From: Gyromitra esculenta
Taxonomy: Eukaryota > Ascomycota > Pezizomycetes > Pezizales > Discinaceae
DNA: 64,000 nt
Direction of reading: 5' to 3'
Assembly (NCBI GenBank): GCA_038503075.1
Contig: JBCAML010000017.1
Span: forward strand, 992,001-1,056,000
Shown: piece by piece, positions 1 through 64,000 of the stretch
Position numbering within the stretch: the stretch's first letter is position 1
Layout of the letters: each line of letters starts with the position of its first letter
Position numbers and translations under genes: made by a program
Notes under the pieces: model-generated
Told to the model about the DNA's origin: nothing
The model's input: the letters and a program-made list of their open reading frames with translations, nothing else
Database searches by the model: none

Positions 1-226
1 CGCACGAAGTTTTCATCAATGAAAGCGAACCCTGAGGCTCCAGTGTCGAGAAGTGCGTGTGTTTTTATGATTTTATTCTGGTGGGAAAGGCTACATGAAA
101 CTACAAAATGTTCCCCATCCAAATTATCCTCCACACACACATCCGACACTGAAAACCCAGAGATAGAAAACGCTGACAAAGAAGAAAAACGAACCAGAGC
201 AGGGTCACAAGGCGACTCTGGTTGAA
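1..226 (-). CDS. Gypsy element G1, pol start (partial, protease)
   Basis: This is the beginning of a Ty3/gypsy pol polyprotein read on the minus strand and cut by the window edge. The aspartic protease active-site motif LLDTGASGFAFIDENFVR sits at the window start. No ATG precedes it: the frame is open back into the end of gag and lies in the -1 frame relative to gag, so it is probably expressed by ribosomal frameshifting. It matches the pol starts of elements G2 and G3 elsewhere in the window. Confidence 0.85.
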
Positions 227-236
227 TTAGTTTAAA
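192..236 (-). promoter_or_regulatory. -1 ribosomal frameshift site of G1 (TTTAAAC plus stem)
   Basis: On the minus strand the gag reading TCT TTA AAC ends in TAA, forming the canonical X XXY YYZ heptamer TTTAAAC (230-236). Six bases further on, AACCAGAGT (minus strand, 223-215) can pair with GCTCTGGTT (200-192) over a 14-base loop. The pol frame is exactly -1. The same heptamer, spacer and loop length occur in G2 and G3. Confidence 0.85.
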
Positions 237-1471
237 GACTCGACTGAGTCTGCTGCATCGAAGGCAGAAAAACGAGGTGGCAGGGGTGGTGGAAAAACGG
301 AGGGAGCGGGGGGGGCGGCAGCGTTGGTAACGGCTCCTCTCATAGCGGGGCGTTTTGAGGCGGAGGGGCAATTTGCGAAAATATGTCCCTCTCCGGCACA
401 GAACAGACAGCGGTTGTTTGTTTGCCTCCAGGATTTTTCTTCAGGAGACAGTTTTCTTCTCCCGTTGATCTGAACATATCGTTGTTCGGGAGCGGGGCGG
501 GTGGTCGAAGTGCGGCCGAAAGAAAGGTCCATGGGTGCAAGTCCTCCGGGTGCAAAGGAGGAGGAGGCAGGAGTGAAGGCAGCGGGAGCGGCGGCAGGGG
601 CGGTAAACTGTCCCATGGTATTGCGGGCAGCATTTTTTTTCTCTTCTCTTCTTGCTCGGATACGGTTGTCCAAGCGAAGGAGGAAGGCGCAGAGAGAGGT
701 GAAGGTGGTGGGAAAGTCGGCTACGGTCACTACGGCTTCTTTCAGCTCGTCGGACATTCCAAACTCCAGGGCATCGTTCTTTGCCGACTCATCGTAGTTC
801 AACCGTCCCATGATCCGTTGAAAGTCGGCAAGGTAGGCAGAGAAATCTCGCTTTCCTTGTCGAAGCTGGTGTAGTTCACGGCGGGCCGTTCCAAGTGGGT
901 CGGGGTCTCCGAAGGCGGTCTCCAGGGCGGTGATTAATTCGGCGGCATTGTTCCAGGTAGTGGTCCCGTCGGGGAGGACAGAGTGGCGGATTTGCTCGAG
1001 GGCGGCTCCCTCAAGGCGGCTGATAGCATACAATATCATATTGTTGCTATTGGAAAAGCGGTCGGCGTTAACCGAGAGCTTTGATCGGAGTTGCAAGACA
1101 AACCCGGGAAGTTTATCGCGAGATCCATTGAATTTATCTGGATCCGGCATCTTATCCGAACGACCTCCTTGGGTGTGAGCAGGAGGGGGTGGTGGCGATG
1201 GTGCGGGTGGTGGAGGGGCAGCGTTGCGGAGACGGGCGACTTCTGCTTCGGCCGCTTGCAATTGAGATTGGCAAGTATTAAATCTTGCCGTCATATTGTT
1301 TCGTTCTTGTACAGCCTCTTCCAGCTGTAGGTCTGCATACGTGAGGTTGTCGACCCGTTGTTGATAATGGGATCGAATTTCCTCATAGGCAGAGGCAAGG
1401 TCAGCGTTGGCGGCAGCCTGGAAGTTCTCGAAGGTCGGGAAAGTCCAGGGGGCGGGAGCGGGGTTGCTCAT
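227..1471 (-). CDS. Gypsy element G1 Gag, apparently intact (414 aa)
   Basis: Structural Gag protein of a Ty3/gypsy chromovirus. From the N-terminus: MSNPAPAPWTFPTFENF, a glutamine/glutamate-rich coiled segment (about residues 15-80), a proline-rich linker, the retrotransposon capsid domain starting near MPDPDKFNGS and containing LETAFGDPDP and FQRIMGRLNYD, then a CX2CX4HX4C zinc knuckle (CLFCAGEGHIFANC) near the C-terminus. The frame is open further upstream for 25 codons, but this ATG is chosen because G2, G3 and G4 share MSN/MSS here and the upstream codons run into the primer-binding site. It is the only gag copy here without a stop, frameshift or insertion. It ends in the TTTAAAC-TAA frameshift site. 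Confidence 0.9.
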   Translation of the reverse strand: MSNPAPAPWTFPTFENFQAAANADLASAYEEIRSHYQQRVDNLTYADLQLEEAVQERNNMTARFNTCQSQLQAAEAEVARLRNAAPPPPAPSPPPPPAHTQGGRSDKMPDPDKFNGSRDKLPGFVLQLRSKLSVNADRFSNSNNMILYAISRLEGAALEQIRHSVLPDGTTTWNNAAELITALETAFGDPDPLGTARRELHQLRQGKRDFSAYLADFQRIMGRLNYDESAKNDALEFGMSDELKEAVVTVADFPTTFTSLCAFLLRLDNRIRARREEKKNAARNTMGQFTAPAAAPAAFTPASSSFAPGGLAPMDLSFGRTSTTRPAPEQRYVQINGRRKLSPEEKSWRQTNNRCLFCAGEGHIFANCPSASKRPAMRGAVTNAAAPPAPSVFPPPLPPRFSAFDAADSVESLN

Positions 1472-1529
1472 GGCGGCGTTGGGGTTTGTGTGGCAGCGTG
1501 TGAAAGTGGGGTAGAGGGTGTGGATGAGG

Positions 1530-1540
1530 AAGCAACGTAA
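1530..1540 (-). other. Primer-binding site of G1 (self-priming type)
   Basis: Directly inside the LTR the minus strand reads TTACGTTGCTT. ACGTTGCTT is exactly complementary to AAGCAACGT inside the same LTR (1753-1761). There is no TGG start as expected for a tRNA 3' end. Confidence 0.7.
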
Positions 1541-1949
1541 TCTCAAGGGGCGAGGTTTATCTTCAAGCTCTCAGGTATCCCCCGAGATAAGCAGTGCTAC
1601 TTGAAGGGAAAACTAAGCGACGAGAGTGTTTTACGAGGTTCCACAGGCTCTACAGAATGTTCAAGTATAGAGGACTTGAGGACGGCGGCAGCGTGAGGTT
1701 ATGAGGTGTAACCGAGGTTTGTATTGTAGAATACAAGAGTGGACAATAGAAGACGTTGCTTAAGGAAGGAGAAGAAAAAGTACAACAAGAGGGGGAATCC
1801 CTTCGCTTATATACTCGTAATCCACCTCTTTGATGACAAACGTATGACTCATTGTAAAGGAAACCAGGGGAAACATATAGAACAACCGACAGAACACCAC
1901 AACAAAACACTTATACCGCTAACCGAACAACACGACAACCATCCATGAA
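1541..1949 (-). repeat. 5' LTR of G1 (subfamily A, 409 bp)
   Basis: Sense orientation is minus, TTTCATGG...CCTTGAGA. A TATA box (TATATAAGCG, sense strand) lies about 50 bases upstream of the AAGCAACGT string. The 3' part carries the conserved hairpin TCTCGGG-GGATA-CCTGAGA. The outer flank starts ATTGC; the partner duplication is outside the window. Confidence 0.9.
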
Positions 1950-2052
1950 AATTGCTCTAGACAACAGACGTAGTATACTTACAAGTAGTGGTGTTAGTAT
2001 TAGGGTCCAGTTGCGTCCAACAAGCCCATGCGCTTTTTGAAGTACTGCAATA

Positions 2053-2298
2053 CTCGACGAAAATTAAAGTATCCGGACGCCAAGAAATTTTTGGCACGGT
2101 CGACTCTCTCAGCAACCATGGGTATATGGCCCTTACATAATATTTTATGCTTGGCATAGGCAAATATCCACATTATTTGATTCATTTGGTCATTTTAGTG
2201 ACTTATTGAACAAGGATTGATGAGAGTACACACAGAAAGCTATGTGCAATATGTGGGTTAGGGTTTTTTGGCATCCGGATACTTTAATTTTCGTCGAG
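2053..2298. mobile_element. MITE with about 35-bp terminal inverted repeats and TA duplication
   Basis: The left end CTCGACGAAAATTAAAG, continuing for about 35 bases to CCGGACGCCAAGAAA, is repeated inverted at the right end (2264-2298) with few differences. Both ends are flanked by TA. There is no coding potential. Length, inverted repeats and TA target fit a non-autonomous Tc1/mariner-superfamily element. No partner transposase with these ends is in the window; the pogo element at 8871 has different ends. Confidence 0.8.
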
Positions 2299-3645
2299 TA
2301 CACCGAGGTGATACCAAACCTTCTTCAATTTTATTTCAGTCCTATTTTCAAGTAAATAAGTTGTATATGTTTTTAGTTGTCTCATATTTTCTTTTCTATT
2401 GAGTAACAAATACTTTGATTGTGTTTGGCCTATTCTCCTTAAGTCTTTTGCATTGTGGTACCACAAAAGCATATCAACACGTTGGAAGCAACTGTACATG
2501 GCATTACCTTAATTGTTGAGTTGAGTGAAAGATCCTAACGCAAAGGGCATGTATCCCTTTTGGCGTAGGATTATAATCTTTATTTAATGCAAGATGTAAT
2601 CAAAGGTCAGTAATATTGTACTTACGGCTGCCCAAGCGTGGGATGTGCATGGTATCGTTAAAAGATTGTGAGTCCCGTGTCCTGACCCCCCGTCCTTTGG
2701 GTAGATCTTTGCAAGAGGCACGATAATAGCCGATGCCACGAGTCATACGGACAATTGCCACCAAACCACACTACAGGCCAAGACTATGGATTCTCTTGAC
2801 AGTTCTAGACACAGACTAAGCAACACCATCTACTCTAGAGTACTCTAGCTCTGGTTGAACGCTTGGGCTGTATCCTGGTCTGTCCTCCCGGGAATGGAAA
2901 TCCGTACCCGAAAAAGCATTTTTTTTATTTTTTTATTTTGACCCTGGGACTCCCGGCAGCAGCGGCTTCTTCCATCTATCTACTTTAGTGCGACCTGTCT
3001 CAGTTCCCTTTTGAGCTAAATATCAGAATACTGGAACCCACTATTAACTAGCGGGAACTCTAGAAATCTACTGCCATTATGGAGAGCTAGTACTGATGAT
3101 ATGCTAATAGTGGCTAGGCTACGGTTTGCGCCGAGAGAATATGAGTTTAAGATTCTAACCCAGAGAAGCTTTCGATGAGCTCTTGAACCTCAATACGAAA
3201 AAGGCTTGCAGCAGCGTGTAAATTTTAAGGTCTTGAGTTTGAACGTACACGAGGTGCAATATTCACATGCACATGGCTCGGAAGCGGGAAAAGGTCCCGA
3301 TCGAGAGAATCTAATCGACAAGGCACTGCACCCCGCTACATGCACACGAAATAGATCACAGAGCAAGTCCACTATTGTTCGCTTGCAGGGCTGCTATTGT
3401 CGTGCAGAATCCTTTCCCCTAAACTGCTTTCCTCGGTCCTCCGGGAAATTCTAACCTTCTTTTGTAACACACCCTGAATTAATAATATTTATTCACGAAT
3501 GTGGGTTGGTTGGCTGAAAAAATGAGGTGGTTGAGATTGAATATATTCGTATCTTTTGCTGTCCGTCAAGTTTATGAACAGACAAATATCCCACATTGCT
3601 GAAAGTGGAGGATAATATCGAAGCTATTCGGCATCAACAATTTCT
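2299..3645. other. Non-coding region upstream of the MFS gene
   Basis: No supported gene. An imperfect hairpin lies at 2532-2571 (ATCCTAACGCAAAGGG against CCCTTTTGGCGTAGGAT) and a T/A run at 2927-2940. The short open frames at 3190-3454 have no recognisable domain. The last part presumably holds the promoter and 5' UTR of the transporter. Confidence 0.5.
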
Positions 3646-6103
3646 ATGATGTCGGGCTGCGGATCTTCGTTCACCAGCCTTGACAGAACGAAAAACAATT
3701 TTGTCACGGAGAGCACTCCACTTCTTACCGACCTTGTGAACACTTATATCCCAGGTATAACCGGAGTCTTAGTAGACCAAACGATCGTCGGAGACAATGA
3801 ATCAAAAAAGACCCCTCTGGTAGATGAGACTGTTCCGGTTTTGAAGAAGGGTACTGGCAACTTGTCACTATCGGTAGGGATAGAAACTGTACTGGGTTTT
3901 AGTGGTGAAGCGGATGGGTATAGAGATTTAAAGTTGAAGAAAGATGATGAAGCGAGACTAAAGGAGAGTGGCGATAATGCAAACCAGGGCGGCGAAATTT
4001 GTTTTCACGGTGGAATCTCTCAAAGAAAGTTTTGGGTTATATTTGCTGGTCTGTCTCTTCCTCTGGCGTCGACTGTTATCGTGCTGATGTACAATACCAG
4101 GGATTTTGATATCAAACTTTGTATGTAGGCATAAGACTCTAAGAACGGGTTTAATGCTCATCGAAATTTTAGGTGGCAGCTGCCGATTCAACGATAATGG
4201 CCTCAACTCATACATCAATCACATCTGCTTTCAATTCCTCAAATGCTGCATCTTGGCTATCAACCTCTTTCATGTTGACTTCAACTTCCTTCCAGCCCCT
4301 CTATGGGCGAGTATCAGATACCATCGGGAGGAAGATACCATTCGTATTTTCATGTTTTGTGTTCACAATAGCGACAGCATGGTGTGCATTAGCGGGGAGT
4401 ATGGGAAGTTTTATTGCAGCAAGAGCAGTGTGTGGAATCGGGGCTGGGGGAATGCTAACGATGGGTTAGTTTCTTTGGGGTATCAGAGCTCAAATGTAGA
4501 TGGATTGCTGATGGACTGTATAGGGTCTATTGTCCTAAGCGATGTTTTGCCGATTGAGATACGGGGTAGCTACCAGAGTATTAACAATCTTGCGTATGGG
4601 GCTGGCTCAGCGTATGTTCATAGTTCCAGCTTAGTTTACGGGCAGTAGGGCTAATGATGAGGATAGGCTGGGGGCTGCGGTTGGTGGACTCTTAGCAGAC
4701 TCTATAGGGTGGCGGTGGGAGTTCGGGGTATGTGTCGGGGCCTGGTGTGATTTTACAGAGAAAATGCTGAATAACAAGGAGTATTTATTAGATTCAAGTG
4801 CCTTTTGGGCTCTTCTGTATGGTCGTTTGCATGATGACTATTCCAAACCCTCAGAGTCAAGACAACGGACCGCAAGAGGATATGTGGGCAAAGTTGAGAG
4901 AATTTGACATTGCAGGCTCCATTTATTTGGTAGAAAGACCCCTTAAAGACTGATATTTTACGTTAGCTAAGTTCAAGCTGTAGACTACCAGTGTGGCGTG
5001 CCTAATTTTGGGGATGAGTCTGGGAGGCAATATTTTCCCTTGGACCCATCCACTTGTGCTTATTTGCTTAATTCTGAGTGTCATTTTTGGAAATCTGCTT
5101 TTGCATGCAGAGAGATCTGCAAAGATCCCAGTTATGCCCTTAGAGCTTATCTGGGGTTCTCCGAGAGGAAATCTTATTTTTAACAATTTTTTTGAAGCCG
5201 CTACAATCAACACCGTATGTTTTTCGGAGGGGCTCGCTCGAAGATTGTAAACCCAAATGCTGATAGGTCTTATTAGATATTCTTCAACTTGCCTTTGTAT
5301 TTTCAGACTGTCCTTCTTGATTCTGCTACAATCGCTGGATCCCGCCTTTTAGTTCCCAGTCTTGCAGGAACAACGACATCCGTTGCCGCTGGAATTATCA
5401 TTACACGTACTGGTCGGCTGAAACCTGTTCTATTCGCAGGTTCGATTATTGTCGTTCTTGGAACTATTTCTCTCTGCTGTATGGACCGTTCATTCCCAGG
5501 GTGGCTATTTCTCATATTCCTAATCCCAACCAATCTTGGTGTGGGATTCGTCTTTCCGGCTACTTTGATGAGTGTTCTTGCAACAAGTTCACAGAATGAC
5601 CAGGCTGTGGCAACCAGCACACTGGTTTTGTGGAGGTGCTTGGGAAGCGTCATCGGGGTTGCAAGTAGCAGCCTTATTGTTCAAAATTGTTTGTACTATT
5701 TCCTGGAGAAGAGGGTTACTGGTGTGGCAAAAAGAGAAGTGATCGAAAAAGTCAGAAAAAGTGTCACGGCGATTTTTGATCTCCCTAAACAGACGCAGGA
5801 ACAAGGTTAGTTGATATCTTGTTTAGGAGGGCTGATTCCATCCGGAAAGGCGGCTTGGCGATATGGGTAGGGTTTTAAGCTGACTTTATTCTATTAAACT
5901 CAATAGTGATCAGTTCGTACGGTTCTTCACTGCGTGTTTGCTTTGCTTGGAGTGTCTTCACCGCGATTGTTGGACTAGTACTTATCGCAGGCATTCAACT
6001 CCCAGTGTTAGGGAGTCGACCGGGTGTGCAAGATGTGAAGAACTGTACAGCAACCAGTGGTGAAAGAAATCATGACTATCAAAAGCTCGACGACGAATGC
6101 TGA
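3646..6103 (+). CDS. MFS transporter, 14-TM DHA2/Vba-like (putative vacuolar basic amino acid permease)
   Basis: Eight exons join to about 654 residues: 3646-~4074, 4173-4464, 4524-4611, 4667-4727, 4792-4929, 4984-5214, 5277-5805 and 5907-6103. All junctions keep frame; donors include GTTAGT and GTATGT. The first donor is ambiguous (4075 or 4081). The N-terminus is long and hydrophilic with ESTPLLTD, as in vacuolar Vba/Fnx1-type permeases. Visible motifs are AAADSTIMAS in TM1, motif A GRVSDTIGRKIPF, an antiporter motif-C-like GAGSALGAAVGGLLAD, then GWRWEF and NLPLYFQTVLLDSATIAG. The family exports drugs or moves basic amino acids into the vacuole by proton antiport; the substrate here is inference. 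No disabling change is seen, so it is likely an active gene isolated among repeats. Confidence 0.85.
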
Positions 6104-6910
6104 GATACATGGAAGATTGATCTCGGTGAAACATAGCTGGGTTGGATATTGTATTGAAAATATAGAAAATTAACATAAATATTTTGAGATTCCCCTAAGG
6201 AAACATGGAACTAAGGAAAGGTGAGCGTGTCGTGTGCTCTATGATGTGTAGCCATAAAATTGAGCAAAGGTATAGACTGCCTCCCGACTCAAAGGTAAGG
6301 TTGCAAAATACCCCTGGGGTGAAAACTACTTATCACCATTGCTATGCAACAAAAAAAAAAGTCGTATCTCTATTTGAAAAGTTACACGATTTAGAAGTAA
6401 GAAGAATATTACAGGATGTTACACGATTCCCCAATTGATAGTAGCGGCTGCACGCTTGCGTTCCAGCAGCTTCACGAGTGCCATGACCTTTTTCCTTTGC
6501 AGCAATAGCAAGACAACCTGTTTTTTTCTGAGAAAACCTTTACTCTGCCAGCCACCTTGGCGCGCAACCTTTATTCTACCACCCAACGTTAATGGATGCC
6601 AGTCCCGCAGTGAAACCTTGAGAGAGACACGGGAATTTAGGTGAGAGACCGTGTCCCAAACAAAATTTCTATGCTATGATCACGGTTCCTCCTACAATGG
6701 TGTTTACTGTGCTATGATCGTGGTTTCTATAAGCAACAGAGTGAGAAAAAAAATGTAAATAAACATGAGAGAGTAAAGACTTTGGGTATTTAATGATGCT
6801 CTCTCGTTAATCGATAATGAGGTAAAATGCACACAATTATTTTATGTCGCTAGCATCCGGGCTCTATTCACCAAATTTTACCTAATCCTACTTTTTTTTT
6901 GTGAATCCAA
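6104..6910. other. Non-coding: 3' flank of the MFS gene and repeat edge
   Basis: The transporter 3' UTR probably ends in the A/T-rich stretch near 6150-6190. A near-repeat GCTATGATC(A/G)(C/T)GGTT occurs at about 6673 and 6712. Nothing else is supported. Confidence 0.4.
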
Positions 6911-7395
6911 ATGGCTACCCCAATTGAATTAGGGACAACCTTTACCTCATGGGAGGAGCTTAAAGAATTGGTGGAAGATTGTGCGGTAGAGTTGCATTTT
7001 GCGTTCTATATTGTTAAGCAAGACCAAACACGCATTGATTTTTGATACCTAGACAAGGAGAGTTTATTTTCTTGGAGGGTATTTGCATCATTAAATCTAG
7101 TGGGCGATATTGAGGCAAACAAAATTAAACAAAACCATACATGTGCTGGAGCTCAACATGTAAATTGAGAAGTACACAATACACAAGCCTGGCTTCAAAG
7201 AAAGGTTCCCCAGCATCTATTTGTCACCTAGAATACAACAGTGCATGAGATTATCGAGTGCATGCGCATTCACTACGGTGTTACTTTGTATAACGAGGCA
7301 GCTGGAATTACAAGAGCAACCATAATCAAAGATTGAATTGAACATCAAAGAGAGCAATTGAAAAAAATCCCTGCATATTTAGTTCTCCTACTGTA
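6911..7395 (+). pseudogene. Mutator-like (MULE) transposase N-terminal relic
   Basis: Starts MATPIELGTTFTSWEELKEL and reads with several stops through WRVFASLN, NHTCAGAQ, QAWLQRKVPQHLFVT, TTVHEIIEC and EHQREQ. This is the FAR1-like DNA-binding N-terminus of MULE transposases, the same family as the relic at 20392. The DDE and SWIM parts are missing. Stops are internal (near 7043 and 7166), so it is dead. Confidence 0.65.
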
Positions 7396-7929
7396 ACGGA
7401 GGTGGTTCTACTGCTCTGTAGTGGGAATAGGTATAGGAATACGGCCGTTGCAAATACTAGAAATCAGGTTGAGATGTTAAGAGTATTTTTGTGCAAGGTA
7501 CTCAATAATCTTAAGGGCTCTACTCGGTAGTATTCTGCCTGATGAGACTGGGAAGAAGAACAACAGGTGGCGGGGTCATGCACAATCTTTATAGTGCTGC
7601 TGACTCGCCATCCTCTTTCTGTTCCACTCTGCTGGGGGCCTGTCAAGACCCTGAGAACATTCCACGCTATTGCGGGCAGGACACTTCAGGACTCAGCTAA
7701 TGATCACTTCAGCACTCTCCGGCACTCCTGGGTTGTTCAGTCCAGTTAGACCTTCTAGATCCGCCGGCTGCATGCCATGCCTATGTTGGATGCAGGAATC
7801 AGTGCTGATTAATCTATTGTTGCATGTGAGGTGTCCTGCATTTGATAGATCCCCTATTGCAGTGCCAATGGCTCTATTTCAAGGATTAGAATCGGGTAAT
7901 TGGCAAGCATAAATGTGTTGGTTGCAATG
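7396..7929. other. Unassigned repeat-block DNA
   Basis: Degenerate sequence between the MULE relic and an LTR relic. Open frames at 7567-7912 have no recognisable motif and overlap one another in different frames. No gene supported. Confidence 0.4.
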
Positions 7930-8284
7930 GGTTCTGTTAGGGATATAATGTTTTTATTGTTCGGCGATTTTTCGGTTATGAGTTATTGTATGTCGAAAGC
8001 AGGGTATTTAAGTAGGGGATTTTGGTCGCTCTGTATCTTTTTCTTTTTCTTTTCTTAAGAAATGTTCTTGCTTTATGTCTACTGTATTACTTTAATACTA
8101 TTTCGATTCTACCTCAGAATCCTCTCTGTCGCAGTGAATCTATTTACACTTAACTCGCCTTGAGTTAGACCCTACATAGTACCTGTAGAAAACCTCCTAT
8201 ACCTTAACTCTTTAATACCTGATTTAAGTAGCACTGTTCACCCTCAGGGATACTGAAGGGCTTAACGAGGGTCAACCAGTGAGA
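7930..8284 (+). repeat. Solo LTR relic, subfamily B, 5' end decayed
   Basis: From the TATTTAAG box (near 8009) to the 3' end ...CCAGTGAGA it follows subfamily B, including TTAAGTAGCACTG, the GGATACTGAAGG hairpin and the CTTAACGAGG outer arm. The 5' terminus is not recognisable and no target duplication can be assigned, so it is among the older copies. The primer string has decayed to AAGAAATGT. Confidence 0.7.
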
Positions 8285-8309
8285 CTTTAGGCCGCTGGTA
8301 CATGCACAG

Positions 8310-8722
8310 TCTCACGGTTGAGTCCCTCGTTAAGCTCTTCAGTATCCCTGAAGATGAGCAGTGCTACTTAGACGAGGTAACAATGCGTTCAAAGAGTGCA
8401 GCGTTTCTACAGGTTCTACAATGGGTCTATCTCAAGGCGAGATAAGTGCAGTGAAGCGAACAGCGACAGCGAGGATTCTGAGATAGAATCGAGATAGTAT
8501 TTATAACAAAGACAGAAGAAGGTAAACGAGAACGTTGCTTAAAGAAAGAAGAGAAAGAAAACAACAAGCGAAGGAAATCCATCATTTAAATACCCCGCTT
8601 TTCCCAACAAATCCAATAACCAATAACAACCAAAATACAATAGCATTATAATAAAAAATCCGAAATCCATACCAACCGTCGCACCAAATCCTAACCCTAT
8701 CCCTAATCCTTAATCCGTGAAA
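8310..8722 (-). repeat. Solo LTR, subfamily B, TSD CACAG
   Basis: Exact ends TCTCACGG...CCGTGAAA on the plus strand, flanked by CACAG at 8305-8309 and 8723-8727. It is nearly identical to the LTRs of G2 (51908 and 63745), so it belongs to the same recently active subfamily. Contains TATA, AAGCAACGT and the hairpin structure. Confidence 0.92.
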
Positions 8723-10650
8723 CACAGATGGATTGGGAATGCCACCACAGGAGCTTCCACTGGCAGTGTTTGGTATCACCTGAGATTTATCATTGACTCG
8801 TCAGCTAATGCTATTTTCACTGGTTCCACTCCATTGGAACAACAGGATAGCAGGTATCCTCTAGCATGTAACGTATTTCACCGTGTACCCGTAGATCACC
8901 GTGTAACCGCCTTGCTATAATCCTAAAAATTTTATTTGAAAATACTTATTTGCGCGGCGTTAGAGTTCTCCCACTAACACTAGATTCTCCATCCCTGTTC
9001 GTTCTCTCCCTTACTACATATTTCTTCACCTTGGGAGACAGGAGTGGAGTATATACAGGAGGAAATTCATCATCATCGTCGTCATATACCACATCTACCT
9101 CTTCCCACTGGCATTTGGAGTGCTCCTTCTCCTGCAATAAAATTGCCTCTGGAGCAATAGTAACAGATTTCTTTGGTCTACTACATGGCTTTACACTTGT
9201 TGTAGCTAATTTGGGTGCGGCTTTTTGTTGTGTGGCTTTCAGTTTTGCAGGTGCGGCTGAGACATTTGAAGCCGCAGTGGCTTTGGAGGTTTTTGCAATT
9301 GCTTTCTGTTCTTTAATTTTCTCCTTCTCTTCCAATTCTTCCCACAATCGTACAACATCTTCAGCAGATTTCACTAGAGCTTTTGAGAGTACTTTCCTGC
9401 TTTGGACTTTGAGGGAATCTGTTGCTGCCTTATTTTTTTTCCGGAGGTATTCAAGCTCCTGTTGCAGGATAACCACTAGTGCTGTAGCCTCGGCAGCTGC
9501 TGTAGCCAACTTTTCTACTATGGTTTTAACATGTTTTCTCTTTGGTGTAGCATCTTCTAAAAGAGCAAGGGTATGACAGGTGTGGGATGCTATGCTTTTA
9601 CCATGTTGAGGAGTGCGTGGTATTGCAGAATTTTTTTTTTCAGTTGTTTCAGTTGCTTTAGCAACAGCAGACTGAATAACTTTGCGAGGATTTATAGGAC
9701 GAATTCCAGTGGCTTCAAACCCACTAAGAATATTCTTTTTCATATATGTAAGCTCTCGAGCAAGTAGAAGCAGTTTAGATTAAAAATTAGTATTAATATT
9801 ATTGAAGGGTTAGGGTTTCTCTTACAGGTAAAAAGTTCCTTTATAAATTCTCACATTCTCATTCAGTAGCCATCCATCAAGAACTGTTCCATAGTTACGT
9901 TGAAGAGGACCAAATAAACCAACATCTAATGGCTGAAGCAGATGTGTAGAGTGTGCAGGAAGGCAGAGAGGTATTATGTTGTGTGATAAACAGAATGCGA
10001 AAAACTGCCAAGTACAATGTGAGACATGTCCATCTAATATCCAGAGTCTTGTCTTTCCCGCAGCCCTATATATCCATTAGTACTATAATAAATTGCCAGT
10101 GAAAGGACTCAGAGAAAAAAAGTAGGGTAAACTAACTGTTCTACCGTGTTCGGTTCAAAATTCTTTTCCAAATAACTTAATCCTATCTCACGATTGGACC
10201 ACCCTGTTGGAGAACGACTAAAGTATGTTTTGTCACCTTTTTTTACAAGTGCTTGCCAGCCTGCATATTGTGCCTCTCCTTTATATACGATCATAGGAGG
10301 AATGGCTGTACCACCAGCTGAAACTGTTTCAAGGACAGTTATCAACTCTCGTTGTCCTTCCTGAGTTTTGAAATTTCTTTTTTTTCCTTTAAGGCAAATA
10401 ACTTTTACTCGTGATGAACGGCCCATGAGAAACCCTTTTTCGTTCATGTTGTAAATATTTTCGGGTAGGATGCCATGCTTTTTTATAACCTTGTGCAACT
10501 GAAATATTGTGAGATTTGATGTTTATAAACAGATATGGTGTGATAACTGAACTTACCTTCTCAAAAAAGCCTTGCAAAATGTGAGAGTTGCTTGCATAGG
10601 ACCTCTGTTTATCTAAGCGAGTAGAAAACTTTGATGCAAGAGCAGGATGC

Positions 10651-11059
10651 TCTCAAGGAGCGAGGTTTCGTCAAGCCCTTTGGTATCTCCAAAGATGAGC
10701 AGTACTACTTGAACGAAAACAAGCGACAGGAGTCTGAACGATGATTCCACAGGCTCTACGGGTGTGATAAGTCAAGGCGACCTATTGACAGCGAAGGCGA
10801 AGGATTACGAGACGTAATCGAGGTTTGTATTGTGAGGATACAAAGAGGAGTACTACAAAAGACGTTGCTTAAAGAAAGTAGAAGGAAAAGTACAACAAGA
10901 AGGGAATGCCCTTCGCTTATATACCCATAACTCTTTCCTTCGCTGACTTGCATATGACTCATCATAGATAGAAACCCAAAGAAACACAAAGAATATCCAC
11001 GTAACACCATATCAAAAGAAATCCTAACGACCAACTAACGATGCCAACCATCCATGAAA
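10651..11059 (-). repeat. Solo LTR, subfamily A, TSD GATGC, inside the pogo transposase
   Basis: Ends TCTCAAGG...CCATGAAA, flanked by GATGC (10646-10650, 11060-11064). Without it the transposase reads LTRHPALASKFSTRL continuously. In sense orientation the target is GCATC followed by CTGC, the same as the second LTR in this element. Confidence 0.92.
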
Positions 11060-11375
11060 GATGCCTTGTGAGATATCTGATAAGCCAGTTCCTTCCAAGA
11101 GTGGGTGTTGCTATCCTATGGCTTCGCAAAAAGTCTAAAGCCATATCTTTCACATATTGATGATGCGGGGGAAATCCCCAGTCATCCAACTTCAAAATCC
11201 ATTCTTGAATTGCATTTTCTTCACTGACACTAAATTTCTGCTGAGCAGCTCGCGCTTTTTGGCGACTTAGACTGCCTTTTAACCAATGTTTCAGAGTGCT
11301 AAGTGCAATACCGTGGGTGTCTGCTGCTTCACTAATTTCATCAAATTTTCCGGAGTCCAAGTCATTTGTTGCATC

Positions 11376-11784
11376 TTTCATGGATGGATGTTTCGTTGGT
11401 TGGTTAGAAACAAGGGTTAGTGGTTGTTGTGTCCTATCGGTGTTCCTTTCGTTTCTTTGGGTTTCTGTTATCATGAGTCAGGTCTTTGTCATTGGAGGAG
11501 TTGAAATGTGGTATATAAGCGAAGGGATTTCCCCTTTTGTTGTACTTTTACTTCTTCTTTCCCTAAGCAACGTCTTCTATTGTACACTCATTGTATTTCA
11601 CAATACAATTCTCGGTTACACCTCTTAACCCTTTGCTGTCGCTGCCCTCAAGTTATCATAACTTGACCTGTTCGTAGAGCCTGTAGAATCTCCGCACATA
11701 CTCTCGCTGTTGGTTTCCTACTCAAGTAGCACTGCTCATCTCGAGGGATACTCGAAAGCTTGACAAGAAACCCGCTCCTTGAGA
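11376..11784 (+). repeat. Solo LTR, subfamily A, TSD GCATC, inside the pogo transposase
   Basis: Ends TTTCATGG...CCTTGAGA, flanked by GCATC (11371-11375, 11785-11789). Without it the transposase reads RVQDATNDLDSG. Same length (409) as its neighbour at 10651 but opposite orientation. Confidence 0.92.
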
Positions 11785-11984
11785 GCATCCTGCACTCTTT
11801 TCTCGAAGTTGGCCTTTTGTTTTTCATGAGACCGGCCCATGATCACTCGCTTTTGATGCCTTCCAAGGTATGTCAGGTGTTTGGTTGTATTTTTATGGGA
11901 GTTTAGCTGCGGGGTAATACCAAAAAATTGCTTACTAATTGCTAATGGTTACATGGTGATCTATGGGTACACGGTAAAATACGT

Positions 11985-13479
11985 TAGTAGCTACTCCGCT
12001 CATACTGACCCTTACTACCTCTCTGCTTGCTCGGTACTATTATGCTTCACTGCAGGTAACAATATTGTAGATCCATTACACCTACACAGAAAAAACCTCT
12101 ACCTCTGCGCAAATTGTAATACAAACGCATGAAAAAAGTGACGAAATGACGGGTCTTGACGCACTTTGAGACACCCCAGAACCAACAAAAAATTACCTAT
12201 TGTGCAACAACAAAAATAAGAGTAGAAAAGTAAAAGTAATAAACCAATTCTCTGACTTCCAAAGTACAAGCTACCACTGTAACGGTACTACCATTAGTTA
12301 CATGTCATGAGCAGTATTATCTTAGTTGTGTGCAGTCATTGAACATAGTAGACAGCTGGAGCCTGGCACTGCAGGGTAACAGCTGGGAGCCAGTTACCCT
12401 ACCTTGCAGGGTAACCACAACGGCCCAGTTACCCTACTTTAGTTGGAGAAGTGGAGTATGGCGCAGGGTTGCTCCCATGTGCCACACCACCACCCCATGA
12501 CGCATATGACCTACGAGGTAACACCAGGAGGGGTTCTGCTGACCAGCAACCACTACTGGTGCGAGACTTGGATGGTGGAGACTCTCTTCCATAGGCCAAG
12601 AACTCTAGGTATGTGACAAGTTGATGATAACATCACAGAAACTCATGGCAGTTGGATTTGATAGCGCTTGGGTTACCCCTCAGTAAGAACCACTGACGTA
12701 GTGGGTGCACAGCGCCTGGTGCAAGCGATCCAGTACAAACCAACACATGTAGAGAGCTCAGAAGAAATCTCCAGACAGTTCTAACGGGTGCTACTAGCCC
12801 CACTGCGACAGCAAAGCCATCCTGATCCATATTATTGGAGAAGGAGGGACATGGGCCAAAAATAGCATGTCTCGGAGGGTAAAAGGAACTCCCGGGTCGT
12901 CAAGCCAAACCATCTGGCAGAACGTGGCCCGGAGGGTATATGAGGGAGCACTTGTGAAAAGATAAAGTCAATCGGACAAGTATTGGCTTAGTTATTAGAA
13001 GTTAACCAAAACCTCCAAAATCTATGTTGCAACGATGTAACACAAGTCCAAAAGTCTCTATCCATTTGGCTTCATTTCTTCCACGAGCTTAATATTATTT
13101 CTGTTCCTTTTGCTTCCTACAGGCACATTTGTCCACCACTCACCTGGAGGGTCTACAACCCAACCAGGAGAACCTACTGGTTCACCCGCACTAGCCCCTG
13201 GAACTCATTTTACGGTTACTATCACCAACAACTGAGTGCTGCCTCCAACATCTGAAGACATTCTGCCTCCTCCACATCTACTCCTATTTTCTACGGGGGC
13301 ATTTGCCTAATCTCAACCTAGAGGGCCCGTCCACCCCCCCCAGGCAATCTTAGTCACCATCCCCCTCACCGCGGAAACTTGTACAGTTCAGCTTCGCAAC
13401 TGAGCAACTTGCTGGCCGAAAGAGAAACCTCTCCAGGCCTTCCCCTGCTCCCCAATGCTCCGGCTCCCCAGTCAAAGAC
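11985..13479. other. Unassigned region and probable 5' UTR of LINE-1
   Basis: No supported coding sequence. Contains inverted GGTAAC/GTTACC motifs around 12376-12440. The last few hundred bases (from about 13090) are C/A-rich like the following LINE and are probably its 5' UTR; no 5' boundary or target duplication could be fixed. Confidence 0.4.
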
Positions 13480-14517
13480 ATGGCTTCTGTTAATGCTACT
13501 CCTGGATTTGGATCGCTTGGTCTTTCTAATAAAGACCCGATTGTTTCACCTGATACAATCGATATTGCTGATGCAAGCATGGCAGAAGACATTGTCGATG
13601 ACAATGATTCAATTGCTGTGGAAGAAAGCCATCTCTTTGAAGACGATTCGGCCATGCCCCCCTTCCCTCACACATTTACCGAAGGCATTGACTATATGCC
13701 TGAAGCAAGCCAAGGCACCGACAAAAATGATTATTTTTGTTGGCTCATCCGCAGCGAGTTTAGCAAAATGGCAAACCTCCACGATGAAACCAACGGATGT
13801 ATTTCCACCCTGCAACAACAGGTTACCACTTTAAAGGCTACGGTCGGTGGACTTACCGCCACCTTCAATCAACTGACAACTTCCATTAAGCAAAATGATA
13901 AGACCATCAACAGTTTGCAAGAAACTATAACCAAGTTAAGGGAAAATGGCCAAATCCTTGGGAGCAGAAATGCGGCCCCTCCTCTGAACCCACCAAACCA
14001 AAAATCCCATGCGAGCATTGCAAAAGCTGGAGGCCAAGGCCAAACTCAAATCAAGCCAAAGCCCAATGCCAAGAAAGAAACTTTCTTCAAACCAGAGTTT
14101 ACCAAGGTTAACCAGGAATTAATTGTTGAACTCTTGGAACCGGCCCCACTTTCTGTTACAACAGATGCCATCCTCACCTCCGTCAACCGTGCCCTTCCAG
14201 ACACTCACCAGCTTAGCTTTGCAACATACACTATGCAGGGCAATATAATGCTTCATACCTTTCCCTCCATTTTAGCTAGCGAAGTTGTCAAATACGAAAT
14301 GGAAATCACCAGTGCACTCGCAGGCTTAAAACTTGCCCCCTCTTCCGTCCACCTAAACAGTTGCTGGAGTCAATTCCTTGTTCCCAATGTTTCAACTTAC
14401 ATTGGATCCGGCAAAGAAGCAGGCCAGGCCCTCGCCAATGCCATTACCCAACATATTCCGAACATTACTTTTGCTCAGATTCCTAGATGGCTTCTCCCAG
14501 ATGAGCGACGAACCTAG
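13480..14517 (+). CDS. LINE-1 ORF1 (Gag-like, 345 aa)
   Basis: Nucleic-acid-binding ORF1 protein of a Tad1-like non-LTR retrotransposon. It starts MASVNATPGFGSLG, has an acidic stretch, then a predicted coiled coil (about residues 95-160, DETNGCISTLQQQV to LRENGQIL), a basic Gln/Lys-rich linker, and a C-terminal globular part (FKPEFTKVNQELIVELLEP onward). It stops at TAG 14515-14517 before the zinc knuckles. Cys/His residues resembling a knuckle (C..GQTGH....C) follow in another frame near 14540-14590, so a frameshift has probably truncated the protein. ORF2 follows immediately. Confidence 0.7.
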   Translation: MASVNATPGFGSLGLSNKDPIVSPDTIDIADASMAEDIVDDNDSIAVEESHLFEDDSAMPPFPHTFTEGIDYMPEASQGTDKNDYFCWLIRSEFSKMANLHDETNGCISTLQQQVTTLKATVGGLTATFNQLTTSIKQNDKTINSLQETITKLRENGQILGSRNAAPPLNPPNQKSHASIAKAGGQGQTQIKPKPNAKKETFFKPEFTKVNQELIVELLEPAPLSVTTDAILTSVNRALPDTHQLSFATYTMQGNIMLHTFPSILASEVVKYEMEITSALAGLKLAPSSVHLNSCWSQFLVPNVSTYIGSGKEAGQALANAITQHIPNITFAQIPRWLLPDERRT

Positions 14518-14684
14518 GAGTGCTCACCCTCTTACTAGATGTGTCCCAAGTGGCCAAACGGGCCACCGCTCAAGCGATCCCACATGCCCAGCAAGAGCCA
14601 AAGTTCAACTCCTCAGAAGACAACAAGCAAGTGGGCAGGCCCCCGCAGACCACAATGAGTACACCACCCCCTAGCGGCATAGCC

Positions 14685-17600
14685 TTAGTGCAGCAACTGA
14701 ACTGTGCTCGAGGGAAGGCTGCCATTTTTTCAGTACTTTCATCTCTTTCCCCACCTGATAAGTAATGTCCCACCATTTGCCTACTCCTCCAAGAGCCATG
14801 GATATCAACCACTGGCCTCCCTCCCACTATCCCAAGATACACTATGGATGTACCAACCCAAAAAGTACCCAAGTGCGTGACCTATATTAAAAAGGATCAC
14901 AGACTGAATCCAACACTCATTGGCTCCTACAACAACTCCATACTCTCAATGTCTATCCAAATAAATAAAACAATACTGGAAATCACCAATATTTATGCCC
15001 CCACAGGCAAAGAAGCAAACCTATTCCTCCTAACCCACAAACCTCTTAAATCTGCCATTATTTCTGGCGACTTTAATTTACACCACTCCCGTTGGGATGG
15101 CGACCTAACACCAGAATACAACGACAGAATGCACTACCTTAATAATATGGCACTGGTCGACAACCTTCTTTATATGATGGACGGTTTTGGCATGACCCTC
15201 ACCCCGCAATAAAACTTGACCCACAATCCCTGACCTAACTTTCACCAAGCTAGCTGACCACCCTCTATTGCACTGGCAGGTGGTAGATAATGACGGGCAT
15301 GGATTGGATCACAGCCTCATTCAAAAGACATTCAACATTGCCTCCCTCACTTTCATCCCACGAAGACTATACAACAAGACCAATTGGATTAAATTTGACA
15401 AAGGCATTCAATGCATAAACCCTTCGAGCATGCAATGGCAGACATCCAAAGCAACATTAGAATCAGCTAACATAATTCTCGACCAAATAGGCCTGATGAT
15501 AGATGAATGCACACCAATGTCCAAACCCAAAACACGTGCAGTGGCATGTTGGACACTGGTACTCACAAAACTCTGGAAGAAAGTCCCGGTGGTACAAAGA
15601 TATGATCAGAAGGAACACACCTCGAAATCATCTCACAAATTGAAGGAATGCGAGAAACAATGGAAAGCCAAAGTACAACTCACATATTAGACTTATTGGG
15701 ACTGGAAGATCTCCTCTGCCACTCAATCTACAGGCTGGCAAGTAATATCCGGCCAGAGAAAAACACCACCACATACTGCACCCTCTATCCTCGGAAAAGA
15801 AAGCTTCGATGAAAAATGCCAACTCTTCACAGAATCCTTTTTCCCACCATCCCCTGCTATCCTGTCCCCACTTCCTCAAGGATGGATCCCCAAGATACGA
15901 AGTGGCAACCCAATTGATTACCTACCTGTCACTCCTGCAGAAGTTAACCTAGCACTACAGAACGCAACAAACAAAGCACCTGGACCCGATGACATACCAT
16001 ATAGTATTGTACAAAGAATTCAGTCAGCTAAGCCGGACATCCTTCCCATTCTCTTCTCCCAGCTACTTTGGCATTCAGTTCTCCCACCTCAATGAAAAGT
16101 TGCAAAGATCATCCCTATACACTAGCCATCAAAAGAAACATACGACCACCCAAAGACATACAGGCCAATATCCCTCCAGTCCTGTGTCTCTAAAATATTG
16201 GAAAAAATGGTGACATGACAACTAGTTGACAAGGCTACGAAACTGAAAGCCTTTTCCAGCGAACATATGGGCAGCATACCTAAGCAATCAGCGATAGACG
16301 CACTCATGACGATTCTTACCTCTGCACAAGCAAACACCGCCACACAAATACCTGGAAGACAGATAAAAGGGACTGACAAAAGAGCACCAACCATCCCAAG
16401 ACCTTCCCTCCTAACCAATGACATCGATGGTGCATTTAATTGCGTCATGCATTCAAGGCTTGTTGAACTACTGACCCTACGAGGATTCCCTCAATATCTT
16501 TGCAAATGGATCAATGACTTCTTATCCAACTGTGGAATTCAGTATCACTTTGATGGCCAACAGTCAAAAATCATTCCCTTCCTAGCTGGAGTCTCCCAAG
16601 GATCCCCCCTCTAACCAATTCTATATGTACTTTATGCCTCCAACTTAAGCACCGCAAGAGCAACCCTGAGTGAACCGAGCATGTCCTACATTGATGACGA
16701 AGGAGTTTTGCAAGTGTCTTTAAATCAATCATTTGCTACATGAAGGCTGCAAGAGCGTGTTGACGCCAGAGTTGAATGAGCAAAGCATCTTAATATCTGC
16801 TACTCCGCCACCAAAAAGAATTGTTACACATCATCAATCTGAAAGGAAAACCATGAGACAAGAATGTCTGTACTGTAAACGTCCATGGATTGGTAATCCA
16901 ACCCAAGCCTGTCCTGAAATCTCTCGGAGTATCAATTGAGGAAAGATTGTCATTCTACCATCATGCCACACTGATATGAAGCAGACTCAGACAAGAAGCG
17001 GCAGCTCTAAAAGCCTTTGCCTGGAGAACTAATGCCTCCTCTCAAGCATTGCATCACTTTGTCAATACAACTCTTCTCACCATTGTGTTATGTTGGAGTG
17101 AAGCATGGTGGACCGGACATAATAACATTGAAACAATACTTCTATCACCATACCTATCCCTTGAATGATCTCTCACTGGCCTACCTCGGTATACCAAAGG
17201 ACAAATGGTGTTACGTGAAGCTCATCTCCCACTTCTCAAACTCCTCCTTGATTGCAAATCCAGAAAATTTGGAATATGCATTCTCCTCTTAGAAAACACA
17301 CATCCTCATCAAAACATGCTCGAACAGCTTCTCCTAAGCAAGCTTCTTCCCTTTGTCAGCACAGGACTAAAATGAATTGCTTCCCTACTCCATGAATTAC
17401 TTCCCTTGTCACCAATTCTGGAAACCCTTACCCCTATTGACCCTCACCTCTACCTCTCACACGAATGTCTGGAAATATCCCTTCTTTCTAAAGAAATTAC
17501 CTCAGTCAACCATAGGCTGTGGATAGAGACCCTCTCATGCTCACTGCTTGTATACACGGATGGTTCTAAGTAAACAGAAGGAATCGTTACATCTGGGTGG

Positions 17601-18830
17601 GCGGTATATGACTCTGATGTCTCTCTCCTATCACCTATCACCTCAGGCAATTGCAACCTGGGGTACCATGCAGAAGTTATTGACGGCGAAACCCACGCCA
17701 TCCAGGAGACATTCAGCACGATGACCGTTGATGTTTCACACAATACAATTTACATCTGCGTTGACAACCAAATGGCCCTTAAATCACTAACCGGAGGCCC
17801 CTCTTATTGCCGTGAGTTCCTCCATCAGACCCTTCAAATCATCAAGTCCTACCGACAGCAAGGCTGGAACATTAAAGCCATCTGGACACCATCACATGTC
17901 GGAATCATTGGCAACAACAAAGCAGACTCCCTGGCCCAACAAGCGCATACCTCTCCACCATGCAAATGGACTCAGGCAACTCTAGCCTGGCTCAGAAATA
18001 AACCAACTCAGCATATGATACGAGACTGGAAAAATGATACACCAAACGGCAAAATTAACCTCACCTTTGCTGGGCCTGAAGCTTCCATACGGTTTCCCAT
18101 GGCACAATTCCTTTTTAAAGCCACAACTTTCACGGATGTAAGGGAGTAAATGGATCAAAGATATTGTATGGGTTGTGATAAGGGTTTTGGTTAGGATTAT
18201 AATGTCTTTGTGCTTCGGTTGCTATTGGTTATGAGTCATAGTGGTTGGAAAGCGGGGTATTTAAAGAGATGGATTTTGCTCGCTTGTATCTTCTTCTTCT
18301 TTCTTTTAGCAACGTTCTTACTTTAATACTACCATGATTCTCCCTCAGAATCCTTGCAGTCGCTGTCGCTGTGAAAACCTTACATTTAACTCGCCTGGAG
18401 TTAAAACCCACGTAGAACCTGTAGAAACATCGTATACCTTGTCACTTGACTTTTCGTTTAAGTAGCACTGCTCACCTTCAGGGATACTGAAGGGCTTAAC
18501 GAAGGTCAAACCGTGAGAACAACAAGGACAACAAGGGCAGATATGACGCCTTTTAACACTGAAGAGAAGACTTGTGACTGTGGGGACACCCTTTCCTCCA
18601 ATCACTTGATTTTAGAATGAAAATTGTTTGCGCAGCAGAGAAAAGTGGCCCTGAGGGAGATGGGCGTAAATTGTACGAAGGCGGACATGTTATTTTCTAA
18701 GAAAGATGTTTTTCCTTTATTGAAGTTCTTGAAGCAAATAGGTTTATGTTTGTTTGAGCCATACAAGGTGGAAGACGGTGCGGTGGAGGAAGACTTTATT
18801 GATAACGCTTAAAGTTTTTGTTCATCTCTT
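14685..18830 (+). pseudogene. LINE-1 ORF2 relic: APE endonuclease, reverse transcriptase, RNase H
   Basis: Many stops and frame changes, but domain order is complete. APE endonuclease: LQEPW, then NIYAPTG and ISGDFNLHHSRWDGD (14780-15110). Reverse transcriptase: NKAPGPDDIPY (about 15970), YRPISL, LTNDIDGAFN, LAGVSQGSPL and the catalytic YIDD at 16687-16698. RNase H: YTDGSK (17550), then WTPSHVGIIGNNKADSLAQQ (17880-17945). A C-terminal zinc finger CDCGDTLSSNHLILE lies at 18559-18603, beyond a solo LTR. This order, with RNase H, fits the Tad1 clade of fungal LINEs, which copy themselves by target-primed reverse transcription. Internal stops show it is inactive. Confidence 0.8.
18128..18518 (+). 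repeat. Solo LTR, subfamily B, TSD ACAAC, inside LINE-1 ORF2
   Basis: TTTCACGG...CCGTGAGA flanked by ACAAC (18123-18127, 18519-18523). It separates the RNase H domain of the LINE from its C-terminal zinc finger. Confidence 0.92.
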
Positions 18831-19087
18831 ATGTTACTGGGCATGGAAGGCCATGGGAGATTCTTTTGTTTATTATGTGTGATGGAGGGGGTTGCAGGTG
18901 GGTTTGTTTTGTTTTTCCTATGTTTTTCTTATGTTGCTTTTCATTCCTATTATGTATTGGGGGCGTAGAGTGGAGGATGAGGCCTTGTACTGTGTTGTAC
19001 TGTGCCATTCAGGTACAAGATGGAGGATTGGTTCCGCGTGGTCTTGTAGTTCGTCTAAAATTATATTATTGTTATTATTATTATTAT
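18831..19087 (+). other. LINE-1 3' UTR and (TTA)n tail
   Basis: Non-coding T/G-rich tail after the ORF2 C-terminus, ending in ATTATTGTTATTATTATTAT at about 19066-19086. A short tandem tail of this type is usual at the 3' end of Tad1-like LINEs and marks the plus orientation. No target duplication was identified. Confidence 0.6.
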
Positions 19088-19163
19088 GAGCTCCCAAAGT
19101 TGGCTGCTTGAAATGTCACCCTAACTCCTGCCAATCGCCTTGGAACAATGACCTGTCCCCAGG

Positions 19164-19575
19164 TTTCATGGATCGAAGCGAGGAGGTCAGTTAAGGATTA
19201 TGTTGAAGGGTTGGGAAGGATTTCGGTTATTGGGAACAATGTCTTTGTACTTCAGTTGTTGTTCGGGTTGTTGGTGTTACAGGAAAGCGGGGTATTTAAG
19301 TGAAGGATTTCGATCGTTCTTGTTTTTCTTTCTCTTCTTTCTTTAAGCAACGTTCTTGTTACCTTCTGCTGTAAATCGTCGGAATACTACCTCGGTTCTA
19401 CCTCAGAACCCTCGCTGTCACTGTTCTCTTCGCCGCACTTATCTCGTCTAGAGATAGACCCTTCGTAGAACTTGTAGAAACGCCGTGCACTTCGAACATG
19501 TGGTTTACCTCGCCTAAGTAGCACTGCTCACCTTCAGGGATACTGAAGGGCTTAGCGAGGGACTCAACCGTGAGA
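19164..19575 (+). repeat. Solo LTR, subfamily B, TSD CCAGG
   Basis: TTTCATGG...CCGTGAGA flanked by CCAGG (19159-19163, 19576-19580). Outer stem CCTCGCCTAAG / CTTAGCGAGG, an A-to-G variant that still pairs. Confidence 0.92.
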
Positions 19576-20391
19576 CCAGGCTGAAGGCAGAGAGGTGAGA
19601 AGACCGTGGAAGCGGATCCTTCTGCCAATGCAGTATTCTGCAGCAGGCTCTTTTGCTTGGAATGTTCGCGTAATCCTCAGGCTTGAGTCTACCATGGGGT
19701 ACAACCAGCTGTCAGAGATAAGCGTTCTCTCAGAGACGGAATGCAAACCTGCCAGAGTAGAACCTGAGCAAAGTAAGTACAGGTTTGTTCAAGACCTTGG
19801 GTCTAGATAACTAGTATAAAAGTATCGAGATCATGGCCACCTGTAAAGAATCCTCATCTTCCACACGATAGTAGCAATAGTGAGTTACCTGCGAAGCGAA
19901 ACCTTATTTATATTAAGTTTGGTGAGCTACAACTTTCTGCTGAAGCAATTATCTTTATCCATTATACACATACACATATTCGCATGGCTATGCTCCAGAG
20001 TCCTTATCTCTAGGAGGGTCCCTATTACAATCGGACCTGAATCAGCCCTGAATATCACACTTTGTGACCCTCTCCATGAAGCTCTTGGAGATTGAGGTGT
20101 TTCGGAGGAGGCAGCAAGCTATCCAGTAGACTCCAGGAGAGGGTGCCTGGACCGCCCCGAGTCTCTGGGAGGAAGTGGGTCACTGTATGCTCCTCCAGGT
20201 GGGCACATATTCTCCAGGAGTCTCCCATGCCTTCCAATGATTCCGATCCTCCTGGAGCTGAGGGAGGAAATAATTCATTTTACTGATGTTGAACTTGACA
20301 TACCAGACTTCAACAAACCAAAATATATCAATCCTCATTTATTACATATTTTTACAAATGCTATAATTCCTAAGATTCTCAATCAATAAAC
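19576..20391. other. Unassigned region with CTCCAGGAG motifs
   Basis: No recognisable gene. Between 20040 and 20250 the near-palindrome CTCCAGGAG recurs several times in a G/C-richer patch. The 71-codon frame at 19595-19810 has no known motif. Confidence 0.4.
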
Positions 20392-20642
20392 ATGGATGAA
20401 CTGATACACAAAGGAATGACGTTTGCTACGTGGCAAGAATTAAGAGGAGCAGTAGAAGATTGGGCAGTTATAAGTGATTTTTCTTTTTAAGTGGAACAGA
20501 GAGATTGTACACAAGTCAACTACAGATGCTGAGATCGAGTAAGCAAGTGTCCGTGGAGAGTTTATGCGTCTATAACAAATGAGATGGGAATCTGTAGCAA
20601 AATCGTCAATTCACAGCATACTTCATCAAGAAAAGTCAAAAA

Positions 20643-21242
20643 ATGTCCCTGGGAGTAACAGGGAGTATCAGAGACAGCCCGACCCGATTTGACCACCACC
20701 TGATCCCAAGGTTCTTTGATATGGGTCTCTGGGTGTCCTGTGGGACTCCCGGGAGCACATGCTTTAGTCCCAGGGAGAGCTCTGGTACTGCTAAGCGACT
20801 AGTCATAGTTACCCTACCTACACCTAAAGCTTCTACATCTTGCTCATATGGTATCATGAATGCTGCAATTGGCGAATTATCTTTATTAATCCATGTACAC
20901 AAGCTCTCTATATACACACTAAAATATGCCACTCCTGGTGGGGGCGGAGGAAGCTGCTGCCCCTGCTGCTGGTAGGGGGAAGTTGCTCTTGCTGCTGTTG
21001 GGTGTCGATGTTGCTGTTTAAGAAGTGCTGAAAATGACTTGTTTTCATAACAAACAGAATAGGCCGGGTAACTATCAGTTAGTAAGGTTAAGGTTCATGG
21101 TCCACTAAGACCCTCCTGGGACTTGGTTCTTGGTCCTGGGACGTTCCTGGGACCATGCCCATGGGCCCAGGGGCTCCCCAGAAGTCTGGTCTTCCCATTG
21201 GACAATTGGGGTACCAGGAACATTGGTTAATGTCCCTGGGAC
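20643..21242. mobile_element. Insertion in the MULE relic, rich in TCCCTGGGA palindromes
   Basis: It separates the two N-terminal MULE blocks and is bracketed by direct ATGTCCCTGGGA strings (20643 and about 21230). Internally, variants of TCCCTGGGA/TCCCAGGGA recur at 20643, 20756, 20780, 21114, 21134 and 21230. No coding capacity or known class. Confidence 0.4.
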
Positions 21243-21397
21243 TAATATACTTTGCTGATGCTTGTGCTGGAGCTCAAGAAAAAAACCGAGATATACACAA
21301 CACTCAATCATGGCTACATCGAGTCATACCTCAACATTTATTTGTTACCCGAAATACCACTGTTCATGAAATAGTTGACTGCCCTAAAATGCAATAC

Positions 21398-21746
21398 TCT
21401 CACAGTTCGACACCTTTGTTAAGCCCTTCAGTATCCCTGGAGGTGAGCAGTGCTACTTAAGCGAGGTGTCAACACGTTTGAATAGTGCAATGTTTCTACA
21501 AGTTCAACAGGGGTCTAACTCAAGTCGAGTTAAGTGCAGCGACGAGGACAGCGACAGCGAGGGTTCTGAGGTAGAACCAAGATAGTATTTGAATAGTACA
21601 AGAGAAGGTAAACAAGAACATTGCTTAAGGAGAGAAGAAGAAGAAGACAAAGAGCGAACAAAATCCATCACTTAAATACCTCACTTTTCCCATTCAAATC
21701 CCAATAACCGAAACCTAACCCTATACTCCATCCTTAATCCGTGAAA
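21398..21746 (-). repeat. LTR remnant, subfamily B, internally deleted (349 bp)
   Basis: TCTCACAG...CCGTGAAA with about 60 bases missing relative to full copies. Its flanks do not match each other; instead it abuts a plus-strand fragment of the same LTR. Confidence 0.75.
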
Positions 21747-21813
21747 CTCACTTAAGTAGCACTGCTCACCTTCAGGGATACTGAAGGGCTTAACTAGGTA
21801 CTCAACCGTGAGA
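21747..21813 (+). repeat. 3' fragment of an inverted subfamily B LTR
   Basis: Starts at CTTAAGTAGCACTGCTC and runs to CCGTGAGA: only the last 60-odd bases, in the opposite orientation to the remnant just before it. Confidence 0.7.
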
Positions 21814-22696
21814 ACTTGGAGTTACTAACATGTGATTGTAGCCATTTTAAGAAAAATGGAATCCCATGTGGGCATGCATTCAGTTGTATTGTGTTACTTG
21901 GTAAGCATCCTCAAGATTATGTACCAGAGGTTTTTACAATGGAGGTTTGGAAAAACACATATCTTTTGAATTTTATTCCTGCGAGTTTTGATAATATTGT
22001 GGACTTTGAACATGCTAGGACTGTTTGTAATCCTCCAACAAAGCAACGGGCCTCAATGGGTAGGCTACAAGTGGTAAGATTGACAGCAGGATCACAGAGA
22101 AAAAAGATAACATTAGTGCAAGCAAAAATAAATGGCTTGAATTTACCCCCAAAAAAGGGTAAAGGAAGTCAAGCATGTTGTAAATGTGGAACATATGGGT
22201 AGAATAAAAAAATGTGTACTGAAATAATTGTATTATAATTTTTAATATTTCTTGTATTAAAAAAGACTGTAAAACGAGTGACTTGGGGTGAATGGTAGTC
22301 ATATACATAGATTAGCAACAGTTGTCACGGTCATATACAACACAACTCCTTTTACCTTTTTAGTATTTCATGTAGATGTAACAGTTGCCTTGAGGTCACC
22401 TTCTGTTCATCTTTTCTTGTTTGTTGTCATGGCATCTATTTTTTATTCTCCTGAATTTATTCAGCTTCATGCAAATCAGATGGTTACTCGAGCTGTGGAA
22501 GATGTTGTTCAACAAGAATAACCTCAAATCAACCAAATTCCAGAGCAAAAACGCATATTAAAAGAATGTGCAAAGGCATTTTACTCTTCCTTTCAAGTTA
22601 CTATCTCTCCCCATAATTATTCAACATTTATGGCCGCATTGCATCATTCTATTCCTTTTCACACTGACGAAAAAATCGAAAAATCAGCTTTCAATT

Positions 22697-23114
22697 TCTC
22701 ACGGTTGTGTCCCTCGTCAAGCCCTTCAGTATCCCTGAAGGTGAGCAGTGCTACTTAAGCGAGGTAACAACACGTTTGAAGAGTGCGGTGTTTCTACAAG
22801 TCCTACAGGGGGCTATCTCAAGGTGAGATAAGTGCAGCGAAGAAGACAGCGACAGTGAGGGTTCTGAGGTAGAACCGGGATAGTATTCTAACAATTACAA
22901 GAGAAGGTAAATGAGAACATTGCTTAAGGAAAGAAGAGAAAAAGAACAAGAACGACCAAAATCCTCCGCTTAAATACCCCGCTTTCCCATGACATAATCA
23001 ACAATCCGACAACAACTGAAACATAACCGAACAACAAAGCTATTATACCCAAAGAAATCCTTCATGACTACTCATAACTTCATCCTATCCCATTACTTGG
23101 TTCCATCCGTGAAA
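22697..23114 (-). repeat. Solo LTR, subfamily B, TSD CAATT
   Basis: TCTCACGG...CCGTGAAA flanked by CAATT (22692-22696, 23115-23119). It interrupts an otherwise continuous reading frame. Confidence 0.92.
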
Positions 23115-23242
23115 CAATTCTCCATTAATTGACAACAGTACTATCATCAAGTCACAGGACAGTGAAATCCTTGTAATATTCTGGAAAAACACGTTCAATG
23201 TTCCTTTCAGTTCCATGGTCGGTCATCGCATCATATATAACC

Positions 23243-23693
23243 TCTCAAGGAGCGAGATCTCGTCAAGCCCTTTGGTATCCCCAAAGGTGAGCAGTGCTAC
23301 TTGATCGAGAACTAACAACAGGAGGTCAAGTGTGATTCCACAGGCTCTACAAGAACGAGGAGTTATGACGACTCCGACCGTGGAACTACGTTGATGTAGT
23401 GGCGTGATAAGAAAAGAGATATCACGGAGGCGACAAAGGATTATGTAGGAATCCTGGCTTGTATTGTAGTAGACAAGTAGAGTGACAATAGAAGACGTTG
23501 CTTAAAGAAGAAAGAAGGAAAAGTACAACAAGAGGGGAACACCCTTCGCTTATATACCTATAATCCTGCTTTTCGCTGACCAACATGTGACTCATTGTAA
23601 CCGAAACCCAAAGAAACACAAAGAACAACAACGAAAACATAACAATCATATACCCAAGCACCAAACTAACCAACGAAACAACCATCCGTGAAA
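23243..23693 (-). repeat. Solo LTR, long subfamily A variant (451 bp), TSD TAACC
   Basis: TCTCAAGG...CCGTGAAA flanked by TAACC (23238-23242, 23694-23698). It has about 40 extra bases around ACTACGTTGATGTAGTGG, also present in the LTR of G4. Hairpin CCTTTGG-GGATA-CCAAAGG (sense). Confidence 0.92.
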
Positions 23694-24364
23694 TAACCTT
23701 TCGAAGGCTATTCACAATTTGGAATCTGTCTATACACCACTACCACCACCAGTGACCAATAAAAACACCGTAACACGAAACCACAATCTGGTATATGTGA
23801 GTTGTGGCATTTTGCATGGTGGTTTGCTCAAGGACACAATAAAGCGCATGAACTGGGAATCTCGGCGCATCTCATTGAAGCAGTGTACAAGTAGGTAATT
23901 TCTTCACTTTTTCACATTTCTATATTTTAACAGTTCACAGAAACCAAGCTTGTATAACTTTTTTTCAACATATTGCACCCCTTCTTCAAATTATCGGTCT
24001 TTTATTTCACACTACCGATCCACAGGAGTACTAGAGTTGTTTATTGCTTGTTCTTGTTACGCGAGCTTGAGGTGCATAGGATTTGTTTGCTACAAGCCAC
24101 AGATTTCCGTTCCATGGTGTGGCTATACTTTGAAATCTAAAAGTTGGTCCACATAGGGATCGGAAAAATAGAAAAGATGGTTATACAATTATCGCATGCT
24201 CTGGTTCTTTTATTGAGGGGTATTTGGTATTGCCACAGTTGGGAATTAAACCTGATTTTAAGCCTGGAGATATTATTATGTTCAAAGCTGTGTTACTGGA
24301 GCATTATTTAACACATTTTGTAAGGGATATGGCGCGCGAAATTTTAGGCCTCGACCACCTTTTT

Positions 24365-24497
24365 GAGATCTAATTCTGTGTTACACAATAGAGCAAACAA
24401 CTCAAGCAAAGCTAAATAGTCTCTAGCAGCATAGTCTAAACACTAATTAGCTTTGTATAGAGCAAGGAATTTTGCGGCTGTGGCAGAATTAGATCTC
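24365..24497. repeat. 133-bp segment bounded by inverted GAGATCTAATTCTG
   Basis: GAGATCTAATTCTG (24365-24378) recurs as CAGAATTAGATCTC (24484-24497). It could be a small MITE or a hairpin; no target duplication was found. Confidence 0.45.
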
Positions 24498-24747
24498 ATT
24501 TTTGGGTGTAAAAAGCTCAATGTGAAACGTTCCAGGAAGTGCTGCGATCATGATGAGATATATGCAGAGAGAAATAGTATCACATTCCATTACATGAGAC
24601 AAATATATGTGTAAAAGGCATCAGATGGTTCATTCTTGACAGGAAATACCTTGATAAACATCAATGGAAGAATTATTAGTGGTAGCAGGCTTTGGATGGA
24701 AGATGGGGTTACATCTTGCAGAACGCTTGGCACTATTTGTAAGACAG
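24498..24747. other. Unassigned repeat-block DNA
   Basis: No recognisable gene; the frame from 24664 (MEELLVVAGFGWKMG) runs into the following LTR-C copy and has no known domain. Confidence 0.35.
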
Positions 24748-25100
24748 TGTAAGACCGGTACTTCTTACTGCACAGGAAATCTCCGAGAAGCTTTAGATAA
24801 CAATCTAGACCCTATAACCTGCCCGGTTGCTATCCGCAATACAATACACAGGCGCAAGTCCTAACTGCTTCTTATGAACTGCTAAAAGATAACCGTAGGG
24901 TTCGAAGTAGGGATCGAGCAAAGTTCCGTGAAGAACTTCCAATAGTAAGATTTAATAACTAATGCTGAAGGGCCAAGGCCTTGCTAAGCGAGATAAAAGT
25001 AATTCACAAGTAATAGAGTAAATTGCACAGAAGTGATTTTGCTAGAAACAATATAATATTGATAAGGCTCTTTCTTCGTCCCTAATGATCCGACTCAGAG
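24748..25100 (+). repeat. LTR-C copy, plus strand, 3' end diverged or truncated
   Basis: Begins TGTAAGACCGGTACTTCTTA and is closely similar, inverted, to 27190-27536 as far as GATAAGGCTC...CTAATGATC (about 25088). After that the two copies diverge, so the 3' end of this copy cannot be fixed. Sequence from about 25100 to 25379 is otherwise unassigned. Confidence 0.65.
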
Positions 25101-25379
25101 TTTACATCCACTGCGAGAGTATTTATAATACCTCCTGTCTACTATGCTTGGCTATAGTGTGGTGTAGAGGTGCTAACTACTATGACAACACAAAACCACT
25201 TCGCCTTATCTCCATACCCGATACCCCATTGAGTTTCCTGGCCCAAAACTGCAATTCTCCGAGCAGTATGCATGTCGGTAACACAGGAGTTACGTATTTG
25301 TCTTCATTGCGTTCGTCTCTTCGAGACGATCATTTCACCTATCTGAATCATCACGTAGCATTGCTTTCCCTTATCTTTG

Positions 25380-25790
25380 TCTCACGGTTGGTCCTTCATC
25401 AAGCCCTTCAGTATCCCTGAAGGTGAGCAGTGCTACTTGGATGAAGTTCCGGTACGTTCAAGGAGTGCGAGGTTTCTACAAGTCCTACGTGGGGTCTAAC
25501 TCAAGGCGAGTTAAGTGCGGCGTGGTTATCACAGAGACAGTGAGGGTTCTGAGGTAGAACCGAGATATTGTTTGAATAATACAAGAGAAGTAAAACGAAA
25601 ACATTGCTTAAGAAGAGAAGGAAAGAAATCAACAAGAGTCCAGATAAACCCATTTCTTTTATACCCCGCTTTCCTTCCTTAACTCATAACCGAACCGTAA
25701 CCGAATGACAAAGACATTATTCTCTGACCATCATAACTCGTTGCAACCCTATAACCAACCCTAACCCATCATACGAACTCATCCGTGAAA
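25380..25790 (-). repeat. Solo LTR, subfamily B, TSD CTTTG
   Basis: TCTCACGG...CCGTGAAA flanked by CTTTG (25375-25379, 25791-25795). Outer stem (sense) CTTCATCCAAG / CTTGATGAAG differs at several positions from other copies yet still pairs. Confidence 0.92.
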
Positions 25791-26014
25791 CTTTGTCAGT
25801 CTGTAACTCAGCCAGTTTTGGTCCTATTCGCAATAGGTTTGAACCACACATCCTCTGTCCCCGCTACAACCTCTCCGATTGATAGTTCACCACCACCTTT
25901 TGCGTTGCAACGGCGTTACACACAGGCAAAAGTCTTTAGCACTTTGGCTTCATTCCATTACCCCTCTTTTACAAACGATTTGGATCATCGTTTATACAAC
26001 AACCCACGGTCGCA

Positions 26015-28211
26015 ATGCCTCCCAAAGGTAAAGGCAACATGTTTACACCCATATTCCCCCATCATCAAGTTGAGGGAACTCCAAACCCATTCGTTGCCTC
26101 CTCCTCTTCATCTGCGGCGGAACCAAGAACCCCCTCACCATCGAAAAGACAGAGAGCTGACACCTCTCCCCCATCCCCTCCTGTTTTTGGAAAACCAACC
26201 CACTGGGTGGGCCTCTGGAATAAACCAGGGGAGGCCATTACCACTCACCAAGGCAGTGAGCCAGCTTTTGGGTTTGATGTTTGCAATGCTCTAGCCAGAG
26301 CTGACAAGTTCAATCTCCTCCACTTCCAAAAACTCCTTGACATGATACAGCATCTACAAGGGGAAATCACCACCCTCAAGGAAGCAGCAAGCAAACCAGC
26401 TCCTGCACCTCTCCCAGACATGTTTCCAGAGTCTCCGACTTTGAGCAAACTAGAGCGTGACCACCTGCTGCTCACAGCAGGGAAGGCCACGCCTTCAGAA
26501 CCACCTGCACCTAGTGCTCCTCTTTCTCCTGTTCCTGCTGTTGCTATCCCAGCACCTCCTCCTGCCCCAAACCCCCTGCAATGGGCTCAGGTGGCGGCCA
26601 GCAAACCCAAGAGAAAAGCCCAACCAACAAAGACCAAACAGGCTGCCTTAGCACCTGCCCCTAAGACTCATGTCTCCACTCTCACCATCACTTCCACCAT
26701 GCACACACGCTGTTTGATTGTCAAACGCGATGGCACTCCCCTTACTCAAGGGATACCCATTGAACTCAGAGACAAGCTAAACTATGCTATCAGTTCCATC
26801 ACCATCCATGTTATACCTATTGGTAGCTTAGTTGGTTACGACTTGAGTTCGCTTATGATGCACACATATGGACTAGCGTTCAATCCCCGACCATGTCGGT
26901 TATTATTAATCTTGGTTGATTATTAATAAGATTCAGATTGGATGTTTGGTTTCCTTGTGTCATCAATGGCCAACTCTTTCTATCGACACTTCCCGGACTC
27001 GCTTATACGTTGTGTCGCCGGATAATTCCGACAATCACACCATACGATAATGAGAGGGGTAGGAGCGAAGCAAAGCGTTCAGGGTCTATGAGATTTCTTC
27101 ATGTTAGTTCATGTTATTACATAGCCTTTGTATTTGACGCTTGACTACTATAAGTAGTCCAGTGTTTTACCGTTGAGAAGGGTTTTCTTCCTGATCATTA
27201 GCGACAAAGAACGAGCCTTATCAATATTATATTGTTTCTAGCAAAATTACTTCCGTGCAACTTACTCTATTACTTGTGAATTACTTTTATCTCGCTTAGC
27301 AAGGTTTTGGCCCTTCAGCGTTAGTTATTAAAACCTTACTATTGGAAGTTCTTCACGGAACTTTGCTCGATCCCTACTTTGAACCCTACGGTTATCTTTT
27401 AGCGGTTCATAAGAAGCAGTTAGGACTTGCGCCTGTGTATTGTGTTGCGGATAGCAACCGGGCAGGAGATAACGTCTAGATTGTTATCTAAAGCTTCTTT
27501 GAGATTTCCTGTGCGGTAAGAAGTACCGGTCTTACAATCCAGTCTGTGGCAATAGACACACATTCCCAGAATGTGTCCTTGACGGTCATGAACAATATGT
27601 TTGCCAACACACATTACAAGAAAGTTAGCCAATTTCTCCACATCATCCCTAGAGCCCGCTCCCTACACCTTGATGAACCATTGCACCAACTTGTTGTACA
27701 TGGTATTCCTACTTCCATGGAGCCCTCTGCCATTCAGCAAGAGCTCTGCAACTTCAACCCCGGCCTCACCATGGACACACCCCCAAGATGGCTTACTCTA
27801 CCAGAAAAACGAAGAGGGAAAACAGTTTCCTCCATTGTCATCACACTCTCTGGCCCCAAAGCTAATGAGATCGCTAATCGCACACGCCTTTCTGCCTTTT
27901 CCACCACGGTCCGAGCTGAACGCAAACTCCGTTTTGGACCCTCCACCCAGTGTTCCCAATGTCACAAATTTGGACACCACACAAACAAATGTCCCAACCA
28001 ACCATGCTGTCGCTGGTGTGTTGGACTTCACCCTACTGCAGTTCATACCTGCCCCACTCTCACTTGCTCAATTAAAGGCCTCCCCTGCTCTCACACTCTT
28101 GTTAAGTGTGTCAACTGCGACGGACCCCATGAGTCACACCTGAACAGCTGCCCATCACGCCCCTCAACGGCCTCACTGCCCCCTCCAGCAGATGACCAGA
28201 TGGACCTTTAG
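26015..28211 (+). pseudogene. LINE-2 ORF1 (Gag-like), split by an LTR-C
   Basis: Starts MPPKGKGNMFTPIFPHHQ, then a Ser/Pro-rich segment, WVGLWNKPGEA, a coiled region and a Pro/Ala-rich linker. The solo LTR at 26809-27536 interrupts it; on removing that LTR and one ATCCA the frame reads NYAISSITIQSVAIDTHSQN. The C-terminal part has VVHGIPTSMEPSAI and three Cys/His knuckles (CSQCHKFGHHTNKC, CCRWCVGLHPTAVHTC, CVNCDGPHESHLNSC), as in Tad1-like ORF1 proteins that bind their RNA. It ends at 28211; no ORF2 follows, so the LINE is truncated or replaced downstream. The protein itself looked intact before the LTR landed. Confidence 0.78.
26809..27536 (-). repeat. Solo LTR-C (728 bp, TG...CA), TSD ATCCA, in LINE-2 ORF1
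   Basis: Plus strand TGTTATACC...GGTCTTACA, flanked by ATCCA (26804-26808, 27537-27541). It is a different family from A/B and has canonical TG...CA ends; 5-base duplication fits Ty1/copia or Ty3/gypsy. Near its sense 3' end, on the plus strand, TAGCTTAGTTGG and GTTCAATCC resemble tRNA A and B boxes. Confidence 0.88.
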
Positions 28212-29319
28212 GTCGCTTCACCTATACTTTCCCAACCCCTACTAACTTTGATTGGAAACTTTTCCTGGCTACTCTCCGCTTCCGTTGTAGCTTTACTATG
28301 GACTTTCTTCTATGGTTTCTCATTGTTTTGTTGGCCGTTGTTTGCAAGTCTCTTTACTCTCATAGGCATACACTGTCAACTTTCCCTGCACCCTTAAGTC
28401 GTCTTATCGCAGGAACACTGTTTTGTTCTTTTGGAAGTAATTGGTTCGCTTTTCTTTTGTGTTCTCTTTTGTTACCCAGGCGGATAAGAGTGTTTACTTG
28501 ATGGGGATAGGTTTTTTGACTTCATAACCTCCGTGTTGCATAAGTGGTTTTGTACCTAGAAACAATAATCAAATGATTTAAACAAAAAAAAACAAAAAAT
28601 AGATTTGAACCACAGCGAAGCCAGACACTTCCCCTACATACCCTCCAGGTCTTATTCCGCCGAATGGTTTTGCTTGACAGCCTAGGGGTTGCTTTTGCCC
28701 TCCGGGACAGGTCTTTTCTGGTGCTGTCCCCCCTTCTCCAAATACTATACCTACTGGAAGGATTGGAGGCAGGGTAACAGGCCCCAGTCCCGATCTGAAT
28801 GGTGCTAAAGTGGGGTAAGTCCAAAGATAGGGTAACTCCAGGGCCAAGAACTCCTTCAAAAGGTACAGGTATAACAAACAGTAGCATTCCACACCTCTTT
28901 ATGTTTGGTCAAGTTCTAAGGCTGCGTGCGTCATAGAACAAGTCTTGTATTCTTTACTTATCAAGATATATGGGATGCTATACCAGTTTAGTTTATTATA
29001 ATTTAATTATTGCATTACATGATATCTCTCGTGTTAAGTTTCTTAAGTCGCTACTAAATGTATCTTAAAACTGCGATCCAAAAACCTCTCAATTTGAACC
29101 AAAACTACCCTAAAATCAAAAAAAAAGGCTCCCAGGTGGGCTCCTCGCCCCCCTTCAACCTCCTCTGGAGGGGGAGCAGCCCCCCCAATCCACCTAAGTT
29201 CCACCAGTGGGAAAGGGCTTAGGGGAAACCCCTAAGAACCCCCACCTACAGCCGACTCAGTATGTCTTTTTTGAGATCGGCTGTTTAAGTCAACGGTTTC
29301 ACTATTTGGCTGGCATACA
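28212..29319. other. Unassigned region between LINE-2 and G4 relic
   Basis: No recognisable gene. Contains an A-run (28581-28600), a G/C-rich patch at 29130-29240 and a short duplicated GGCTGGCAT...TAAGG motif at 29310-29345. The overlapping frames at 28522-28892 lack known motifs. Confidence 0.4.
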
Positions 29320-30660
29320 TTAAGGTTGGCTGGCATTGTAAAGGCAGGCCGCCAAGCTTGTTGGCATTGTAAAGGTTTTCTCAACTTGAATGCAGTTATC
29401 TAGGCGGGTGATGAAGGTCACCAAATCATTGAATGTTAGGAGGGATTCAGTCACAAGCACCATTGCTTCCTTAAATTCCTCAAACATCCCAAACTCTAGT
29501 GCGTTCATCTTTGAATTCTCATCGAAGTTAAGTTGCCCCATGATTCTCTGGAAGTTTGCCACATAAGCTGAGAAATCGTGTTTGTTTTGTCTCAACTTGT
29601 GAAGTTCTCGACAAACTGTACTGGTCAGATATGGGTCCCCAAAGGCGGTTTCCAGAGAGGCGATGAGGTCAGCGGAGGAGTTCCAGGAGGTGTTGCCGGT
29701 GGGGAGGACAGTATGGCGGACTTGTTCCAACACAGCTCCTTCTCAGCGACTGATGATGTAGAGAATCGTGTTGTTCTCATCGGTGAAGCGGTGTTGGTTG
29801 ATTGAGAGTTTTGAGCAGAGCTGGAGAATAAAGCCTGGTAGTTTGCTACGAGTACCATCATATTTCTCCAGGTCTGGCATTTTGTCCAAGTGGTTGTGAG
29901 AGTGGTGAGGAGAAGCTAGGAGTGCAGGTAGTAGTAGCACAGAGCTCTCAGGGTTGCTTTGGGCTTCATTGCATTCTCAATGAAGTTTGCTAATGAGTGG
30001 GACGGCCTCATTGATAGTTCTGTCCTGCTCCTCAATTCTTTTCAGAGTGCTGATGATTTGTGTGTTAGCCGTGCTGAGAGTGTCCTTGTTCTCTCTCTCT
30101 TGTTCGATGAGGACATGGACTTGGAGTTCGAGACTTTGAATGAGCCGCTGTATATTGGTATATAACTCAGGAAGATCCTGGGCGATCTCACGGTTGAGTT
30201 CCTCGTTAAGCCATTCAGTATCCCTGAAGGTGAGTAGTGCTACTTAAGCGAGGTATCAACACGTTCGAGGAGTGCAGTATTTCTACAAGTTCTACCAAGG
30301 TCAAATTCAAGGCAAGTTAAGTGCAGTGAATTGGAACAGCAACAGCATGGGTTCTGAGGTAGAATCAAGGTAATATTCGAATAATACAAGAGAAGGTAAA
30401 CGAGAACATTGCTTAAGGAAAGAAGAAGAAGAAGATAAAGAACAACCAAAATCTACCTCTTAAATACCCCGCTTTCCCGATGACAACCCATACCCGACAA
30501 CAACTGAAACACAAAGACATTATATTATCTTTCCCACATGCAACCAAAACCTAACCCAGTATCCAATTCTAATCCATGAAAGCAATGGCTATTCCGAAAT
30601 CTTCCTGGGAGGGAAGGGTCCAGGTAGGATACATTGGTGTATTGCTCATAGTTCTTGTTG
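29320..30660 (-). pseudogene. Gypsy element G4 Gag relic
   Basis: Minus-strand Gag similar to G2: start near 30645 (MSNTPMYPTWTLPSQEDF), then coiled coil (LPELYTNIQRLIQ to LIEQEREN), MPDLEKYDGTRSKLPGF, LETAFGDPYL and FQRIMGQLNFDENSKM. A stop lies at about 29742, and beyond 29340 the zinc knuckle and pol are lost. A solo LTR at 30186-30581 interrupts the N-terminus. It is a diverged, old copy of the same lineage. Confidence 0.75.
30186..30581 (-). repeat. Solo LTR, subfamily B, inside G4 gag
   Basis: TCTCACGG...CCATGAAA. Flanks GCGA(T) and GCAAT are an imperfect duplication (one substitution, one lost base). Deleting it restores the G4 gag frame (DFGIAIAQDLPELY). Confidence 0.82.
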
Positions 30661-30688
30661 GGGTTGAAGGAAGGAGTTAGCATGTAAG

Positions 30689-30943
30689 TCTCAAGGAGTA
30701 GAGTTAAATCAAGCCCTTCGTTATCCACGAGGGTGAGCAGTGCTACTTAATAGAACGACACAACAAGAGTTGTGTAAAGGTTCTACAGGCTCTACGGCAG
30801 TGAGGAGGTAGGACGACTCCGACAGCGGTACTACGTTGCTGTAGTGGCGTGATGATAAAGGAATAAGGATTACGGCAGCGACGATGGATTATAGGAATCC
30901 AGACTTGTATTGTAGGATACAAAGAAAGTGACAATAGAAGATA
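30689..30943 (-). repeat. G4 5' LTR, first part (long subfamily A variant)
   Basis: Starts TCTCAAGGAG and has the extra ACTACGTTGCTGTAGTGG block of the long A variant. It stops at AGAAGAT, where a 3.1-kb insertion begins; the LTR resumes at 34047. Next to it, TTAGCATGTAAG is a decayed primer-binding site. Confidence 0.78.
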
Positions 30944-31976
30944 GATAGATAGATAGATATTTATTAATTATTTTACTTCGCTTATGGAAACTGACTCTAG
31001 CTTATCAAACAATGCCCCGAGAGCCCTATAGTAACTATGGTCTAGAACCAACCGCACATTCTGTTACAAGGCAGACCAAACCAACGTAGAAAAAACAATT
31101 AATCAAACGGACACTAGGAAAAAAACAGGTCATAATGTCATAACATAATAACCAAAACCTAGAACAAAGCAAAATCGGCATAGCATGTTTACATACAACC
31201 TGATCTACTACTGGTATTGAACGCTAGGCGCCCTAATGCGCTCTGGTCCATCGATGCTGTAACTACAGCTAACAATTGTAGCCGCATAGAGTGGACCAGT
31301 GACCGACAATGTATGTACCCCTCACTAGCAAGGGGAGGTCAAGCGGGGTTGAGGTGTTAGCAACCTCAGTTAAATGGGGTGAGGTGGGCAGCACCTCGGT
31401 TATCGAAGGGTGGTTGCGCCTGAGCACAACTGAAAAAGCGGGGTCTGATGCGTCATACGAGTGAAGGCAACGTCAGGGTCAAATGGGAGCTTCAACACCA
31501 AAGGTTGAGGCGAGCAGCATCAGCAAAAAAGTTTTTGATCCAAGCGCACCCACCAGGGGTCCTGGGCATGCCACCCGCTCCACCCCTGCTCCTGGTGCAT
31601 ATGGCGTTGCCTAGACTCTCTTGGATAAGGTGCTTTGGCCATGAGGGGTCTGTGGAGCTCACTGAACCTCCCATATAAGCTCATTGACAGCGGTGGATCA
31701 GGTACAGCAAGCTGTGGACCCTCGTAAATCTCCTTAAGCTTCTGAGCTGCGCCCTAGGAGCAGCTCTCAAACCCTGACCCTAGGGACTTAGAGATTTTTT
31801 CTGCTTCACGAGCAACCCCTATTTCTTTCCCCTATCCCACCCCCTATTTCTTCCCACCTCACATACCTACCACCCATCTCTATTCCTTTCCACCTCCCAT
31901 ACCTGCCACCCTCCGTTCTCTGCTCTACCCACCGCCAAGCTCTTGCTAATATGCATGTCCTATAGGGCTTGCCTTC

Positions 31977-32495
31977 AACTTCTTTGCAGTCTTGTTCTCA
32001 CTGTTTTGCAAGTCTTGCTCTCGCTGCCTAAAGCTTACTTTGGAGGGTTAGCTCTCGCTGCTTGGGGGGTCTGGCAGATGTGATTTAGGAGGTCTTGCTG
32101 ACGCGCTTTAGGAGATCTCGCTCTCACTGTCTGGAGCTTGCTTAGGAGGTCTCGCAGACATCATTTGGGAGGCCTCTATCTCGCTGCCTAGACCTTGCTT
32201 GGGAGGACTCGTTGACATGATTCAGGAGGTCTCACTCTCGCTGCCTGGAGCGTGCTTAGCAGGTCTGGCTCTCGCTGCCAGGAGCTTGCTTGGGGTCTTG
32301 CTCTCACTACTAGGAGCTCACATTTGGGGTCTAGAGCTTGCTGCCTGCTGCTTGTTTTGGAGGTCTAGCTGACATGATTTAGGAGGCCTCGCTTTCGCGG
32401 TCTTGAGCTTGCTTGGGAGGGCTTGCTGACGTGCTTTAGGAGGTCTTACTCACGCTACCAGCAGCCTGCTTAGGAGGTCTCGCTCTCATTGCTGT
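31977..32495. repeat. Diverged minisatellite, about 60-bp period
   Basis: Units of about 60 bases alternate two half-motifs, approximately TTAGGAGGTCTCGCTCTCGC with TGCCTGGAGCTTGC, and TTAGGAGGTCTTGCTGACATG with ATTT. About eight units, strongly diverged from each other. Confidence 0.7.
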
Positions 32496-32507
32496 ATCAG
32501 GCTATTG

Positions 32508-33329
32508 TTTCATGGACGGTTGTCATTGTGGGTTACCTAGGTACAAGGGTATATGGGTGCTACATTGTGTTACTATTCTTTGTTTTTCCTACGGTTTCCA
32601 TTACAATGAGTCATACGTTTGTCATCGAAGGGTTGGAATATGGATATATAAGTGAAGGATTTTCTCTTCGCGTTGTATTTTCTCTTCTTCTTTCTTTAAG
32701 CAACGTCTTCTATTATTTCTCGTGTATTTCACAATACAAACCTCGGTTACACTTCATAGCCTTTCACCATCACCGCCTTCAAGTCATCATAACTTGAATC
32801 ATTGGTAGAACCTGTGGAATCATCGCATACACTCTCGCTGTTAGATTCTCATTCAAGTAGCACTGCTCGTCTCTGGGGATACCAGAGAGCTTGACAAGAA
32901 TCTTGCTCCTTGATTTCATGGATTGATTTTGGATAATGAGTCGTGTTTTGGTTGTTGGTTGTATCGTAGTTTAGATGGTTGAACAATCTCTTTGTTGCTT
33001 GGTTGTTTTTCGGTTATCAGTTTTGTTAAGGAAAGCGGGGTATTTAAGCGGTGGATTCTGGTCGTTCTTTGTCCCTTCTTCTCTTCTTTTCTTAAGCAAC
33101 GTTCTCGTTCCACTTCTACCTGTATTATTCTAAATACTATCTCGGTTCTACTCCAGAACCCTCGCTGTCGCTGTGAAACATCCCCGATACTTCGCCTTGA
33201 AGTATACCCACCGTAGGACCTGTAGAAACGCGGCACTCATCATACAAGTTGATATCTCGCTTAAGTAGCACTGCCCACCTTCAGGGATACTGAAGGGCTT
33301 AACGAGGAACCAACCCGTGAGACTTGAGA
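32508..33329 (+). repeat. Solo LTR, subfamily A, TSD TATTG, split by another LTR
   Basis: TTTCATGG...CTTGA at 32508-32913 and its last two bases GA at 33328-33329; flanked by TATTG (32503-32507, 33330-33334). The interrupting LTR sits 2 bases before its end. Hairpin TCTCTGG-GGATA-CCAGAGA. Confidence 0.92.
32914..33322 (+). repeat. Solo LTR, subfamily B, TSD CTTGA, nested in an A LTR
   Basis: TTTCATGG...CCGTGAGA flanked by CTTGA (32909-32913, 33323-33327), which is the terminal sequence of the host LTR. Younger than the A LTR by nesting. Confidence 0.92.
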
Positions 33330-34046
33330 TATTGTATGTCGTGTATAGGTATATAGAGTAGCATAAGTATATAGAGTAGAATAGGTACATAGAATAAGCC
33401 GAATATAGAGCATTTACTAGAACAGAGCAGGCCTAGTGACATTAGCCGAAGTATACAATCAATGAGAGCCAAAAGTCTGCAGTCTAGAGCTCTGGGAAGG
33501 CAAAAACAGTAGGTTGATGGTCCAGGGTGGTCCAGAGAGGTCCATGACCCTCACACCATGGTCTAGGAGTCACATGCTGAGGTCGATTGGATATGCCCCC
33601 TCCATGGACGGGGACAAAGGAGCGAAAGGTCCATGTGGTCCATGGGGGTCCAAGACCAATCAGGACACATAAACCTGTTTTGCTGATGCAGAGAATGGGT
33701 GAGGAATTGGTCTCGTAAGAGTATTCCTCAGGTAAAAGCAGAAGGAGAAAACATAAATTCTCCATTCAATCAGGGTTGGATTCTCCAAGAGTATCCGGCT
33801 ATAAGGCGAAATGAAGGTATGGTTACAGGTGGTTGTCGAGCGAGAACGTGATGGCCGAAGATTCAGTATGTCCAATGACGGACAGAGAGTCCAAGCAAAA
33901 GAGGCATCCACACTGAAGCAACAAAGCAAGGAATCAAGGAAGAGTTAATTACACAACCATAGTATTCCATCTAATGTCATGGCTTTACTATGTCGGTAAT
34001 CAATCAATGGGGGGTTCCACAAAGCCGGTAGGGCCCCCGGAGGAAG

Positions 34047-34240
34047 AAGATGTTGCTTAAAGAAAAGAGAAGGAAAAGTACAACAAGAGGAGGACACCAT
34101 TCGCTTATATACCAACAATCCAACCCTTCGATAACAAACGCCTGATTCATCACAACGGAGACCAAAAGAAACACAAAGAACAACACAAAGCTTAACAACC
34201 ATGTACCCATGTACCTAACCAACCAACAAGACAACCATCA
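34047..34240 (-). repeat. G4 5' LTR, second part
   Basis: Resumes with GTTGCTTAAAG and includes the TATA box (CTTATATACC on plus) and ends in a decayed ATCATAA terminus. Together with 30689-30943 it makes one LTR of about 442 bases. Confidence 0.72.
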
Positions 34241-34391
34241 TAAGTATCAAGGCCAGCCACTGAGGACTTCAGTGAGAGGAGTTGTTGCGCTTTAGCAGTG
34301 AAATACAGAAGATGGATTGGTGAATCCAAGCGATGATTTCCATAAATGAACTGCCTCAAGCTAGAAGGTGTAGATGTAGGAAGAAATTTAA

Positions 34392-34802
34392 TCTCGCAGT
34401 TGAGTCCCTAGTTAAGCGCTTCAGTATCCCTGAAGGTGAGCTGTGCTACTTAAGCAAGGTAACAATATGTTTGAAGAGTGCAGTGTTTCTACAAGTTCTA
34501 CAAGTGATCTAACTCAAGGTGAGTTAAGTGCATTGTAATAGGAGCAGCGACAGCAAGAGTTCTGAGGTAGAACCGAGATAGTATTCGAGCAATACAAGAG
34601 AAGGTAAACGAGAACGTTGCTTAAGGGTAGAAGAAGAAGGAGAAGACCAAGAGCGACCGAAACCCATCACTTAAATACCCCGCTTTCTAACCCAGTAACC
34701 TATACCCGAAAATAACCGAAAAACAAAGACATTATCCCAAAGCACTACCACCTATTATAACCCTTATAAGCCCTAACCCATTACCCGATTCTATCCGTGA
34801 AA
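34392..34802 (-). repeat. LTR, subfamily B, no visible duplication
   Basis: TCTCGCAG...CCGTGAAA, full length with TATA and AACGTTGCTT. Flanks TTTAA and CCTAT do not match, so one flank was altered or recombined. It could be a remnant of a larger element. Confidence 0.82.
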
Positions 34803-34969
34803 CCTATCCACCATTTGACAGTGTCCGCCATCCGCCCGTTACCCTCTGTATACCAAACTAGACGTAATTAATCAAGTTTCGATTCTGGGTGAAGGTTCTC
34901 GAGAGCCAATGCACCAGACTTTTAGGAGCGAACACTGAAATTTCCCAATGTTGTATAGCGCCGTTTCGA

Positions 34970-35514
34970 TGGCGTCCCCAGAGTAGGTGGGACGGATATT
35001 GCTGACGAATATCGGTCTTACTATGACACCCAATTGACTGCACCCCGGACCTGGTTTCCTATCTTTTTTTGGGCATTAGACACGGCACTCATTAATTGCT
35101 ACACTATATTTCGAGACCTAGTGTCTATTAAAGAGGTTATTCATAAAGGATTTTGATTGAAAGTTGCCTGGGACTTGGTTATTGAATGCGCAGCTACGGC
35201 AGTGGATGTGAAGGTGGCGGGTTTAAAGAAAAAGAGTTCTACGGTCAGCAAAACATCAGATGCTATTGCAAGGAAGATTAAATATATCACGAAAGCAACG
35301 ACAGTTCCACTTTGTAGAGGTGATAAATCATTTCTCCCCAAAACATTTGAAGGTTGGGATGAATGCTTGCTTTGTCGGTTTAAGTTGAGGAATGTGGATA
35401 AAGATGGGCTTGTGGGAAGAGGACCAAAAACCCAGTGGAGATGCACAACCTGCAAACTTCCGTTTTGTTTAATAGCTACTAGGAACTGTATTACCGAGTT
35501 CCATTTACTTTAAA
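34970..35514 (+). pseudogene. piggyBac-like transposase C-terminal relic
   Basis: Reads VGGTDIADEYRSYYDTQLTA, TWFPIFFWALDTALINCYTI, a stop (TGA at about 35156, probably from CGA), then LKVAWDLV and a C-terminal Cys-rich finger CLLCRFKL...WRCTTCKLPFCL...CITEFH. GG.DIAD...YY and the C-terminal Cys/His ribbon are signatures of piggyBac (DDE_Tnp_1_7) transposases. The N-terminal catalytic part is missing. Confidence 0.72.
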
Positions 35515-35517
35515 TTA

Positions 35518-36896
35518 TGTTTCTTTGATGCAACTTATCACTTGCGTAATTTATTTTGGGGCTGTGTTGCTAAGTTGACGTGGTCAAAAACTCTCACCAA
35601 ATTTGGTGCGAATCGTGCTATGGTTCATGGGAGAATGTTATTGACTCTAAGCAGTTAAACATTGCATAGTAATGTACCCCCTCGTTTAATTGGAGCGCTC
35701 AATTGTGGACAACGATTGCAGTAATAAAAAGACGAGTCATGTATGGGTAATAATGTCTTCCCGTTTGGATTACTGGCCCCTTTGTATCTGATATGCCTCA
35801 TTATTGCTGTAATAGAGGGTGAGCTTACTATCACGCTTTCTCAAGCATATCTAATTAGTCAAACCCAGAAATCATGCTTAATAATTTATACTTTGTTACT
35901 GATTTAAAAGCTATTACTCTCCAACTTAAAGGTGTTCACTATTCGTATTGAAGTGCGTACTTGGTAATAAGCAAAGTGATGACATGGTTAGCAGTTAAAG
36001 AGACCACAGTACGAAAAGGGGGGACGAAATTGGTGTGCACTACCAAGACAGCAAATATATGATTCTTTAGGAAATGCTGTAGTGCTTCAGACTTATCCCT
36101 GCACTTCCTTCGTATACTTGAGATAGATGCGTAGGTGAACGACTTGTCACCACAAGTAAATTTAGTCGCCGCCACAGTGTACTGAAGGAATGCAAAAGAG
36201 TGGCTCCTTCTCTCCTGAGGTTTCTCGACTTGGTGGAGTTCGCGGTTTGATTCACTTTGCTTCTTCCTACCGTATCTTACCAGGACACTATTGTGTTGAC
36301 CTGATGTATTTGTGACGGACAAGCAGAACCCAGAAACAGGCAAAACATACATAAGTTATGATTAGAATCTGGAATAATATCGTTACATACAGGACAGAAT
36401 AGGGAAAAGATGGGCAATTGCGAACGATAGAATGAAAGAAACAAATAGAAAAAAAGCATATAACCACCCCAAAACGGAAATAGAAATAGATAAATAAGAA
36501 TGCCAAGCGTGAACCTTCCTGTTGGGTAGAAAACCAACTTAACCACCTTCGCAACTATCTGATTTTTTTAAACTCTCCTTTATATTCTCGAGGCGAGTTC
36601 TGAATAAAGCAAAGAAAGAGGGCTATAGTTAAGTAAAAGTGATGCATGAAAGCAAGCATTTAGTGAGGCTTAAAATAACAAGAACCCACGAAATAGCAAA
36701 ATGTAATGGAAATAAAAAAGTACGCAAAAACCAAACATAAGAGAGGAGGGTCATGATGCTTTCTTACGAAAAAGCTTTTCTGCTACTGCTTCCAATACTC
36801 ATTCTACCAAAAAGTAAACCATTCCTTAATTATCATACCTATTCCCTTTAAAATTCTCACATTTCATACATGCCCCATCAAGCCTCCACTATTTCT
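35518..36896. other. Unassigned flank between repeat block and gene island
   Basis: No supported gene. A 137-codon minus frame at 35939-36352 has no known motif and no intron-resolved extension. The segment next to 36896 is the probable 3' UTR of the bqt4-like gene. Confidence 0.4.
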
Positions 36897-38621
36897 CTAT
36901 AGTACGTAGGGGAATAGGGCACTAAAACTTATGTTAACAGATACACAAAAGACAGGTGTTTGTGGCACCCAAAATATAGACACACAGAACTCACCCAATA
37001 GCCAAAACAGCTGATAATCCAATCAACGCCTTATTCTTTACTTTCTCCCTCTTCAACTCCTCTTCCATAAAGATTCTACTTTTCTTGGCATGTCTTGACT
37101 CATCATCATCAGCTTCTGCCTCGTCCACCTCCTCCATATCTACGTCACCAATTTCTTCTGCCTTGCGCTTCTTGCCAAAAACAGGCTCGTCGGAGTTGTC
37201 GATCTTCCGGGCCTCGGTGACCATCTCTCGCGCCTTAGCAAGCATGTCATCGGCATCCGCTGAGAGGTGAAGCTCTCCTCCCCCTGTAGGAAGCTCAACC
37301 TTGACATGGGTTGTGCGGACCTCAATGTCACCGTTTGTTTCAACCTCTTCGTCGACCTCGACGCGGACGGTCGGGTCGCTCTTGATGGGGGTCGTCATGC
37401 TAAGCCCGGGCGGGGGGGCGTTGCCGTTTGTTAGGGCGGGGATAATTTCGGTTGTAGTGAGAGTCGTTGTCTCGGTAGTTGTAAGAGTGACGGCATCTTC
37501 CTCATCTTCTACGATGGTGGCAGGGGCAACCTCCTTCTTAAGAGGACTATCCTTCACTTTTGAAGCGCGGGTTTTTCGTGGTGTAGAGGTACCAAGTCGC
37601 TTGCTGGGGGAAGCAGACCGAGTTGACCGTCTACGGGTAACTGTAGGAGGCGGTGCGGTACTCGAGGCAACCGACCCTGCATCTGATTCGGCAGGCTTAA
37701 AATAGGGAGGTGGAGGAGTAATATTGCGTTTGCGGTGATCTGAGGGAACAACAGCGTCATTGTCGAGAAGAGCTTCTATCCAAACGCGCATACCGTAGCT
37801 AGTGAGAGGTTGTCAGTAGTGTTAAAAAGTCAGAGCCATGCGTTATACATACTCGTCGGCCAACGCCAAAGCTATCAACAAAATTAGCTGGGGATCGTTC
37901 AGGGGTGGAAGTTCAGACTCCTAGCTCACCATCTGTAGGGTGAACCCAGAGATTTCCTGCGGTTTCTTCGTTGGAGGTTTGCGCAAAGTGTTCCCTCACG
38001 TATTGCCTTTCAAGATCCTCTTCCTTCTTCTTCGCCCAAGGGAACGAAGCCTTGAACCTAAAGCAAACCACAGATACATGTCAGCACCTGGAAAGTCTCC
38101 TCTGTAGCACCCTGCACGCCACTAAACAGTCACCTAATCTCACAAAACAGTCCAATTGGCGAATCAAGCGAAGAAGAAACATTTGTCTCGCCAGACAAGA
38201 AGAACAAGAACTGTAAACCAACTAACATTCCAGTGGAGCTCACGAAACCGTCCTGACTCCTGCGCATCAAAAAGTATGATTCTGGCGCGGAATTCCCAAA
38301 AATCTCGGAACCTTCTAGGGGCTGAGGAAGCGGTGCGCGTAGATGCACATAGCTGAATAGGTTCGTGTCGGATGGAGTTTTGCTGCCGAGATTTGTCTGA
38401 CCAAGGCGACGCATCTCGACGAGTTCGCTGTCTGTGGATGGGGGGTCAGCAGCAGTGGATGATGAGTGATGATCGTGGTGACGACGCGATGACGGGAGCG
38501 CGCCGGGGCGCAAAGGAGAGGTTTGGGGGGATGTACATGGAGGGATATTAGAACCCTCGAGCATAGGGTTGTGTCGTGAAGGCAGTGAGCGCTTCATGAA
38601 CTTTACTGCTGCTGTAGGCAT
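36897..38621 (-). CDS. bqt4: Bqt4-like KilA-N/APSES-domain inner nuclear membrane protein
   Basis: Five exons on the minus strand: 38621-38227, 38057-37930, 37871-37853 (19 bases), 37798-36995 and 36921-36897, joining to 456 residues. After a variable N-terminus ([15 protein letters not shown]), the KilA-N fold reads [57 protein letters not shown] and [12 protein letters not shown] long Ser/Thr- and acid-rich disordered region follows, with a KKRKAEE nuclear-type signal, then a C-terminal hydrophobic tail [19 protein letters not shown]. In fission yeast Bqt4 tethers telomeres to the nuclear envelope through such a tail anchor. A stop at 36991 would end the protein in mid-tail, but GTGAGT there is a good donor and the last exon completes the membrane segment. 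Start could be 38621 or the next Met. Confidence 0.82.
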
Positions 38622-40580
38622 GGCTGATACTATCAACGGCTATTGTTATAGAGAAGGAGAAGAGCGTTCGATGGATGTGGTATCGATTTGGGGGGTTAAT
38701 GGGGGACGGGTTAGTAGGGAGTTAAGCAGCGTATTGTGGTGGTAGTATGCAGTTGTAAAGGAGAGAAAGAGCGAGGGAGCGAGAGAGAAAGGCTTGGGAG
38801 AAGAGGTAACGGTCGCTGGGGTAACGAACAGGTGGCAGCGGGTTTGGGGGGTAATTTGGTACAGTAAATAACACACAACCACGAGATGGGAAGCAGGAGA
38901 GAGGAAGAGAAACACGACTGAGAATCGAGGGGCAAACGGTAACAAAGGACTGTATTCTTCTTTCGTCCTATGGTTTGTTTGTTTGCTCCTTTCTTGCTTT
39001 CGTTCTTTCTTTCGAAGTTGTTTCTTTCCCCGCACTTTCTCAGACTGTCTGGATGTACTCTACCGACCGCCCCGTGGAGACTTATGCAGGAGAAGATTCG
39101 ATAGCTATGGCTTCGGCAATAGGCAAGATTGTAGAATACTTATGTACTTGATGTATGATTGGGAATTGTGATGCAGAACAGTTGGCGGGGGACCTCCTGG
39201 TACGCCAGGGGCTTCTGGCTCGCTTGAGACCTACATATACGGTCTGGGTAAGCCTAGCGGTATGGAGACTACTTCGCTTTGTCATCATGCCCTATGGGTT
39301 AGGGCTCTATCCGCGTCCTCTATCATGAGAACCCTTCCTATAGTGGGTACATATGCGTACTCTTGATGCCTGTAGCACTATAATAGCATAACGTCGCTGC
39401 ATGTGTCGAATTAAAGATAACTGCATAACCGGGTTTTTTTTATTTTTTATAATGAGTTCTTACCCAAGCTAAACTGAATATAAACGATAGGGCCCAATAA
39501 TGGGTATTCATCCTACGGCTTGGTTACAGCTGGCCAAACTAAAATATAAAATCCATGGTAACTATTTTATCGTCAAAGGTAAAAGGAGTTTAGAAAGGGT
39601 ACTTTCTTACCCCTTCTTTCTGTGTAAATATTCCTTCGGGCCCATTAGGAAACGTGGCTACCCTACAGGATGACAGACTACTTTAGTCTCTACATGTAGC
39701 TTTGATCCTCCACCTTCCCTTCTCACCCTTCTCTCACAAACAAAATCAAAAACTAACATAAAACTTCCTAACCAACGTTTCCGCAATGTCAAGCGGCTTG
39801 TTTCGCACCAAAAAAGTTAACAGTTATATTAAATGAGACACCCGAAAAAGAACTTCATATTTTCTTCCCCTTTCCTTTCTTGGGACGGTTTCTCCACGCA
39901 TAGCCAGGTTACTCTACATACATGCACCTCACTTCAAGGGCCGAGCCGGTGGTAGAATGTAGTTTGGGCTACGGTTCGATTGAGTACCTACATGTAGTCG
40001 AATTCCCAATCAATCCTCGTGGGGGAGGTCCCCGCAAATAGGCCATTTTAAACAGTCCATCCCACCATATCCGCTTGGCTCTCAACCTCTTACTGTAAAT
40101 GGGGAGAGTATATGGCAAAGGGGAAGGGGGAAGGGGGGATAAAAGGAAAGAAGGGGGGGGAGAAGGAAGCGTTTTCGAAAAATTAATAGAAAGCGTGACC
40201 GAAATCCATTCGCTCACGATGTGCAAGCAATTCCTTAAACGAAAGCGTGAGAGCAGAAGAACGATAGAGGAAGACAAACCGTCCCTTTATGTCCTGATTA
40301 ATAGCTCTACATGTAGAGTACCTATTCGATCATATATTCACAGCTTCTTGTTACGGAATAGTATATCGTGTCCAGGGCCATATAAATACATATGTAGTGG
40401 ACAACCCCCAAGGCTGACAGCACTTTGACCCCCTGAACAGCACAGTCCAGAAACTAATACCCCGCCAACGACCCAGGAGTCGTTAACAACTTGAAGCCTC
40501 CCCGTTCCTTCTTCCCTTCTCTCCCCTCTCTAAATCACCCACTACAGTCTTCGTGAACAGCTTCTTTGAATTAATATCCA
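38622..40580. other. Divergent intergenic region, bqt4 / Rho GDI
   Basis: About 2 kb between two divergent genes. Pyrimidine/purine-biased stretches occur near both starts (38640-38800; G/A-rich 40100-40170). The palindrome CTACATGTAG occurs at 39690, 39988 and about 40307. No gene supported. Confidence 0.5.
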
Positions 40581-41651
40581 ATGGCTTCCCACCCTGATGA
40601 TGAATTGAAACCTTCTATGACCGAGGGGTATGTTTATTGATTCAGTTTCGTTTTCCCCGCTCTTGTTCCCCTCTCATTTACAGGGCGGGGCTTGATGACT
40701 ACATCGGCCAGCGAAGTTAACTGTTTGGTCCATGGTAAAGATACAAAGTCGGAGAGAAGAAATCAGTTGATGAATACGCGAAACTTGGTCAGTTTCTCGT
40801 TTTATGATACTACGCTTGATGAAATTTATCTCCCATTCATCCACTACCCACCGGATTATATGGCTTTTAGCAAGCTCAGAGCTAACCGACGTCTCACCCT
40901 GGTTTACAGATGCCGAAGATGAATCTCTCGCCCGCTGGAAAGCATCACTAGGTATCGGTGCTCAGAAAGGTGGTTCTCTTGGCGAACCCGGCGATAATCG
41001 GAAAGTAATTAACGAGATTGCATTGCCCTCTACTTGTTCACCTTGCTAAAGGCTGCCTGTTCAATGTGATGTAGGTTGTTATCCTTCAGCTTTCACTTTT
41101 AATTACAGGACGCCCGGATGTTGTTATCGACCTCAGCGCTCCCGGTGCAGTTGAAGCTCTTAAGCGTTCCCCTTTCATTATCAAAGAGGGAAGCGAGTAC
41201 TCCATGAAGGTCAAATTTCGGGTGCAGCATGAAGTCATCTCTGGCCTACGCTATCTGCAACTTATTAAGAGGAAGGGTCTAAAGGTCGATAAGAGTGAAG
41301 AGATGATGGTTTGTGTCCCAGACTCCATGTGTGCTGGAGGCGGTTTTGTGACATGTTCGAGTCACCATACTGATATACTTTGTAGGGGAGTTATGGACCA
41401 AACACGGTCGAAAATCCATTCTACGAGAAGACTTGTAGGCACTCCCTATTCTCTTTATTTTCAGATATTTTTGCGCGGTTCCAGGCTTTGGCACATACTA
41501 ACCCCAATGATATTTAGTTGCCGAAGAGGAAGCTCCGGCTGGAATGCTCTACCGCGGTCACTACGATGCCCTCAGCAAGTTTATGGACGACGACCATAAT
41601 ACCCACTTGCAGTTCGAATGGTGCTTTGAGATTAAAAAGAGTTGGGAGTGA
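40581..41651 (+). CDS. RDI1: Rho GDP-dissociation inhibitor
   Basis: Extracts prenylated Rho GTPases from membranes and holds them GDP-bound in the cytosol. Exons: 40581-40627 (MASHPDDELKPSMTEG), 40684-40715, 40910-about 41030 (NAEDESLARWKASLGIGAQK, GDNRKVINEIAL), 41109-41308 (GRPDVVIDLSAPGAVEALK, EYSMKVKFRVQHEVISGL), 41386-41434 (GSYGPNTVENPFYEKT) and 41518-41651 (FAEEEAPAGMLYRGHYD, HLQFEWCFEIKKSWE). Most junctions keep phase. The donor after NEIAL is not visible: the frame hits TAA at 41047 and no GT before it gives the right phase, so either a non-canonical donor or a lesion is present. The family motifs are otherwise complete. Confidence 0.82.
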
Positions 41652-41976
41652 ATCATGTCTCTCTCCTTTCTTCCTTTGTTTCCTCCCGAGCGGTAGTCTA
41701 GTTATTTCAGGGCTGGCAAGGCACGTTATGAGTCTTGAATAGGTGTTTTATGGTGCATCTTACTTTTTGATGCCTCTCTTTCACTGTTCCAACATTTTGA
41801 AAATTCGAGGGGGTGGTGGTGTTTTGCCGATATCGTTCAAGAAAGATTATTAGGTTCTGGAGCACATGTTTATTTGGGCGTGTTGGCTGTTGTGTGGGTC
41901 AGGGAGCAGAACGAGTCAGCACATATGGTTTTGGAGGGAGTATTTTTAAGTGAATTTTATTGGTAGTAAGAAAATA

Positions 41977-41980
41977 TGAC

Positions 41981-42014
<34 letters not shown>
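41977..42014. repeat. (GAT)n microsatellite
   Basis: About twelve perfect GAT/ATG trinucleotides in tandem. Confidence 0.9.
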
Positions 42015-42811
42015 GGAATGAAAATTTTTGAGCATTCACTTTCCTTGAAACGATTATTGAGGGGTTTCTTGTCTTATGCACTTTTTGTTTCCTTTTTCCC
42101 ACCAAGGGTTTGATGACACTTGATACCGAGGTCTTACTATGATGGTAGTGGTGATGCTTGTGGGGGGTAGTGTGGGTGGTGAGGTCACAGAGGTGTATCA
42201 TGTGCCAACCCGCGTACCTGAACAGCCGCAGGTGGATACACACGGGTAAGTTCAACCCACATTCTTCTGAGACTCTTCCACTCGCGAGTTTTGGGCTCGG
42301 CTCTGGACGGGGCACATGGACTCGAAATTAAAAGGTTCTTTAGCCCGTTCACTAAAAACCTAATATCACCGAATCTTCCCCTTTTCCCCATGATACGTGG
42401 GCCTCATACATAGGTCTATTAGATCTGGATCCATCACCCATCACCCATCCGTCCATCCATCCATCCATCTGCCATGTGTGCAAACCCATTCATACATATC
42501 CGCCGTGTCACGATGGTAGTAGCCAAGGCCCCTTCTTTTTCTTCTTCCGGGTACCGGGTCACGAGGGCATTAATCCGGTCCCTGATCCGTTGGCTGACGT
42601 CTTCCCCGCATTCCAAGACGCATCTTTCCTTCCTGCTGCCTGCTGCCTGCTTGCATTTGCCCGTGCTTCTGTAGACAGTGCTTTGCAGGACCCCAGACTT
42701 TCATTCTTCTTATAGTGGTTCTTGCTGAGGAAACACTTCCCGAAATTGCTAGTTAGTTGCGATCTCAGGCTCGAATAAGCTCAAACCTGAAACATACGTC
42801 GTGGTGGAGAC

Positions 42812-42831
42812 TCTGTCTGTCTGTCTGTCTG
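42812..42831. repeat. (CTGT)n microsatellite
   Basis: Five tandem CTGT units in the glucoamylase upstream region. Confidence 0.85.
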
Positions 42832-43404
42832 TCTAGCTTTCTGTCCGTGTCTGTCAGAAAGGTCCGCTGACGAGAGTTTTTCCACCCATCGCGGATCTTT
42901 ACCTTAGCCCCAGCTGTCATAGCAAGAAACTCTAGAATATATTCCGGGGCCTTTCTTTCTTTCTTCCTTCCTTCTCCACTTACCAATACCAATTATCTCT
43001 TCTTCCCCACCCTGCTCGGCAAGCTTCTCCGCATTCTGTGCACTCTTCTCCACGCTCAGGTTGCCCGAGAAGAGTTTTTCTCTCCGTCTCTTGTAAAGAT
43101 TTCTGGAGCACCTCCAACTTCCTGGTGTTTAAAAACCGCTATTCCCAGGGGTTTGCTTCATTCTTCTTCCATCCTCTCTATCATCTCCATCATCCACTTT
43201 ATCACTGTTGTTACCGTTGCTGCTACTGTTGCTGCTCCGATTATCTTTGTCGTTCTCATTGCTATTTTTTTATCCGATTCATCGTTGCTAGTTTTATCGT
43301 CGTCATCGATTTGACGTTCCTTTGGCTTGTGATCGTGGTTGTGTTGCGTTGCCGGTTGTCATCCATTTATCCGCACGAGTTTTAGCCAAACAACCTAAAA
43401 AGTT

Positions 43405-45068
43405 ATGGTTCTTCTCGAATATCTCCTTGCTTCCTTAGTCAGCGTGCACACCGCTTCAGGTTATGTCCTGACATGGCCATCATCACCCCCACACCAAGTT
43501 TCTATCGGGCCCAGCGATCATGCATCCCCAGTACCGACAAATGAACAACTCGACACCTGGATCTCCGAGCAACGTAAAGTTTCGTGGGAGTACCTGCTCG
43601 ATAATATAGCCCCTGGCGGCCTCAACGCTGTGAGCGCAGCGGCTGGAACCGTAATTGCGTCGCCAAGCAAGTCATATCCAAACTACTTCTATCAGTGGGT
43701 ACGAGATGCTGCGATTACCATGAAAGGGATCGTCAGCCAGTACGAGAAAACGAAGGATGCATATCTCCGGGACATCGTAGAACAGTATATAGCAATCCAA
43801 GCGACAATCCAGGGAACTGCCAATCCCAGCGGGGGATATGAGTCGGGCGGACTAGGAGAACCAAAATTTATGGTCGATGGGGGGCCTTTCACTTTGTATG
43901 AGTTCCACTTTGCCGGTGAGAGCGTTTCTCCTTTTTTGTACAACGCTAATTGGGTCTGCATAGGCCGTGGTCGAGGCCGCAGCGCGATGGGCCGGCGCTG
44001 AGAATTCTGACGTTGACGGGCTATATCAAGGCGCTCAATGGAACAAACCCAGAGCTCGTAACAAGCGAATGGCTGAGGAAATTATACAATCCTAAGTTGC
44101 CATCTGGTTCCGTCATTAAGGCCGACCTTGAATACGTTGCGCACACCTGGAATGAGCCAGGCTTCGACCTATGGGAGGAGACGATGGACCTTCACTTCTT
44201 CACCGCGCTTGTACAACACAAAGCACTGATCGAGGGTCGTGATCTTGCAAAGTTACTGGGTGATCCAAAAGGCGCGGCGTGGTACGATGAGCAGCAGGCA
44301 AAACTGAAGCAATTCATTACCGACCAGTTTTGGAGCTTGGAGAAGGGTCATTTGTTGGCGTATCTAAATACACCACAGAGAACGGGGCTGGACTGTGGGC
44401 TGATGTTGGGGTCGATTCACGGCGGACAGAGCGGCGTGTTTCCGCCATGGAGTGACGAAATGTTAGTGAGCATGCAGATGCTCGTAGATGACATGGGGAA
44501 GCGGCATACAGTCAATCACCGGGTTCCACCTTATTATAGAGAAGACGAGAGGCTAAGGGGGGTTGGGGTTGGTAGATATCCAGAGGATATCTATGACGGT
44601 GTTGGATTCGCAGGTGGCCACCCTTGGTAGGCGTGTTATCGTTTCTGCTTCTCCTTAACTATGTGTGTTAACGAAATGCGCAGGTTCCTCTGCACCTCTA
44701 GCGTCTCGGACATTCTTTACAGCGCAGTCACACACTTTGTCGAGCAAGGTACCCTCAACATCACTATGGTGAATCTTCCATTCTTCAATCGCCTCCATCC
44801 CGACGGCAAGGCTGAGCTTGGACTGATCACCAAGGACGACTTGAGCTTTAACGCATACGTTCATGCAATGTTTACGTACGCCGATAGCTTTTTGAACGTG
44901 GTTCGCTGGCACACCACAGAGGATGGTCGTTTGAGTGAACAATTCGATGGAACGACAGGATTCCAAAGAGGTGCGCATGATCTGACCTGGAGTTATGGGT
45001 CCTTTTTAGAGGCGGTGGAGAAGAGAGATAGAGCTCAAGAAAGGCTGTCGGGAAATAGGAAGGAGTGA
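43405..45068 (+). CDS. Glucoamylase, glycoside hydrolase family 15, secreted
   Basis: Releases glucose from the non-reducing ends of starch or glycogen. Exons 43405-43895, 43964-44626 and 44684-45068 join in frame to 512 residues. A signal peptide (MVLLEYLLASLVSVHTASG) precedes the (alpha/alpha)6 barrel: YPNYFYQWVRDAAIT, GLGEPKFMVDGGPFT, WSRPQRDGPALR, FDLWEE with the catalytic acid Glu, RTGLDCGLMLGSIHG, RYPEDIYDGVGFAGGHPW, and near the end SEQFDGTTGFQRGAHDLTWSY, where the Glu of EQFD is the expected general base. There is no starch-binding CBM20 domain, so soluble oligosaccharides or glycogen may be preferred (inference). It ends in a charged tail. Expression probably starts from the C/T-rich promoter. 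Confidence 0.93.
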
Positions 45069-46154
45069 AGTTTCGAATTGACGTCCCTTTCGAACTGGCG
45101 GGCAGGTAAGTAGATGGGTGGGCGGGTGTGGGGTTTTTGTTCCTTTTTTCCCTTTCTTTCCTTCTTGCGTACGAGGTTGGTTATCGCGGGGTTAAAACTA
45201 CAGGGTGCGGGAAGGAGTCCGGACGGTGCGGGGACTACCGGAATTGATAGCCGTCAGTCTGTCTGCGGTTTTGAGTTTTGCCGTTCGTTTTTGCGTAGAA
45301 GATACCGATTACCTATACCGTTTTATTACCAATGGTGTTCTTTCTCTCTTTTTGTGACGAGGATGGAATGGATGTAGAGTACGAGTAGTGAATGTTTTCC
45401 CTTGGCTCTTTTTTCTCTTTTTCCTTTTTCCAACCTCTCTGTTTGCTTGGTATTTTGAAGACAGTATTCTCATACAAAAAAATGCCCTGTGGAATTGGAA
45501 GCTGTTGCCCCGCAAAAGACGATAGTGGAACTTGGTTGGGATCCGCGGAGTGGTTATCAGTCAGATAGGAATGACGAGTGCGCATGGATCAGTCTCAAAT
45601 GCGAGGGAGACAGGGATGTGAAATGGGAGGAAGGGTGTGTGGGTCGTTCAGGAATCACGATAGGACAGGATAGGTATAATCTTCAAAAAGGGGTACATGG
45701 AAACACTCTATTCTAAACATAGAAACTGCATTTTTGTGTTGTGTGGATGGATTGGATGTTCCGCCAAGAGATACGCAGATTTCCAAAGAAGTGGGTGGTG
45801 ATAAGGGACCTCAGCCTATTGCACTGCCATTGCTGCATAACGTCAATAATAACAATACTCTACCTACAGGTAGGACGGACAGGCACTCTCTCTTCTCTCT
45901 CATCCACTATCGTCAGCCGAGTCTCTCACTTCAGCCCGCTCGTTTAGGCTCTTGTCCACCATCTTTTTCTTTGAAATCTGTCTCCTTGTCGGGCCCTTTT
46001 TGATTGATAAATTTCCCCTCTTCATTGTTTTATTATTCAGGTCATTTTGAAATCACATAGCTTTGTTATTTTGATACTTCCATTATAGGAACCACAACGT
46101 TCCCCGGGCCATGCCATCCGAAAAGTGTAACACTCCCTGCTACTCCTCTAGAAC
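45069..46154. other. Intergenic: glucoamylase 3' flank, apyrase 5' flank
   Basis: No recognised gene. Any 5' exon of the apyrase would lie here; ATG at 46111 is a candidate but does not splice in frame to 46152 by a simple intron. Confidence 0.5.
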
Positions 46155-48283
46155 GTGGACCGTAAGCTAATAGTGCGTAAAGTCGGTGTTATTCTAGACG
46201 CTGGATCGAGCGGGACTCGTATTCACGTCTACCGTTGGCAAGACCACAAATCCACCCGAGAAACGGCCTCGAAAGACCAGCTTGCCAGCCTACCCACAAT
46301 CGTCACGAAGAAAAAATGGGCAAAAAAGATCCATCCAGGTGAGTCGCCAGCCCCCATTTTATTGAGAGCGCGTCCGCACCCCAGCTATATTCTAATTCAG
46401 GGGGGGAAGGCATTTCGACATTCGCCGATAAACCTGACCTCGTTGGCCCTGGCCATCTCGCAGGCCTCTTCGAGCATGCCCTAGAATACATCCCAAGGGA
46501 TGCCATCGTCGAAACACCATTATTCCTGCTAGCAACAGCGGGGATGCGCCTTCTCCCGGATCGAGAGCGCCGACGTCTTCTTGACGAGATTTGTACCTAT
46601 GCGCGCCGTAATACCGAGTTCCTACTACCGGATTGTGGGTTACATATCCAGGTTATATCTGGTGAGACGGAGGGGCTCTACGGATGGATCGCTGCAAACT
46701 ATCTTCTCGGGGGTTTTGATGACCCGGTGAAGCACGCGCATGGAAATGGGCATCACACGTATGGCTTTCTAGATATGGGAGGTGCTAGCGCACAGATTGC
46801 TTTTGCGCCGAATACTACTGAGTCGAAAAAACACGCCGAAGACCTCACGCTACTGCGGATGAGGACATTGGATGGGATGGCGATGGAATTTGGAGTGTTT
46901 GTGACTACTTGGCTAGGTTTCGGCGTAAATCAGGCGAGGATGAGGTATGTAGAGAAGTTGGTCGAGGCGAGTGGCGGGGATGGGGTGGAGGAGCTACCGG
47001 ACCCGTGTCTGCCGCGGGGATTGGAAGTTACATTGGAGGGCAGCGAAATCGGCGACAGTGATAAGATGAAGCCCGTAAAAGAGGAACCCCATTTAATAGG
47101 CACTGGACTCTTTGAGGAATGTCTGTCTCAAACATATCCCCTCCTCTCGAAAGACATCCCCTGCCAACAAATATCCTGCCTCCTCACGAGTAAACATGCT
47201 CCCGCTATTGATTTCAACATCAACCACTTTGTTGGCGTCTCTGAATACTGGCACACTACGCATGAGATCTTTGAAGCCGGTCACGGTACTAAAGCTTATG
47301 ACCTCGTAACTTACCAAAACCGGGTCAAGGAATTTTGTGCGCAATCGTGGAGCACCATTGAGGACCTTGTTGACTCCCAAAAATGGGGTAAGAAAGTTGA
47401 CAAGCAGACTGCAATGCAGGTCTGCTTCAAGGCATCTTGGGTTATAAATGTCTTACACAATGGCATTGGGATCCCGCGTATCGGCATTGAGACGGATGGC
47501 AAACATACCCACAATGTGACAGAAGAAGTGGTAGAAGTTGCGAAGGATAAAGGCTTCCTAGACCCGTTCCAACCCGTGGATAAGATTGGCGATGTGGAGG
47601 TATCCTGGACCCTTGGGAAGATCGTCCTTTACGCGGCGAGTCAGGTCCCACCCAAAGATAATAGTGTCCTTGCAGTAGGATTCGGGTCCAATACTCCTGT
47701 GACTGCTACAGGTCTCCCAGCCGATTTTGAGTTCGCGAGCTCATCGCATCCGCAGGTCTCAGGTTCAGGGTCATCCGGGGTACCAAACCCAGGCTCAAAT
47801 TATAGTATGGATGGCGCAGCCGATCCGGCTCACTGGCACGACAACCTCTGGCGCGAAGGTGATGCCGTTCCGCGCCGCATCCCAGGTATCATCCTTTTCC
47901 TTATTATCTTCGCTATCGCTGCTTTCCTACTCCTCGGCCGTGAGCGCCGCGGGAAAATATGGCATAACCTTAGGGTATCCGGGAAAAAGGGAAGGCGAAA
48001 GATCCTTGGATCAAGCGGCGGCATCATCTATGAGCGTGTCATCGAAGAAGGTGCTGGGGCAGAATTTGAGCTTGGAAGTGTCTCGAGCGATGACGATGAT
48101 GCAGGTTGGAGGGGCAAGAGTCGGATGTATGATCCGCCGATAGGGGGCAGTGGAGCTAGCACAGTGAGGAGTGGGTTGGGGACGAGGGTTGGAAGTCGAG
48201 AGAGGCTTCCAGTCGTTAGTAGAAGCCGAAACGGAAGCCCATGTAGAGGTGCAAGGGCAAGGAGTCCTCTCCCACCGAGATAG
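46155..48283 (+). CDS. YND1: GDA1/CD39 family nucleoside di/triphosphatase (Ynd1-like Golgi apyrase)
   Basis: Hydrolyses nucleoside di- and triphosphates in the Golgi lumen, supporting nucleotide-sugar exchange during glycosylation. Two clear exons: from about 46152 to 46338, and 46410-48283, about 685 residues. Apyrase conserved regions are in order: GVILDAGSSGTRIHVYRW, LLATAGMR, VISGETEGLYGWIAANYLL, FLDMGGASAQIAF, and SWTLGK near residue 470. After the luminal domain comes one membrane segment (IPGIILFLIIFAIAAFLLLG) and a basic, Ser-rich cytosolic tail ending RARSPLPPR, as in Ynd1 rather than N-anchored Gda1. The true start is unresolved: TAG lies just upstream (46149-46151) and CTCTAG there looks like an acceptor, so a short first exon is probably missing. 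Confidence 0.9.
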
Positions 48284-48781
48284 AGATGAAAAGGCGTTCT
48301 TTTTTTTTCTACTACCGTAGCACTGCTTTTGAAATGCGTTCTATGGTTTGACGCTGGTACTTGATCATTGGCAGGGACTTTTTTCGTTTTATTTTTTATT
48401 TTAGCTTCTAGGGTTCCTTGATACCTTTCTTTATGGAGACCTTTTTTGCAACACCTTCCTATCAGAAGTTTCTTCTATTAGCTTAATCCTTTTTAGCTTC
48501 TTTTTTATGTTCACTTTGGGGCGTTTTTTTTTATATAGAAGACTTGTCATTTATTGATGATACAGGGGTGTCTATGTAGATCCAAGAATTTACGTCCATT
48601 CACGTCCAATTCCATAAATAGCCACTTTTCTAATTGGAGTTTAGAGATGAATAGTTTCCTGTCGCAAAAAACCCCCCCCCTTGAGACTAACAATCTTTAA
48701 TACAGAAGAAACCCAAACAATTACCAAATTTTATGAAATAAGAATGCCCAACTCCTATGTCTCCATCTTTTCGTTAGCAAT
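48284..48781. other. Convergent intergenic region
   Basis: T-rich 3' flanks of the apyrase and Hikeshi genes, with T-runs at 48300 and 48526 and a C-run near 48673. Nothing else seen. Confidence 0.6.
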
Positions 48782-49476
48782 TCACTCATCCCTCTCTAAA
48801 AACGTTGGATCGTGTTCTAGCTTTCTCTCAAACTTCGACCACCAATCCTGAAAAGCTTTCAACGGAACCACATCTCCGCTAGACGATGCAGATGCAAAAC
48901 TTGATAAGAAGTTAAACGCATTCTTAATGATCCTCCTTGCCAGCACTGTGGTATCAGGCACTGGCGTGTGCTTCACCAATGCATTCGACGTCCCTCCTGC
49001 CTGTCTGGCACTTGCAGAAGGCAGTGTCGCCAGCTGTGCCTGAACAATCTCAAGTGGCTCAACTGAGATCCCAAGGATAACCCTCCCTTCATCCTCCCCC
49101 ACGCCATCAGTGCCTTCGCCGCTGATCATCACATCATCGCCACCTCCATTAGAAGTAATGGCAGGGCCAGAATGAACTCGAAATATCGCGGATGGTTTCA
49201 GCAGCGAGATTGCGCCGAGAAAACGGAATGGTTTCCCAGGAAACTGGATGTGGACTGTAGCGCCATGGGTTGGGGGTAAGAGTGTGGCACCCTCGGGAAG
49301 TAGGAAGACAACGATATGGTTAATTGTCGAGGGAGACGGGAGGTGGAAGATAAATTGGGCTTCGGAAACGGCTTGGATGTTTGTTTGTACTGCACAGATC
49401 AGTTAGCATTGAATGTAATTGGGGACAAAGGTGCACAAGACATACCTGGGCGACCGGCACAGATTGCTCCAAACAT
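48782..49476 (-). CDS. OPI10: Hikeshi/OPI10 family protein (Hsp70 nuclear import carrier)
   Basis: Two exons on the minus strand: 49476-49446 (MFGAICAGRP, 31 bases) and 49389-48782, 212 residues. The N-terminal domain reads VQTNIQAVSEAQFIFHLPSP, TINHIVVFLLPEGATLL, GATVHIQFPGKPFRFLGAI and KPSAIFRVHSG, the hallmark of the Hikeshi/DUF775 fold. The C-terminal half has ILGISVEPLEIVQAQL and the small helical end KAFQDWWSKFERKLEHDPTF. Hikeshi carries Hsp70 into the nucleus during heat stress; yeast Opi10 is the counterpart. Donor GTATGT and acceptor CAG are canonical. Confidence 0.92.
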
Positions 49477-50816
49477 TTCGCGATCACAGTAGGAGATTAG
49501 TGTACTTTTGGTACGGGGTAGTTTTGAAGAATTGGTAGCTGCTCGTGGGTTGAAGCGGAGGGGTTGGTTTGGTGGTTTGGAGGGGTTGAGGCTTAAAGCT
49601 TAAGCGTGTATCTAGAAGCTTCTTCCAATTCCGGGAATATTACATGCGAGTGATAGGCTGTGCTTGAATCCTCAAGGAAAATGGTGGTAATGTTGGCTGT
49701 AGCAAAATAACTCTTCATAAGTACAAGTAATCAGGTGCAGAGGTAGGTCTCATCCTCCACTCCGCTACACCATCGTGCAGGAGGAGCTAGCTAATCAGAG
49801 GCCTCACAACCTCTTGCTCCACCTTTAAGTCGCAATGACTGAGGATCCCTTCCCTGCCCTCTATTCTTAGAATTTCTATCTCTCGTGGGCTTCTGTCTTC
49901 ACCTCACTATGGATACTCTAAAGCTCCAAGAGGCCCAAAAACCTCTAGCTGCTTTGCTTGGTTTTTACCTTTGTCGTTTCCAATAGGGAAAATCCTTTAC
50001 CCCACTTTGGGGTTACACATAGCCAATCCTCGCATTTTTGACGTGGTCACCTATCACAACATATCATATCACAAAGGTAGCACTTGGTTTGGTTATTCAA
50101 TGCCTACAAATATCCTCAAATACTATATATAATGGAAATATCAGTTCAAACTATTATGGTTGCAAGGCAAAAATATCATGTTGAGTGTAAGACCTGTACT
50201 CCTTAACTTACAGTAAATCCCTTCGAAGCGTGAGAGAACCATCTAAGCTCTATAATTCGACTAGGTAGATGGTAAATGACTACATGTAGTCGTCTAATTC
50301 GTTGTTTATTACCAGTGGTAAAAAACATTATGATTTTACATGACTGGCCATAGGGCATATAGTTAGTGTCCCCAGAATAGCCTACAGGTTGCGCCTACCT
50401 ATGGAATAAATTAATAAGTGATAATCTATATACGCGGTTCTCCAGCATATGCATCGAATTAAATGATAAATAAATAGTTTCCCCAGCCTTTAAATAGATA
50501 TATGATATTCAGTCTCAAATAAAGTACAAAAGAGAAGAGAGAATAGAAGAACAGGAATAGAGCCTCATATATATACTCCCTATAGAACCATATATAAACA
50601 TGATGATGATGATAATTCATTTATGCATCCAACCCCTGAGTTATGGCGACTGGCACTAAAACTATCAAAAACAAAAACAGCAAACACTCCAAAACAATTT
50701 AGTCACTACTGTCATACCCTTCATACTCGTCTTTCACATCACCCTCATACATCACCTCTTTCTTTCTTTCTTCCTCTTCCGCTTCTTTGTCAGTCTAACT
50801 CCTTAGCATCAACTTC
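49477..50816. other. Intergenic, edge of gene island
   Basis: Hikeshi promoter, then repeat-like DNA. TGTAAGACCTGTACTCCTTA at 50185-50204 resembles the start of LTR-C and may be a relic of it. Palindrome CTACATGTAG near 50282. The frame from 50623 (MHPTPELWRLALKLSKT) is interrupted by the following LTR and has no known domain. Confidence 0.45.
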
Positions 50817-51225
50817 TTTCATGGATAGTTGTTTTGTTGGTCGGCTAGGTACATGGGTACATGGTTGTTGCATGTTATTGTTGTTCTTTGTGTTTCTTCA
50901 GGTTTCCGTTACAATTAGTCATGTCTTTGTCATCGAAAGAGTTGGAAAGTGGTATATAAGCAAAGGGATTTCCCCTCTTGTTGTACTTTTTCTTCTTCTT
51001 CTCTTAAGCAACGTCTTCTATTGTACACTCGTTGTATCCTACAATACAACCCTCGGTTACGTCTCGTAATCCTTCACTGTCGCTGCCCCCAAGTCATCAT
51101 AACTTGACCCACCTGTAGAGCCTGTAGAACCTTCGTATACACTCTCGCTGTTAGCTTCTCGTTCAAGTAGCATTGCTTATCTCGGGGGATACCTGAGAGC
51201 TTGACGAGAACCTCGCTCCTTGAGA
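50817..51225 (+). repeat. Solo LTR, subfamily A, TSD ACTTC
   Basis: TTTCATGG...CCTTGAGA flanked by ACTTC (50812-50816, 51226-51230). Outer stem TTCTCG(T)TCAAG / CTTGACGAGAA is one of the best pairings. Confidence 0.92.
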
Positions 51226-51907
51226 ACTTCCTACCACTACCACTCACGACTAATCTCTTCATAACCCACTTTCTTCCCCATTCACACTTCTCCCTTGCGT
51301 CAATTCCGCACTGTCCCAATTTCAAACATTTTCCTTCCTTAATACACTTAACTGATAGGTCTGTCCATTCAAATTGTCCTTCCTCTCGTCATATATAAAC
51401 AGGTTTATGGGGGATCTTTGGGCACCGAATAGATCTGCCCAAGCACCTCCCATTAACAGGTGAGACTAATGACCAAACCGATATCAGTATTCCGAATAAT
51501 GACCTGCCAATGAAACACTAGGTTTGTTTTTTTTTGTTAAATCATTGTTTCATTGTTTTGATAAACTGGTACAAGAATGTCACATGCAGCCAGAGTTATA
51601 GCATGAACAAAGCCCTACTCTCACAACCCTCCTAAACAAAAGGAAAATACTAAAGAGATGAAACAAAATAACCAGTGAACAAGAGAGTTATTGAAACCGA
51701 TGATGGTGAAGTTTAGTGTGTGATTGGTAGAATACTGCTGGCCGTACTAGTAGCAGTCTACTGGTGCATCAAGCACAAATGAGGTAGAGACGAAGGCGCG
51801 CACTAAGCGAGGGCAAAGAGTGGCTGTAACCGAGATGTGAGTTGCAGCCGAAGAGAGAAGAGAGGGCCCTTGAGTCTCGCTAGGAGAGGGCAAAGGGTGA
51901 GGGAGGA
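51226..51907. other. Unassigned flank of element G2
   Basis: No recognisable gene; T-run at 51529-51537. Ends in GAGGA, the presumed target duplication of G2, whose partner is outside the window. Confidence 0.45.
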
Positions 51908-52320
51908 TTTCACGGATTAAGGATTAGGGATAGGGTTAGGATTTGGTGCGACGGTTGGTATGGATTTCGGATTTTTTATTATAATGCTATTGTATTTCGG
52001 TTGTTATTGGTTATTGGATTTGTTGGGAAAAGCGGGGTATTTAAATAATGGATTTCCTTCGCTTGTTGTTTTCTTTCTCTTCTTTCTTTAAGCAACGTTC
52101 TCGTTTACCTTCTTCTGTCTTTGTTATAAATACTATCTTGATTCTATCTCAGAATCCTCGCTGTCGCTGTTCGCTTCACTGCACTTATTTTGCCTTGAGA
52201 TAGACCAATTGTAGAACCTGTAGAAACGCTGCACTCTTTGAACGCGTTGTTACCTCGTCTAAGTAGCACTGCTCATCTTCAGGGATACTGAAGAGCTTAA
52301 CGAGGGACTCAACCGTGAGA
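51908..52320 (+). repeat. 5' LTR of G2 (subfamily B, 413 bp)
   Basis: TTTCACGG...CCGTGAGA. TATTTAAATAATGG acts as TATA box; AAGCAACGT at 52090-52098. Right after the 5' terminus comes ATTAGGGATAGGGTTAGG, close to telomere repeats. Confidence 0.93.
52253..52305 (+). promoter_or_regulatory. Conserved two-stem RNA structure in the LTR 3' part
   Basis: Outer stem CCTCGTCTAAG (52253-52263) with CTTAACGAGG (52296-52305), single-stranded TAGCACTGCTCA, inner stem TCTTCAG / CTGAAGA closing a GGATA loop (52283-52287). The same architecture, with compensatory changes, is found in nearly every LTR here (for example 57083-57143). As it lies downstream of the presumed transcription start it would be in the 5' UTR of the genomic RNA. 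Confidence 0.75.
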
Positions 52321-52331
52321 TTACGTTGCTT
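52321..52331 (+). other. Primer-binding site of G2 (self-priming type)
   Basis: TTACGTTGCTT directly follows the LTR; ACGTTGCTT (52323-52331) is the exact complement of AAGCAACGT in the LTR (52090-52098), about 50 bases downstream of TATA. No match to a tRNA 3' end is apparent. Confidence 0.7.
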
Positions 52332-52516
52332 GCTCCTCTACACCTTCTACGTCGACGCCCCCTCATGGAACTTATTGCTTGGATTCATCAATCCATCTTG
52401 CAAATTTTCCCCTGCCTGACGCCACGAAGACCCCAGATCATCACTGACGTCACTCCAGAGTGGCTCGACCATCACTACCTACGCACCAATTCTCTCCCGT
52501 GCGATTCACCGAGATC

Positions 52517-53838
52517 ATGAGCTCACCCGCTCCTGCTGGCCCTTCTACTGAAGGAGCCGCAGTCGCCGCTCAAAGATTTCCCACGAGAGAAGCTTTCGCC
52601 CAAGGCATGAGAGAAGACCCCGTCGAGCTATACAACCAGCTCCGGGAACTCAATCAGGCACTGGAAGATCAGATCGACGCTCTCCAGGAGATAGAGAAGG
52701 ATGCTGAAGTCAAACTCAGCACAGCACAGATACAGGTGGAAAATGCCCTCCGCCACGCTGCCACACAGGATCAACGGGTCACTGAAGCCGCTAGCCTAAT
52801 TGCCCGACTTCGACAAGAACGGAATGAAGCTCGATCCGCCACCCAAGCGCCCCCCGCTCCACCCAACCTTACAGCTACCCCCCCCCGCCGTCAAACACCC
52901 ACCGATCTGAACGCATGCCAGACCCAAAGAAGTTCGACGGATCCCGAGCAAAACTCCCCGGCTTCATACTCCAACTACGTTCCAAGTTAACAGTCAACCA
53001 AGACCGCTTTGCCAATGAGACCACAATGATACTTTATACTATCAATCGACTGGAAGGAGCAGCCCTGGAACAGGTCCGCCACACGGTTCTCCCCTCAGGC
53101 CTCACCACTTGGAACAGCGCGGAACAACTTATCACCGCCTTGGAAACTGCCTTTGGAGACCCAAACCCAACCGGCACCGCTCGACAAGAACTCCACCAAC
53201 TCCGCCAAGGAAAGCGCGATTTCTCAGCCTACCTGGCCGATTTCCAAAGGATCATGGGCCAGTTAAACTTCGACGAAAACTCAAAAATGGACGCCCTGGA
53301 ACATGGCATGTCGGAGGAACTGAAAGAAGCGATGGTCTTCGCCCCCATTGCCCCTGCCACACTCCCAGAGATGATTCTCACCCTTACTCGACTGGATAAT
53401 CGTATCCGAGCCCGCAAAGCAGAGAAACGAGGAAACGCTCGCGATGGTATGGGCCAATTCAGTGCTCCAGCTGCCTTCACTCCTGCCTCCTCCTTCACCC
53501 TAGGAGGACTAGCCCCCATGGACCTATCTTTTGGTCGCACCAGCAACAACTCTCGCCCCCCTCAGGACCAACGATACACGATGGTTAATGGAAGAAGGAA
53601 GCTTTCGGAGGAAGAGAAACAGTGGCGCCGTTCCACTGGAAAATGCATGTTTTGCGCGGCCCCTGACCACTCCTACGCCAACTGCCCCTCCGCTCCCAAG
53701 AAACCAACCATGAGGGGAGCCCTCACCGCACCACCCGCCGCCCGTACACCCGCCGCCTCCTCTCTTCCACTGCCAGCACTTCCCCCTCAGTTTTTCGCAT
53801 TAGAATCAGCAGACTCTTCCAATGAGTCTTTAAACTAG
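52517..53838 (+). pseudogene. G2 Gag, frameshifted
   Basis: Starts MSSPAPAGPSTEGAA, with a coiled coil (LYNQLRELNQALEDQIDALQ). The frame is lost in a run of nine C (52878-52886); downstream, one base off, the capsid domain continues MPDPKKFDGSRAKLPGF, LETAFGDPNP, FQRIMGQLNFDENSKM and the zinc knuckle CMFCAAPDHSYANC. G1 and G3 are continuous at this point, so a lost C in G2, not a programmed shift, is the likely cause. The second half is expressed separately only if an internal ATG at 52915 is used. Confidence 0.85.
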
Positions 53839-53873
53839 TCCAACTAAGGCCGAACAGTGACCCCGCCTTGGTT
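53829..53873 (+). promoter_or_regulatory. -1 ribosomal frameshift site of G2
   Basis: TCT TTA AAC TAG: heptamer TTTAAAC (53829-53835) just before the gag stop; 6-base spacer; stem AACTAAGGC (53842-53850) with GCCTTGGTT (53865-53873), 14-base loop. Pol continues in the -1 frame without an ATG. Against G3 the stem shows two fully compensated pairs and two wobble changes. Confidence 0.87.
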
Positions 53874-56742
53874 CCCATTTCTTTACCTTTGTCAGCATTT
53901 TCTATTTCGAGTTTTTCAGTATCGGATGTGTGTATGAAGAATCAATTGGATGGGGAACATTTTGTTATATCATGTATCATTTCCCATAACAATAAAATCA
54001 TAAAAACCCACGCACTATTGGACACAGGAGCCTCAGGATTTGCTTTTATAGATAAAGAATTCGCGAGTCACCACTCTCTACCCCTTACTTCTTTGAAATC
54101 ACCTCGACAGCTTGAAGTCATCGATGGTCGCCCTGTCGCTTCAGGAGACATTACCCACATCATTAACCTCAACCTGTCCATCCAAAACCACCGAGAACAA
54201 GCCCCCTGCTTTGTGACCCAACTGGGCCACTACCCTCTAGTCTTAGGAATACCATGGATGAATCATCACGACGTCCAGCTCCATTTCGCTGACAAACGCA
54301 TTGAGTTTAATTCTAAACTCTGCACTACCCATTGCGCCCCTTATTCCCCGGTTGTATCCACCTCATCGATCCCCACTCCTCCACGATTAAACCTGTCTTT
54401 TATCAATGCCGCCAGCTTCAGGACCCTTACTCGAAAACGGTCCCTGCAAGCTTACGCGATGTCCCTCTACGAAATTAATAAAATCCTAGAGAAAAAAACT
54501 ACGAAGGAAGAATGGAGAGCAAGGATCCCAGTTGAATATCATGACTTCTTGGATATGTTTGACAAGAAAAAAGCCCAAGGTCTATCCCCACGTCGACCCT
54601 ATGACCACAAGATACAGCTCCAAGATGGAAAAGAAGCCCCATTTGACCCTCTATACGGGATGTCTCGGGAAGAGCTAATCGTCCTAAAAAAATACATTGA
54701 GGACAATCTTGAGAAAGGCTTCATCCGAGCCAGCTCTTCGCCTGCCGGATCCCCTGTCCTTTTTGTCAAAAAGGCTGACGGCTCCCTCCGCTTATGTGTA
54801 GACTATCGGGGCCTTAATGCGATTACAGTTAAAGACCGGTACACCTCTCCCCTTATTCGTGAGACGCTTGATCGACTAGCAAAAGCACAATGGTATACCA
54901 AACTTGACCTCCGTGACGGATATCACCAAATACGCATTGCTGAAGGGGATGAATGGAAAACTGCCTTCCGCACCCGATATGGTCTCTACGAATATCAAGT
55001 TATGCCATTCGGCTTAACCAATGCACCTGGCACATTTCAACGCTTTGTCAACGACTGCCTGAGAGAATATCTAGATATTTTCTGCACCGCCTATCTCAAT
55101 GACATCCTCATTTATAGCGATACCTTCGCAGAACACCAAGTCCACGTTCGCAAGGTTCTCCAAACCCTTAAGGATAATCATATTTTGCTGAAACCAGAGA
55201 AATGCGAGTTCGAGGTACAAACTACCAAGTACCTCGGTCTCATCCTCACCCCTGACGGCATCAAGATGGACGAGGAGAAACTCAAAGCCGTTCGGGAATG
55301 GGGGACACCAAAGAGTGTAAAAGACATCCAGGCATTTTCAGGTTTCGCCAATTTCTATCGTCGATTCATCCTAGGATTCTCCAAACTTGCTGCCCCTCTC
55401 ACCGCCCTCACCAAGAAAGGCATTGTCTTTGAGTGGACTGTCGAAGCTGATATAGCTTTCGAAAACCTCAAACACGCCTTTACCACTGCCCCGATCCTCA
55501 TCCACTTCGACCCAGATAAGAAAATCATTGTGGAAACAGATGCCTCAGACTTCGTGTCCGGAGGAGTCCTATCCCAGTACGATGATAACGATGTCCTGCA
55601 CCCGGTGGCCTTCTTCTCGAAGAAACATTCCCCCGCGGAATGCAACTACGAGATCTACGATAAAGAGCTGTTGGCCATCATCCGTGTTTTCGAAGAATGG
55701 CGCCCAAAGCTTGAGGGATCAAAGCACCCAATCGATGTGATTAGTGACCATAAGAATCTTGAATACTTCATGAGTACTAAGCAACTCAATCGACGTCAAG
55801 CTAGATGGGCCAAGTACTTATCCCGTTTTGATTTTGTAATAACGTATCGACCTGGAAGCCAAGGAGGAAAACCAGATGCACTCACTAGGAGATCAGGAGA
55901 TCTCCCCAAGGAAGGGGATGAACGATTGGCACACCAAAGCCAAGTGGTATTAAAGAAGGAAAATATTGATCCCAAGCTAAGTTTTTTGTCGGCTTCTTTG
56001 TCAAATGAAGCCGCTGAATTGGATGTCCCCCTAAAGAAACTTTTCCAAGAAGGATTCATCGCTGACAAGTTCCTGGAAGAGATACTCAAAGCACTAAGGA
56101 ATAAAGATCAACAATCAAAAAAGATCACCTTAAGTGAGTGCACAGAGGAAAACGGAAGGCTATGTTATCGAGGGTGCATCTATGTCCCCAACCTGGACGC
56201 TCTCCACTTGGAATTAATCCGAAGACACCATGATAACCCTGCAGCAGGCCACCCGGGACGAGACAAGACCTTTGAACTCCTTGCTAGAAGCTTTTACTGG
56301 CCAAAGATGAGAGAATCAATCAAGCAATATGTACGCAACTGCCATATCTGCCAGAAAGCGAAGCCAGTCACTCAGCGAACCCAAGGAGTTCTCCGTCCTC
56401 TACCTATTCCAAACCGCCCCTGGCAAGAGATCTCGATGGACTTTGTGACAGGCCTCCCAGAATCGAACGGCTATGATGCTATTATGGTAATAGTCGACCG
56501 ACTATCAAAAATGCAACATCTCATCCCGTGCAATACTACTGTCAATTCACGAGACGTCGCAGATCTCTACCTCCAGCATGTTTGGAAACTTCACTGCTTA
56601 CCGACACATATTACCTCCAATCGAGGAACACAGTTCACCGCCCATTTTTGGAAGGAACTCTGCCAGCGTCTAGGAATTCAAGGCAGGATGTCAACAGCCT
56701 TCCATCCTGAGACCGATGGACAAACGGAACGATTGAACGCGG
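53829..56742 (+). pseudogene. G2 Pol (protease, RT, RNase H, integrase), first part
   Basis: Open frame of about 970 codons. Protease LLDTGASGFAFIDKEF; reverse transcriptase with SLRLCVDYRGLNAITVKD, KLDLRDGYHQIRI and YLND where YLDD is expected (Asn AAT at 55098-55100); RNase H VETDASDFVSGGVLSQ and YDKELLAI; integrase zinc finger HHDNPAAGHPGRDKT...CHICQKAK, catalytic core MDFVTGLPESNGYDA and ITSNRGTQF where the second catalytic Asp is Asn (AAT 56619-56621), and HPETDGQTERLNAVM, where element G3 interrupts. Both catalytic losses are G-to-A on the coding strand. The reading frame is otherwise intact, so these point changes alone would kill the element. Confidence 0.92.
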
Positions 56743-56747
56743 TTATG

Positions 56748-57155
56748 TTTCATGGATGGATGTTTTGTTGATTGGTTAGGCGCAAGGGTTGGTGGTTGTC
56801 ATGTTGTATCGGTATTCCTTTTGTTTCTTCGGATTTCTGTTATCATGAGTCAGGTCTTTGTCATCGGAAGAGTTGGAACGTGGTATATAAGTGAAGGGAA
56901 TTCCCCTCTTGTTGCGCTTTTCCTTCTTCTTTCCTTAAGCAACGTCTTCTATTGTTTACTCGTGTATTTCACAATACAATCCTCGGTTACACCTCGTAAC
57001 CCATCGCTGTCGCTGCCCTCAAGTCATCATAACTTGACCCCCTCGTAGAGCCTGTAGAATCTCCGTATACACTCTCGCTGTTGGTTTCCTACTCAAGTAG
57101 CACTGCTCATCTCGAGGGATACTCGAGAGCTTGATCTGAAACCCACACCTTGAGA
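56748..57155 (+). repeat. 5' LTR of G3 (subfamily A, 408 bp)
   Basis: TTTCATGG...CCTTGAGA; TATATAAGTG box near 56884; AAGCAACGT at 56937-56945; two-stem structure at 57083-57143 (GGTTTC/GAAACC outer, TCTCGAG/CTCGAGA inner). Confidence 0.95.
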
Positions 57156-57166
57156 TTATGTTGCTT
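57156..57166 (+). other. Primer-binding site of G3
   Basis: TTATGTTGCTT: complementary to AAGCAACGT of the LTR with one G-U pair in place of G-C. Confidence 0.65.
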
Positions 57167-57212
57167 CCTAATCTACACCCTCTACCCTGCTCCCCCTCAA
57201 TCAAGAGTCACC

Positions 57213-58876
57213 ATGAGCAACTCCGCCCCCGCCCCCTGGACCTTCCCCACATTTGAGAACTTCCAGGCCGCCGCCAACGCAGACCTCGCCTCCGCCTATG
57301 AGGAAATCCGCTCACATTATCAACAGCGAGTGGACAACCTCACCTACGCAGACCTACAACTTGAGGAAGTCACTCAAGAAAGGAACAACATGACAGCAAG
57401 GTTCAACACTTGCCAGTCCCAACTACAAGCGACTGAGGCAGAGGTCGCCCGCCTTCGTAACGCTGCCCCTCCACCACCTGTGCCCTCGCCACCACTGCCT
57501 CCTGCTTATACACAAGGAGGCCGTTCGGACAAGATGCCCAACCCAGATAAATTCAATGGGTCCCGCGACAAACTCCCCGGGTTCGTTCTGCAACTCCGGT
57601 CAAAACTCTCGGTTAACGCCGACCGCTTCTCCAATAGCAACAATATGATATTGTATGCTATCAGCCGCCTCGAGGGAGCTGCCCTCGAACAGATCCGCCA
57701 CTCTGTCCTCCCTGACGGGACCACTACCTAGAACAACGCCGCCGAATTGATTACAGCCTTGGAGACCGCCTTCGGTGACCCTGACCCACTTGGAACTGCT
57801 CGCTGTGAGCTACACCAGCTCCAACAAGGGAAACGGGACTTTTCCGCCTATCTCGCGGATTTCCAACGGATCATGGGGCGATTAAACTACGATGAATCTG
57901 CGAAGAATGATTCCCTGGAATTCGGAATGTCAGATGAGCTGAAAGAAGCCGTGGTGACGGTTGCCGACTTCCCCACCACCTTCACCTCCCTATGCGCCTT
58001 CCTCCTCCGCTTAGATAATCACATCCGAGCAAGGAGGGAAGAAAAAAAAAATTCTGCCCATATCTCAAGGAGCGAGATTCTCGTCAAGCTCTCAGGTATC
58101 CCCCGAGATAAGCAGTGCTACTTGAACGAGAAACTAGCAACAGGAGAATGCGCGAAGACTCTACAGGCTCTACCAGTGGTTCAAGTTATGATGACTTGAA
58201 GACGGCGACGACGAAAGATTACGAGGTGTAATCTAAGTTTGTATTCGTGAGGTACAATGAGTGTGCAATAGAAGACGTTGCTTAAAGAAAGAAGAAGGAA
58301 AAGTACAGGATGAGGGGAAACCCCCTCGCTTATATACCACGTTCCATCTCTTTCGATGACAAAGACATGACTCATTACAACGAAACACTCATAGAAGCAA
58401 AAAGAATAACAATGAAACCCAACGACCATGTACCCCTGTACCTAACCGATTACCACAACATCCATCCATGAAACCATAACACCATGGGACAATTTACCGC
58501 CCCTTCCGCCGCTCCCGCTGCCTTTACCCCCGCCTCCTCCTCCTTCGCACTGGGAGGACTTGCACCCATGGATCTTTCTTTCGGCCGTACCTCTACCCCT
58601 CGCCCTGCCCCTGAACAACGATATATTCAGATCAACGGAAGAAGGAAGCTGTCTCCTGAGGAAAAATCTTGGAGACAGACCAACAACCGCTGCCTGTTCT
58701 GCGCTGGGGAAGGACATATTTTCTCCAACTGCCCCTCCGCCTTCAAGCGTCCCGCTATGAGAGGAGCCGTTACCAATGCCGCCGCCGCCCCTCCTGCACC
58801 TTCAGTTTTTCCGCCGCCTCTGCCACCTCGCTTTCCTGCTTTCGATGCAGCAGACTCAGTTGAGTCTTTAAACTAG
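57213..58876 (+). pseudogene. G3 Gag, nonsense codon and solo LTR
   Basis: MSNSAPAPWTFPTFENF, same domain order as G1 Gag. TAG at 57729-57731 replaces a Trp codon (TGG in G1). A solo LTR (58063-58473) lies between NSAH and NTMGQF; the frame resumes after it. Zinc knuckle CLFCAGEGHIFSNC. Ends in TTTAAAC-TAG. Confidence 0.9.
58063..58473 (-). repeat. Solo LTR, subfamily A, TSD CCATA, inside G3 gag
   Basis: TCTCAAGG...CCATGAAA flanked by CCATA (58058-58062, 58474-58478). Third nesting level: solo LTR in G3 in G2, and the youngest of the three events. Confidence 0.93.
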
Positions 58877-58911
58877 TTCAACCAGAGTCGCCCTGTGACC
58901 CTGCTCTGGTT
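58867..58911 (+). promoter_or_regulatory. -1 ribosomal frameshift site of G3
   Basis: TTTAAAC (58867-58873), stop TAG, 6-base spacer, stem AACCAGAGT (58880-58888) with GCTCTGGTT (58903-58911), loop 14 bases. Confidence 0.87.
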
Positions 58912-61900
58912 CATTTTTCTCCTTTGTCAGCATTCTCTATTTCCGGGTTTTCAGTGTCGGATGTGTGTGTGGAGGATAATTTGGATGGGGAACATTTTGT
59001 AGTTTCATGTAGCCTTTCCCACCAAAATAAAATCATAAAAACACACGCACTTCTTGACACTGGAGCCTCAGGGTTCGCTTTCATTGATGAAAAATTCGTG
59101 CGTCACCATTCTCTACCATTGTCTCCCCTTAAAACCCCTCGCCAATTAGAAGTCATTGATGGCCGAACAATTGCCTCGGGAGATATTGTTAACCTTTGCC
59201 ACTTGGAGCTTTCCATACAACAACACAACGAGAAAGCCCCCTTTTTTGTCACCAAACTAGGACATTAACCCCTAGTGCTCGGTATCCCATGGATGAACCT
59301 CCACGACGTCCACCTACAATTCGCCAATAAAAGCATTGAATTCAACTCTGAATTCTGCACCACCCACTGTGCCCCAAAGCAACCCATTGTCTCCGCCGCC
59401 GCAATCCTACCTCCAGCTAAACTCAATGCCGCCTTTATTGGTGCTGCAAGCTTTCGCATGCTCGCCCGGAAAAAAGGTATCCAAGTATACTCGATGTCTC
59501 TATATGAGATAAATAAGGTCCTCGACAGTAAAACTACTAAAGAGGAATGGAGACAACGAATACCCGCGGAATATCATGAATACCTGGATATGTTCGATAA
59601 AACGAAAGCCCAAGGCCTCCCTCCCCGTCGCTCCTACAACCACCGCATCACCCTCCAAGAAGGCAAGGAACCCCCATTTGGCCCTCTCTATGGTATGTCA
59701 CAAGATGAACTTCTTGTTCTTAAGAAGTATATCGAAGACAACTTAGAAAAAGGCTTTATCTGCGCTAGTTCCTCATCCGCCGGCTCTCCCGTCCTCTTTG
59801 CCGCAAAACCCAACGGATCTCTACGTCTCTGCGTAGACTACCGAGGTCTCAATGCTCTCACTGTCAAGGACCGTTACACCTCCCCGCTCATCAAAGAGAC
59901 CCTCGACCGCCTCGCTAAAGCACAATAGTATTCCAAGCTAGACCTCCGAGACGGATTTCATCAAATCCGTATCGCAGAAGGAGAAGAATGGAAAACCGCT
60001 TTCAGAACTCGTTACGGTCTCTACGAATACATGATAATGCCATTCGGCCTCACTAATGCCCCCGGTACCTTCCAGCGCTTCGTCAATGATTCCCTCCGAG
60101 AATACTTGGACCTATTTTGCACGGCCTATCTCGATGATATCCTGATCTATAGTGATACCCTCGCCGAGCACAAGATCCATGTCCGACAAGTCCTTGATGC
60201 CCTGAAAGCCAATAACATACTTCTCAAACCCAAGAAGTGTGAATTCCATGTCCAATCCATAAAGTATCTCGGATTGATCCTTACACCTGAAGGAATCAAG
60301 ATGGACGAAGACAAACTCAAAGCCGTACGAGATTGGAACCGCCCAAAATGTATTAAGGATGTTCAGGCTTTCCTTGGTTTTGCAAACTTCTACCGACGAT
60401 TCATCCTAGGATTCTCCCGCCTGGCCGCCCCCCTTACCGCCTTTACCAAAAAAGGTATTATCTTCGAATGGACAGTTGAGGCAGAACTCGCTTTCGAAGT
60501 CCTAAAAGACGCCTTCACCAAGGCTCCCGTACTCATCCACTTCGATCCCCGAAAAAAGATCTTTGTGGAATCTGATGCTTCTGACTTTGTCTCCGGTGGT
60601 GTTCTCTCCCAACTTGATGATAATGGCGTGCTCCACCCTGTGGCATTTTTCTCCAAGAAGCATTCACCCGCCGAATGCAACTATGAGATCTATGATAAAG
60701 AACTTCTAGCGATTATCCGATGCTTCGAGGAATGGAGACCAGAACTTGAAGGCTCTGAGCTACCCATCTCAGTCATTACCGACCATAAGAACTTGGAATA
60801 TTTCATGACTACCAAGCAACTTAATCGACGACAAGTCAGATGGGCCGAATACCTCTCACGTTTCGATTTCGTTATCACGTACAGACCAGGAGTACAAGGA
60901 GGAAAACCAGATGCACTGACTCGGAAATCAGGAGATCTCCCTGAAGAAGGGGATGAAAAACTACGACACCAATACCAAGTAGTCTTGAAGGAAAAGAATT
61001 TGGACCCCAAGCTGAGTTTGTTTTCGGGTTCTTTATCAAATGAACCCGCTGAATTGGATGCCACCCTCGAGACTTTAATAAATCATGGATACAATGCTGA
61101 CCTGTTCCCACAAAAAATCCTTCTAGCACTTAGGAATGGCGAACGACAATCTAAGGAAATCACCTTAGGCGATTGTACCGAAACGAATGACCGTCTTTTC
61201 TACAGACAAAAGCTTTATATCCCCGACCATGACCCCCTCCGTCTCCTCATTCTACGACATCATGACACCCCCTCCGCCGGCCACCCAGGACGTGAAAAAT
61301 CCTTTGAACTCATCTCAAGATGTTTCTATTGGCCAAAAATGAGGGAATATATTAGACGATATACCCGGAATTGTCATATCTGCCGACGAGCTAAACCAAG
61401 TACTCTCGGTACCCATGGCGTCCTGAAACCACTCCCAATTCCCAATCGCCCTTGGGAAGAACTGTCGATGGACTTCGTCACTGGCCTTCCAGAATCTAAT
61501 GGCTTTGATGCCATTATGGTCATTGTGGATCGACTCTCAAAGATGCGGCATCTTATGCCATGTAATACCACCATTAACGCCGAACAAACTGCCGAGCTAT
61601 ACCTCCAAAACATCTGGAAACTCCATGGACTTCCCTCTCATATTACTTCTGATAGAAGAACACAGTTCACCGCAAAGTTTTGGAAGCACCTCTGCCAGCG
61701 TTTGAATATTGCCACCCGCATGTCTACCTCCTTCCACCCGGAAACTGATGGACAAACCAAATGACTTAACGCCGTGATGGAGCAATACCTCCGGTGTTAT
61801 GTGTCCTATCAGCAAGATGACTGGTCTAAGTGGTTACCTATTGCCGAATTCTCTGCTAATAACCAGGAATCTGCAAGTACTAAGGCCACACCCTTCTTCG

Positions 61901-62550
61901 CTAATTATGGCTATCACCCCCGGTTTGATACTTCTATCGTCCCCAATGATCGTTCCCCACAAACCCTTGATGCCGATAACTTTGTCCAATAGATGGAAGA
62001 GTTGAGAGACTTCCTCCGAACGCAAATGAGAACGGCCCAGGACGTCTTGGAAAGCAGTACCAATAAGCACCGTACTCCTGCTCCATCATTTAAGATCAAG
62101 GACGAAGTCTTCGTATCCATGAAGAACATGAGGACAACCAGGAATTCAAGAAAGTTAGACTGGAAGTGGAGTTGCCCTTTTCCAATAAAACGGGTGATTT
62201 CAGCCTATGCCTACGAGGTTGAATTACCAATCTCGATGAAGTATCACCCCGTGTTCCATGTTTCGTTACTAAGAGCCGCCCCCATCGACCCTCTCCCAGG
62301 CCAAATTATCGCTCCTCCACCTCTAATCCAAGTTAACGACCACAAAGAAAACCTTGTCGAGAGTATTCTAGACTCCCGCCTTCGTCGAGGAAAACTCCAA
62401 TACCTAGTCGAATGGACTGGTTACGCGCTACCCACTTGGGAACCTGCGGAGTATCATGAAGAAACGGAAGCAGTCGATGTCTTCCATCAAAGGTATCCGG
62501 ATAAAGCTAGGAAGGACTTGATTAGTGTTCACAGGAGCTCACGGCTATGA
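58867..62550 (+). pseudogene. G3 Pol with chromodomain, four nonsense codons
   Basis: One frame throughout, broken by stops at 59266-59268 (Tyr codon to TAA), 59926-59928 (TGG to TAG), 61762-61764 (CGA to TGA) and 61990-61992 (probably CAG to TAG). Protease LLDTGASGFAFIDEKF; reverse transcriptase with an intact YLDD; RNase H VESDASDFVSGGVLS; integrase HHDTPSAGHPGREKS...CHICRRAK, MDFVTGLPESNGFDA, ITSDRRTQF (Asp kept), HPETDGQTK; C-terminal chromodomain-like ENLVESILDSRLRRGKLQYL and WTGYALPTWEPAEY. The chromodomain, which targets insertion to marked chromatin, classes the element as a chromovirus. Confidence 0.92.
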
Positions 62551-62561
62551 GGGAGGGCTAC
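62551..62561 (+). other. Polypurine tract of G3
   Basis: GGGAGGGCTAC directly before the 3' LTR; G2 has the related GGGGGGCTAC at the same place. Confidence 0.75.
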
Positions 62562-62969
62562 TTTCATGGATGGATGTTTTGTTGATTGGTTAGGCGCAAG
62601 GGTTGGTGGTTGTCGCGTTGTATCGGTGTTCCTTTTGTTTCCTCGGATTTCTGTTATCATGAGTCAGGTCTTTGTCATCGGAAGGGTTGGAATGCGATAT
62701 ATAAGCGAAGGGAATTCCCCTCTTGTTGCGCTTTTTCTTCTTCTTTCCTTAAGCAACGTCTTCTATTGTTTACTCGTGTATTTCACAATACAATCCTCGG
62801 TTACACCTCGTAATCCATCGCTGTCGCTGCCCTCAAGTCATCAGAACTTGACCCCCTCGTAGAGCCTGTAGAACCTTCGTATACACTCTCGCTGTTGGTT
62901 TCCTACTCAAGTAGCACTGCTCATCTCGAGGGATACTCGAGAGCTTGATCTGAAACCCACTCCTTGAGA
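62562..62969 (+). repeat. 3' LTR of G3 (subfamily A, 408 bp)
   Basis: Followed by TTATG, then the G2 pol sequence resumes. About 15 differences from the 5' LTR. Confidence 0.95.
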
Positions 62970-62974
62970 TTATG

Positions 62975-63757
62975 GAACAATACCTACGCTCCTATGTGTC
63001 TTATCAACAAGGTGACTGGAGCGATTGGTTACCGATGGCAGAATTTTCTGCAAACAATCAAGAATCGACTAGTACCAAGGTCTCGCCTTTTTTCGCAAAC
63101 TATGGTTACCATCCCCGGTTCGATACTTCCATTATTCCTTCAACAGCCACTGCCCAAAGTCTAGATTCCTCAACCTTCGCAACCACAATGCAAGAATTGT
63201 ATGACTACCTCCGAACGCAAATTCGAACAGCTCAGGACATTCAAGAAACCTCGACTAATAAGCACCGAACCCCGGCCCCTGCTTATCAAGTCAATAACCA
63301 GGTATTTGTATCCATGAAGAATATCCGAGCCGTTCAAAATGCCCGGAAACTCGACTGGAAATGGATGGGACCTTATCCGATAAAGAAGATAGTATCGCCT
63401 TTTGCATACGAAATTGATCTTCCACCATCAGTCAAGTATCACCCCGTCTTCCACGTTTCGCTCCTTAAACCTGCCGCCGATGATCCTCTCCCAGGACAAA
63501 TAATACCCCCTCCATCTCCAATTGTAGTTAATGAACAGGAGGAATATTTTATTGAGAAAATCCTCGAGCAACGGATACATCGCGGACGACAACAATACCT
63601 TGTTGAATGGACTGGTTATGCTCATCCTACCTGGGAACCTGCCGAAGATCTTCAGGATACAGCTGCCCTTGATATCTTTTTAACTACCACGACTACTACC
63701 AGTCCTAAGGTTCGCAGGAGCTCACGCTTGAGACGGGGGGCTACTTTCACGGATTAA
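62975..63757 (+). pseudogene. G2 Pol, second part (integrase C-terminus and chromodomain)
   Basis: Resumes EQYLRSYVSYQQGDW and contains FSANNQESTSTKVSPFFANY, KLDWKWMGPYPIKKI (GPY/F-type module), KYHPVFHVSLLKP and a chromodomain EEYFIEKILEQRIHRGRQQY...WTGYAHPTWEPAED. The frame stays open through RRSSRLRRG and stops 11 bases inside the 3' LTR (TAA 63755-63757). Confidence 0.92.
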
Positions 63758-64000
63758 GGATTAGGGATAGGGTTAGGATTTGGTGCGACGGTTAGTATAG
63801 ATTTCGGATCTTTTATTATAATGCTATTGTATTTCGGTTGTTATTGGTTATTGGATTTGTTGGGAAAAGCGGAGTATTTAAATGATGGATTTCCTTCGCT
63901 TGTTGTTTTCTTTCTCTTCTTTCTTTAAGCAACGTTCTCGTTTACCTTCTTCTGTCTTTGTTATAAATACTATCTTGATTCTATCTCAGAATCCTCGCTG
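63745..64000 (+). repeat. 3' LTR of G2 (partial, window end)
   Basis: Starts TTTCACGG after GGGGGGCTAC. The visible 256 bases match the 5' LTR with about five transitions. Confidence 0.93.

What the first reader, a model, noticed from the sequence alone, without database searches (positions are those of the whole stretch)
52253..52305. Covarying two-stem RNA structure conserved in nearly every LTR
Each LTR 3' part can fold into an outer stem, a constant single-stranded TAGCACTGCTCA, and an inner 7-bp stem around GGATA. Inner stems differ yet pair: TCTTCAG/CTGAAGA (52276), CCTTCAG/CTGAAGG (33285), CCTTTGG/CCAAAGG (23243 copy), TCTCGAG/CTCGAGA (57110), TCTCTGG/CCAGAGA (32866). Outer stems also covary: CCTCG..TTAAG with CTTAACGAGG; TTCTCG..TCAAG with CTTGACGAGAA (51150); TTTTCG..TCAAG with CTTGACGAAA (10651 copy); CTTCATC.AAG with CTTGATGAAG (25380 copy); GGTTTC...TCAAG with CTTGA...GAAACC (57083). 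Loops stay constant while stems change, the signature of a selected RNA. Position in the 5' UTR and R/U5 suggests a role in priming, packaging or translation (inference).
Basis: partly seen in the sequence, partly recalled or inferred. Interest (0 to 1): 0.88.

Follow-up and report, generated by a model that had tools for sequence, protein, structure and literature searches.

The report
Structured self-priming leader of fungal retrotransposons
A folded RNA piece repeated in well over a thousand jumping-gene ends of one fungal genome is real, because its two sides change together, and it sits inside a larger RNA fold with which the jumping gene most likely makes its own primer for copying itself into DNA.

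Summary
The window has 22 copies of the two-stem motif; the exact core occurs 1,608 times in the genome. Over 87 aligned leaders the inner stem pairs in 99.0% of cells, with 9 inferred double compensatory changes (0 in six slid controls); the outer stem pairs in 86.7%, with 8 (0-1 in slid controls). Of 37,675 column pairs, inner-stem pair 191-199 ranks first against a phylogeny-aware null.

The motif lies in U5, 17 nt before a primer-binding site complementary to the element's own AAGCAACGT. In 93 of 106 LTRs a TATA-like box lies 50-53 nt before that word, and ATGs become rare from there on. A second U5 segment pairs with sequence just after the binding site and covaries with it across 131 nt. 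This matches the three-duplex "pretzel" of self-primed Tf1/sushi retrotransposons (PMC10085805, passages).

Best reading: an elaborated U5-IR-like stem-loop that helps form or cleave the self-primer. Self-priming is well supported by sequence; the motif's exact job is inferred; there are no RNA data. New variant of a known kind.

The parts
51908..52320 (+). 5' LTR of element A (413 bp, TTTCACGG...CCGTGAGA)
   Evidence: 98% identical copy at 8310-8722(-) and the start of the 3' LTR at 63745-64000; that solo copy is flanked by a 5-bp duplication CTGTG
52038..52047 (+). TATA-like box TATTTAAATA
   Evidence: a TATA-like word lies 50-53 nt before the inferred RNA start in 93 of 106 distinct LTR copies, elsewhere within 90 nt in 9, absent in 4
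52090..52098 (+). inferred RNA 5' end and self-primer AAGCAACGT
   Evidence: complementary to the PBS; of 55 LTRs followed by a PBS 45 exact, 7/2/1 with 1/2/3 mismatches; ATGs become rare from here on
52140..52156 (+). hairpin 1, GATTCT-ATCTC-AGAATC
   Evidence: 6 inferred double changes, slid controls 0; pair 51-65 E_prop 0.0022
52187..52201 (+). hairpin 2 in R/U5
   Evidence: 8 inferred double changes, slid controls 0-1; pair 98-110 E_prop 1.8e-5
52211..52224 (+). U5 arm of the long-range duplex, GTAGAACCTGTAGA
   Evidence: 98.1% of 12 pairs x 87 leaders paired with 52337-52350; pairs 125-256 and 132-249 E_prop 3.8e-4 and 0.020; other registers of the repeated word do not covary
52253..52263 (+). 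outer stem, 5' arm (bulged T at 52258)
52264..52275 (+). nearly invariant 12-nt internal loop TAGCACTGCTCA
   Evidence: 0.83 inferred changes per column against 5.73 over the leader (copies were taken with up to 3 mismatches in this word)
52276..52294 (+). inner 7-bp stem with GGATA loop (TCTTCAG-GGATA-CTGAAGA)
   Evidence: 99.0% paired, 9 inferred double changes, 0 in six slid controls; in the MFE of 86 of 87 leaders
52296..52305 (+). outer stem, 3' arm
   Evidence: 86.7% paired, 8 inferred double changes, slid controls 0-1; in the MFE of 83 of 87
52323..52331 (+). primer-binding site ACGTTGCTT, 2 nt after the LTR end
   Evidence: GAGATTANNTTGCTT occurs 531 times in the genome, control 1
52337..52350 (+). 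arm downstream of the PBS, TCTACACCTTCTAC, partner of 52211-52224
52915..56747 (+). coding part of element A up to the nested insertion (ORFs read as they stand): gag, protease, RT, RNase H, integrase
   Evidence: Pfam Retrotrans_gag, RVP_2, RVT_1, RT_RNaseH, Integrase_H2C2, rve
62972..63757 (+). rest of element A coding part: SH3_Tf2-1 and chromodomain
   Evidence: Pfam SH3_Tf2-1 6.2e-17, Chromo 5.9e-9
56748..62969 (+). nested element B of the same kind, with its own motif at 57086-57140 and 62900-62954, primer 56937-56945, arm 57045-57058, PBS 57158-57166, second arm 57172-57185
   Evidence: two LTRs 96% identical, duplication TTATG; motif copies; sequences; Chromo 7.1e-8

Best explanation
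The two-stem motif is the U5 stem-loop of the reverse-transcription initiation structure of a family of self-primed, chromodomain-bearing Ty3-type retrotransposons. The RNA starts with AAGCAACGU, which folds back onto the primer-binding site just after the LTR. A second U5 segment (GUAGRRCCUGURGA) pairs with the stretch just after the binding site. These two long-range duplexes cross, so they form a pseudoknot. The motif stands between them as an outer stem, an asymmetric 12-nt internal loop and a 7-bp hairpin capped by GGAUA. By analogy with Tf1, this fold lets the element's RNase H cut the 5' end off as a 9-11-nt primer and lets its reverse transcriptase start on it. Shown here: the complementarities, the covariation, the position. 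Inferred: the RNA start, the cleavage, and the motif's contribution to it, perhaps as a docking site for RT or Gag through its nearly invariant loops.
For: LTR word AAGCAACGT complementary to ACGTTGCTT 2 nt after the LTR in A and in the element at 1541-1950(-), with one G.U in B. Of 55 distinct LTRs followed by a PBS, 45 exact and 10 with 1-3 mismatches. The word after the LTR has no TGG, so no usual tRNA site (sequence; tRNA rule recalled). U5 arm and PBS-downstream arm pair in 98.1% of cells and covary at 125-256 and 132-249, 131 and 117 nt apart; swapping arms between A- and B-type leaders raises mispairs from 0.23 to 1.18 of 12. Nested folding, which cannot hold crossing helices, shows one or the other long duplex in 85 of 87 leaders, never both. 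Inner and outer stem covary. The loops change least: 0.83 and 0.20 changes per column against 5.73 overall. TATA-like box 50-53 nt upstream in 93 of 106; ATGs per copy 1.60 and 1.65 in the two distal 60-nt U3 bins, 0.35 in the last, then 0.00, 0.02, 0.05, 0.12 in R-U5. Chromodomain and Tf2-1-type SH3. The pretzel and its tie to self-priming are described in PMC10085805 (passages); primer cut after base 11 in Tf1 in PMC7175516 (passages).
Against: No RNA start, probing or cDNA data. The primer:PBS duplex hardly varies, so it shows no covariation (0 double changes), and the junctions were fetched with a pattern that fixes most of the PBS. CpG-type changes leave 8 inferred breaks in it. In the pretzel as described, both flanking duplexes use PBS-adjacent sequence; the outer stem's 3' arm ends 17 nt before the PBS, so equating it with the third duplex is inference. 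Three outer-stem pairs are weak (46-62 of 87). Across all column pairs the long-range pair 125-256 has only E ~0.25, and one non-pairing column pair (265-269, E ~1.3) ranks fourth. The LTR ends in GA, not in CA as in the fission-yeast relatives. Membership in the Tf1/sushi clade by tree was not tested.
Confidence: 0.72

Rival explanations
1. The motif is a packaging or dimerisation signal bound by Gag, located in the leader next to the priming structure but not needed for priming. The loop contains the near-palindrome AGCA-C-TGCT, which could form a kissing pair between two RNAs.
For: Nearly invariant loops on changeable stems are what a protein- or RNA-binding site would show. The position in the 5' leader suits it.
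Against: The palindrome is broken in the TAGCTC form, 156 exact copies, and in the rare AGATC forms. No statistics on the palindrome were made. Nothing here tests Gag binding.
Confidence: 0.15
2. The motif controls translation of gag (ribosome pausing, shunting or an IRES-like role).
For: It lies in an almost ATG-free leader, so ribosomes probably scan or are shunted through it.
Against: ATG scarcity is explained by ordinary scanning and does not need this structure. The structure lies far upstream of the first downstream ATGs. No open reading frame ends at it as known shunts require (the shunt rule is recalled; not tested).
Confidence: 0.06
3. It works as DNA: an inverted repeat bound by a regulator or by integrase.
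For: The stems are inverted repeats in DNA as well, and the LTR end is near.
Against: A whole clade carries a G.U (DNA G.T) pair inside the inner stem: 18 of 87 at pair 190-200. The LTR end itself is conserved separately. Two other hairpins and a 131-nt long-range duplex in the same transcribed region covary.
Confidence: 0.03
4. Shared descent of a few LTR subfamilies, with chance complementarity, mimics covariation.
For: The copies are related, and most double changes sit on subfamily branches.
Against: The null redistributes changes along the tree; two column pairs exceed all 80 null alignments, both canonical pairs. Slid controls give 0-1 double changes. Several states at one pair: CG 61, GU 18, GC 5, UA 2, AU 1 at 190-200.
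Confidence: 0.02

Closest known systems
Tf1 / Tf1-sushi self-priming 'pretzel' (Tf1, Tf2, Tj1, Tosmo, Tcry1 of fission yeasts)
   Same: 5' end of the RNA complementary to the PBS; further duplexes between PBS-neighbouring sequence and LTR sequence downstream of the self-primer; chromodomain (PMC10085805, PMC4600332, PMC7175516: passages; here).
   Different: Here the U5 part is an elaborate two-tier stem with a nearly invariant 12-nt loop and a GGATA-capped 7-bp hairpin; the primer complement is 9 bp (11 nt in Tf1); two more covarying hairpins precede it; the LTR ends in GA rather than CA.
U5-IR stem-loop of retroviruses and of Tf1 (Lin and Levin 1998)
   Same: Position in U5 just upstream of the PBS; a 7-bp stem. 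Recalled, not read: 7-bp stem with 5-nt loop in Rous sarcoma virus, 7-bp stem with 25-nt loop in Tf1, needed for primer cleavage. The title was seen in reference lists only; the paper is not held.
   Different: Recalled: loop sequence was unimportant in Tf1. Here the loops are the least changed part of the motif.
Tcn1-like chromoviruses of fungi and plants
   Same: Chromodomain Gypsy elements of fungi; self-priming was proposed for Cryptococcus Tcn1 (PMC7175516, passage).
   Different: For the plant SM-Tcn1 neither tRNA priming nor self-priming was found (PMC2864245, passage). No sequence comparison was made.
The 15 fungal RNA motifs of Li and Breaker 2017 (PMC5640933)
   Same: Covarying structured RNAs of fungi.
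   Different: None of the 15 headings concerns a retrotransposon; the words retrotransposon, transpos and retro do not occur in the main text (section list and passages).

Membership tests
Ty3/gypsy chromodomain LTR retrotransposon (chromovirus) | gag, PR-RT-RNaseH-IN order, chromodomain after integrase | tested here: met
   Pfam hits in that order in element A pieces; RT closest in PDB to Ty3 RT, 4ol8, E 2.3e-66
Tf1/sushi self-primed group | RNA 5' end complementary to a PBS just after the 5' LTR | tested here: met
   9-nt complement 2 nt after the LTR; 55 of 55 PBS-bearing LTRs carry the word with 0-3 mismatches. The RNA 5' end itself is inferred
Tf1/sushi self-primed group | pretzel: two further duplexes between PBS-neighbouring and LTR sequence | tested here: inconclusive
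   Downstream duplex met and covarying. The upstream one is the outer stem, whose 3' arm ends 17 nt before the PBS: equivalence inferred
Tf1/sushi self-primed group | reverse transcriptase/integrase falls in that clade of the tree | not tested
   no named reference sequences were fetched; only the SH3_Tf2-1 Pfam match points that way
Tf1/sushi self-primed group | LTR ends in CA (as said of the fission-yeast elements compared in PMC10085805) | tested here: not met
   TTTCAYGG...TGAGA with 5-bp duplications in 41 of 128 candidate LTRs; not a feature that defines the group
tRNA-primed LTR retrotransposon | PBS begins with TGG, complementary to a tRNA 3' end (recalled rule) | tested here: not met
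   after the LTR: TTACGTTGCTTCC in 45 of 55 and close variants in the other 10; no TGG
U5-IR stem-loop | stem-loop in U5 next to the PBS | tested here: met
   motif ends 17 nt before the PBS; covariation
U5-IR stem-loop | needed for initiation of reverse transcription | not testable with these tools
   needs RNA and enzyme work
Any Rfam family | match to a curated RNA family | tested here: not met
   0 matches at gathering score in the window; 0 at E <= 5 for 52080-52380

The most novel reading that the evidence does not exclude
This is a distinct class of initiation RNA: unlike in Tf1 (loop sequence unimportant, as recalled), the near-constant 12-nt loop and GGATA are read sequence-specifically by the element's own RT/RNase H or Gag, so that the motif licenses cleavage of the self-primer and couples it to packaging or dimerisation. 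The pseudoknot, the motif and the two R hairpins together form one folded RNA machine of about 260 nt, kept over leaders only 56-73% identical.
Probability: 0.3. Interest if true: 0.75.

Novelty: new variant of a known kind. Interest (0 to 1): 0.57.

Why it matters
Self-priming by a folded-back RNA end is known from Tf1 and a few relatives, where the fold rests mainly on mutants of one element and on inspection. Here one fungal genome holds 531 exact PBS junctions and 1,608 exact motif cores, in subfamilies that differ enough for natural compensatory changes to show. That gives comparative evidence for a pretzel-type pseudoknot and for an elaborate U5 stem-loop beside it, and it points to specific nucleotides (12-nt loop, GGATA) whose role in primer release can be tested.

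Tried and rejected
Rfam ribozymes or other known families: no match. A tRNA gene or tRNA primer: ARAGORN finds none in the window, no TGG at the PBS. The motif elsewhere: 0 exact matches of TAGCACTGCTCA-N7-GGATA-N7-GCTT in viral contigs; 1 in genome contigs, in a Clostridiales assembly, where the flanks do not pair, primer and arm are missing and the place looks coding, so chance. An RT fragment search of viral contigs gave 1 locus at 28% identity, not followed. Other registers of the repeated GTAGA/TCTAC words: no covariation (G' -9.1, -9.8, -7.2; 126-249 gives 8.9). Outer pairs that I first drew for hairpin 1 (48-68, 49-67) and hairpin 2 (94-114) do not pair (4, 5 of 87 and 3 of 63) and are not claimed. 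A first covariation run on 52 leaders gave the same leading pairs as the run on 87. Rows dropped: before A1, 4 of 112 rows as misplaced or truncated, the rest merged to 86 distinct 55-mers. Leaders: 124 junctions seen, 5 without the motif at 3 mismatches, 6 without an RNA-start word, 91 distinct, 2 dropped by length, then 2 more (one false start, one by a tighter length filter), leaving 87. Of the 5 without the motif, 3 keep the stems with a changed loop and 2 are not comparable LTRs. The covariation test is a home-made analogue of R-scape, not R-scape. Alignment samples lean to copies found by the loop or PBS pattern.

Full report
What is there. The finding lies in the 5' LTR (51908-52320) of an element A that is interrupted by a second element B (56748-62969). 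LTR boundaries follow from repeats and 5-bp duplications: TTATG around B, CTGTG around the solo copy at 8310-8722. Element A codes for gag, protease, RT, RNase H and integrase and ends in an SH3_Tf2-1 and a chromodomain, so it is a Ty3-type chromodomain element; the RT piece matches Ty3 RT best among solved structures (4ol8, E 2.3e-66).

The motif. The window holds 22 copies; the next model match is noise at E 3.9. The genome holds 1,608 exact cores with the main loop, control 0, and 156 with TAGCTC, control 0. On 86 distinct 55-nt copies, 87.3% of cells pair (78.8% in shuffles), 15 of 18 pairs show changes on both sides and the covariation score is 0.352 against 0.186; no slid version comes near. 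Folding alone supports it moderately: median z -2.58, 53 of 86 below -2, 4 of 86 above 0.

Covariation against phylogeny. I aligned 87 distinct leaders (RNA start to 48 nt past the LTR), built a tree, and made 80 null alignments by redistributing each column's inferred changes along the tree. Of 37,675 column pairs, only two exceed every null alignment: 191-199 in the inner stem (AU 51, GC 27, UA 9) and 98-110 in an upstream hairpin. Third is 125-256, E ~0.25, 131 nt apart (AU 62, GC 23). The fourth, 265-269, is not a pairing and has E ~1.3; hairpin pairs 99-109 and 51-65 follow at E ~1.3 and ~1.6. When only 54 proposed pairs are tested, ten reach E <= 0.05, four of them in the motif. Double changes inferred on the tree, observed / range in six slid controls: inner stem 9 / 0; outer stem 8 / 0-1; hairpin 1 6 / 0; hairpin 2 8 / 0-1; U5 arm with PBS-downstream arm 4 / 0-1; primer with PBS 0 / 0. 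Exchanging arms between A- and B-type leaders (median identity 0.62) raises inner-stem mispairs from 0.07 to 2.41 of 7 and outer-stem mispairs from 1.33 to 2.62 of 10.

Self-priming. The LTR carries AAGCAACGT; 2 nt past the LTR end lies its exact complement ACGTTGCTT in A and in the element at 1541-1950(-), with one G.U in B. Of 137 distinct LTR copies, 55 are followed by such a PBS; in these the word is exact in 45 and has 1, 2 and 3 mismatches in 7, 2 and 1. Among the 82 without a PBS it is exact in 58, with 1-3 mismatches in 22 and absent in 2. In the 10 inexact PBS-bearing copies most changes turn ACGT into ATGT or ACAT. GAGATTANNTTGCTT occurs 531 times genome-wide, control 1. In 93 of 106 copies a TATA-like word starts 50-53 nt upstream of AAGCAACGT. 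ATGs per 60 nt and copy fall from 1.60 and 1.65 in distal U3 to 0.35 in the last U3 bin and 0.00, 0.02, 0.05 in R-U5 (expected from composition 0.62-0.85), and are 0.12 in the last 45 nt. This is what an RNA that starts at AAGCAACGT and is translated by scanning would show.

The pretzel. GTAGRRCCTGTRGA in U5 pairs with TCYACACCYYCTAC starting 5 nt after the PBS. In 78 of 87 leaders all 12 pairs are kept, and the changes are compensatory: GTAGAG with CTCTAC, GTAGGA with TCCTAC, TGTGGA with TCCACA. Primer:PBS and this duplex cross. Nested folding puts the first in 42 and the second in 43 of 87 minimum-energy structures, never both, neither in 2. PMC10085805 (passages) describes for Tf1 a three-duplex structure, primer:PBS flanked by two duplexes between PBS-adjacent and LTR sequence, called the pretzel, and reports it for several fission-yeast elements. 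PMC4600332 (passages) tells the same of Tj1's self-primer, and PMC7175516 (passages) of Tf1's cut after base 11. The motif of this finding would be the upstream flanking duplex, elaborated. Lin and Levin 1998 on the Tf1 U5-IR stem-loop is not held; its content is recalled.

What the motif does. Inferred changes per column are 0.83 in the 12-nt loop and 0.20 in GGATA, against 2.57 and 2.14 in the inner-stem arms, 5.00 and 6.20 in the outer-stem arms and 5.73 over the leader. The loops are therefore the part kept by sequence, the stems the part kept by pairing. Caution: leaders were accepted with at most 3 mismatches in the loop; of 124 junctions, 119 met this, 3 more keep the stems with an AGATC-type loop and 2 are not comparable. 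The likeliest job is to help fold, present or cleave the self-primer and load RT. Packaging or dimerisation remains open; translation and DNA roles are less likely.

Novelty. Search of the held open-licence library showed no paper listing that describes this motif; papers outside that library could. Self-priming, the pretzel and U5-IR are known; the two-tier U5 stem with near-constant loops, the two further hairpins and comparative evidence from one genome are, as far as those searches go, new.

Noticed in passing
LTR ends, e.g. 51908 and 52320, 56748 and 57155: LTRs run TTTCAYGG...TGAGA, not TG...CA; 41 of 128 candidate LTRs have identical 5-bp flanks at exactly these borders (chance between different copies 0.002; borders shifted by 1 base agree in 9 each way, by 2 bases in 5 and 4).
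   Followed up: partly
52140-52156 and 52187-52201: Two further covarying hairpins in R (6 and 8 inferred double changes), function unknown.
   Followed up: partly
R-U5, 52090-52320: Almost no ATG on the sense strand from the inferred RNA start on, while U3 has about 1.6 per 60 nt.
   Followed up: yes
L070, L120, L131, L142-L145: Nine genome places have an AGATCG-type loop before the hairpin, in both A- and B-type backgrounds; some neighbours carry small deletions, so assembly errors are possible (pattern control 2).
   Followed up: partly
L021:2973-3027 and 156 genome places: A subfamily with TAGCTCTGCTCA, often with inner stem CCTTCTG/CAGAAGG. Column pair 157-178 changes with it in one clade.
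   Followed up: partly
self-primer and PBS columns: Changes there are mostly ACGT to ATGT or ACAT, as from decay of methylated CpG (cause inferred).
   Followed up: no
56748-62969 in 51908-64000: Element B is inserted into the pol region of element A, with a 5-bp duplication TTATG.
   Followed up: yes
46544-48283 (+): A host-like GDA1/CD39 nucleoside phosphatase ORF amid the repeats.
   Followed up: no
52217-52218 and 52343-52344: The U5 arm and its partner face each other with C's that do not pair in the middle of the duplex, and this gap is mostly kept.
   Followed up: no
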